Below are positions 1-33,769 of a DNA stretch of 33,769 bases, piece by piece. Position numbers and translations under genes: made by a program. Positions within the stretch are counted from its first letter, which is position 1. Each line of letters begins with the position of its first letter. Location of the stretch: the IMG/VR virus record IMGVR_UViG_3300020474_000052, positions 1-33,769 of that record; one strand, given 5' to 3'. The notes beneath the pieces were generated by a model. It did not search any database. It had not been told where the DNA came from and saw only the letters and a program-made list of their open reading frames with translations. The DNA comes from a virus.

Positions 1-34
1 GGTGTGTGTTTCGATTACCTTGTTATTATAGAGC
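1..34 (-). promoter_or_regulatory. Early promoter and leader of a gene off the left edge
   Basis: Read on the minus strand, a perfect -10 box TATAAT (25-30) follows the terminator at 36-57. It is followed by the leader ACAAGGTAATCGAAACACAC. This closely matches the leader before the gene at 6409-6552, which also starts just after its TATAAT and ends in ACACCACC before ATG. The gene it serves lies outside the window. I see no good -35 box. Confidence 0.6.
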
Positions 35-35
35 A

Positions 36-57
36 TAAAAAAGACCCCATGGGGGTC
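36..57 (-). terminator. Rho-independent terminator ending the small-gene operon
   Basis: On the minus strand the stem GACCCC-CAT-GGGGTC is followed directly by a run of six T. It lies 28 bases beyond the last stop codon of the 31-gene operon that begins at the 6579-6607 promoter. The same module carries the -10 box of the next transcript at 25-30. Confidence 0.85.
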
Positions 58-84
58 AGTGTGCCACTTTCGGAACTGTCTCAA

Positions 85-312
85 TCAGTCTTCATAAACC
101 AAACATTCAGGTTCTGATGGATTTGAATCACAATACAGTTCTAATGGTGTCGGATCATGATGATCACCTGCTTCAATCTCTGCCTTATGATTTTCAGCAT
201 AATCTTCCAATTCATGTAGTTCACCTTCAATATGTCTCCTTTGTTGGGGAGAAATTGTTGGATTTTCAAGGATTTCTTTATCCTTTGCGATGTGAGTTTC
301 GATATCTTTCAT
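85..312 (-). CDS. Small acidic hypothetical protein (75 aa)
   Basis: I do not recognise this protein. It is strongly acidic, with a predicted helical first half rich in Glu and Lys (residues 1-45) and a Pro/Glu-rich tail ending in a Cys-containing segment. It is the last gene of the small-gene operon and stands 28 bases before the terminator. The ATG at 312 has only a weak A-rich ribosome binding site. No membrane segment or metal motif is visible. Confidence 0.7.
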   Translation of the reverse strand: MKDIETHIAKDKEILENPTISPQQRRHIEGELHELEDYAENHKAEIEAGDHHDPTPLELYCDSNPSEPECLVYED

Positions 313-332
313 TGTGTTATTCTTTTCTGTTT

Positions 333-488
333 TTATTTATTTTGTTGTTTTACCTTTTCTACCAAATAATGAGCAAGAGCTTCCATTCTTTCTGGATGAA
401 TTGCACGAATACCTGCCTCTTTCAGGGCAATTTTCATACTTTTTTCTTCATTTTCAGTCAATTTCTTGCCGTTTTTTGGTAAAGTCAT
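333..488 (-). CDS. Small basic hypothetical protein (51 aa)
   Basis: Unrecognised. I chose the ATG at 488, giving the N-terminus MTLPKNGKK. An upstream extension to 530 in the same frame would use a non-ATG start and reads as less protein-like. The body is a charged helix (NEEKSMKIALKEAG, then HPERMEALAHYLVEKV). It sits between two other tiny genes, with 20 bases to the next gene and about 75 non-coding bases upstream. Confidence 0.6.
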   Translation of the reverse strand: MTLPKNGKKLTENEEKSMKIALKEAGIRAIHPERMEALAHYLVEKVKQQNK

Positions 489-562
489 AGATTTCTTGTG
501 AAGTGTTGATATTCTAACATTAGAACTCAATAGTATCTAGGAATTTAAGATTTTATTTACAT

Positions 563-793
563 TTATTCACCAGACTCAAACCAAGAACCAAACATACCAC
601 CATCTCCAGGTTTACGATTTTCAAGTTTATCAAGAATTTCATCAGTATGAATCACTGATTCTATTTTACTAATCATTTCTGCAATAGTGCTACAAACCAT
701 TGGTCTTTCTTGTCTTGCGGCAAATGCAAGTGCATTCCTTAATGATTGTTCTGCTTCTTTAAGTGATTCTTCGACTGATTGTGAGAGTGCCAT
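563..793 (-). CDS. Conserved cyanophage-type small protein (76 aa)
   Basis: The protein starts MALSQSVEESLKEAEQSLRN and is mainly helical to about residue 58, followed by the Gly-rich ending KPGDGGMFGSWFESGE. I remember similar tiny proteins from T4-like cyanophages, with no known function. The ATG follows the stop of the previous gene by 9 bases, consistent with translational coupling. No catalytic motif is visible. Confidence 0.75.
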   Translation of the reverse strand: MALSQSVEESLKEAEQSLRNALAFAARQERPMVCSTIAEMISKIESVIHTDEILDKLENRKPGDGGMFGSWFESGE

Positions 794-802
794 AATTATT
801 TT

Positions 803-964
803 TTATTCGTTAGAGTTAAGTTCATCTTTAATTGCTTGTTCCATGAAAGATTGGATTTCTTTACTGGTCATGGTATTTAACCAACTCCAGTTAGGATCTT
901 CTTTATCCCATTCAATATCAAATGAACCGTCTTCATTTTGATGAACTTTAAGAGAATCAGTCAT
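803..964 (-). CDS. Small acidic hypothetical protein (53 aa)
   Basis: The start is MTDSLKVHQNEDGSF, followed by a Trp-rich middle (EWDKEDPNWSWLN) and a charged C-terminal helix. The ATG at 964 overlaps the end of the upstream gene by 8 bases in the form ATGACTGA, the same coupled arrangement seen across this operon, which is the main reason to believe it is real. Function unknown. Confidence 0.7.
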   Translation of the reverse strand: MTDSLKVHQNEDGSFDIEWDKEDPNWSWLNTMTSKEIQSFMEQAIKDELNSNE

Positions 965-1130
965 CTTTTTGTTTCCTACGCACCTTTTTCATTTCTTTCA
1001 TCTCAGATTTAATCATTTGATATGCATCTTCTGGTGAAAGTTTATTTCCCATTTCCAAAGCAGTAATGATTTCTACCCTAGTCCCAAAATGCTGTAGTGC
1101 CTTCTCAAAATCATTTAATTCTTCGTACAT
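957..1130 (-). CDS. Conserved cyanophage-type small protein (57 aa)
   Basis: MYEELNDFEKALQHFGTRVE begins a two-helix protein that ends in a very basic tail (KKVRRKQKDD). I recall close relatives in several marine T4-like cyanophages, always of unknown function. It starts 2 bases after the upstream stop and overlaps the next gene by 8 bases. The basic tail could contact nucleic acid, but that is a guess. Confidence 0.78.
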   Translation of the reverse strand: MYEELNDFEKALQHFGTRVEIITALEMGNKLSPEDAYQMIKSEMKEMKKVRRKQKDD

Positions 1131-1132
1131 AA

Positions 1133-1387
1133 TTACAAATCCGTATAGGATCCTCCACCAGAAACAACTATTGTATGATTATCTAGGGTTCCATCCTGCT
1201 CACATTTAAGATGAAATCGTGTCATAATAATTACATTATCTTTAATTGCGCCAGTGAGCATTTTGCGTCCTTGTTTAGTCATAGAAGAAAACAAACCATA
1301 ACGTGTTTCCCAAACATAGAATACATCATCAATTAGTTCGGCACCTTCTGGTATAATGACTTCTGGTTTTGTATCAGTCTGGATCAT
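1133..1387 (-). CDS. Hypothetical protein (84 aa)
   Basis: The N-terminus chosen is MIQTDTKPEVIIPEG from the ATG at 1387. That ATG overlaps the upstream stop by 14 bases (ATGATCCAGACTGA); a longer frame to 1441 would run deep into the upstream gene. The protein is predicted to be mostly beta-strand and ends in VVSGGGSYTDL. I do not recognise it. Confidence 0.72.
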   Translation of the reverse strand: MIQTDTKPEVIIPEGAELIDDVFYVWETRYGLFSSMTKQGRKMLTGAIKDNVIIMTRFHLKCEQDGTLDNHTIVVSGGGSYTDL

Positions 1388-1601
1388 TATTTTCTTCGGG
1401 TGGTTTCTTATTAAATCCAAAAGGTCCGACCTTAGTCTCAACTCTTTTCTTCATAACAACACCAGCAAGAGACTCCATAATTTTAAGGATGTCTTCTGCC
1501 TTAGCACCTTCACCAAGTTCTTTGGCAACATAGAAATACTTATCAAAGAACTCTTGACCGTGCTCTTTATAGTCTTCAACTGTGATTGGTTGATCTTTCA
1601 T
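1374..1601 (-). CDS. Hypothetical protein (75 aa)
   Basis: MKDQPITVEDYKEHGQEFFD leads into a helical protein with a C-terminal Pro/Asn-rich tail (KKPPEENNDPD). The ATG overlaps the upstream stop in the four-base ATGA form, a strong coupling signal, and an AGGAGGAAA ribosome binding site precedes it. Function unknown. VAKELGEGAKAEDILKIME looks like a small helical-bundle core. Confidence 0.78.
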   Translation of the reverse strand: MKDQPITVEDYKEHGQEFFDKYFYVAKELGEGAKAEDILKIMESLAGVVMKKRVETKVGPFGFNKKPPEENNDPD

Positions 1602-1756
1602 TTTCCTCCTGTATCATAGTTCAGTTGATCATCTTGTGCTTTTAGAGTAGCACGTCTTGTTCTATCATGAAGTTGTTTGAGTGCTTCAGTAACCTCAGGA
1701 GTTTCTTCCCAAGTCCAAATTTCACCACCCTTTCCAGTAAATTCTTTTTTAGTCAT
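1598..1756 (-). CDS. Conserved cyanophage-type small protein (52 aa)
   Basis: MTKKEFTGKGGEIWTWEETP is a distinctive start that I remember from T4-like cyanophage small proteins. The rest is a charged helix (VTEALKQLHDRTRRATLKAQ). Its ATG overlaps the upstream stop as ATGA and its own stop overlaps the next ATG as ATGA, so it is embedded in a coupled chain. No function is known to me. Confidence 0.8.
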   Translation of the reverse strand: MTKKEFTGKGGEIWTWEETPEVTEALKQLHDRTRRATLKAQDDQLNYDTGGK

Positions 1757-1881
1757 GGATTTAAAGTTTTGTAGACAGCAGAGATGTTCATGTGTCCGTG
1801 AATGTATCCTGCAAGGATTATAACAAAGACGGACAGAAATATCAAGCCCGTTGCGATTAGGTTAGGCAACGGTGAAATCAT
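1753..1881 (-). CDS. Tiny single-pass membrane protein (42 aa)
   Basis: From the ATG at 1881 the product is MISPLPNLIATGLIFLSVFV and onwards. One clear hydrophobic helix (about residues 8-28) is followed by GYIHGHMNISAVYKTLNP. The start overlaps the upstream gene by 20 bases in a different frame, and the end overlaps the next ATG as ATGA. A longer frame to 1977 would overprint the upstream gene with low-complexity residues, so I reject it. Inner-membrane location is likely; role unknown. Confidence 0.65.
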   Translation of the reverse strand: MISPLPNLIATGLIFLSVFVIILAGYIHGHMNISAVYKTLNP

Positions 1882-2110
1882 CAATTGTGTATTTGTTTTT
1901 TCTGAGTTTGTATCGTTTGATGTATGCTTGTCTGTGTTCATCACAATCAAAATGACAGATTTTGTTTTCATTACCATCCCAGTATTCTAAACGATAAGGG
2001 AATGCTTTAAATGGATGCATTTCTTCAGGAGTTAGTTTCTTTTTCTTGGGAGTTTTTGTTGAACTCTTTGCCTTCACTTTGCGAGTTGTAGTATTCTTCT
2101 TTGCTGGCAT
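1862..2110 (-). CDS. Basic hypothetical protein (82 aa), overlapped by another gene
   Basis: The start chosen is the ATG at 2110 (MPAKKNTTTRKVKAK). A TTG start three codons upstream is possible. The first 30 residues are a highly basic, Lys/Thr-rich tail like those of small DNA-binding or histone-like phage proteins. The rest (HPFKAFPYRLEYWDG onwards) looks folded, with a Cys/His segment (CHFDCDEHRQ) that might bind a metal. Its first 86 bases are shared, in another frame, with the gene at 2025-2171. Confidence 0.72.
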   Translation of the reverse strand: MPAKKNTTTRKVKAKSSTKTPKKKKLTPEEMHPFKAFPYRLEYWDGNENKICHFDCDEHRQAYIKRYKLRKNKYTIDDFTVA

Positions 2111-2171
2111 TTTTCTCAATCATTTTTTCATGTTGTTGAGCACCTAAGTTGTCTAAAAAATCATTAATCAT
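2025..2171 (-). CDS. Overprinted acidic small protein (48 aa)
   Basis: MINDFLDNLGAQQHEKMIEK starts from an ATG that overlaps the upstream stop as ATGA, the standard coupling in this operon. The frame continues through the basic N-terminal coding region of the gene at 1862-2110 for 86 bases, giving an acidic, polar tail (SKEEYYNSQSEGKEF and so on). I recall cyanophage small proteins with a similar MINDFLD start. The overlap is real in the sequence; whether both frames are translated is inference. Confidence 0.6.
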   Translation of the reverse strand: MINDFLDNLGAQQHEKMIEKNASKEEYYNSQSEGKEFNKNSQEKETNS

Positions 2172-2371
2172 TTGAAACCTTTTGCTTCTTTTTTATCTAG
2201 CACATCAATATGAGAGAGAAAAGATGATGGAGTATTCCACCAAATTGCATTTGCTTCTCCCCATGATTCTACTGTAAGAGACGCACCATTAGTTTTTATA
2301 ACTTTATAGTGATGTCGATCATAAGGTTCACTGGATGTTTCCGTAAAGAACAGTGGATCAATTAAACTCAT
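2168..2371 (-). CDS. Hypothetical protein (67 aa)
   Basis: MSLIDPLFFTETSSEPYDRH starts a protein with alternating strand-like segments (HHYKVIKTNGASLTVESWGE) and a helical, Lys-rich end. The ATG overlaps the upstream stop as ATGA. I do not recognise a family; the size and layout match other unknown proteins in the operon. Confidence 0.74.
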   Translation of the reverse strand: MSLIDPLFFTETSSEPYDRHHYKVIKTNGASLTVESWGEANAIWWNTPSSFLSHIDVLDKKEAKGFK

Positions 2372-2544
2372 GGCATTTTCATAATTTGGGTTGTAACTTC
2401 TTGATGTCTTAGATACAATTTAATAAAGCATCTAGCTGTTTCTTTTACTGTATCAATATCTTCACAGTTCTCAATTTCCCTTGAGAGTTTCTCATATTCA
2501 AAGAGTTTAGATGTGGTCTCTAATTGTATGCTATCAGGATCCAT
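2368..2544 (-). CDS. Conserved cyanophage-type helical protein (58 aa)
   Basis: MDPDSIQLETTSKLFEYEKL begins an all-helical protein with a single pair of Cys residues (28 and 39). I recall cyanophage proteins with the SIQLxTTxKLFxYEKLSR pattern, function unknown. Its stop overlaps the following ATG by four bases. About 50 bases without any gene lie upstream, which leaves this ATG as the only start in frame. Confidence 0.75.
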   Translation of the reverse strand: MDPDSIQLETTSKLFEYEKLSREIENCEDIDTVKETARCFIKLYLRHQEVTTQIMKMP

Positions 2545-2594
2545 GTCTTTTAGATATTCTAAACTACTATTTACCCTAAAATAAATTAATCATA

Positions 2595-2801
2595 TTATTT
2601 AAACAAAGGAAAGAGAGGAGGAGCACTATCATAATACCCCATATTATACCAATAACAATCAATCAATCTTAATTTTTCACTGACTGTATTATCATCATTA
2701 TAAGGATTAATTAATGTAAAATCCTTACAGAACCTCACAATCTCTGGTGGGACTTCTATTTTTGTCCATGTGTTAGGATCGTCAACAAAAACTGGAATCA
2801 T
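2595..2801 (-). CDS. Hypothetical protein (68 aa)
   Basis: MIPVFVDDPNTWTKIEVPPE opens a compact protein rich in aromatic residues near its end (YWYNMGYYDSAPPLFPLFK). The ATG overlaps the upstream stop as ATGA. I do not recognise it. Fifty AT-rich bases (2545-2594) separate it from the next gene, and I see no clear terminator in them. Confidence 0.74.
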   Translation of the reverse strand: MIPVFVDDPNTWTKIEVPPEIVRFCKDFTLINPYNDDNTVSEKLRLIDCYWYNMGYYDSAPPLFPLFK

Positions 2802-2956
2802 TGTTCTTCTTGCTTATACCCATATTCTATCACAATTTCTTTGTGTGTGCTCACTTTGTCTGATAAAGATCTCTTATGTATTTTGTAGTCATGACCCTCT
2901 TCACCTAATTGCTTTGCAAACTGATGTAATAAGTTCCAATTTAAATTCTGATCCAT
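2798..2956 (-). CDS. Hypothetical protein (52 aa), start uncertain
   Basis: The ATG at 2956 gives MDQNLNWNLLHQFAKQLGEE. The same frame is open to a TTG at 3007, and the extra residues (HSVKYNTSCTVA) look protein-like, so the true product may be 69 aa and overlap the upstream gene by 20 bases. The body contains a helical Leu/Gln segment and a basic stretch (HKRSLSDKV). Its stop overlaps the next ATG as ATGA. Function unknown. Confidence 0.62.
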   Translation of the reverse strand: MDQNLNWNLLHQFAKQLGEEGHDYKIHKRSLSDKVSTHKEIVIEYGYKQEEQ

Positions 2957-2987
2957 TGCTACAGTGCAACTTGTGTTATATTTAACA

Positions 2988-3137
2988 CTATGGATTTCTT
3001 GGATCAATACCTAAACTTTCAAGGTAATCAATCCACCAATCAGCATCTTTAATGTACTTCCAATTAGGAACTGGTTTACCTTGATCTACAGTATAATACT
3101 GATAAAGTGCATCATCTATAATCTGTGCGGTCTCCAT
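2988..3137 (-). CDS. Small hypothetical protein (49 aa)
   Basis: I place the start at the ATG at 3137 (METAQIIDDALYQYY), because a strong ribosome binding site (GGAGGAAG) precedes it inside the upstream gene; the overlap is 26 bases. An upstream in-frame start at 3218 would add a Met/His-rich low-complexity stretch and is unlikely. The protein is rich in Trp and Tyr (NWKYIKDADWWIDYLESLG). Function unknown. Confidence 0.66.
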   Translation of the reverse strand: METAQIIDDALYQYYTVDQGKPVPNWKYIKDADWWIDYLESLGIDPRNP

Positions 3138-3321
3138 ATTCTTCTTCCTCCGCATCAACATCTGCATATGCATCTGCCACATATGGTCCGTGTGGTTTTT
3201 TGGACTCTGTTCGGACATAAGTTTTCTCGGAATTAACAGCAGACACCCACACAGAAAGTTTTATTATAATGAAAATAATAATCAGTGGAGTAAAACAACC
3301 AATTAAAATTACTGATGTCAT
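3112..3321 (-). CDS. Small membrane-anchored protein (69 aa)
   Basis: Residues 3-29 form one strong hydrophobic helix (SVILIGCFTPLIIIFIIIKL), so this is probably an inner-membrane protein. The C-terminal half is soluble and very acidic (DAYADVDAEEEEYGD). The ATG shares a base with the upstream stop (TAATG). It resembles many small early phage membrane proteins of unknown role, some of which act on host envelope processes; no specific function can be given. Confidence 0.74.
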   Translation of the reverse strand: MTSVILIGCFTPLIIIFIIIKLSVWVSAVNSEKTYVRTESKKPHGPYVADAYADVDAEEEEYGDRTDYR

Positions 3322-3512
3322 TACATTTCTTTCGTTATGAAATTATCTATATCAGTATTCTTCCAGATAAGTTGATGTGCTAACTTATCTCTCAATTCAT
3401 TAATTCTTTCCTCATCATATTGTCGGAAATTACCACGTTTCTCAACTTTTTTATAGTAATGAAGTGCGTTGAGAATAATAGTATGATCTTCTAAGGTCAA
3501 CTCAAAGTTCAT
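3321..3512 (-). CDS. Hypothetical charged helical protein (63 aa)
   Basis: MNFELTLEDHTIILNALHYY is followed by a Lys/Arg/Glu-rich region and a helical end (INELRDKLAHQLIW). It overlaps the glutaredoxin-like gene by four bases (ATGA) and the next gene by one base. I have seen similar cyanophage proteins starting with a LTxxDHxxILxAL pattern but know no function. Confidence 0.75.
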   Translation of the reverse strand: MNFELTLEDHTIILNALHYYKKVEKRGNFRQYDEERINELRDKLAHQLIWKNTDIDNFITKEM

Positions 3513-3745
3513 ACAAACATTCCTTGCTCATTCATATACTGAAGTGCCTCTTTCATACTACCAATGTGATGATAACCGATTGATACTTGAGGATATGTTG
3601 CATTTGTTCCAAACTCTGCCTCAAATGCCTTATCATCAAAGTCAACACCTAAAACATATTCATGGAAATCATCACCAAGAGATTTAAGAAGAGATATCAT
3701 TCTCTCACACTCTTGACTTCCGTTACTGTAAATTACTGCTTGCAT
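3509..3745 (-). CDS. Glutaredoxin-like protein with a degenerate active site
   Basis: Family: thioredoxin-fold glutaredoxin. The 78-aa protein has the expected strand (AVIYSN), the active-site position SQEC with a single Cys13, the cis-Pro loop TYPQ (Pro52) and a C-terminal G-S helix start (IGSMKEALQYM). The usual N-terminal Cys of CxxC is Ser10, so dithiol chemistry is not possible. Classical phage glutaredoxins (T4 NrdC) reduce ribonucleotide reductase. This one could work only as a monothiol enzyme or bind rather than reduce. The start at the ATG at 3745 has the site GGAGGCAAAGAG upstream; an in-frame ATG at 3784 lies before that site and is rejected. Confidence 0.85.
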   Translation of the reverse strand: MQAVIYSNGSQECERMISLLKSLGDDFHEYVLGVDFDDKAFEAEFGTNATYPQVSIGYHHIGSMKEALQYMNEQGMFV

Positions 3746-3746
3746 T

Positions 3747-3986
3747 TTAATCTCTTTGCCTCCTTTTTTTTGCAAATATTTCATAATAAGCAGAAATCAT
3801 AATATCACTATACATATCAGGTACTTTCTCACCACGACGAGATCTCATTCGATTTACTTTATTGACTGGTAGATCTTTGAGATCAGGGTCATTAAGAATA
3901 CCTTCAAGTTGAGACTTTTCACTATAAGTGCGTGGGTTTCGCATAGGATACCTATTGACAGGTATATTACGATTAGTTCTAGTCAC
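3747..3986 (-). CDS. Basic hypothetical protein (79 aa), GTG start
   Basis: The start is a GTG at 3986, chosen because the ribosome binding site GGAGG lies five bases upstream and the overlap GTGACTAG contains the upstream stop. The product begins MTRTNRNIPVNRYPMRNPR and is rich in Arg, Lys and Asn, ending YEIFAKKRRQRD. The charge suggests RNA or DNA contact but no motif is visible. A longer in-frame ORF to 4082 would overprint the upstream gene. Confidence 0.72.
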   Translation of the reverse strand: MTRTNRNIPVNRYPMRNPRTYSEKSQLEGILNDPDLKDLPVNKVNRMRSRRGEKVPDMYSDIMISAYYEIFAKKRRQRD

Positions 3987-4293
3987 GTTGCCTCCAATCG
4001 TCACTGCGTTCTTGCTTAAACCAATCTGCAATTTCATCAGCAGATCCAAATCCCGTCTTATAATTGGATGGGTCCGGGTCACCTAACCCCATCCTATTCA
4101 TAAAATCATCCATACTACCTTCCTCAATATCTTGTGAAGATTGTCTTCGTGCCTTTTTTAACATTTCACGAGCAGAAGTATTTGCTTTCGCAAGTTTCTG
4201 TGCCCATACCATATCATCAAGTTTCACTTCTTCTTTATTTGCAATACATTTACAAATAAATTCTAACCGAAGACGGTATTTCGTAGACAGCAT
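3979..4293 (-). CDS. Conserved cyanophage protein of unknown function (104 aa)
   Basis: I recognise this as one of the widely conserved T4-like cyanophage small proteins. It has the start MLSTKYRLRLEFIC, the basic stretch EMLKKARRQ and the signature segments EEGSMDDFMNRMGLGDPDPSN and FGSADEIADWF. No activity has been assigned to it that I know of. The protein is mainly helical and has no membrane segment. It is a good marker for the cyanophage assignment of the window. Confidence 0.85.
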   Translation of the reverse strand: MLSTKYRLRLEFICKCIANKEEVKLDDMVWAQKLAKANTSAREMLKKARRQSSQDIEEGSMDDFMNRMGLGDPDPSNYKTGFGSADEIADWFKQERSDDWRQRD

Positions 4294-4294
4294 A

Positions 4295-4543
4295 TTATTC
4301 TTTTGCCTCTAGATGCTTATTTATTTTTTCTCTCAATTCCTTTGCAAGTTTGAGATTTTTGCGGTACATTATATATTTTACCACAGGATTAGCAGGATTA
4401 TTTTTTAACCACCACAATTCTCTTCTAATATTTGTATTCACTAACTTAAGAACATAATCAAATGCTCTTGCTACATTTGGATCAACAACTATCACATACA
4501 AAATAACTCCAAATACCAATAGCCACATATATTGTGCGGTCAT
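4295..4543 (-). CDS. Small membrane protein with a basic tail (82 aa)
   Basis: An N-terminal hydrophobic helix (residues 5-20, MWLLVFGVILYVIVV) is followed by a basic amphipathic helical region (NTNIRRELWWLKNNPANPVV, then KNLKLAKELREKINKHLEAKE). Likely anchored in the inner membrane with the tail in the cytoplasm. Its ATG overlaps the upstream gene by four bases. Similar proteins occur in cyanophages next to the 104-aa protein; role unknown. Confidence 0.76.
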   Translation of the reverse strand: MTAQYMWLLVFGVILYVIVVDPNVARAFDYVLKLVNTNIRRELWWLKNNPANPVVKYIMYRKNLKLAKELREKINKHLEAKE

Positions 4544-4722
4544 TGATGAAACTCCTTATTTCTACAATTATCAAGATACTCTAGAATTTCTGCTCTCCAT
4601 TCCATTAACTCAAAAAAACATTCTTGATTATGAGCACACTTTCTGAGTTCAGGATCAGGTTTCAATACACTTTCATAAAAAAGACCAAGTGCATCTTTGC
4701 GTTTTTGTTGTTGATCAGTCAT
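4540..4722 (-). CDS. Hypothetical protein (60 aa)
   Basis: MTDQQQKRKDALGLFYESVL begins a helical protein with two close Cys residues (CAHNQEC) and a third near the end. Both its start and its end overlap neighbouring genes as ATGA. The Cys/His cluster might bind a metal, but the spacing matches no family I know. Confidence 0.74.
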   Translation of the reverse strand: MTDQQQKRKDALGLFYESVLKPDPELRKCAHNQECFFELMEWRAEILEYLDNCRNKEFHQ

Positions 4723-4973
4723 AGAAATTTTTCAAGAGAGGAAGTTGCTTTCTTTTTAATTTTAGAATACTTTTTGATATAATCAAGTGCTTGTTTATAC
4801 GTCTTTACACTATGCACCTGATTACCATTATGTATAATACAGAATCCTTTCTTCTTTCCTGCCCAAGGAATAGCAGCCCACATTCCATCATTAGATACAA
4901 AACCATCAGGGTCTCCTGATTTTGAGTTCAGGAGACTCTGATTATGAACATGTGGTTTGAGGAACTTAGTCAT
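4719..4973 (-). CDS. Hypothetical protein (84 aa)
   Basis: After a polar start (MTKFLKPHVHNQSLLNSK) comes a compact strand-rich segment (MWAAIPWAGKKKGFCIIHNG), a helix, and a Lys-rich tail (YIKKYSKIKKKATSS). The core resembles a small modified-nucleotide or DNA-binding fold, but I do not recognise it. The ribosome binding site GAGGAGAAC of the upstream gene's end belongs to the repeated initiation signal used across this operon. Confidence 0.74.
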   Translation of the reverse strand: MTKFLKPHVHNQSLLNSKSGDPDGFVSNDGMWAAIPWAGKKKGFCIIHNGNQVHSVKTYKQALDYIKKYSKIKKKATSSLEKFL

Positions 4974-5290
4974 TAGTTGTTCTCCTCGGTCACGTCTACC
5001 ACTTCAGATTTATATTCAACACGTTTTTTAGTGGACTCTTTGTTCCTCTCCCACCGGATAATATGTTCCAACCTGTGGCTGTAAGACATTAGGTCTTGTA
5101 CAAAAAACTGCTCTATGGTCAGGTCAGCCAAGAGTTTTTCTGTTTCAGACCGTATCTCCCTTTCAACTAGAAGGGTTAAATCTGTAACGACTACATCTGT
5201 AATTTTTTGTTTAATTAAATCTAGACATCTCTCAGTTGCTAAATCCAGAACAGAAAAAGTTTCTTGTGCCGATTGGTGTTGGTCAGTCAT
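4973..5290 (-). CDS. Helical, probably coiled-coil protein (105 aa)
   Basis: MTDQHQSAQETFSVLDLATE is followed by heptad-like helices (DLTLLVEREIRSETEKLLAD, then YSHRLEHIIRWERNKE) and an acidic tail (VVDVTEENN). Likely soluble and oligomeric. Its ATG overlaps the upstream stop as ATGA, with the site AGGAGCACT ahead. Shares the MTDQ start with the gene at 4540-4722, probably only because of the repeated start context. Function unknown. Confidence 0.75.
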   Translation of the reverse strand: MTDQHQSAQETFSVLDLATERCLDLIKQKITDVVVTDLTLLVEREIRSETEKLLADLTIEQFFVQDLMSYSHRLEHIIRWERNKESTKKRVEYKSEVVDVTEENN

Positions 5291-5484
5291 AAGTAGTGCT
5301 CCTTAAACATGTCATCTACAATGCTTTTAAAATACATCCATTGTTTTTTAGTGAAACTAATTTCAGATACGTTAAGCTCTTTAGGTTCACATGAAACATG
5401 TTTATCATACTTACACCATCCAACTTTAACTTTATTGTCAGTAAAACCTGCCCAATAATTTTTGTCCTTCATTTTTCTTTTCAT
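5287..5484 (-). CDS. Hypothetical protein (65 aa)
   Basis: The ATG at 5484 follows the site AGGAACAACTC and overlaps the upstream stop by four bases (ATGA); a second Met at codon 5 could also be used. The sequence (NYWAGFTDNKVKVGWCKYDK, then FTKKQWMYFKSIVDDMF) is rich in aromatic and basic residues. No family recognised. Confidence 0.73.
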   Translation of the reverse strand: MKRKMKDKNYWAGFTDNKVKVGWCKYDKHVSCEPKELNVSEISFTKKQWMYFKSIVDDMFKEHYL

Positions 5485-5687
5485 GAGTTGTTCCTATTGA
5501 ATTGTTTTGATGTGAGTGGACCTTGAATGGGTAGACCAAGACGACGTTGTTTTGAAAGTTTCTCCTCATATCGATATTGTTGATTTTCTTTTTCAACAAG
5601 ATCCATATAATAACCAACTGGTTTTTGTTCCCTTTTGGTTAAATCAAGAGATTGAACTTTTCTAAGGAATTCGTTTCCAGTAATCAT
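5481..5687 (-). CDS. Basic hypothetical protein (68 aa)
   Basis: MITGNEFLRKVQSLDLTKRE begins a Lys/Arg/Gln-rich, largely helical protein (DLVEKENQQYRYEEKLSKQRR). The start uses the operon's repeated signal GGAGAACAACTG directly before ATG. Function unknown; the high positive charge may suggest nucleic-acid contact. Confidence 0.73.
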   Translation of the reverse strand: MITGNEFLRKVQSLDLTKREQKPVGYYMDLVEKENQQYRYEEKLSKQRRLGLPIQGPLTSKQFNRNNS

Positions 5688-5938
5688 CAGTTGTTCTCCT
5701 GTGGGCGCATAATGCTTTGGAAGTTATTGACAAAAGCCCTAAGATACAGAACTGCGTCAGCACTGTGACCTAGGCATGAGAACTCTTCTAAGAAATCCTC
5801 AAGCTTTTTTTGATCCTGATCCAACTGCCAATCAGCAGCGGTACGCATAGATTTTTTCCAATCGAAACACATGTAGGCGATGGACGGATTGTCGTCAATG
5901 GCAAGACAAATATCGTCAGTCAGTGGGTGTTTAGTCAT
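5687..5938 (-). CDS. Paralogue A of the MTKHPLTD / AADWQL small-protein family (83 aa)
   Basis: From the ATG at 5938 the product begins MTKHPLTDDICLAIDDNP and contains RTAADWQLDQDQKKLEDFL. The N-terminal MTKHPLTD and the AADWQL motif recur in the next two genes upstream, and I remember the same combination in many cyanophage small proteins. An in-frame ATG three codons upstream would extend into the neighbour and has no site. The 8-base overlap ATGACTAA links it to the gene at 5931-6152. Function unknown. Confidence 0.76.
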   Translation of the reverse strand: MTKHPLTDDICLAIDDNPSIAYMCFDWKKSMRTAADWQLDQDQKKLEDFLEEFSCLGHSADAVLYLRAFVNNFQSIMRPQENN

Positions 5939-6152
5939 CGATATCAAAGTTCCATTTACTGTTGAAAAATGTTGTCATCCAAAATCTAATCCACCTGTTT
6001 GGCACTGGGTACGGTCCATTTTCATGAAATAAGATCACCATTTGTCCTTGCCCGAAGAAATCACACATACAAATTATTTTTGGTTGTCGAATTTGGAATT
6101 CAATCAAAGATGAAGAACCAGATTGTTCGTCAGTCAGTGGGTGTTTAGTCAT
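5931..6152 (-). CDS. Paralogue B: MTKHPLTD start on a divergent body (73 aa)
   Basis: It starts MTKHPLTDEQSGSSS, almost identical to the neighbour, but the rest has no AADWQL helix and is instead hydrophobic and aromatic (IICMCDFFGQGQMVILFHEN, then RWIRFWMTTFFNSKW). This looks like a recombinant in which the start cassette (ribosome binding site, ATG and first eight codons) was joined to another body. Function unknown. Confidence 0.7.
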   Translation of the reverse strand: MTKHPLTDEQSGSSSLIEFQIRQPKIICMCDFFGQGQMVILFHENGPYPVPNRWIRFWMTTFFNSKWNFDIDD

Positions 6153-6409
6153 CAGTTGTCCTCCAGTTGGTTGATCAATTTAAGAAGTTCTTCTTCACTA
6201 GCGCCATCAATCCATCGCTGGACTTTTTCGCTTGTTTTTGTTGGGCGCATTGCTTCCATGAATGAAACCATTGCATTATCACCTTGAGTAGTGCGAATGT
6301 AATCAAGACATTGAGCTAACTGCCAATCAGCAGCGGCTTGCATGGCTTCTGGGCAGGTCTTGTATTCGGAAAGTGCATCAATGAGTTTTGGATGGAGTGG
6401 GTGTGTCAT
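6152..6409 (-). CDS. Paralogue C of the AADWQL family (85 aa)
   Basis: MTHPLHPKLIDALSEYKTCP leads to MQAAADWQLAQCLDYIRTTQ and a helical C-terminal end (ASEEELLKLINQLEDN). It shares the AADWQL motif with the gene at 5687-5938 and a shortened version of the common N-terminus. The ATG overlaps the upstream stop by one base (TAATG). Likely a small helical adaptor or binding protein; function not known. Confidence 0.77.
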   Translation of the reverse strand: MTHPLHPKLIDALSEYKTCPEAMQAAADWQLAQCLDYIRTTQGDNAMVSFMEAMRPTKTSEKVQRWIDGASEEELLKLINQLEDN

Positions 6410-6552
6410 TAGAAGAACGATGCATTGACAGAAACAACAGTAGCATTTGGATTACGTGCCAGTGCTACTTTTTTTGCTTCCTGATAGTCACGGGCATGAA
6501 CGGTCTCATAAAAGACAGTACCAGCAACATAGAGTTCGACTTTGCATTTCAT
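6409..6552 (-). CDS. Conserved cyanophage-type small protein (47 aa), first gene of the operon
   Basis: MKCKVELYVAGTVFYETVHA followed by RDYQEAKKVALARNPNATVV is a strand-helix-strand protein I remember as conserved in T4-like cyanophages. It has no assigned function. It lies about 27 bases after the -10 box of the promoter at 6579-6607, so it heads the long operon. Confidence 0.82.
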   Translation of the reverse strand: MKCKVELYVAGTVFYETVHARDYQEAKKVALARNPNATVVSVNASFF

Positions 6553-6578
6553 GGTGGTGTTCCGTTGATTACCTTTGT

Positions 6579-6607
6579 ATTATATCAGAAGTTGAGGTAG
6601 TCTTCAA
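6579..6607 (-). promoter_or_regulatory. Sigma-70-type promoter of the 31-gene operon
   Basis: On the minus strand: TTGAAG, 17 bases, TATAAT. It overlaps the last codons of the nuclease gene (stop 6585). The following leader ACAAAGGTAATCAACGG resembles the leader at 1-34. It reads into the gene at 6409-6552 and then the whole run down to the terminator at 36-57. Confidence 0.8.
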
Positions 6608-7196
6608 TAGATTTCTCAATGGCAGCGGACAGTTTGATAGGTGGCACAACTGGTTCTACAGATCCAATCTCACACTCAAAATAGTTACCGATGTCAAGTT
6701 TAATCATTGCACCATCAGCACCCTCTTCATAAAGAGATCTTGCATATTCATCCTCAACTACCACAACACGACGTGCGGTAAGATCAAGAACTAGCATGTA
6801 GTCAAAAGTTTTTTGTATTCGATAATCTTCAATAGTTTTCTTTTCACTCAGAAAAGATTTTACTTTGAATTTTTTAGTTGCAAATGGATTGTTTTTTTTA
6901 AACAGATTTTTACCCATCTTCAACTCAATCTTATCTTCACCATACATGAAGTCATATCCATCTTGATCGACTCTCACAAGACCAGAAAACTTGTCAAGTG
7001 CTCGTTCTACGGCAGTTGCACGGGTGAAATTGTCGGCATTACTGGTGAATCCATCATCACTGTAGAGAGAATCCACAACACCAAATACTTTGTTCCAATC
7101 AACACTTCTCTCAAGGTGATCAATAAAGTGTTGTTGTGTTGTTGCAATGGTCACTTTTTCTTCCTGGGGATAGAGAATATTTGAAAGAGCATTCAT
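6585..7196 (-). CDS. Putative PD-(D/E)XK-fold nuclease partner of the helicase
   Basis: The 203-aa protein has a helical N-terminal part (about 1-70), then YDFMYGEDKIELKMGK, in which Asp82, Glu91 and Lys93 form a D-x8-E-x-K pattern on paired strands. A later strand (FDYMLVLDL) fits the PD-(D/E)XK nuclease fold. From this pattern I infer a metal-dependent DNA nuclease; no family match is certain. It lies 59 bases after the helicase gene, on the same strand and with no terminator between. Helicase plus nuclease is a common arrangement in restriction and DNA-repair systems. The start ATG at 7196 has a weak site. A TATACT box at 7211-7216 may add a promoter. Confidence 0.6.
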   Translation of the reverse strand: MNALSNILYPQEEKVTIATTQQHFIDHLERSVDWNKVFGVVDSLYSDDGFTSNADNFTRATAVERALDKFSGLVRVDQDGYDFMYGEDKIELKMGKNLFKKNNPFATKKFKVKSFLSEKKTIEDYRIQKTFDYMLVLDLTARRVVVVEDEYARSLYEEGADGAMIKLDIGNYFECEIGSVEPVVPPIKLSAAIEKSIEDYLNF

Positions 7197-7255
7197 AATA
7201 ATTTGCTCATAGTATAATTATGGGACTTACACGCATAACTAGCGTTGCCCAGAGA

Positions 7256-8416
7256 TTAACGACGAATGACAGATACGGCAGGTTCACCCTTCTCAAAAAT
7301 CGTCTCTACGACACTTTGAACACTCTTTGCTGTATTGATGCCTACTTTATCATAAACAGGCACACAGACCAACCCAAAGGTCTTAGAAGAGACACCTAAC
7401 CTAATAACCCTACCAATACTCTGAGAAATGCCTACAAAGTCCATATTACGCATGAACAGCACTGCTTCAAGTCCACTGACATTGATACCTTCAGACAGAA
7501 TAGAGTGATGAAGAACCACAAACTTCTTCTCAGGATCTTTGCCCCATGCATTCAAAGTATTGAAAAACATCTCTCTATCAACTTTTTCACCATCAATAAT
7601 TGCACCAGTCTTAGACGTGATATACATGCAAGAATAACCACGTTGTGCTAATTCATTACGAAAATTAGACTCACTCAAAAGATTGATAATCTGTTTTGTA
7701 GACCGTGCTGCAATGAGAATCTTACTCAGAGAATTATCATCAATGGTAGAAATCAAATTATCACAATCAGACATTTTAAAATCACCCTGTGGCAACTCAT
7801 TGATCACAACCTTAGGAGGAAGAATGTATCCTTGCTCAACCAGTTTAGGAGCTGGAATATTACAAATCACCTGACCATAAACATCAGTATCATTCATTCC
7901 TGGTTTGAAAATAGTAACAGAATGCTTCGGAGTCGCAGTAAAGAAATAGCAACGATCAGCATTATGACTGAAAAACTCAGTAGAAGGAAAGAAGTTTCTC
8001 TTTACACTATTATGTGCTTCATCAAAGTAAATCGAATCTACTTTAATACCAGATTCTTCAATACGTCGTAAAGAATTATAAGTCGTAAAGATGAGTTGAT
8101 TACCACCAACATTCTCAGACCATAACCGAACAGTATCTGCTTTTGTGGTGCTAAAGTGCTCTGTCTCACCACTATGAACATGCATCACATGTGCATCAAC
8201 ATGTTCAAGAAACTCAGAACACAACTGTTCTGCTAACAATATTCGTGGTGCCACTATCACATGAACCTGATTTTCAAACAGTTTGAAATGTATCTTAGTA
8301 TCCTCGATCATACACAGAGTCTTACCACCACCAGTGGGAACAATCACCTGACCCTTATCATGCTTCAGCATGGCATTAAGAGCAGTTTCTTGGTGTGGAC
8401 GAAGAGTGATGGTCAC
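7256..8416 (-). CDS. Superfamily-2 DEAH-box helicase
   Basis: A DNA or RNA translocase of helicase superfamily 2 (type III restriction Res-subunit/UvsW-like group). In the 386-aa product the motifs are: LRPHQ near the N-terminus (Q-like element), Walker A VPTGGGKT (26-33), motif Ia VIVAPRILLAEQ, Walker B DEAH (132-135), motif III FTATP (about 159-163) and motif VI QSIGRVIR (332-339). No methylase, specificity or nuclease domain is fused. I start it at GTG 8416, not at the ATG at 8449, because a promoter -10 box (8441-8446) overlaps codons 2-4 of the longer frame, so that ATG would lie upstream of the transcript start. The ACACACCA before this GTG matches the leader endings of other genes here. 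The next gene is the nuclease. Confidence 0.88.
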   Translation of the reverse strand: MTITLRPHQETALNAMLKHDKGQVIVPTGGGKTLCMIEDTKIHFKLFENQVHVIVAPRILLAEQLCSEFLEHVDAHVMHVHSGETEHFSTTKADTVRLWSENVGGNQLIFTTYNSLRRIEESGIKVDSIYFDEAHNSVKRNFFPSTEFFSHNADRCYFFTATPKHSVTIFKPGMNDTDVYGQVICNIPAPKLVEQGYILPPKVVINELPQGDFKMSDCDNLISTIDDNSLSKILIAARSTKQIINLLSESNFRNELAQRGYSCMYITSKTGAIIDGEKVDREMFFNTLNAWGKDPEKKFVVLHHSILSEGINVSGLEAVLFMRNMDFVGISQSIGRVIRLGVSSKTFGLVCVPVYDKVGINTAKSVQSVVETIFEKGEPAVSVIRR

Positions 8417-8440
8417 TGGTGTGTGGTGAACTATGGACCT

Positions 8441-8469
8441 ATTATACATTAAAAAACCACCCCTGTGGA
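8441..8469 (-). promoter_or_regulatory. Early promoter with its -35 box in the terminator loop
   Basis: TCCACA (8464-8469), 17 bases, TATAAT (8441-8446) on the minus strand. The -35 hexamer is the loop of the terminator hairpin at 8451-8476. It drives the helicase and probably the nuclease. Confidence 0.75.
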
Positions 8470-8476
8470 GAGGTGG
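8451..8476 (-). terminator. Terminator after the gene at 8511-8747
   Basis: CCACC-TCTCCACAGG-GGTGG followed by TTTTTT on the minus strand. It is one of four nearly identical copies in this part of the window. Confidence 0.85.
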
Positions 8477-8510
8477 TGTGACACTATAGGAAGTGATCAG
8501 TTGTTGATAT

Positions 8511-8747
8511 TCATTTTTTTATCATATCGTAAATAACCTCAGATTCAACAAAACTCAACTCTTGTGACCAGTCATTAAGTTTAGCACTGATTAGTGTCGG
8601 ATAAATGTAAAACCACATATCTGGTTGGTTTAATTCGTATTTAAAAACAATATCCTTACCATTTTTGTGTGCGATAAGGGAAAATTTTACGTTAGGATAA
8701 TCATTTTCATTAAGAATCTCTTTGAGATCGTTAATTGTGCTGTTCAT
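8511..8747 (-). CDS. Hypothetical protein (78 aa), single-gene early unit
   Basis: MNSTINDLKEILNENDYPNV is helix followed by a strand-rich part (FSLIAHKNGKDIVFKYELNQ, then MWFYIYPTLISAKL) and a final helix. I do not recognise it. It is flanked by its own promoter (8771-8799) and its own terminator (8451-8476), so it is expressed as a single-gene cassette. Confidence 0.72.
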   Translation of the reverse strand: MNSTINDLKEILNENDYPNVKFSLIAHKNGKDIVFKYELNQPDMWFYIYPTLISAKLNDWSQELSFVESEVIYDMIKK

Positions 8748-8770
8748 AATGTTTGATTGGTTACTTTGTA

Positions 8771-8799
8771 AGTATAAAATAAAAAACCACCCCTGTGAA
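8771..8799 (-). promoter_or_regulatory. Early promoter with its -35 box in the terminator loop
   Basis: TTCACA (8794-8799), 17 bases, TATACT (8771-8776), then the leader TACAAAGTAACCAATCAAAC before the ATG at 8747. The -35 box sits in the loop of the 8781-8806 terminator. Nearly the same leader is used at 10214. Confidence 0.78.
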
Positions 8800-8806
8800 G
8801 AGGTGG
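8781..8806 (-). terminator. Terminator after the SPFH gene
   Basis: CCACC-TCTTCACAGG-GGTGG plus TTTTTT on the minus strand, preceded by the short hairpin-prone sequence AGTTTTCAAACTG. Ends the transcript of the 54-aa membrane protein and SPFH genes. Confidence 0.85.
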
Positions 8807-8836
8807 TGTGACAGTTTGAAAACTATCCCTTTAGTA

Positions 8837-9691
8837 TCAATTACCGATTTTACCAGTAGGAAGCATTTCCAGTGGAGAACCATTTACGATGATCATTTTC
8901 TCAATTTGACCATTAGCAAATGCTTCTTTCATGATCTCATTGCGTTGATACTCAAGATACCTAGGAGTGATAGATGACTCCAGTGCCTTGTTTTCTTCTG
9001 CTTTGAGTTTTGCTGCATCAGTTTTAGTTTGCTGTGTAAGAAGAATCGTTTCATTACGAACAGTCTTTTCTTTCTTATCAGACTGAGCAGCAACAACACG
9101 ATTGACACTTTCAACTAAAGTATCAGGAAGATCTGCCTTTACGGCAACAACACTTTCAACTTGGATACCAGTATCAAGATTATTCTTAGCAAGTTGTCCT
9201 TGAAGATTAGTCTTAATAACTTCTTGAATCCTATCAAGACTACTATTCACTTCCAGAGCAGGAAACTCATCAACAGATTGGTTTACAGCAGAAGCAATCA
9301 AGCGACCAATGTAGTTGGACATCAGTTGAATCTGACCATTCCTATACATATCATGATTAGACATATCGTAATCAGTATAGAAACGATAGAGAGAACCAGG
9401 ATTGATGGCATAAGTTACAACCACATCCATGTCCTTCATGATTGTGTTGTCTTTGGTCTTCGGACGAAGATCATTTGCAGCAACAGTGATCTTACGAGTA
9501 TTGAAGGTTTTGATTGAACCCAATCCATCGAAATGAATACCAGGTTGAATGATAGAGTCTTTTACCTGTCCATCAAAACCAACATAAAGTCCATTTTCTC
9601 CGGTTTTGAGTGTAGTGAATTGTCCTGCGGTAAGAGTAAGTGCAAGAAGACCGACACCGGCACCGATACCGATTTTAAGAAGTGTGCTCAT
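8837..9691 (-). CDS. SPFH / prohibitin (Band 7) family membrane protein
   Basis: A 284-aa protein of the SPFH family: an N-terminal membrane helix (residues about 5-22, LKIGIGAGVGLLALTLTAG), an SPFH domain (about 30-200, with VGFDGQVKDSIIQPGIHF, VVVTYAINPGSLYRFY and VESVVAVKADLPDTL) and a charged helical region (about 205-270, KKEKTVRNETILLTQQ and on). Bacterial family members (HflK/HflC, prohibitins) form membrane rings and control the FtsH protease; similar genes occur in marine cyanophages. FtsH turns over photosystem II protein D1 in cyanobacteria, so the phage copy may protect or redirect membrane protein turnover; that is inference. It sits 18 bases after the tiny membrane gene and shares its promoter. 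Confidence 0.9.
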   Translation of the reverse strand: MSTLLKIGIGAGVGLLALTLTAGQFTTLKTGENGLYVGFDGQVKDSIIQPGIHFDGLGSIKTFNTRKITVAANDLRPKTKDNTIMKDMDVVVTYAINPGSLYRFYTDYDMSNHDMYRNGQIQLMSNYIGRLIASAVNQSVDEFPALEVNSSLDRIQEVIKTNLQGQLAKNNLDTGIQVESVVAVKADLPDTLVESVNRVVAAQSDKKEKTVRNETILLTQQTKTDAAKLKAEENKALESSITPRYLEYQRNEIMKEAFANGQIEKMIIVNGSPLEMLPTGKIGN

Positions 9692-9709
9692 GATAATAAT
9701 AAAAAAAGA

Positions 9710-9874
9710 TTAGTCGTTTGTAACAGCAGCATAGATAATGACTGCTGCAAGAATTAAAAGAATAAGAAGAGGTAGGATCTTAAGAAAGAATAATGCTACC
9801 GTAACTCCTCTTAGTAGAAGGATAAGGAGAATTATTGCAATGCCTGCAATAACTCCTAATGTTCGTGTGATCAT
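9710..9874 (-). CDS. Tiny two-helix membrane protein (54 aa)
   Basis: MITRTLGVIAGIAIILLILL, a short Arg-Gly turn, then VTVALFFLKILPLLILLILA and AVIIYAAVTND: two hydrophobic helices making a hairpin in the membrane. It is cotranscribed with the SPFH gene, 18 bases upstream of it, from the promoter at 9912-9940. SPFH proteins often have small membrane partners, so a shared complex is a reasonable guess but nothing in the sequence proves it. No strong ribosome binding site; an ATG upstream in another frame closes at once, leaving this start. Confidence 0.72.
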   Translation of the reverse strand: MITRTLGVIAGIAIILLILLLRGVTVALFFLKILPLLILLILAAVIIYAAVTND

Positions 9875-9911
9875 GCGAGCATTGAATGGTTGTCCGATTG
9901 ACTACTTCGTA

Positions 9912-9940
9912 AGTATATGCCGAAAACTGAGTTCAGGCAA
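9912..9940 (-). promoter_or_regulatory. Early promoter in a decayed terminator-promoter module
   Basis: TTGCCT (9935-9940), 17 bases, TATACT (9912-9917), with the leader TACGAAGTAGTCAATCGG resembling the other modules. The half of the terminator next to the -35 box (ggtggtgtgacagtttgag on the plus strand) is kept, but the matching CCACCCC and T-run are gone. Confidence 0.7.
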
Positions 9941-9968
9941 GAGGTGGTGTGACAGTTTGAGAAGTGGA

Positions 9969-10214
9969 TTATTTCCAAAATGATTTACCTCGACCACCTG
10001 CAATTTCGCACTCATAGAGGTGGTCTGTCGTAACCGTAGGAACAGTGACGACTCCACCATTTGATGTTGTTGCAGTAGTATAGGTGTCGCGGAGTCTAGT
10101 GCGAGTGACCTTACACTTGTGATCAGTGATGTAGTTTTTCGTATCTATTTCATCTTTTATCGCAAAGGTAACTATACCCACCAATAATAAGATAAAAGTG
10201 ATGTGAAATCTCAT
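9969..10214 (-). CDS. Small exported or membrane-anchored protein (81 aa)
   Basis: MRFHITFILLLVGIVTFAIK is an N-terminal hydrophobic helix that may be a signal anchor or an uncleaved signal peptide. The rest is a small strand-rich domain with two Cys residues (HKCKVTRTRL and LYECEIAGG) that could form a disulfide outside the cytoplasm. It comes from its own promoter (10238-10265) and, because the terminator after it is decayed, its transcript may read on into the SPFH pair. Function unknown. Confidence 0.74.
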   Translation of the reverse strand: MRFHITFILLLVGIVTFAIKDEIDTKNYITDHKCKVTRTRLRDTYTTATTSNGGVVTVPTVTTDHLYECEIAGGRGKSFWK

Positions 10215-10237
10215 AATGTTTGATTGGTTACTTTATA

Positions 10238-10265
10238 AGTATACATTAAAAAACCACCCCGTGAA
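10238..10265 (-). promoter_or_regulatory. Early promoter, -35 box in the terminator loop
   Basis: TTCACG (10260-10265), 16 bases, TATACT (10238-10243), then a leader nearly identical to that at 8747 (TATAAAGTAACCAATCAAAC) before the ATG at 10214. Confidence 0.72.
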
Positions 10266-10272
10266 GAGGTGG
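10248..10272 (-). terminator. Terminator after the gene at 10282-10566
   Basis: CCACC-TCTTCACGG-GGTGG plus TTTTTT on the minus strand. A CCAGT/ACTGG mini-hairpin sits just upstream. Confidence 0.85.
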
Positions 10273-10281
10273 TGTGCCAGT

Positions 10282-10566
10282 TTATCGACTGGTCGTTACC
10301 TCAAAAATAAAAATTGGTGGCACTGTGTCGATCCATACATTATTACAATAATCCAACAATTCAGGTTTTGTTACATCAGTTTTGTGAGTGATAATCTGCC
10401 CTGACCTAAGTTTTTCCTTTATGTTATAAAAATGCAAAGGACTCAATTCCCTGATTGATTCCTTAAGATCATCTAGAGTTGAAACTTCTATAAGATCATC
10501 CCTAAAGTTTATGGGATTATATTGCTGTGGATACATAAAATTCGTAATCCACTCTCCAAAACTCAT
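10282..10566 (-). CDS. Hypothetical protein (94 aa)
   Basis: MSFGEWITNFMYPQQYNPIN is followed by helical segments (DDLIEVSTLDDLKESIRELS, then YNIKEKLRSGQIITHKTD) and a hydrophobic end (WIDTVPPIFIFEV). Not recognised. It is a single-gene cassette with its own upstream promoter and downstream terminator. Confidence 0.7.
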   Translation of the reverse strand: MSFGEWITNFMYPQQYNPINFRDDLIEVSTLDDLKESIRELSPLHFYNIKEKLRSGQIITHKTDVTKPELLDYCNNVWIDTVPPIFIFEVTTSR

Positions 10567-10587
10567 GTTTTTAATTCAACTGTATCC

Positions 10588-10616
10588 ATCATACAATAAA
10601 AAAGCACCCCATAGTG
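10588..10616 (-). promoter_or_regulatory. Early promoter, weak -35 box in the terminator loop
   Basis: TATGAT (10588-10593) lies 17 bases after CACTAT (10611-10616), a poor -35 box in the loop of the 10596-10621 terminator. Drives the gene at 10282-10566. Confidence 0.55.
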
Positions 10617-10621
10617 GGGTG
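10596..10621 (-). terminator. Terminator after the 576-aa gene
   Basis: CACCCCA-CTA-TGGGGTG followed by C and then TTTTTT on the minus strand, with an AGTTCTCAAACT mini-hairpin upstream. Confidence 0.85.
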
Positions 10622-10646
10622 GTGTGACAGTTTGAGAACTGACACT

Positions 10647-12377
10647 TTACATTCCAATTTTAAGGAATGGTGGTGAAGATACACTTTTTTCAAAGATATC
10701 ATCTTCGGAGAATCTTTTGCCATCAAAGATAATATATCCTCTTCCACTTGCTGCAGCATAAAAAGATAATAATACTTGTTTTTTAAGAATCTCCTCTACG
10801 TCTGCCTGATGTTTTGCAAAAAAGAATCCAAACTCAGCATTGGTTAATAGTGCATATGATTTCTTATATTCCGTAATAAATGGTGTTTTGTATTTGTCAA
10901 GTATTTTTATTTTATCTTCTTTTGCTAAGGATCCTTTTTTCTTTGTTTCTTTTTCTATGTCTTTTTTAATTTTAGATATTTTACCTCGCATTGCAACTTT
11001 AGATTTTTTTGCAATACCAAGAAACTTTCCCATAGATTCAGGAGTTTTAGAAAGGTATGCAGTGTAACCATCAAAAAAATCAGAAAATGTTTGTGCATTT
11101 GAAGTTAGTTCTGCATCATTTTTACTTAGATATCCGTAAGCATTTTTACCACTAAACATTTTATTAGCAAGGTCATCATAATTTTTTGACAAATATAAAG
11201 ATGAATTGTACTTACCAGAATACATCGAGTTTGAACCCAGATCCTTGTTTATTTGTTTTGAATTTAAGTTATTCTCTTTACATGCTTTTTCAAAATAGAA
11301 TATTCTAGCGTCTGCCAATTCTTGAAAAAATACTTTTAGTTTAGGGAAGTTTTTAACCAGGGTGTAAAAATAATTTACAGTAATACCACCTTCACCACTT
11401 GCAGACTTAGATCCTTTTGGAACAAAGTGAATTGCATTCCCAGACCCAAAATTAGTAAAGATGTGATATTTTTTTGTTATTTTGCTTCCAGAAGTTTTCC
11501 CCTCATAATTCAGATCAAAATAAACAAGTAATCTGTCTTGAGAAGTAAACACAACTGGTTTAATGCCTATAAATCTATTAACAGCATCTTCAAATTTTTT
11601 ATATGTATTTCCAGATCCTTTTGCAATACGAATTAAATATGAAACATATGCTACAAAGTCATCTTGCTCCCTTTCCTTTACTGTTCTAGAAAGAGAAGAT
11701 GGTAAATTAGAAATTTTTACTGGAATAGTATCAGATTTTTCGTCAAGTTGTTTTAGAGAAACAGAATATATCTCATTATCTTTCCATGCTTCTACCATCA
11801 AGTTTCTATATCTTTCCATAGTAAGAAACTCTTTTTCATTTTCGAGTATTGATTTTTTTAATTTAGAGTCAGTAACATCTGTGTTTTCTACTAACTCTTC
11901 AATAATATCGAAAATTTGAGAATTATTTTTGATAATCATTATATCACCGATATTTACTTTATCGGCATTTAATGTGGCAAGAATTCCAGGTGCTTTCATC
12001 ACCTCTTTAGAGTATTTTTTAATGGCAGATGTTACTCTTTGTTTTAAAAGATATGCCCTATTACTTCTATCCTTTTCAACTTTTGCAAATTTATAATCTC
12101 TAAGATTTTGTAAGTTAAGTGATTTTACTATCTGAGCAGCAGTTTTATAAGATGTAGAAATCCACGGATCCATAGATCCTTTTTTATCAGAAAAAGCAGT
12201 CCTATAAGTTTTTATTGTTCTATCAGAAAGTTCACATCTAGATATTACTTGATTCCACAAATTTCCACTGGTCTGAGTAATCATCTGATGAAAATCTTCA
12301 AGACTATGATCATCTTTATATGTTACATATCCTAATGCAACACATGCCAGAGATTCATTCAGACTTGTAGATGCCAT
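10647..12377 (-). CDS. Large protein of unknown function (576 aa) under early and late promoters
   Basis: I do not recognise a named family. Visible order: helical N-terminus (1-80), basic stretches (AKVEKDRSNRAYLLKQRVTS), a segment NADKVNIGDIMIIKNNSQIF followed after 60 residues by IYSVSLKQLDEKSDTIPVKI, a strand-rich middle (VFTSQDRLLVYFDLNY), GKYNSSLYLSKNYDD, and a Lys-rich coiled region (about 465-510). The NIGDIM...VSLKQL pairing reminds me of unnamed marine phage proteins of similar size. A consensus promoter (12447-12475) and a late promoter (12399-12406) stand upstream, so it may be made throughout infection. No membrane segment or nuclease motif I can defend. Confidence 0.8.
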   Translation of the reverse strand: MASTSLNESLACVALGYVTYKDDHSLEDFHQMITQTSGNLWNQVISRCELSDRTIKTYRTAFSDKKGSMDPWISTSYKTAAQIVKSLNLQNLRDYKFAKVEKDRSNRAYLLKQRVTSAIKKYSKEVMKAPGILATLNADKVNIGDIMIIKNNSQIFDIIEELVENTDVTDSKLKKSILENEKEFLTMERYRNLMVEAWKDNEIYSVSLKQLDEKSDTIPVKISNLPSSLSRTVKEREQDDFVAYVSYLIRIAKGSGNTYKKFEDAVNRFIGIKPVVFTSQDRLLVYFDLNYEGKTSGSKITKKYHIFTNFGSGNAIHFVPKGSKSASGEGGITVNYFYTLVKNFPKLKVFFQELADARIFYFEKACKENNLNSKQINKDLGSNSMYSGKYNSSLYLSKNYDDLANKMFSGKNAYGYLSKNDAELTSNAQTFSDFFDGYTAYLSKTPESMGKFLGIAKKSKVAMRGKISKIKKDIEKETKKKGSLAKEDKIKILDKYKTPFITEYKKSYALLTNAEFGFFFAKHQADVEEILKKQVLLSFYAAASGRGYIIFDGKRFSEDDIFEKSVSSPPFLKIGM

Positions 12378-12398
12378 AAGTTCTTAAAGACTTATTTG

Positions 12399-12406
12399 TA
12401 TTTATC
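12399..12406 (-). promoter_or_regulatory. T4-type late promoter
   Basis: GATAAATA on the minus strand, 22 bases before the ATG of the 576-aa gene, in the leader made by the upstream early promoter. Confidence 0.6.
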
Positions 12407-12446
12407 TTTAAGATCTTAGCCTCTCCTCTTCAACCCTAACAAAGGT

Positions 12447-12475
12447 ATTCTACAGGGTTTTTAGAGTCTTGTCAA
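12447..12475 (-). promoter_or_regulatory. Consensus sigma-70 promoter of the 576-aa gene
   Basis: TTGACA (12470-12475), exactly 17 bases, TAGAAT (12447-12452) on the minus strand. Located just after the oxygenase gene stop. Confidence 0.82.
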
Positions 12476-12489
12476 GTCTCTTTATGTTA

Positions 12490-13152
12490 TTATGAAACTT
12501 TATTCTTAACAGAACTTTTACATCCAAAGAAAGATGTAATAGCATATCTACCATAACCGTCAAAATAATCAGAATCTTCAATACTAACTTTTTTAACACC
12601 ATGTTCTACCCAACCAGGAAACATAATTAAAGAATTATTTTCGCAAGATATTTCATAATCATATTTTGGAAAATACAATTCTCCACCACTAAATTTCTTT
12701 GGTTCTTTATAAAAATATGAGAATGCTAAAAACATCATACTTTTATCAGTATGGGGATCATAATATTCTCCATCATGATAATATCTTACTTTTGTAGTAT
12801 CATAGTTCGTTTTATTAGCAAGACAACAAGAATCATGTATAGATGCAAAAGCACTTGTTACACTATCATCAAATACTTTTCTATTTACTGTTAATATATT
12901 TGATAAATTTCTGTAATCAGAACCTCCAGAATTAGTGCGATCAATATATATTGAATCTAGCATTAATGCTTTTGCATTTGTATATCCAGCAATACCTCCA
13001 TAGTTTTCTGCACTTAATAGTTTTCCTGGTTTTGTATAGAAATTTAACTCTTCCCAAATTAATTTTAATTCTTCATCATTATAAAAATTTTCAAAAATTA
13101 CATGTGGAAAAGGAAATTCATTCAGCAGTGCAGATATATTCTCAGGTTTCAT
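12490..13152 (-). CDS. 2-oxoglutarate/Fe(II)-dependent oxygenase (prolyl 4-hydroxylase-like)
   Basis: A 220-aa cupin-fold oxygenase. The iron ligands are visible as HTD (His134, Asp136) and His184 in WVEHGV, and Arg202 in GRYAITSFF would bind 2-oxoglutarate. The core segments SGGELYFPKYDY and NNSLIMFPGW are typical of the phage and bacterial P4H-like group. Such genes are frequent in cyanophages; substrates are mostly unknown and may be proteins or modified bases. Its place right after the tail adhesin gene and under a late promoter suggests modification of a structural protein, which is inference. Length is normal for a single-domain enzyme. Confidence 0.9.
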   Translation of the reverse strand: MKPENISALLNEFPFPHVIFENFYNDEELKLIWEELNFYTKPGKLLSAENYGGIAGYTNAKALMLDSIYIDRTNSGGSDYRNLSNILTVNRKVFDDSVTSAFASIHDSCCLANKTNYDTTKVRYYHDGEYYDPHTDKSMMFLAFSYFYKEPKKFSGGELYFPKYDYEISCENNSLIMFPGWVEHGVKKVSIEDSDYFDGYGRYAITSFFGCKSSVKNKVS

Positions 13153-13174
13153 ATTTATAAAAAATCAATCGTAT

Positions 13175-13182
13175 TATTTATT
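13175..13182 (-). promoter_or_regulatory. T4-type late promoter
   Basis: AATAAATA on the minus strand, about 23 bases before the oxygenase ATG. A second TATAAATA-like string runs into the ATG itself and would start transcription inside the gene, so I prefer this one. Confidence 0.5.
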
Positions 13183-13187
13183 GCAAG

Positions 13188-14333
13188 TTAAGAAAAACTT
13201 TGGCTGGATGTACCACCTCTAATTTGATCAGTTTCTCCTGATGTGTTTGGAGCTGAAACTCCAGATATTATGATAGCATATCCATTAAATCCTCCATTAC
13301 CACCAGATCCTTCTGCTTGTTCATTTTTCTCAGCATCACCACCACCTCCTTCACCACCTCTATTCTCATTGTTTTCATTATCAGGTCCACCATTTTCACC
13401 ATCTTCGGCATCATCATCATCGGCATTACCATTGCCCGGAGCTCCACCTCGCTCTCCACCCTCACCAACACTACCCCAACTTCCACCACCACCTCCACCA
13501 CCAGCTTTTACACCTTTTCTTTCACCATCTAGATCGAATTTACCTTTTCCACCATTGCCACCAGATGTTGTACTACCGCCTCCTCCATTATTACCATTAT
13601 CTCGTCCTCCACCTCCTGCACCAGCAGGAACTCCGGCACCTCCTCCACCACCAGAACCTCCTATTTCTTGTTCTTCCTCATTACGGGCACCACCTGATCC
13701 TCCACCTCCTCCACCACCACCGTAGACTCTTCCTCCAGATTGAACATTAATATTTTCTACGAAATAACTAATTCCTATTGCTGACGAACCATCTCCTCCA
13801 TTTTCTCCATTAGCATCTGCTTTTCTTTGATCGTCCGTTTCACCCTCTCCTTGACCACCACCTTCTCCACCTCCTCCACCACGACCGTAGACTCTTCCCT
13901 CATTACCAATCTCAATATCTAACTTTGTTCCTTCTTCCCAAGAAGTCCCTGTTCTTAATGAGCAACTGGTTCTACCTCCCCCACCACCTATAGTAGAACT
14001 AACATGAATTATTACTCTAGTTCCGGAACTGTCTCCTGGTTTACTTTTAAATCCTCCAATTACGGTAACACCACTATTATCATTATATCTACTACGGGCA
14101 TTCGATGGCCTATTCTCACTACTAGAGTAATGAACAACAACATTCAAACTTTTACTGTAAAAATTACTAAAAGATATTGATCCCGATGTTGGAATTCCTT
14201 CATCTAAACGAAAATCAGCATCACCAACTTCTTGATCAACACGATAGTTACCTAATTTATTACCTGTAGGAGATCCAAACTCTCTTACAATATCACTAAA
14301 TTTTAGTGGTGAACCAGTGGATTTAATAGTCAT
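13188..14333 (-). CDS. Glycine-rich tail adhesin-like protein (381 aa)
   Basis: Residues 1-60 (MTIKSTGSPLKFSDIVREFG, then GIPTSGSISFSNFYSKS) form an N-terminal module I recognise from marine phage tail proteins. Residues about 65-135 are strand-rich. From about 145 to 350 the protein is dominated by poly-Gly blocks separated by short acidic or basic inserts (GGGGGEGGGQGEGE, YGGGGGGGGSGGA). A non-Gly end follows (YAIIISGVSAPNTSGETDQI). Gly-rich motifs of this kind form the polyglycine-II core in T4-superfamily gp38 adhesins, where the loops contact the host. It is directly downstream of the fibre gene, as gp38 is. Likely at the fibre tip; host-range function is inference. Confidence 0.75.
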   Translation of the reverse strand: MTIKSTGSPLKFSDIVREFGSPTGNKLGNYRVDQEVGDADFRLDEGIPTSGSISFSNFYSKSLNVVVHYSSSENRPSNARSRYNDNSGVTVIGGFKSKPGDSSGTRVIIHVSSTIGGGGGRTSCSLRTGTSWEEGTKLDIEIGNEGRVYGRGGGGGEGGGQGEGETDDQRKADANGENGGDGSSAIGISYFVENINVQSGGRVYGGGGGGGGSGGARNEEEQEIGGSGGGGGAGVPAGAGGGGRDNGNNGGGGSTTSGGNGGKGKFDLDGERKGVKAGGGGGGGSWGSVGEGGERGGAPGNGNADDDDAEDGENGGPDNENNENRGGEGGGGDAEKNEQAEGSGGNGGFNGYAIIISGVSAPNTSGETDQIRGGTSSQSFS

Positions 14334-14339
14334 AAGTTT

Positions 14340-16175
14340 TTAGAAGAGATCGTTCCAGGTTGAACCATTCCAAGTTTGAAGTTTGTTAGTAGATATATTA
14401 TAAATCGTTGCACCTGCCTCATCAGCACCTAATGGATCAGAACTCTGATTTGTAAGACCATCTCTTTGTGTAGTGGTGACTTTTGGTGGAATCATATAAG
14501 CAGATGTAGTATTGATACCAACTATAGTTGACATATCAACAGCACATTTTGGATTATCAGTTGTACCAATACTTATACCTGTTCTTGCTCTGACAGACCC
14601 TTCTGTAAGTAATGATGCATTGCTTACCGCAGTAGTTCCTATACCTACTTTATTAAGTAGAACATGATTAAATGTTGAAATTCCAGATGCTGTATTTACA
14701 TTACCACTTAAATTACCAGTCACATTACCAGTTAAATTTGCACTTAATGATTGAGTAAGAGTAAGAGAATCTGCAGATAATGCACCAACAATAGTTACAT
14801 CTTGATCAAAGTTTGCATTACCAGTAAATGTAGAAATTCCTTGGACATTTAATCTTTGTGAAGGATTTGTAATACCTATACCTAAATTTCCTCCCTGAGT
14901 CAGGGTCATCAAATTACTGAATCCACCTCTATTCCAGTTGAAATTAGTATCACTTGTAGTAGTAATTCCTGCCTGAAGATAAAAATTAACATTACCCCAA
15001 CCAAAATTCATAAAATCTAATGAGTTTTCGGTGCTATCTGGATATGCCCCTGATGTATTTCCATATTTGACCATACCAGAATTATTATCATCAAGATTTC
15101 TACCAACTCTTAATGATGATGCATTAGTATCACTTCCTACATATATTTCTGCTGCTCCAGATTGTTGAATATGTAGTGCATCAGTTGGAGAAGCAGTTCC
15201 TATTCCTACACTTGTAAATTGTGGAGTAACAGGAAGTCTATCATTACTGAGAGTTCCTGTAGTAATATTAGCAGCATCTGTTAAGTTAGTGGCAGTTGTA
15301 GCAGTTCCGGTTACATTACCAATAAAAGTAGTTGCCGTTATAATACCGGCAGACATTGTAATTGCTGTTCCGACTTTAAGATCAGTAAAAGTAGAAACAC
15401 CAGAAGAAGCATTAACATTACCAGTTACATCACCAGTTACATTACCAATAAAAGTAGTTGCCGTTACAATACCGGCAGACATTGTAATTGCTGTTCCAAC
15501 TTTAAGTTCGGTAAAAGTAGAGATTCCACTAGTTACATCACCAGTTACATTACCAGTAAGATTTCCTATAAATGTAGTTGCCGTTATAATACCGGCAGAC
15601 ATTGTAATTGCTGTTCCAACTTTAAGTTCGGTAAAAGTAGAAACACCACTCGAATTTAAATCACCAGTTACATTGCCAGAAAAAGTAGTTGCTGTTATAA
15701 TTCCAGTAACATCAACATTACCAATTACAGAAAGTTCGGGATCAGATGCACCAGGACTTGTTGTGGTATTAAGACCAATCTTTGAGGTTGTATGAAGACC
15801 TACTCCACCATTATCAGTAATAAATGTAGTTCTTGCAAATCCAATTAAATTATCAACAGTCTCTCCATTTGCCAGTTTAAGTGTTGCTGCCGTAAGAGCA
15901 CCACCAACATTTACACCATTAGCAATATCTATACTACTTGCGGTTAATACTCCAACGGTCGTTATACCAGATATCTCAACATTTTGAGATACATTTAAAT
16001 CTCGTGTCGTGGTTAATCCAGTAACTCTTAAACCTTTATCTCCATAAACATTTAACAAATAGTTTTGTGGGATGGAAGTTCCAATTCCCACAAGACCATT
16101 TGAATTAATTACGAAATTATCATTATCAACTTGAAGACCAGACCTAAAATTAAATGACTTCCTAATATTTGCCAT
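14340..16175 (-). CDS. Repeat-containing tail fibre protein (611 aa)
   Basis: Tail-fibre type: start MANIRKSFNFRSGLQVDNDN, then VGIGTSIP-like strands and a central region of four tandem units of about 40 residues (STFTELKVGTAITMSAGIIT, then ATTFIGNVTG), then more VGIGT strands. The ending TTTQRDGLTNQSS and LQTWNGSTWNDLF is common at phage fibre C-termini. The units probably build a trimeric beta-helical shaft. A late promoter overlaps the end of the upstream gene. It lies between the 1890-aa protein and the Gly-rich adhesin, which fits a fibre with an adhesin tip. No S74 domain here. Confidence 0.82.
   Translation of the reverse strand: MANIRKSFNFRSGLQVDNDNFVINSNGLVGIGTSIPQNYLLNVYGDKGLRVTGLTTTRDLNVSQNVEISGITTVGVLTASSIDIANGVNVGGALTAATLKLANGETVDNLIGFARTTFITDNGGVGLHTTSKIGLNTTTSPGASDPELSVIGNVDVTGIITATTFSGNVTGDLNSSGVSTFTELKVGTAITMSAGIITATTFIGNLTGNVTGDVTSGISTFTELKVGTAITMSAGIVTATTFIGNVTGDVTGNVNASSGVSTFTDLKVGTAITMSAGIITATTFIGNVTGTATTATNLTDAANITTGTLSNDRLPVTPQFTSVGIGTASPTDALHIQQSGAAEIYVGSDTNASSLRVGRNLDDNNSGMVKYGNTSGAYPDSTENSLDFMNFGWGNVNFYLQAGITTTSDTNFNWNRGGFSNLMTLTQGGNLGIGITNPSQRLNVQGISTFTGNANFDQDVTIVGALSADSLTLTQSLSANLTGNVTGNLSGNVNTASGISTFNHVLLNKVGIGTTAVSNASLLTEGSVRARTGISIGTTDNPKCAVDMSTIVGINTTSAYMIPPKVTTTQRDGLTNQSSDPLGADEAGATIYNISTNKLQTWNGSTWNDLF
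15331..15730 (-). repeat. Tandem coding repeat, four units of about 111-126 bp
   Basis: Matching units begin at 15331, 15457, 15577 and, more diverged, 15688 (spacings 126, 120, 111, all whole codons). The first three keep the string gttgccgttayaataccggc nearly unchanged at DNA level; the fourth has drifted. The unit length differences show codon-scale insertions of VTG/NVT repeats. Confidence 0.85.
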
Positions 16176-16192
16176 TATTGCAACTTTTAGAG

Positions 16193-19100
16193 TTATTTAT
16201 CTTCTAATCTCTGTTCAAGTTTTTCAACCTTATCAGAGAGTTCTTTGATTGCCTCAATTAGAAGTGGGACAACTTTATCATATTGAACTGTTATGTATTT
16301 ATCATCAACTGGTGCCGGATGAACTACTTCAGGAAGAACTTTCTGAACTTCTTGTGCGGAAACACCCGCATAAGTAATATCCGGATTAAATCCAAGTTTT
16401 TCACCAATCTCATTAAACTTATATGTAAATCCATTTAATGAATTAACCTTAAAGAGTGCGTCTGTTATTGGAGAAATATTGGTTTTTAATCTTTCATCTG
16501 AAGCAAAGGCAGTAATATCATCAGTAACACTAAGTGCTCCTGTTATACTAGCACCAGCGTCAGTGGTTTCAAATTTCTTACTACCGTTAAAATAAAGATC
16601 TACACCATCATTATAACGGCAGATAATACTATTTTCGTCTGTTTTTGCTCTAATGTAAATCGTAGGATCTTCTGTAGATGCAGTTCCTAAATTTCGAATC
16701 ATTAAATACCCAGTTTCACTCTCAATGAATGAATTTGTTCCGTTATGTCTAAGTCCTAAATCATTACCAGTACCAACATAAATGTATTCATTATCATTTA
16801 CTTTGATTTGATCGGCAGTTAAAGTACCACTAAGTATTGTATCAGCAGAAAGATTAATCTCACCACTACCATTAGGATTAAGTGTAATATCTCCATTGGT
16901 ATCTTGTGAAGAAATAGTATTGCCATTAATTACTATATTGTCAATTTCTGCACTGCCATTGACATCTAAAATACCAGTGACATTAACCTCACCACTACCA
17001 TTAGGATTAAGTGTAATATCTCCATTGGTATCTTGTGAAGAAATAGTATTACCATTAATTCTTATATTGTCAATGTCTGCTCTACCATTAACATCTAAAA
17101 TACCAGTTACAGTAGTATTTGTTTGAATATTAACTAAATTTCCTGCAGAAGCATTAATATTCAAATTACCACTTGTTGAAGTTAGTTCATTTGTAGTGCC
17201 ATTAAGAGTAACATTACCGACTGTGGCATTTGATGCAGTAATTGTTTTACCGACACCAACACCACCAGTAACTACAAGTGCTCCAGATGTAGTTCCGGTA
17301 GAGTCAGTTGCATTAGCAATTTTTACTTGAGCATTTGCTTTAATTTTTCCATCAAAAGTAACAGGTCCACCAAACTGTGAAAGAACCTGTCCAGAATCCC
17401 CACCTTCTACAACTAATCTTTCTTTAATTGTAACTTCATCAAATACTGCACTCAATCTTGATGGGTCTTCACCAGTCACAGTTGGGACTGGAATATCAAA
17501 ATTAGTTTCTTCTCCAGTTGCAGATGATTTCTTCTGGTTTCCAATATAGAAATCACCTTTGTTATTCATACCAGTATAAACAACAAGACCAGCACCTCTT
17601 TCTTGTGCCTGTGACAAGAACTCTTCCCTTTCTGTGATTGTTCTGTCCTGAACCTGTGGAAGTGCTGTAGAATAGTTTCCTGGTCCATATCCAAGATACT
17701 CAAATGTATGACCAGAAGCACGAATAATTGATGGTCTACGGAATTCAATTGAAGGAACTTTAATCTTTTTGATTATTGCATTCTGTGTATGTCCTTCAGG
17801 TGAAGTAGCAAGTGCTCCACGAATAACGGTAATTTTATCTGTAGGAGTTCCACTAAGAGAATCACTTGCAATTCTCATAATTTCATTATCAATCTGAATA
17901 TAAGAACCTAATGGGAACCTTGTCATAGTTCCGGCAATACCAGCAGCACTACTTACAGAGAACGATGATGTTGCTGGACTATGATTAATATCTTCTTCTA
18001 AAGTTAATGTTTCTCCATCAAAAATAGTAATCGCTCTTGCCTGAAGATTTTCATCCGTCTTATCAGAAACACCTATATTTGATGATAAACCGTGCTTCAG
18101 AATAAATCCATCACCAACATTAGTTACATTAGATTCTGAATTGAAAGTAAATGTATTGAAATCTACAACTTCTCCGACTGTGAAATCCCCTTTATTGATA
18201 TTAGTATTAGTAATAATTCTAAACTTATTACCAACGGTTAATCCATGTCCGTTAGTGGTATTGATAGTTACAATTCCATTAGAAAAACTCTTAGATGATA
18301 TATCAATAGTGGGTGCAGTCACAAATGCATAATTATCTGAAGTAATTACCGGATCACCAGTTGTTCTTGCAATCGAAATACTATTTTTAGCAGTGACACC
18401 AGTAATACGATGATAAGTATCAGTTCCTATTCCAATACCAGTAAACTGAACTACATCTCCAATATGAGATGAAATTCCAGCAGAAGTAACCGTAAAGTCA
18501 TTATTAGTTCCTGCTCCAATTACACGAGTATCCAAATAATATGTTGCTGCAGAATAATTAGAACTACCGTTCATTATTTCAGCAGAAGTTATATTACCTC
18601 CAGAAGCAACAACAACTTTTGCAGTTACACCTTGCCAAGCATTATCAAAAGCAATACCACTACTAATTGGATTTGCTACTGTAGAAATTTTTACATTATA
18701 ATAAGTTCCTGGAGTGAATCCTGAAGTTGAAGCATTAAGACTTCCAGATACAATACTATTAAAGTTATGATTTTTATCAAAAACGATAGTTGGTGTTGTT
18801 GATGTTGGGTTTGTGACTGATGCTACATCAAGTCCAATACCAAGTGATGTTAGTAATACGTCGGCACTTTCTCTTGTAATACTCTTCTTAAGATCATCAG
18901 TTTGAACTTCTCCAATTGGAGACCTTAAAGCATATGTGGTTGCTGAGTTAGGATCATCATTAGGATTATCTCTATCAAGTTGTGGATATAAATCAGTTAC
19001 ATTCTGACTATACTCAAGATTAGTGAATTCATTCTGAATAGTATTATTAGAATTCAGTGTGTAAATGTGATACACACCATTTGAATCACCATCATTATAT

Positions 19101-21865
19101 TCAGAGATAATTTCATTTCTATAAACATAAAGATTTGACTGTAGGTCAGTTCTCTCAAATCTTGGAAGTGATGTTGTTCTGTCATTTACATTATTTGTAA
19201 ATGTTCCTGGAGTTAATGTTGTTGTATATGTGAATTCTGAATCGTTAACACTAGTGACATCATATGTTCCATTATACCCTTTATCAATTAATCCAGTAGT
19301 GTTTGTAGAATCAGTTACATTCTTAATAGTAACTGAATCACCAACTTTTAAATTATGGGGTAATTCTGCAAGAACAGTGACTGTTGGTGATGAGAACGAA
19401 CAGGTACTAATAAAACTTGGACTTCGATTATAGTTGTAATTTGTGGTATCAATAGTAGTTCTATTTGTATCCGCAGTTCCTACATATCCAGTAGTACTAG
19501 ATTCTTGAAGAACAAATCCTGCTTCTGGTGTCTTTGCATTTCCAAGTTGACTTGGAACTACAACTCTAACTTTATAAATCTTCTCGTCTAAACTTCTAGT
19601 ATCTGGAATTCTTTTGATAATAGTTGGTTCTGATGCACCAGTTCCTGAAAGTTGTCCGGTTATAGTATTTCCAGTCGCATTTACATTAATATACCATTGA
19701 CTTCCATCCCATTGAACTGGATGTCCGGCATCACCAGATTGTTTATCAGAAACTCTCGTAAGAATCTTTAGATTTGTTCCACCATATACCGTAATTGGTT
19801 CGTCTGAAAATGCTTCTGCTTCTGATGCGGCAAGTTTAACAGTTGTATTATTTGGAGCAATTACATAATAAACTGTGTTGGTTCTTAAATTTTCTGGTAG
19901 GTCTCCATCATCACTGATAATGATAACCTTTTCACCTGTTGTTAAACTATGAGTTCCTGTCGTGAATATATTTGATGAAGGTCCAGAAGTTACCGGATAC
20001 TCTTTGAATGATGAAGAACCATCAGTCATTAGAATATCTGCCGAATATTCTGTTCCTCCAACAGTAAGATAAAGTTTATCATTTACTTTTGCACCAACAC
20101 GATATCCTTGTGTAAGAATTGGTGGTTTTACATCCTCATTATTAAATCCAAAGAGATATAATTTAGTTGAAGTATTTGAAGAATCTTGATCAATAGTCAA
20201 CCAATCAACATCTTCCTCAGTTGAGTGTAATGCTCTTGGTGGAATAATATGAGTAATAAATGCTTTGTTATCCTTCTCAAATGCTTCTTTCTTAAATCCT
20301 TCAGAGATTAGTGATAATTGACCAAAGTTAGAGTTTGAGTTGGTTACAGAGGCATCTCCACCACTCTGTGCTTCAAAATGTTTGTTATATCCAATCGCAA
20401 AAACTGAAACAATTTGAACAATTGCATCATTGGTCATCTTGATGTGAGTTTGTTCCCATCCTTTTCTATAGATTGCATCGGAATCTAAATGATATACAGT
20501 TCCAGTTGATGAAGATTTTGAAGATAGTTCTGAACCAGTTTGAGTTATTCCTGTAGAATAGAAAGTATTTTCATACTGTCTAGATGATGGAATGTATTTT
20601 ACAAATGCTCTATCATCTTTTTGGAGACTAATCCCAGTAAATTGAGCCACGACCATGCTACGGAATCCAGTTGCTTTGGATCCGTCAGTAAGCATTCCAT
20701 TCATACCCCATACAGAACGCATGGAGACATTGAAAACATAAGGAGAAGCACCAGAAACTGTATCAGTTTCGATTGTTACGGTTCCTTCATTTGGTGTTGC
20801 TGTAGGTGTAATAAGTGCTGGATCAGATGATATAGTGTAGAAAAAGATATTATCACTAATCGTGCTAACTTCTGTGACTCTAGTTGAAATATTATACTGA
20901 GAATCTGATACATCCTTAATACGAATTGGTGTTCCTACATCTAACCCATGAGCACCTTGTGTAGTAACAGTAATTCTTCTTGTTGGTGTTGCACCATCAC
21001 CTGATATAATTGATGTGATTGTAATAGGATCTGCTGCAAATGCACCAACAATCTCATACTCTGGTCTTACTGAAGTAAATCCTTCTTTATTTCCAGGGAA
21101 TACATCATTAGAATCAACTGCTCTACCTGATCCATTACTATATGCCTTTGATAGTTTCGCATAATACATATTGAGGTCTGTCACACCTTTAGTGCCAACC
21201 TCATTTACACCATCAGCATATTCAAATACTGTAAGTTTATGGTGTGAAAATGTCGGACTTGATTTAAGTTCAAAATTACCTTCTTGTGTATAAACAGTTC
21301 CAAACTCATCTCCATCAAAAATAGAGAACTGCCAGAAATAACATGCTCCAGTAATTCTAAAAATAGCAGAATTTGGAACGGTATCATCAGTTGGATTAGG
21401 AATATAAAGAGGGCGTAATTTGGTCTTTCTTAAATCAAGACCAACAATTGAAGTTCCACGAGGGACAATTACACCACCATATACACTATTAAACTTATAA
21501 AGGTCATTATCTTTTTGTGTTAAGTCAAAAATAGAATCTAATGATAACGGATAATCTCTTATCGCAGTTCCATCAGGAGTTGTAGTAGTTCCTGCACTAT
21601 CAATAGTATAACCTGGACGGTTATCAATAATGTGATTACCAGGCATCAAGAGAATTGTAGTCTTCTCAACCTCGTCGTTGTTATTACCTTTTACATATGA
21701 AAATCTCGCAGACTCAATTAATGCTCTCTGAATTGTCTTAAACGGACGAGCAAGTGAGTTTCCTTGATTACTAATACTATCAGTTGAGTCTAAATCTGAT
21801 GGACTTACATATAATATACGACCCTCAGTGTTCTTAATAATAGAATCTAATTTATTCAGAGGCAT
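16193..21865 (-). CDS. Very large virion structural protein with S74 auto-chaperone end (1890 aa)
   Basis: I recognise this as the giant cyanophage structural protein with the start MPLNKLDSIIKNTEGRILYV and SLARPFKTIQRALIESARFS, followed by a beta-helix-like segment (GGVIVPRGTSIVGLDLRKTK). A long strand-rich middle holds sub-repeats such as HGLDVGTPIRIKDV and HNLKVGDSVTIKNV. Two near-identical 43-residue repeats (ILDVNGxAxIDNIxINGNTI) lie near residue 1600. The end is a peptidase S74 intramolecular chaperone (from about 1789: SDERLKTNIS, then AGVSAQEVQKVLPEVV, with a final coiled coil). By analogy with endosialidase fibres, Ser1789 and Lys1794 cut the chaperone off after trimer folding. Likely baseplate or fibre component at the virion surface; the exact place is unknown. 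A late promoter precedes it. Confidence 0.88.
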   Translation of the reverse strand: MPLNKLDSIIKNTEGRILYVSPSDLDSTDSISNQGNSLARPFKTIQRALIESARFSYVKGNNNDEVEKTTILLMPGNHIIDNRPGYTIDSAGTTTTPDGTAIRDYPLSLDSIFDLTQKDNDLYKFNSVYGGVIVPRGTSIVGLDLRKTKLRPLYIPNPTDDTVPNSAIFRITGACYFWQFSIFDGDEFGTVYTQEGNFELKSSPTFSHHKLTVFEYADGVNEVGTKGVTDLNMYYAKLSKAYSNGSGRAVDSNDVFPGNKEGFTSVRPEYEIVGAFAADPITITSIISGDGATPTRRITVTTQGAHGLDVGTPIRIKDVSDSQYNISTRVTEVSTISDNIFFYTISSDPALITPTATPNEGTVTIETDTVSGASPYVFNVSMRSVWGMNGMLTDGSKATGFRSMVVAQFTGISLQKDDRAFVKYIPSSRQYENTFYSTGITQTGSELSSKSSSTGTVYHLDSDAIYRKGWEQTHIKMTNDAIVQIVSVFAIGYNKHFEAQSGGDASVTNSNSNFGQLSLISEGFKKEAFEKDNKAFITHIIPPRALHSTEEDVDWLTIDQDSSNTSTKLYLFGFNNEDVKPPILTQGYRVGAKVNDKLYLTVGGTEYSADILMTDGSSSFKEYPVTSGPSSNIFTTGTHSLTTGEKVIIISDDGDLPENLRTNTVYYVIAPNNTTVKLAASEAEAFSDEPITVYGGTNLKILTRVSDKQSGDAGHPVQWDGSQWYINVNATGNTITGQLSGTGASEPTIIKRIPDTRSLDEKIYKVRVVVPSQLGNAKTPEAGFVLQESSTTGYVGTADTNRTTIDTTNYNYNRSPSFISTCSFSSPTVTVLAELPHNLKVGDSVTIKNVTDSTNTTGLIDKGYNGTYDVTSVNDSEFTYTTTLTPGTFTNNVNDRTTSLPRFERTDLQSNLYVYRNEIISEYNDGDSNGVYHIYTLNSNNTIQNEFTNLEYSQNVTDLYPQLDRDNPNDDPNSATTYALRSPIGEVQTDDLKKSITRESADVLLTSLGIGLDVASVTNPTSTTPTIVFDKNHNFNSIVSGSLNASTSGFTPGTYYNVKISTVANPISSGIAFDNAWQGVTAKVVVASGGNITSAEIMNGSSNYSAATYYLDTRVIGAGTNNDFTVTSAGISSHIGDVVQFTGIGIGTDTYHRITGVTAKNSISIARTTGDPVITSDNYAFVTAPTIDISSKSFSNGIVTINTTNGHGLTVGNKFRIITNTNINKGDFTVGEVVDFNTFTFNSESNVTNVGDGFILKHGLSSNIGVSDKTDENLQARAITIFDGETLTLEEDINHSPATSSFSVSSAAGIAGTMTRFPLGSYIQIDNEIMRIASDSLSGTPTDKITVIRGALATSPEGHTQNAIIKKIKVPSIEFRRPSIIRASGHTFEYLGYGPGNYSTALPQVQDRTITEREEFLSQAQERGAGLVVYTGMNNKGDFYIGNQKKSSATGEETNFDIPVPTVTGEDPSRLSAVFDEVTIKERLVVEGGDSGQVLSQFGGPVTFDGKIKANAQVKIANATDSTGTTSGALVVTGGVGVGKTITASNATVGNVTLNGTTNELTSTSGNLNINASAGNLVNIQTNTTVTGILDVNGRADIDNIRINGNTISSQDTNGDITLNPNGSGEVNVTGILDVNGSAEIDNIVINGNTISSQDTNGDITLNPNGSGEINLSADTILSGTLTADQIKVNDNEYIYVGTGNDLGLRHNGTNSFIESETGYLMIRNLGTASTEDPTIYIRAKTDENSIICRYNDGVDLYFNGSKKFETTDAGASITGALSVTDDITAFASDERLKTNISPITDALFKVNSLNGFTYKFNEIGEKLGFNPDITYAGVSAQEVQKVLPEVVHPAPVDDKYITVQYDKVVPLLIEAIKELSDKVEKLEQRLEDK
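16194..16201 (-). promoter_or_regulatory. T4-type late promoter of the 611-aa fibre gene
   Basis: GATAAATA on the minus strand, overlapping the last codons of the 1890-aa gene (GAAGATAAATAA contains its stop). Confidence 0.6.
16861..17110 (-). repeat. Two-copy in-frame repeat of 129 bp
   Basis: Copies start at 16861 and 16990. The first 70 bases are almost identical, the rest drift. Together they encode the ILDVNGxAxIDNIxINGNTI units of the 1890-aa protein. Confidence 0.85.
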
Positions 21866-21897
21866 TGTATTACTGCTTCTATGCTATTTCTATAATT

Positions 21898-21905
21898 TAT
21901 TTATC
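21898..21905 (-). promoter_or_regulatory. T4-type late promoter of the 1890-aa gene
   Basis: GATAAATA at the end of the upstream gene, about 33 bases before the ATG at 21865. Confidence 0.6.
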
Positions 21906-22206
21906 TCAGTAAATCCTCTTCTCCATTATAGAAACTTTGTATTTCTTCTGGTAAATTCTCAGGATTCAATATCTCAATATCATCAAAACAAGGATGGCAC
22001 TTTTCCATGATCAAATAATTAGAACCTTTGTAAATATCTTCTCCTGAATAATCTTGATTACTATTTGCTTCTTCTACTATTTGTTTATCATAAAAGTATC
22101 CTACAGGTAGGTCATCAAATGTAAATGGTATATCATTTAAGAAAAAAATTTTAACAATTTCTTTTTTATTTAACCAGCAATTCTTTGTGGTTACTATGAA
22201 AGACAT
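21901..22206 (-). CDS. Hypothetical protein (101 aa)
   Basis: I start it at the ATG at 22206 (MSFIVTTKNCWLNKKEIVKI), which follows the late-promoter-like AATAAATA at 22224-22231. An in-frame extension to 22245 would overlap the upstream gene and add a Lys/Asn run. The protein is acidic near its end (FDDIEILNPENLPEEIQSFY) and contains a Cys-His-Pro-Cys segment (EKCHPCFDD) that could bind a metal. Unrecognised; its position suggests a late, possibly structural or assembly role. Confidence 0.72.
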   Translation of the reverse strand: MSFIVTTKNCWLNKKEIVKIFFLNDIPFTFDDLPVGYFYDKQIVEEANSNQDYSGEDIYKGSNYLIMEKCHPCFDDIEILNPENLPEEIQSFYNGEEDLLR

Positions 22207-22222
22207 AATATTATTCTTTCTT

Positions 22223-22564
22223 TTATTTATTTTCAGTTTCAGCAACTCTTGCTTCTAAAGACCTCAAGTATTCATTTTGTGCTTGTTGTTCTCTTGCTTC
22301 TCTTTCTGCTTCTCTTTCTGCTTCTTTTCTTGCTTTTCTTTGTTGACGTTCTTCTCTTCTTCTTTGTACCAATTGTTCTTGTTCTTGATTTCTTGCTTCT
22401 TGCTCTGCTTCTTGTTTCTCTCTTCTTTCTTCAGAATCTTTAGCATATTCCTCGGAATCTCGTGCTAAATTATCCTGATAATTTTGAACATATTCTTTTT
22501 GTTTATTTGCAAGGTCAGCACGTCTTTGTGCCATATCTTCTGAAAATTGCTGAAAATATTTCAT
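22223..22564 (-). CDS. Highly charged coiled-coil protein (113 aa)
   Basis: From residue 10 to the end the protein is one long Glu/Arg/Gln-rich helix (DSEERREKQEAEQEARNQEQ, then REAEREAREQQAQNEYL). This is a typical single-helix or coiled-coil composition. It starts 22 bases after tRNA-Leu(UAA), with a small AGTC/GACT hairpin between. The plus-strand reading frames across it are antisense artefacts. Function unknown; scaffold, stalk or chaperone roles are possible. Confidence 0.75.
   Translation of the reverse strand: MKYFQQFSEDMAQRRADLANKQKEYVQNYQDNLARDSEEYAKDSEERREKQEAEQEARNQEQEQLVQRRREERQQRKARKEAEREAEREAREQQAQNEYLRSLEARVAETENK
22224..22231 (-). promoter_or_regulatory. Possible T4-type late promoter
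   Basis: AATAAATA on the minus strand, overlapping the end of the coiled-coil gene and 18 bases before the ATG at 22206. Confidence 0.5.
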
Positions 22565-22586
22565 AGTCTTTTTGACTATTTAGAAA

Positions 22587-22659
22587 TACCTGTGGTGAGA
22601 CTCGAACTCACACTGTATCGATTTTAAGTCGATTATCTCTGCCATTGGATTACACAGGC
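22587..22659 (-). tRNA. tRNA with anticodon UAA (Leu), class I body
   Basis: 73 nt. Acceptor GCCTGTG pairs with CACAGGT (one G-U), anticodon stem ATCGA/TCGAT around loop CTTAAAA, so the anticodon is UAA; T stem GTGAG/CTCAC with TTCGAGT. Discriminator A, no encoded CCA. The variable loop is only five bases, although bacterial tRNA-Leu normally has a long one. It lies just after a large stem-loop and away from the main tRNA array. Confidence 0.88.
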
Positions 22660-22661
22660 TA

Positions 22662-22736
22662 GGATAAGATAAAGCGAAAAGTAGAATCTTCTCGCAAGTG
22701 CGAGATAGTAGGAACTTTCTTTGCTTTGTCTTATCC
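22662..22736 (-). ncRNA. Structured RNA element, copy a (5' leader of tRNA-Leu)
   Basis: On the minus strand the arms GGATAAGACAAAGC and GCTTTATCTTATCC pair with one mismatch. AAAGT/ACTTT continues the stem, and a perfect CTCGCA/TGCGAG hairpin caps it. It ends two bases before tRNA-Leu(UAA). The 5' arm is nearly identical to that of copy b (GACAAAGCAAAGAARGTTCC). Confidence 0.65.
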
Positions 22737-22744
22737 TGTTTTTA

Positions 22745-24610
22745 CTAAGATAATAAATCTAGTAAAGTGGTTTTTGTAATTTTAGATGGAGAAAGGTCTA
22801 CATCTGCTTCATTTGGATCCGAGCAAGTATTTAAGAAGTCATTCAGTTTTAACGTGCTCTTTGCTCTTGGGAGTAAAGCATTGATAAAAGATACATTACC
22901 TTCAGAAGTACTTACATTTTTATTAGATGCTGCAGAATTCATTAGAGTGAATTTAATCTTATCTCCAATTGGTTCAACAACTCCAATAGTAGTTTGTTTT
23001 TTAGTTGGTGTTACTTTAGCACTGAACAATAAATCATCGGGATCGATAAAGTAGTTTTTATATAGTGAACGAGAAGATTTATTATTTGTATTAAAACCAT
23101 AACCTACCATGATTGTAAATTCTGGAAATTCTTCTCCACTTGCACCGTAAAGATTATTTACGATTTGATAGGATTCATCAAGACCATCTTTTACTACCAT
23201 CCATTCAGCAGCACCTTTAGGAGCATCTGTAACATCACCGGAATAAGTTAAACCATTATCTTTCCATCTGCTATTCCAACCAACTTTTCCTCCACCAATA
23301 GCTTGTGCGGAAAGATCATAGTCTACATATGAAAAATTATTATTTTTCCAATATACTCCAATGAGAAGATCTCTGTCACCAGATTCAACCTCAATAGTAG
23401 AGAAGTTAGGAACTTCTCCTACAAATTGCTTTTCTGATGTTGGTAGAGCATATTCAACTCCATCTGGAATATAAACTTTCTTTGATTGATCTATTTTAGA
23501 TAAAATATGATCAGATAACAAAGAATAAACTTTTGAAGTTTTCTTAAATTCACTAATTTTTGAATGCCCACTTGGTTTTACATAATACTTTCCGTTACGA
23601 ATGTTATACAAAGAGTATGGTGCATTTGCACATTGAATACCCAATCCATTTAGTGCCCTAATAACTCTAAAAATTGATACATTCTTAAGAGATTCTTTTA
23701 GTTTTTTCTTACTAATTGATTTGTTAGCAATTAACTGAGTAAGGTTATTAAGAATATCTTGCTCTAGAGGTTCATGATATTTCTTTGAATATCTAGAAAT
23801 CTTATTAACTGTATAAGAATTTAGATGATTAGCACTTTTAAGTGAAAGCCAATACTCTTTTCTTCGATTAAAAGATTTAGATAATTCTTTAATTTGATTA
23901 TCAGTCAGATTAGGTAAAGCATAATTAGATCTTTTTAGTGCTTCAAAGGTTGCTTTGTCTTTTACAATTGATGTTTTTCCAGTTGCTTTAAAAACAATAA
24001 ACCTGAAAAGGTCTTCAGCATCAGTAGGAGTAGTATTTGTTTTATCGAAAATAAACATTCTTGCCTCTTTATTGGCAATTTGCTCATTTCCAGTGTAAGA
24101 ATAATCACATCCATCAAGAACTGTAATAACATCCTCGATAGTTTCTTGCTTCATTGCAACGCCAGATGCAAATAGTTTGAGGCAAGAATCGATTAGAACA
24201 TCTACACTTACTCCTGTAACAACATCAAATTTTACTCTCTCAGGCAGATTTAGTTCCTTCCAATTGTGAGGAACATACATAAAATCAGTTTCAATACCTA
24301 AAGATCTAAGTCCGTAAGTAGTGTGATAATGCTTAAATTGATCGGCAAGACGTTCTTGAAATGCTTTGCTCTCTGCTACATTTGCAGATGAATAAAAAGT
24401 ATGATTTAACTTAGAACCAGATACTTTTGATGTTTTTAAATATTTTCTAATTTCTTTTTCATAATGAATTGCGTTTCCGACAATGATGATACCATACTTA
24501 TCAAGGTAAGTTGCTTCACTATTGTTGTCTGTATCATTCGATTCAAGTACAGATTTAAACAACCGCATAGATGCGGAAACGAAGTCGATTTTTTTGATAG
24601 AGTTTTTCAT
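22745..24610 (-). CDS. Large protein with a C-terminal TerD-like domain (621 aa)
   Basis: I start it at the ATG at 24610. The longer frame to 24751 would begin inside the promoter and structured leader. Residues about 410-510 resemble the TerD family of tellurite/stress proteins: IGVYWKNNNFSYVDYDLSAQ, then GLTYSGDVTDAPKGAAEWMV and FPEFTIMVGYGF, matching the D-x-D-L-S and SGD-x-T-x-AP-x-GAAE pattern I know from that family. Upstream, FRFIVFKATGKTSIVK, LSKSFNRRKEYWLSLK, NKISRYSKKYHEPLE and FRVIRALNGL, then LYNIRNGKYYV, recall large Ter-associated proteins of bacteria. TerD domains bind calcium and work in membrane-linked stress or phage-response complexes; the role here is unknown. Transcribed from promoters at 24751 and 24838 behind an RNA motif. 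Confidence 0.72.
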   Translation of the reverse strand: MKNSIKKIDFVSASMRLFKSVLESNDTDNNSEATYLDKYGIIIVGNAIHYEKEIRKYLKTSKVSGSKLNHTFYSSANVAESKAFQERLADQFKHYHTTYGLRSLGIETDFMYVPHNWKELNLPERVKFDVVTGVSVDVLIDSCLKLFASGVAMKQETIEDVITVLDGCDYSYTGNEQIANKEARMFIFDKTNTTPTDAEDLFRFIVFKATGKTSIVKDKATFEALKRSNYALPNLTDNQIKELSKSFNRRKEYWLSLKSANHLNSYTVNKISRYSKKYHEPLEQDILNNLTQLIANKSISKKKLKESLKNVSIFRVIRALNGLGIQCANAPYSLYNIRNGKYYVKPSGHSKISEFKKTSKVYSLLSDHILSKIDQSKKVYIPDGVEYALPTSEKQFVGEVPNFSTIEVESGDRDLLIGVYWKNNNFSYVDYDLSAQAIGGGKVGWNSRWKDNGLTYSGDVTDAPKGAAEWMVVKDGLDESYQIVNNLYGASGEEFPEFTIMVGYGFNTNNKSSRSLYKNYFIDPDDLLFSAKVTPTKKQTTIGVVEPIGDKIKFTLMNSAASNKNVSTSEGNVSFINALLPRAKSTLKLNDFLNTCSDPNEADVDLSPSKITKTTLLDLLS

Positions 24611-24685
24611 AATTTTGTGATAGCGAGAAGTACTGGGTCCTAGACGAAGGGTTGCTTTTGAGGAACTTCTTTTGCTAAGAAGAGT

Positions 24686-24742
24686 AAAGCGGAAGGTAAG
24701 TTTTTTTATCCGAAAAATTTTTTTAGGAACCTTCTTTGCTTT
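24686..24742 (-). ncRNA. Structured RNA element, copy b (5' leader of the TerD-like gene)
   Basis: On the minus strand AAAGC and AAGGT (with AAG between) pair with ACCTT and GCTTT across an internal loop. The strings AAGGTTCCTAAAAAA and AACTTACCTTCCG are shared with copy c. It begins at about the expected transcript start of the promoter at 24751-24779, about 75 bases before the ATG. Confidence 0.6.
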
Positions 24743-24750
24743 GTCTAACA

Positions 24751-24779
24751 ATCATACCAGAGATGGTGCCGATTGTCAA
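24751..24779 (-). promoter_or_regulatory. Consensus sigma-70 promoter, TerD-like gene
   Basis: TTGACA (24774-24779), 17 bases, TATGAT (24751-24756). It shares CACTTGACAATC and GGTATGATT with the promoter at 26998-27026. Confidence 0.85.
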
Positions 24780-24837
24780 GTGTGTGGGGGGTGTCTTTCT
24801 GTGCCATCTGCACAACGACTGCCCCGACCTCTTCTTA

Positions 24838-24866
24838 AGAATACCACACTCGACATCGGGTGTCAA
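24838..24866 (-). promoter_or_regulatory. Second upstream promoter, TerD-like gene
   Basis: TTGACA (24861-24866), 17 bases, TATTCT (24838-24843), followed by TAAGAAGAGGTCG. Nearly the same -10 and start region (GTGGTATTCTTAAGAAG) occurs at 26660-26676. Confidence 0.75.
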
Positions 24867-24872
24867 GTGCTT

Positions 24873-25346
24873 TTAAAAGAAAGAGTAATCACTCCATTCA
24901 GTGACACCACTTGAATTAAGATCTAGATGTACATTATTGAAAGGTACTTTTGGTTCAGATCTTAAAATCATATTAGTTTCTGAAAGGAATTTGTTACCTT
25001 TTTTTAGGTTGCATTTTCTGCAACAAGTAACTAGATTATCCCAGTCATTTGTTCCACCTTTTGATTTTGGAATCACATGGTCAATAGTTAAATCCTTTAT
25101 AGATCCACAATACTGACATGTATAATGATCACGTTTGTAAATCATTTTTCGTTTAGGATGTGCTCGAAAACCAGAACTAAATGGAATTCTCACATACCTA
25201 ACGAGTCTTATAATTCTTTTGTTTATAAGTTTTGCTTTATCCTTAAAAAGAAGAACTACTGCCCTTTTCCAATCAGTAAAATGCAGAGGTTCGTATGAAC
25301 TATTTAAGACTAAAATTGTTGAATTTGTTTGCACTGATAAGTTCAT
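24873..25346 (-). CDS. HNH homing-type endonuclease (157 aa)
   Basis: HNH nuclease of the type common in cyanobacteria and their phages: N-terminal strand/helix part (STILVLNSSYEPLHFTDWKR, AVVLLFKDKAKLI, RYVRIPF), then the zinc knuckle CQYC, the catalytic DHVIPKSKGG with the HNH His, NLVTCCRKCN as the second zinc pair, and a tail. The core HNH residues look intact, so it may be active. Phage HNH genes often behave as mobile homing endonucleases or help packaging. It sits between the tRNA array and the TerD-like gene, which fits an inserted free-standing element. It begins about 40 bases after tRNA-Arg. Confidence 0.9.
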   Translation of the reverse strand: MNLSVQTNSTILVLNSSYEPLHFTDWKRAVVLLFKDKAKLINKRIIRLVRYVRIPFSSGFRAHPKRKMIYKRDHYTCQYCGSIKDLTIDHVIPKSKGGTNDWDNLVTCCRKCNLKKGNKFLSETNMILRSEPKVPFNNVHLDLNSSGVTEWSDYSFF

Positions 25347-25385
25347 TTTCTCGACCTATACTTGTTTATTTAATTAGGAAAATGG

Positions 25386-25459
25386 CACTCTCTGTAGGAT
25401 TCGAACCTACGACTTCTTGGTTCGTAGCCAAGCACTCTGTCCATCTGAGTTAAGAGAGT
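25386..25459 (-). tRNA. tRNA-Arg(ACG)
   Basis: 74 nt. ACTCTCT/AGAGAGT acceptor, anticodon stem CTTGG/CCAAG around loop CTACGAA, T arm with TTCGAAT. Discriminator G and an encoded CCA (25383-25385). Confidence 0.95.
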
Positions 25460-25469
25460 ATTAATTTGG

Positions 25470-25541
25470 CGAAGGGTGAGAGATTTGAACTCCCATCGCA
25501 AGGTTTTGGAGACCTGCATCTTACCGTTAGACTAACCCAAC
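25470..25541 (-). tRNA. tRNA-Trp(CCA), acceptor mismatches
   Basis: 72 nt. Anticodon loop CTCCAAA gives CCA. The acceptor GTTGGGT versus ACCCTTC has two T-T mismatches at positions 2-71 and 3-70; the anticodon stem has one mismatch at its base. Discriminator G and CCA encoded. Possibly weak or decaying. Confidence 0.82.
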
Positions 25542-25544
25542 GAA

Positions 25545-25618
25545 TGCCCGATACAGGATTTGAACCTGTAAAACCTTGTTTCTAAGACAAGTATGTATTC
25601 CAGTTCCATCAATCGGGC
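25545..25618 (-). tRNA. tRNA-Leu(UAG), short variable loop
   Basis: 74 nt. Acceptor GCCCGAT/ATCGGGC, anticodon stem CTTGT/ACAAG around CTTAGAA (UAG). The D arm (TGATGGAACTGGAATACAT) is leucine-like, but the long variable arm is missing. Discriminator A, no CCA. Confidence 0.92.
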
Positions 25619-25622
25619 TTGG

Positions 25623-25694
25623 TTCCAGAACTAGGATTCGAACCTAGACAAACACAGTCAAAGTGTGTTGACCTGCCATTTAGTCGATTCTGGA
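25623..25694 (-). tRNA. tRNA-Gln(UUG)
   Basis: 72 nt. TCCAGAA/TTCTGGA acceptor, anticodon stem ACACA/TGTGT around CTTTGAC (UUG). Discriminator A, CCA encoded (25620-25622). Confidence 0.95.
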
Positions 25695-25698
25695 TTGG

Positions 25699-25769
25699 AG
25701 TTTCAGGTTGGATTTGCACCAACGATAGGAATTTTGCAGACTCCTGCCTTACTACTTGGCTACTGAAAC
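25699..25769 (-). tRNA. tRNA-Cys(GCA)
   Basis: 71 nt. GTTTCAG/CTGAAAC acceptor, anticodon stem around CTGCAAA (GCA). Discriminator U, the cysteine identity base, and encoded CCA. T loop reads TGCAAAT, not the usual TTC. Confidence 0.94.
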
Positions 25770-25771
25770 GG

Positions 25772-25842
25772 GGTGCCGTATGGGAATTGAACCCATCTAG
25801 TCGGTTCCACAAACCGATGCCTTACCACTAGGCTAACGACAC
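25772..25842 (-). tRNA. tRNA-His(GUG)
   Basis: 71 nt. GTGTCGT/ACGGCAC acceptor with one G-U, anticodon stem TCGGT/ACCGA around TTGTGGA (GUG). Discriminator C; the next bases are CCG, so CCA is not complete. The extra G-1 base is not encoded. Confidence 0.92.
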
Positions 25843-25843
25843 A

Positions 25844-25917
25844 AGGCAGTGGATAGAATTGAACTATCGACATAGAGAATATGAATCTCTTGTTCTACCT
25901 CTGAACTACACTGCCAG
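25844..25917 (-). tRNA. tRNA with anticodon CAU (Met or Ile2)
   Basis: 74 nt. GGCAGTG/CACTGCC acceptor, anticodon stem AGAGA/TCTCT around TTCATAT (CAU). Discriminator T, no CCA. It lacks the three G-C pairs of an initiator stem. It could be elongator Met or, with lysidine modification, Ile for AUA; the sequence does not decide. Confidence 0.92.
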
Positions 25918-25932
25918 GAACTATAGTTCCAA

Positions 25933-26019
25933 CGGAAGGAGGGAGAGTCGAACTCCCAAGGACTTTAACATCTCGACGGTTTTCAAGACCGCTGCCGTCG
26001 CCAATCGGATTGCCCTTCC
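25933..26019 (-). tRNA. tRNA-Ser(UGA)
   Basis: 87 nt with the long variable arm of class II. GGAAGGG/TCCTTCC acceptor, anticodon stem GCGGT/ACCGT around CTTGAAA (UGA). Discriminator G, no CCA. Confidence 0.95.
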
Positions 26020-26022
26020 TGG

Positions 26023-26109
26023 CGGAGGATGTTGGATTCGAACCAACGGAAGATTTACACCTTCGACAATTTAGCAAACTGTTGCTTTCGACCACTCAGC
26101 CAATCCTCC
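26023..26109 (-). tRNA. tRNA-Ser(GCU)
   Basis: 87 nt, class II. GGAGGAT/ATCCTCC acceptor, anticodon stem around TTGCTAA (GCU), variable arm with GAAGG. Discriminator G, CCA encoded (26020-26022). Confidence 0.95.
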
Positions 26110-26127
26110 AATTCTAGTTTTGATACT

Positions 26128-26160
26128 CAACTATGCTTAAACTAGAAAAATACATAGTTG
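26128..26160 (-). other. Inverted repeat between tRNA genes
   Basis: CAACTATG and CATAGTTG form an 8-bp stem (loop 17), with CTAGTTT/AAACTAG as a competing stem nearby. No T-run follows, so it is not a terminator. It may separate precursor tRNAs for processing. Confidence 0.6.
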
Positions 26161-26163
26161 AAG

Positions 26164-26235
26164 TGGAACTAACAAGATTCGAACTTGTGACCACTCGGTT
26201 ATCAGCCGAGTGCTCTACCACTGAGCTATAGTTCC
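26164..26235 (-). tRNA. tRNA-Ile(GAU)
   Basis: 72 nt. GGAACTA/TAGTTCC acceptor, anticodon stem CTCGG/CCGAG around CTGATAA (GAU). Discriminator A, no CCA. Confidence 0.95.
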
Positions 26236-26237
26236 AA

Positions 26238-26313
26238 GTCCAGATGGGAGGATTTGAACCCCCGACTTTCCCGCCCCAAACGGGACGCGCTACCAAACTG
26301 CGCTACACCTGGA
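26238..26313 (-). tRNA. tRNA-Pro(UGG)
   Basis: 76 nt. TCCAGGT/ATCTGGA acceptor with one G-U, anticodon stem TCCCG/CGGGA around TTTGGGG (UGG). Discriminator C, no CCA. Confidence 0.94.
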
Positions 26314-26316
26314 TGG

Positions 26317-26388
26317 TATTCCTAACGGGATTCGAACCCGTGTTGTCACCTTGAAAGGGTGATGACCTAACCGCTAGTCGATAGGAAC
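26317..26388 (-). tRNA. tRNA-Glu(UUC)
   Basis: 72 nt. GTTCCTA/TAGGAAT acceptor with one G-U, anticodon stem TCACC/GGTGA around CTTTCAA (UUC). Discriminator A, CCA encoded (26314-26316). Confidence 0.95.
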
Positions 26389-26392
26389 TTGA

Positions 26393-26434
26393 TGCCACCG
26401 GCATTCCGGTTTATCTTTCCGGTGCAAAGTGGCA
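26393..26434 (-). other. Two-tier hairpin between tRNA-Glu and tRNA-Asp
   Basis: TGCCAC/GTGGCA outside, then GCA/TGC and CCGG/CCGG inside with small bulges, 13 base pairs in all. No T-run, no tRNA cloverleaf. Perhaps a processing signal or a decayed tRNA. Confidence 0.6.
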
Positions 26435-26435
26435 A

Positions 26436-26508
26436 CGACCCTATGGGAATTCGAATCCCAGATTCCTACTAGACAGGTAGGCGTGATAGGCCACTTCACT
26501 ATAGGGCC
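26436..26508 (-). tRNA. tRNA-Asp(GUC)
   Basis: 73 nt. GGCCCTA/TAGGGTC acceptor with one G-U, anticodon stem CCTAC/GTAGG around CTGTCTA (GUC). Discriminator G, as expected for Asp; no CCA. Confidence 0.95.
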
Positions 26509-26512
26509 AAGG

Positions 26513-26534
26513 TGAGAGAGGAGATCCTCTCTCA
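26513..26534 (-). other. Perfect inverted repeat between tRNA-Asp and tRNA-Lys
   Basis: TGAGAGAGGA and TCCTCTCTCA face each other with two bases between, so about 8 bp can pair. No T-run follows on either strand. A candidate RNase III or pre-tRNA processing hairpin. Confidence 0.65.
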
Positions 26535-26536
26535 TA

Positions 26537-26610
26537 TGGGTCTGGTGGGACTCGAACCCACAACTTACAAGTTAAAAGCCCGGTACTCTATCCAATTGAG
26601 TTACAGACCC
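26537..26610 (-). tRNA. tRNA-Lys(UUU)
   Basis: 74 nt. GGGTCTG/CAGACCC acceptor, anticodon loop CTTTTAA (UUU). The anticodon stem CCGGG/CTTGT relies on two G-U pairs and one mismatch, a weak stem. Discriminator A, no CCA. Confidence 0.93.
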
Positions 26611-26789
26611 ATTAAAGTTTTTAATTGTCAAGGTTCGTGTGTGGTCTGTCTCGACCACTTCTTAAGAATACCACCATTTCATCTTTAGTGGTGGAGTGAT
26701 AGACACTTTCGGAAGTGTCACAGGCAACAAAAAAGGGGAGGAAACTTTTAGTTTCTCTCCCCTGTCTTACGATTTTTATGGATTACATG
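26611..26789 (-). other. Gap between tRNA-Lys and the small late unit
   Basis: About 180 bases without a gene. It holds an orphan TTGACA (26626-26631) with no -10 box, the string GTGGTATTCTTAAGAAG (26660-26676) that matches the P3 promoter start but has CACCAC in place of a -35 box, a TTCCGAAAG-type mini-hairpin (26702-26720), and the terminator of the small late unit. These suggest a remnant promoter that may feed the main tRNA array. Confidence 0.5.
26729..26762 (-). terminator. Strong terminator of the small late unit
   Basis: On the minus strand GGGGAGAGAAAC-TAAAA-GTTTCCTCCCC then TTTTTT. It stops transcripts from 26913 and 26998 before they reach tRNA-Lys. Confidence 0.88.
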
Positions 26790-26891
26790 TTACATATGTT
26801 TATCCATATTCGCAGACAGAAGAGATTCCTTACAATCCCAGGAAATGGGATCAAGAATACGAGACTGACTATGCGGCATTGAATAAGACAT
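26790..26891 (-). CDS. Possible 33-aa peptide in a promoter-to-terminator unit
   Basis: MSYSMPHSQSRILDPISWDC, then KESLLSANMDKHM, starts at the ATG at 26891, with AGGT ten bases before it and the late promoter TATAAATA 22 bases further up. The unit ends in a strong terminator at 26729-26762. An ORF on the plus strand over the same DNA runs through the terminator hairpin and is unlikely. The unit could instead make a small RNA; I give the peptide only fair confidence. Confidence 0.4.
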   Translation of the reverse strand: MSYSMPHSQSRILDPISWDCKESLLSANMDKHM

Positions 26892-26912
26892 TTTTTTCGA
26901 CCTGTTTGGTTT

Positions 26913-26920
26913 TATTTATA
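26913..26920 (-). promoter_or_regulatory. T4-type late promoter (TATAAATA)
   Basis: Perfect TATAAATA on the minus strand, 22 bases before the 33-aa ORF and 18 bases after RNA element c. Confidence 0.72.
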
Positions 26921-26937
26921 AAAGTTTTGTTTTGAGA

Positions 26938-26986
26938 GACGGAAGGTAAGTTTCACCAAAAGAATTTTTTAGGAACCTTCTTTGTC
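26938..26986 (-). ncRNA. Structured RNA element, copy c
   Basis: GAC/GTC and AAGGT/ACCTT pair around an internal loop, with AAGGTTCCTAAAAAA and AACTTACCTTCCGTC in common with copy b. It begins near the transcript start of the 26998-27026 promoter and precedes the late promoter and 33-aa ORF. Confidence 0.6.
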
Positions 26987-26997
26987 TATCTTTGAAA

Positions 26998-27026
26998 ATC
27001 ATACCACAAGTGGTTCTGATTGTCAA
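26998..27026 (-). promoter_or_regulatory. Consensus sigma-70 promoter next to tRNA-Val
   Basis: TTGACA (27021-27026), 17 bases, TATGAT (26998-27003). The -35 box begins one base after the discriminator of tRNA-Val, so promoter and tRNA end abut. Followed by RNA element c. Confidence 0.85.
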
Positions 27027-27027
27027 G

Positions 27028-27099
27028 TGGGTGATACTGGATTCGAACCAGTGACCAATTGCGTGTAAAGCAACTGCGCTACCACTGCGCCAATCACCC
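27028..27099 (-). tRNA. tRNA-Val(UAC)
   Basis: 72 nt. GGGTGAT/ATCACCC acceptor, anticodon stem GTTGC/GCAAT around TTTACAC (UAC). Discriminator A, no CCA; the next bases are the -35 region of a promoter. Confidence 0.95.
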
Positions 27100-27104
27100 G
27101 TTTA

Positions 27105-27138
27105 GGAATAGTATGATGATCGGTTATACTATTTCCAT
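27105..27138 (-). other. Hairpin between tRNA-Val and the CAU tRNA
   Basis: GGAAATAGTAT and ATACTATTCC pair with one bulged base (loop of about 11 bases). A second small stem (ATAACA/TGTTAT) lies at 27191-27212. About 120 bases here hold no gene and no promoter I can defend; processing of a long pre-tRNA is the simplest explanation. Confidence 0.55.
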
Positions 27139-27221
27139 GGTTTACTGTATTTTTGGACTGGATTAAACCTTAAGTACCAGTTTTGGAATCATAACAGTGA
27201 GATCTATGTTATTAGTTCCAA

Positions 27222-27294
27222 TGCTTCCTGAGAGGATCGAACTCTCCTTAGGCAAATTATGAGTTTGCTGCATTCACCAGATTGCTAAGGAAGC
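27222..27294 (-). tRNA. tRNA with anticodon CAU (Met or Ile2), second copy
   Basis: 73 nt. GCTTCCT/AGGAAGC acceptor, anticodon stem GCAAA/TTTGC around CTCATAA (CAU), T stem GAGAG/CTCTC. Discriminator A, no CCA. With the copy at 25844 this gives two different CAU tRNAs; one may be the Ile (AUA) type. Confidence 0.92.
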
Positions 27295-27297
27295 AAA

Positions 27298-27385
27298 TAC
27301 CCGTGGATGGATTTGAACCATCTCAAAGCCTCTAATCTGGAGGAAAAGGTGTATAAGACCTCTCTGACTACCAAGTCTCACGGGC
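27298..27385 (-). tRNA. Class II tRNA with anticodon UAU
   Basis: 88 nt. GCCCGTG/CACGGGT acceptor (one G-U), anticodon stem GAGGT/ACCTT around CTTATAC, so UAU by position, a long variable arm (CCTC/GAGG, loop CAGATTA) and T arm GATGG/CCATC. UAU would read Ile AUA, but class II bodies belong to Leu, Ser and Tyr. The D arm is short (GACT/AGTC). Amino acid not certain. Confidence 0.72.
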
Positions 27386-27395
27386 TGATGATGAA

Positions 27396-27569
27396 CTACT
27401 GAGCTTCGTTATTTTCCTCAGTGTGTATTCGTATTAGTTCATCATCGGCAGGCATCATTACTGCTGATGTGCCATCCTCTCGCACAATACCTATAGTTTC
27501 ACCCTTTTCGACTCTTTCTATAAGATCATCAAAATTGTCTTCCCATTCCTTCACAGTAAAAACTTCCAT
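27396..27569 (-). CDS. Phd/YefM-like antitoxin-type protein (57 aa)
   Basis: MEVFTVKEWEDNFDDLIERV, then EKGETIGIVREDGTSAVMMP, matches the Phd/YefM pattern: a helix, a Gly-turn, and the strand V-x-x-x-G. It ends in a short acidic tail. Such proteins bind DNA as dimers and neutralise a partner toxin in bacteria; cyanophages carry similar short versions with no obvious toxin. The ATG follows the upstream stop directly (TAAATG) with GGAGG seven bases before it. Cotranscribed with the 62-aa gene from the consensus promoter at 27783. Role in the phage unknown. Confidence 0.78.
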   Translation of the reverse strand: MEVFTVKEWEDNFDDLIERVEKGETIGIVREDGTSAVMMPADDELIRIHTEENNEAQ

Positions 27570-27758
27570 TTAAACCTCCAGTGGTTCTGCATAAAATAAA
27601 GCATCTTCGGGGCAATTATTACGGATAACCTCAAGAACATCGATGAACTGTTCTATAGTATCACAAACAATTTCTTTGGTATCTCCTTCACTGGAATAGA
27701 TGTAGAATATACGTTTGGTAATATCTACAACACATCGTGTGAGAAACTCGTCTTGCAT
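27570..27758 (-). CDS. Conserved cyanophage-type protein (62 aa)
   Basis: The start is the ATG at 27758 (MQDEFLTRCVVDITKRIFYI). The same frame is open to 27836, but a perfect promoter (27783-27811) lies inside that extension, so the upstream ATG would not be on this transcript; its residues (MTTSPTGTLDTSTQ) are not protein-like either. YIYSSEGDTKEIVCDTIEQF and VLEVIRNNCPEDALFY are strand and helix segments that I recall from cyanophage proteins. It directly precedes the antitoxin-like gene. Function unknown. Confidence 0.78.
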   Translation of the reverse strand: MQDEFLTRCVVDITKRIFYIYSSEGDTKEIVCDTIEQFIDVLEVIRNNCPEDALFYAEPLEV

Positions 27759-27782
27759 CTTGTCTTGATTGCTTTCCTTGAA

Positions 27783-27811
27783 ATTATAACGCATCTGAGT
27801 GCTGGTGTCAA
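27783..27811 (-). promoter_or_regulatory. Perfect sigma-70 promoter
   Basis: TTGACA (27806-27811), 17 bases, TATAAT (27783-27788), all consensus bases. It starts the transcript of the 62-aa and antitoxin-like genes and probably the first tRNAs. Confidence 0.92.
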
Positions 27812-27832
27812 GTGTGCCGGTTGGGGAAGTGG

Positions 27833-28513
27833 TCAAATATTTCTGATTGTATTAATTGCAGATTTCATTTCAGAATTTCTTTCTTTTAATGCTGCCACTC
27901 CTCTTTTTTGTCCATATCTTTCTATCTCAGAATATCTTCTTTCAGTTTTTACAGCATTTACATTTGTTATATTTGATGGTAATTGACCTCTGAGTGTTGT
28001 AATTTGATTTTGTAATGATACAATTTCATCATTATAATCAATACAAACACTACCGGTACATGGTAATCTAAAACAACTCTGAATAGTTCCATAAAGTGTT
28101 CCAAGTCCTGCTTGAGAACTATCATTCTCTGTAAATACTAAAAATGTTCCGACCCCGACATTAGAAGAACTTAATAATGAAGATGTTTGTCCTCCAAATG
28201 GATCGAGTCCATCATATGATCCTGATGAAAGATTTTCACTATTAGTTTTTACTGTATCTGGATATACTGTTGTTGCTCCAGTTGTTGTTCCACAACCAAC
28301 ATTAAATGCACTCGTAGCAACAGAAACAATTTGTTCTTGTAATGAATTAATTTCTGAGGTAACTGATATTATTTTATTTTCTATTGGAATTGTAATTTCA
28401 GTAAACTCACCAATTGTTTCTTCATATTTTGGTAGCTCTGCCTCAATAAATCCAATTGCAGTTTTATTTGAAGAAACTCTATCATCTAGTTTTTTAATTA
28501 ATTTATCACTCAT
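27833..28513 (-). CDS. Coiled-coil structural protein (226 aa)
   Basis: An N-terminal coiled coil (KKLDDRVSSNKTAIGFIEAE, then PIENKIISVTSEINSLQEQI), a Gly/Ser/Thr-rich middle with several Cys residues (VGCGTTTGATTVYP, CFRLPCTGSVCIDY), a second coiled coil (DEIVSLQNQITTLRGQL) and a basic end. The ATG overlaps the upstream S74 gene by eight bases. As the last gene of the baseplate set it may be a short spike or a fibre-attachment protein; that is inference from position. Confidence 0.75.
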   Translation of the reverse strand: MSDKLIKKLDDRVSSNKTAIGFIEAELPKYEETIGEFTEITIPIENKIISVTSEINSLQEQIVSVATSAFNVGCGTTTGATTVYPDTVKTNSENLSSGSYDGLDPFGGQTSSLLSSSNVGVGTFLVFTENDSSQAGLGTLYGTIQSCFRLPCTGSVCIDYNDEIVSLQNQITTLRGQLPSNITNVNAVKTERRYSEIERYGQKRGVAALKERNSEMKSAINTIRNI

Positions 28514-29207
28514 CTATTTTTCTCCTTAATTCATCAATTTGATTTTGTTGTTCTTTGATTGCTTCAACTAAAAGTCCAACCACATTTTGATATTGAACTC
28601 CTTTATACCCATCAGGATTTTCACCAACAACTTCAGGAATAATTTTTTCAATTTCTTGAGCAATAAATCCTATTTGCTTTTGACCAGTTTCTTTATATTC
28701 AAAAGAAACACCTCTCAGTGCTGATACTTTTTCTATCGGATTTGTAATAGTATGTATATTCTTCTTTAATCTCTCGTCAGATGATGGTAATGCCTTTCCT
28801 AAATCAAGTTCTGCTTGTAAATCTTTGCCATTAAATGTGACAGTACCATTAAGAAAAACCTCACCATTTATAAAGGTAAGTCCGGTAAAATTATTAGTTC
28901 CGGTGCAATTTACAGAAACGTTTGTAAGAAGACCACCAAAATTCAATAGATATGAAAGAGGTGTCGCAATAATATGAGGAGGAAGTGCCTGACTTGGTGT
29001 AATTGGGTTTGGGAGAAGAAACTTCGTTCCACACATCAAACTTTCACCTAATTGTGCCGAAACACTTTCTGCAATTAATGGACCACTTACAGATACTGTT
29101 GACCTAAATCTTGTATCAAGATACTGAAATTTATTAACTCCCTTCTTCGGAAAGGTTGGAAGTCCAAGTAATGTGGTAATAGTATTAATAAGAGTACCGA
29201 CTGCCAT
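28506..29207 (-). CDS. Small tail protein with S74 auto-chaperone domain (233 aa)
   Basis: Residues 1-142 are strand-rich (FTGLTFINGEVFLNGTVTFN). From Ser143 to the end is a peptidase S74 chaperone: SDERLKKNIH, then SFEYKETGQKQIGFIAQEIE and KIIPEVVGENPDG, with a final coiled coil. Ser143 and Lys148 are in the positions used for self-cleavage in endosialidase-type fibres. The mature spike would be about 142 residues long. Start ATG is two bases after the beta-helix gene stop. A second S74 domain occurs in the 1890-aa protein. Confidence 0.88.
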   Translation of the reverse strand: MAVGTLINTITTLLGLPTFPKKGVNKFQYLDTRFRSTVSVSGPLIAESVSAQLGESLMCGTKFLLPNPITPSQALPPHIIATPLSYLLNFGGLLTNVSVNCTGTNNFTGLTFINGEVFLNGTVTFNGKDLQAELDLGKALPSSDERLKKNIHTITNPIEKVSALRGVSFEYKETGQKQIGFIAQEIEKIIPEVVGENPDGYKGVQYQNVVGLLVEAIKEQQNQIDELRRKIDE

Positions 29208-29209
29208 AA

Positions 29210-29767
29210 TTATCCTCCAATAATTGATGCTATAAAGTTTCCAATTCCGAAAGATTCTGTTATAAAATCAGTACCAAGAGGAGTTGGTGCATATGCTCTT
29301 GCAGTAAATGATAATACACCAGAAAGATTTCCTGAGAATGTATCTCTATCTATCTTATTTCCCTTTAATACAATTCTACCACTACCAGAAGTTAAGTTTA
29401 GATTTCTTCCTGCTTTTAAATCAACATCTTCAAGTGCTTCGACCATTATATTTTTGCCTTTAATTTTAACTGTCCCATTTTGCATTGCAGTAATCCACAC
29501 ATCACCACCACCAACTCCAGTAATACATATATCCACATTACCATCGGAACCTTTTGCTCCACCGGCAATTTCTATTCCCCGATCATTAATAATTCTGTAC
29601 GCACCACTTTCGTTAAAAGTTTCTAAATGAACATCATTATCATCATTGAATGCATATAATTGATATACACTCTTACCATCTACACCATTATCAGGATTAT
29701 TGACATCAATTCTGAATTTTGGTCCCCAAGTTTCATATAATCTTGCTTCGTAATTTTTTTCTGCCAT
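29210..29767 (-). CDS. gp5-type beta-helix spike protein (185 aa)
   Basis: Alternating strands and Gly turns: GGGDVWITAMQNGTVKIKGK, then NIMVEALEDVDLKAGRNLNL and TSGSGRIVLKGNKIDRDTF. This resembles the triple-stranded beta-helix region that forms the tip needle of T4 gp5 and VgrG. In T4 that region is the end of gp5; here it is a separate gene directly after the gp5-like OB-fold gene, so the hub appears to be split. It ends in a hydrophobic segment (GIGNFIASIIGG). Inner baseplate spike is the likely location. Confidence 0.75.
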   Translation of the reverse strand: MAEKNYEARLYETWGPKFRIDVNNPDNGVDGKSVYQLYAFNDDNDVHLETFNESGAYRIINDRGIEIAGGAKGSDGNVDICITGVGGGDVWITAMQNGTVKIKGKNIMVEALEDVDLKAGRNLNLTSGSGRIVLKGNKIDRDTFSGNLSGVLSFTARAYAPTPLGTDFITESFGIGNFIASIIGG

Positions 29768-29771
29768 ATTA

Positions 29772-31856
29772 TTAACTTATACAATCAATGACTTGAATAA
29801 CTTCTTCTTGTGATGCTTCTCGTGATGACAAATCATCAATTTTTCCAAGAATTGGTTTGAGAACTGCACCTAAACCGGTTTCAGAATTAATTCTGATACT
29901 AACAAGATCTGGAACCTCAACCTTATTTATTATAGATGCAGAAATAATCCTACCATCTTCAATAGTTAAAGAATATTCATTTCCAAAATTATCTGTAGCA
30001 GTATCTGTTACCTGATACTCAATACCACTAGAAACTACAACCACATCAATAACTCCATATCCACTATCTCCATTAATCGGGTAATTCTCACCAGAAGATA
30101 CCATATAGATAGAGGTAATTTGACCTTCATTGTTAATTGTAGTTCTTGCTCTTGCACCATATCCAATTCCACATTCATCAGTAATTTCTACAAATGGCGG
30201 GAAACGATAACCAGAACCAGCATTTTCTAAAACAACTCCTATAACATTTGCAGTTTTAGTTATATTTTGCCCGATAGATGTATTATTAATAATTCTTTCT
30301 ATGGTTGGCCCTAATATAGGAATTGCAGAACCACCGGTTCCTCCACCACCAAATATTTTAATTTGTGCAGAACCACAACTAGTGGGATAAGTTGTAAGAC
30401 AATTTCCAAAATCTCCCGTCCTACCTTCAATTAAAGAATCACCATTGAAAATATCAACAACATCAGTAATTCCACCAGTTAATTCTTGAATACTTGTTGG
30501 AACTCCTTCGATTGTGTTTATTACATCATTAGCAAGTGCTCCGGCAGTATTGACTACATTGAAAATACTATCAAATGATTGATTTATATCCATTGCATCC
30601 TTTGGTCCTTGACCAATAATCCATTCTTTAGTTCCATCACATTTTGTATTGACTTGATTACAATCCAATAATCCTCCAAGACTATTGAAGAATGATATTG
30701 CATCCCTTGCGACTGATATAATATCGATTGCTCCACCTAAAAGACCCGAAAGTCCACCAAGAGCACCGGATAATCCATCTGATATGCGATCAACAACACT
30801 ATTTAAAAGTGATCCAACAAACTGATCAACAATACAAGTTACAAATCTATCAATATTTTCTAACATAGAAAGAAGTAATTCACGAATTAAAGTGACCAAT
30901 CCTTCTAATAATGCATTTGCAACACATATTAATGCTGCTTCTAATGCACTGATAGGAATAACAAATGCTTCGATTGCTTTTGATGCTGCTATATGTGCTG
31001 CTGCTGGACCTGCGGTCGATACAATTGCAGAATATACAGAAGCATAAAGAGCATTAAGTGCTACAGGAATAATTCCAGGTTTATTATCATCACCAACTAG
31101 AAAGTCTGTAAGTGCTTTCATTATCTCACCGACTAACCAACTTAAAGATGCTTTTATGGATTCTGCAGCTTCATCAATTTTATCTTGGTAATCACTTATT
31201 TTTCCTTGACCTTCTTGTATAAATTTAATTAAATTACTTAATATCTCGTCAATATTTGTAAGAGTCGTATTTTCACAAGTATTTGCCGGTGTAAGTTTTA
31301 TTCCAATTGAAGTACCACCAGCAGCAGCTTTGCCTGCTTTAGTTGCATTTGATTTTGGAAGTTGAACCGGAGATTCTTGAGATGTTTTGTTAGATTCATT
31401 TGCCTCATTTGCAGTTGATACTTCTTTATCAGGTTTTGGTATATTTGTTGTATATCCAGTAAATGGAGAAAATGGAAACTTATAATCACCTTTCGTATAT
31501 AAATCAGTATTACCAAGTATTCCTATAATAACAGGGTTCTGTGCATCATCTCCATCCATAAAGAATCCAAAGACAACATCACCCGGTCTTATCTTTGTAC
31601 TTTTTGCAAAATTTGATCCTCCACTACCATCAGCAGTTCCGAGCATAATTAATGCCCAAGGCAAATCCTCATTTGTTAAACCTGCCTCACTATCATCAAG
31701 TGGATGATATCCCATTATTCTAACTTTTATCCTATTTCCCCATCCTTCACCATTAAATTGCTCACCCATAGATTCTATTGGAGGAATTTGTCCTATCCAC
31801 CAACGAAATCCATCTCTACCAATAAAATTACTTTTTAAACTTGATTCTTCTATCAT
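29772..31856 (-). CDS. 5: Baseplate hub protein, gp5-like OB-fold (694 aa)
   Basis: Residues 1-125 match the N-terminal OB-fold of T4 gp5: RDGFRWWIGQIPP, then GEGWGNRIKVRIMGYHP, RPGDVVFGFFMDGDDAQNPV and IIGILGN. No lysozyme domain follows; I see no E-x8-D-x5-T lysozyme pattern. Residues about 195-410 are helical with long hydrophobic stretches (AAAHIAASKAIEAFVIP, EAALICVANALLEGLVTLI), and the C-terminus has GSGYRFPPFVEI-type beta repeats. The gene overlaps the gp27-like gene as ATGA. Longer than T4 gp5 (575 aa), so the middle is an insertion unlike T4. The symbol is given only by analogy. Confidence 0.78.
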   Translation of the reverse strand: MIEESSLKSNFIGRDGFRWWIGQIPPIESMGEQFNGEGWGNRIKVRIMGYHPLDDSEAGLTNEDLPWALIMLGTADGSGGSNFAKSTKIRPGDVVFGFFMDGDDAQNPVIIGILGNTDLYTKGDYKFPFSPFTGYTTNIPKPDKEVSTANEANESNKTSQESPVQLPKSNATKAGKAAAGGTSIGIKLTPANTCENTTLTNIDEILSNLIKFIQEGQGKISDYQDKIDEAAESIKASLSWLVGEIMKALTDFLVGDDNKPGIIPVALNALYASVYSAIVSTAGPAAAHIAASKAIEAFVIPISALEAALICVANALLEGLVTLIRELLLSMLENIDRFVTCIVDQFVGSLLNSVVDRISDGLSGALGGLSGLLGGAIDIISVARDAISFFNSLGGLLDCNQVNTKCDGTKEWIIGQGPKDAMDINQSFDSIFNVVNTAGALANDVINTIEGVPTSIQELTGGITDVVDIFNGDSLIEGRTGDFGNCLTTYPTSCGSAQIKIFGGGGTGGSAIPILGPTIERIINNTSIGQNITKTANVIGVVLENAGSGYRFPPFVEITDECGIGYGARARTTINNEGQITSIYMVSSGENYPINGDSGYGVIDVVVVSSGIEYQVTDTATDNFGNEYSLTIEDGRIISASIINKVEVPDLVSIRINSETGLGAVLKPILGKIDDLSSREASQEEVIQVIDCIS

Positions 31857-33190
31857 TTGTCTATTTTTTTGATTCCGAAATTGTCTCTAACTAATTTTAA
31901 AGAAGTGTATGAACTATTAGGTTCAAAATGATGGCAGAGTTCCTTTATTATATATGACCCACTTGTTTCGGTATCAATTTCATTTTCATCTTCTGATGAG
32001 ATTTTTGGAAATCTACAATCAATAACATCACCAGCACTGAGATTAGTATTACATGCCACCATCATACTGATTGATTGGGTAAGTAATAAATTATATCTCA
32101 TAATAGATTGTGCTTGATATGTTCCAGGATCATAACTCAATTTTTTTGAGACACTAGAATCTGCAGTTCCAATACTCAATACTCCATTTATAATTCTAGT
32201 TGGAGAATCTCCCAATGATTCATTAGAATTTTCACTCATTTTTGGTAAAGATATTTTCCCCTTTGACCCAAGATTTTCAATTTCATTTTGATATTTTTTA
32301 AATTGAAACTTTCTTTTTTCTGGTGGAGTTACTTCTCCTGTTAGTGGATTAAAAAATATAGTTTCACTAGAATATGCTCCCAATCTTAATTTTTCAATTA
32401 AGTTTTGATTTTTATCAGTAAAATAATTTAAAATTTTAAAATCATTATTTGTTTCAGTTTCATTTACATTAACTTCTGTATAATAATAAGGTGTATTTTT
32501 ATTTTTTGGTTCTTGCTTCATTAAACCATCAATAGATTTAAATTTAAATCCATCTTTTGTCTGATAAAAAACAAATCCTGCACTAGAATCTCCAGAAGAT
32601 ACTGGAACAGATTTTGATGCTAACCAAACTAAAGTAGTAAAAGGTTTTCTTGAATTTCCAATAAATGGATATTTATTTTGAGATTTTTCTATACCTTCAG
32701 TATCAAATTTTGTGGTTTTTAAAACATCTTTTAAAATTTTTGATACTGATTGATCAATTGTTCCGGTATATTTTCTTGCAACTCTTGTAGTTTCATTTGT
32801 GATTGCTTCCCTTGAAACTAGATTAAGTAGAAAACTTTCTGTCTGAGATTCAGAAATTACATCAGTAATACTAGAAACATAAAGATACTTGCTTGGAGTT
32901 GATGCAAAATCAAGACCTTTCTTTTCATCACCTCTATCTAAAACTTTCATACGAACTCTTTCACCACCCCTCAAAGGAAGACCATTATATATTGATTGTA
33001 ATTTACCACTTTTCTCACCTTCAATCGAATCTCCAGTGTTAATTACTCTGATTTTAGCAGTAACTGTTGGTGAAAAAATATCCTCATAATAATCAATCGA
33101 AACAGCACCTAACTTTAGATCAACAGTTCTCTGTTTATCATTAGATTCTAATATTAGTGTTTCGTAGAGTGAAGATCCGGATGCTGACAT
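31853..33190 (-). CDS. Baseplate hub protein, gp27-like (445 aa)
   Basis: The N-terminus has the strand pattern of tail hub proteins (YETLILESNDKQRTVDLKLG, then VSIDYYEDIFSPTVTAKIRV). The middle contains two tandem tube-like domains, and the end has GDVIDCRFPKISSEDENE and GSYIIKELCHHFEPN, similar to the late-control/hub group. T4 gp27 forms the trimeric ring under gp5, and the gene order hub then gp5 fits. Overlaps gp5-like gene by four bases. It is predicted soluble. I am confident of hub class, less of direct gp27 homology. Confidence 0.72.
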   Translation of the reverse strand: MSASGSSLYETLILESNDKQRTVDLKLGAVSIDYYEDIFSPTVTAKIRVINTGDSIEGEKSGKLQSIYNGLPLRGGERVRMKVLDRGDEKKGLDFASTPSKYLYVSSITDVISESQTESFLLNLVSREAITNETTRVARKYTGTIDQSVSKILKDVLKTTKFDTEGIEKSQNKYPFIGNSRKPFTTLVWLASKSVPVSSGDSSAGFVFYQTKDGFKFKSIDGLMKQEPKNKNTPYYYTEVNVNETETNNDFKILNYFTDKNQNLIEKLRLGAYSSETIFFNPLTGEVTPPEKRKFQFKKYQNEIENLGSKGKISLPKMSENSNESLGDSPTRIINGVLSIGTADSSVSKKLSYDPGTYQAQSIMRYNLLLTQSISMMVACNTNLSAGDVIDCRFPKISSEDENEIDTETSGSYIIKELCHHFEPNSSYTSLKLVRDNFGIKKIDK

Positions 33191-33769
33191 TTAAGTATAT
33201 GCTAAATCTGTTAGTAATTTTCTTTTCATAATACTATTTAACGAGGCACCCATAACAATAGTTGGAGAAGAACCTTCAGATTGCCCCATCATCATTGGTG
33301 CTGGTGCTTCTTCTTCTATAATTATCATTGTATTTTGTGGTCCTGTTGAATATCCAATATCAGGCATTACACCAGGAGATCGAGAGATTGCACTTGATCC
33401 ATGTCCTAATCCTGCACCACCAAATCCAGCATTTGTTAATACTTGCCTTACTCTTGCAGAACCATTATATTCTCGTTGTCCGATTGCACCACTACCACCC
33501 CATTGTGCTCCAGGAACATCAATTGCCAAGTTTGCTCCGTGCCATCCAGGATCTCCCGGTCTATATTCACTACCTATTTGTATTCCTGCCGCACGTAATG
33601 CTGCCTTTGCCCTTTCTTTATCTTGGATACTTTTAAATGCAATATGATCATGATAGTTTGATTCTCTTCCATGACCATTATATTCAAAGTTTGGGTGCCT
33701 TCTATCTCCAGTAAGATATTCTACAACATTTCCTCCTCCACCACCATATTTTCCACCACTACCTCCTCC
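33191..33769 (-). CDS. Partial protein with possible zinc-peptidase domain (5' end off window)
   Basis: The frame is open to the last base of the window, so the start lies outside. The visible 192 residues begin with a poly-Gly stretch, then VEYLTGDRRHPNF, SNYHDHIAFKS, AALRAAGIQIGSEYRPGDPG and WHGANLAIDVPGAQW. The His-rich H-D-H and H-x5-D pattern resembles the M15-type peptidase and hedgehog-like zinc fold, used by phages to open peptidoglycan. The end contains EEEAPAPMMMG and GASLNSIMKRKLL. With the lysozyme missing from gp5, this could be the cell-wall enzyme; that is inference. Confidence 0.65.
   Translation of the reverse strand, partial: GGGSGGKYGGGGGNVVEYLTGDRRHPNFEYNGHGRESNYHDHIAFKSIQDKERAKAALRAAGIQIGSEYRPGDPGWHGANLAIDVPGAQWGGSGAIGQREYNGSARVRQVLTNAGFGGAGLGHGSSAISRSPGVMPDIGYSTGPQNTMIIIEEEAPAPMMMGQSEGSSPTIVMGASLNSIMKRKLLTDLAYT

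Follow-up and report, generated by a model that had tools for sequence, protein, structure and literature searches.

The window, i.e., the whole stretch of 33,769 nucleotides that was analyzed, is a cyanophage-like contig with 18 tRNA genes according to ARAGORN, among them a gene called as tRNA-Ile(tat) with exactly the ends given in Table 1. Between the arms listed there, the gene carries a single A after the 5′ acceptor strand, AGA after the D arm, TT after the anticodon arm and CTTTGA after the variable (V) arm. The structural features claimed in an earlier note were all recovered: a long variable arm (CCTC/GAGG) is present in the gene sequence, the ARAGORN call and the sequence agree on a UAU anticodon in the seven-base loop CTTATAC, and the short D arm (GACT/AGTC) consists of a 4-bp stem and a 4-nt loop. 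Beyond that note, the gene possesses a conserved V-arm loop, a G1.U72 pair and an anticodon stem of about 7 bp. The anticodon is flanked by U33 and A37, as in tRNA-Ile of the UAU type, but the variable region comprises 23–24 nt in place of the short loop on a class I body that is usual, though not strictly defining, for this type, so that the gene represents a non-standard variant of tRNA-Ile(UAU).

Table 1. Features of the predicted tRNA-Ile(UAU) gene and its surroundings in the window.
Feature	Coordinates	Strand	Remarks
Predicted tRNA-Ile(UAU), whole gene	27298..27385	-	short D arm and long variable arm; CCA not encoded
Acceptor stem, 5′ strand GCCCGTG	27379..27385	-	G1 opposite U72, wobble
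Reduced D arm GACT-TGGT-AGTC	27366..27377	-	4-bp stem, 4-nt loop; no stem variation among type B relatives
Anticodon arm GAGGT-CTTATAC-ACCTT	27346..27362	-	A-U and G.U extend the stem to ~7 bp
Anticodon UAU	27353..27355	-	predicted to read AUA; invariant in 101 distinct relatives
V-arm hairpin CCTC-CAGATTA-GAGG	27329..27343	-	covarying stem, conserved heptaloop
V heptaloop CAGAUUA	27333..27339	-	consensus CNGAUNA; resembles tRNA-Ile(GAU) anticodon loop CUGAUAA
T arm GATGG-TTCAAAT-CCATC	27306..27322	-	
Acceptor stem, 3′ strand CACGGGT	27299..27305	-	
Discriminator A73	27298..27298	-	invariant
Phd/YefM-like ORF	27396..27569	-	just upstream of the UAU gene, part of a conserved slot; Pfam match weak, below cut-off
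CAU tRNA, loop CTCATAA	27221..27295	-	directly after the UAU gene; recorded as Ile2 in phage Sf-FS3 and as Met in other records
tRNA-Ile(GAU)	26163..26235	-	same array; anticodon loop CTGATAA likened to the V loop
tRNA-Leu(UAA)	22587..22659	-	73 nt, short variable loop
tRNA-Leu(UAG)	25545..25618	-	74 nt, short variable loop

The Rfam tRNA model scored the window gene at 28.5 bits, slightly below the gathering cut-off of 29 because the tRNA core is unusual. A family model built in this study, with the window sequence in its training set, scored it at 107.7 bits, and the minimum-energy fold of the gene is the predicted cloverleaf (z = −3.0). When this cloverleaf was imposed on 41 relatives, 99.6% of the cells were paired, with slid-register controls dropping to about 40%, and double-sided changes were observed in 19 of 27 pairs, which was matched by none of 500 shuffles. 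RNAalifold recovered the identical fold with the anticodon stem lengthened to 7 bp. Compensatory changes are found in the acceptor, anticodon, V and T stems. The D stem is invariant, being constant even in searches which left it open, and its support is constancy, not covariation. The tertiary pairs 19:56 and 54:58 covary as well, since A19 is accompanied by U56 and A54 by U58 in all three members deviating at the respective pair. Judged by these exchanges, the window gene belongs to a family of living tRNAs with a predicted L-shape and a retained elbow.

BLAST searches revealed copies of the gene in the Sinorhizobium phage Phosso, where it is annotated as tRNA-Ile(tat), and in the Synechococcus phages S-SKS1 and S-SRM01, whose records leave it without annotation and thus illustrate how the family has been overlooked. 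Pattern scans yielded further copies in considerably more than 150 IMG/VR contigs among the matches listed and, additionally, in two Nostoc genomes. The 101 distinct relatives originate chiefly from cyanophages and freshwater phages; the UAU anticodon and A73 are each invariant (101/101), CCA is encoded in 62 members, and pair 1:72 is formed by G.U in 95 of them and by A-U in four. When any anticodon was allowed in the search, UAU was still the one in all matches listed. G1.U72 was also considered as a special mark of the family, but it is non-specific, being frequent in other phage tRNAs as well: in the fetched loci it is the commonest first pair of tRNA-Lys(UUU) (78%), tRNA-Leu(CAA) (64%) and tRNA-Glu(UUC) (56%).

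Two tRNA bodies carry the long V arm, namely the short-D-arm form found in the window, here called type B, and a form with the D arm AGCTCA...GAGC, here called type A. Type A, the form present in DSL-LC02, was found in about 75–80 further contigs, in Aeromonas phage 1233 and on two Xanthomonas plasmids, pXCV183 and pXCV19; on these, no other tRNA lies within the stretch read. These plasmid copies (loci L396 and L397, both at 3001-3093) are unlisted, the plasmid gene table being without any RNA genes, and such a lone plasmid-borne tRNA may hint at protection against tRNA-cutting defence. The Rfam tRNA scores of four type A examples range from 57 to 69 bits, which marks type A as an ordinary tRNA core into which, on this prediction, a hairpin is inserted. 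With the V loop fixed and the anticodon open, 79 of 80 type A matches had UAU, and the exception was not long-armed. Host chromosomes were rejected as a source, as just one of 386 sampled cyanobacterial genomes was positive (the Nostoc already found) and a second match turned out to be an ordinary tRNA-Leu. No description of a long-armed UAU tRNA family was found in the literature searchable here, and this family of phages and plasmids has apparently not been described so far. The main finding of this study is this family together with its anticodon-like V loop.

Among the 101 type B members, the seven-nucleotide V loop is CAGAUUA in 96, CCGAUUA in four and CAGAUCA in one. The set of 200 tRNAs was largely fetched by means of the V loop, and a fair count is therefore given by open searches. 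In those ignoring the V arm, C-N-G-A-U-N-A was present in 81 of 88 type B matches, the other seven mostly looking like chance matches or damaged copies. It was likewise present in ten of the 14 long-armed UAU tRNAs at loci L396 and above, most of which stem from the open type A search; the loops of these ten are CAGAUUA, CAGAUAA, CUGAUUA or CUGAUAA, and other V loops occur at L401, L429, L438 and L494. The motif is thus shared by two tRNA bodies and occurs in phages infecting cyanobacteria, Sinorhizobium or Aeromonas as well as on Xanthomonas plasmids, with V stems that are fully variable across the family, the closing pair included. Numbered as an anticodon loop, the V loop has fixed C32, G34, A35, U36 and A38 and free positions 33 and 37, a likeness to tRNA-Ile(GAU) that was noticed post hoc, after the data had been seen. 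In these arrays, most tRNA-Ile(GAU) genes have CUGAUAA or UUGAUAA as anticodon loop, and the V loop at locus L484 is identical to such a loop (CTGATAA). The neighboring Ser, Tyr and Leu tRNAs show varied V loops, which are mostly short and mostly tetraloops. With the UAU arm removed, the remaining body showed no preferential match to tRNA-Ile(GAU). A pairing of GAUUA in the V loop with the D-stem strand UAGUC was dismissed, since it is possible in the window, but impossible in type A bodies.

The genomic surroundings of the gene are conserved as well. In S-SKS1, the Phd-like ORF is followed downstream by Ile(UAU), the CAU tRNA and Leu(UAA). S-TIM5 has the same order, but its Ile(UAU) is a 72-nt class I tRNA, and a class I Ile(UAU) also adjoins the CAU tRNA in S-T4 and S-SM2, while DSL-LC02 holds a long-armed Ile(UAU) with canonical D arm in this slot. 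Within the whole or partial slot, the window, S-SKS1 and DSL-LC02 hence have the long form, and the related cyanophages S-TIM5, S-T4 and S-SM2 the class I form. Class I and long-armed Ile(UAU) interchange at one locus, and this replacement argues for the same function. Both forms also occur together, with class I tRNAs of 73–75 nt, at seven loci (L102, L121, L136, L141, L144, L147 and L161). If the CAU neighbor were an Ile2 tRNA, AUA would be covered twice in the window. Close copies of this CAU tRNA are present in many cyanophages, with an identical one in S-CAM4 (L299 2502-2574) being annotated as a pseudogene; a pattern search for CAU tRNAs in cyanobacteria gave no matches.

Further peculiarities of these arrays concern other tRNAs. 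Bacterial tRNA-Leu normally differs from forms with short variable loops like those of the two window genes in Table 1. Such short Leu tRNAs make up 38 of 102 UAA, 37 of 67 UAG and about 41 of 54 CAA genes in related contigs. Genes with A34 anticodons, which are rare in bacteria, were found for tRNA-Ser(ACU) (L090, L107, L150 and L210) and tRNA-Tyr(AUA) (L020 and L041).

To read the meaning of AUA, ORFs of 158 contigs carrying the tRNA were aligned with each other, and positions at which the partner had an identical codon were excluded. At conserved AUA sites, the partner residue was Ile in 213, Val in 38 and Leu in 30 cases, a profile the same as that of AUC (Ile 296, Val 62, Leu 41), with UUA sites giving Leu 519 and Ile 14; this comparison excludes a dominant wrong amino acid, and trace misreading would escape it because host tRNA-Ile2 reads AUA too. 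The window alone, in which AUA accounts for 22% of the Ile codons, has Ile at nine of 14 conserved AUA sites. Judged from these codon columns, AUA is not read as leucine in the carrier genomes, and a strongly expressed UAU tRNA carrying Leu or Ser does not fit them. SerRS prefers G73, and A73 was found in all members. A recoding tRNA, which had been offered earlier as one of three options, is therefore unsupported, given that AUA columns match Ile and not Leu or Ser, with the invariant A73 and the class I tRNA-Ile(UAU) in the same slot as further points against it. From these comparisons, it appears very likely that the window gene encodes a functional tRNA-Ile(UAU), presumably charged with isoleucine, that decodes AUA as this amino acid, i.e., the option of an unusual Ile tRNA is the one borne out.

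Taken as a whole, the available observations are probably best explained by an AUA-reading tRNA-Ile to which a GAU-like V hairpin that would aid its charging has been added. Two anticodon-like arms would follow each other between the D arm and the T arm. Of these, the UAU arm would serve the ribosome, with isoleucine inserted at AUA during infection, and the GAU arm would be presented to the host IleRS, supplying the determinants G34-A35-U36 (and A38) which are missing from UAU. In this way AUA would be served without lysidine modification. To reach the anticodon-binding domain of IleRS, the V arm and the anticodon arm might perhaps swap places under the D stem. As Taniguchi reportedly found in 2013, E. 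coli IleRS charges UAU tRNA poorly owing to Trp905. Nearly all of 30 sampled cyanobacterial IleRS sequences have Trp at this position, one gap and one misaligned row having been set aside. In 22 large records, neither a phage class Ia synthetase above the cut-off nor a TilS-family match was detected. Identity determinants of tRNA-Ile are the anticodon, A73 and t6A37, and bacterial IleRS recognizes the anticodon and A73 (PMC9976931). That the V loop takes part in charging by IleRS is proposed here tentatively. About 100 of 114 phage tRNA-Ile(UAU) with canonical D arm are class I tRNAs without an extra arm, and such an arm is thus not needed everywhere. Moreover, with A33 and U37 in its usual form, the V loop has neither a U-turn base nor t6A37. 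The seven loci with both forms, the four long-armed UAU tRNAs with other V loops and the body without preference for tRNA-Ile(GAU) after removal of the UAU arm were counted against the overall explanation. Equally guarded is the suggestion that the ribosome might read UAU and IleRS the GAU of the V arm, by which mobile elements could supply AUA decoding where IleRS rejects UAU.

It is quite possible, instead, that the host IleRS charges the tRNA by its own UAU and A73, and that the V arm and its loop serve core stability, fidelity versus AUG or resistance to host tRNA nucleases. This would agree with the armless class I tRNA-Ile(UAU) being common in phages and occupying the same slot, and a protective role would suit the solitary copies carried by Xanthomonas plasmids; it leaves the fixed V-loop bases matching the Ile(GAU) anticodon loop unexplained, however, and has to assume charging by a cyanobacterial IleRS of the W905 type. 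A tRNA-like decoy or regulatory RNA outside translation might be suspected from the divergent core, the conserved V loop and the solitary copies on plasmids and at the two Nostoc loci, but appears unlikely in view of the anticodon loop with U33 and A37, the preserved pairs between D and T loops, the 62 members with encoded CCA and the location inside large tRNA arrays. Slightly more improbable is a leucine (or serine) tRNA reading AUA, be it for recoding or as a missense tRNA: although the long V arm and A73 are tRNA-Leu-like and E. coli LeuRS depends on A73 and on contacts of the D and T loops rather than on the anticodon (PMC9976931), AUA aligns with Ile, conserved sites show no Leu excess over AUC, A73 disfavors SerRS and the type A relatives have a core of class I type. 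A decayed gene, also among the earlier options, could be read from the short D arm and the marginally low Rfam score, but is rejected as next to impossible by the strong covariation, seen as compensatory exchanges in four of the five helices as well as in 19:56 and 54:58, and by an anticodon invariant over 101 sequences.

No codon is harder to assign cleanly than AUA, for whose separation from AUG most bacteria require lysidine. A widespread tRNA of mobile elements with a different solution for AUA would represent a third route beside lysidine and an altered IleRS. If IleRS indeed read the second loop, coding and identity would be physically split within one tRNA, which would be relevant to tRNA biologists as well as to builders of orthogonal tRNAs.

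Among known systems, the tRNA-Ile(UAU) found in Mycoplasma mobile, in Lactobacillus plantarum and in others are, as far as known, ordinary class I tRNAs. The family presented here has in common with them the UAU anticodon and AUA as Ile codon, but differs by the long V arm, whose GAU loop is conserved, and, in the case of the window gene, also by the reduced D arm. Reading of AUA by tRNA-Ile(UAU) is established for both species and for others (PMC4013482, PMC8450103, PMC9976931). Allo-tRNAs (Mukai 2017; review: PMC7609411), including the allo-tRNA-UAU group, feature a long V arm, a long anticodon stem and UAU as one of their common anticodons, all of which are shared by the window gene. In contrast to their 8/4 or 9/3 acceptor/T branch, the branch is 7/5 here, with A73, an anticodon that never varies and an intact fold; an 8/4 allo-tRNA identity was ruled out, as the T stem retains 5 bp. 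The stem-loop in the variable region resembles that of the class II Leu, Ser and Tyr tRNAs, and A73 is shared with Leu and Tyr, whereas UAU, the conserved heptaloop, AUA as Ile codon and the class I-type core of the type A relatives set the family apart from them. Finally, the small D loop and the extended anticodon stem are reminiscent of tRNA-Sec, which differs by its 8/5 branch and UCA anticodon from the 7/5 branch and UAU found here.
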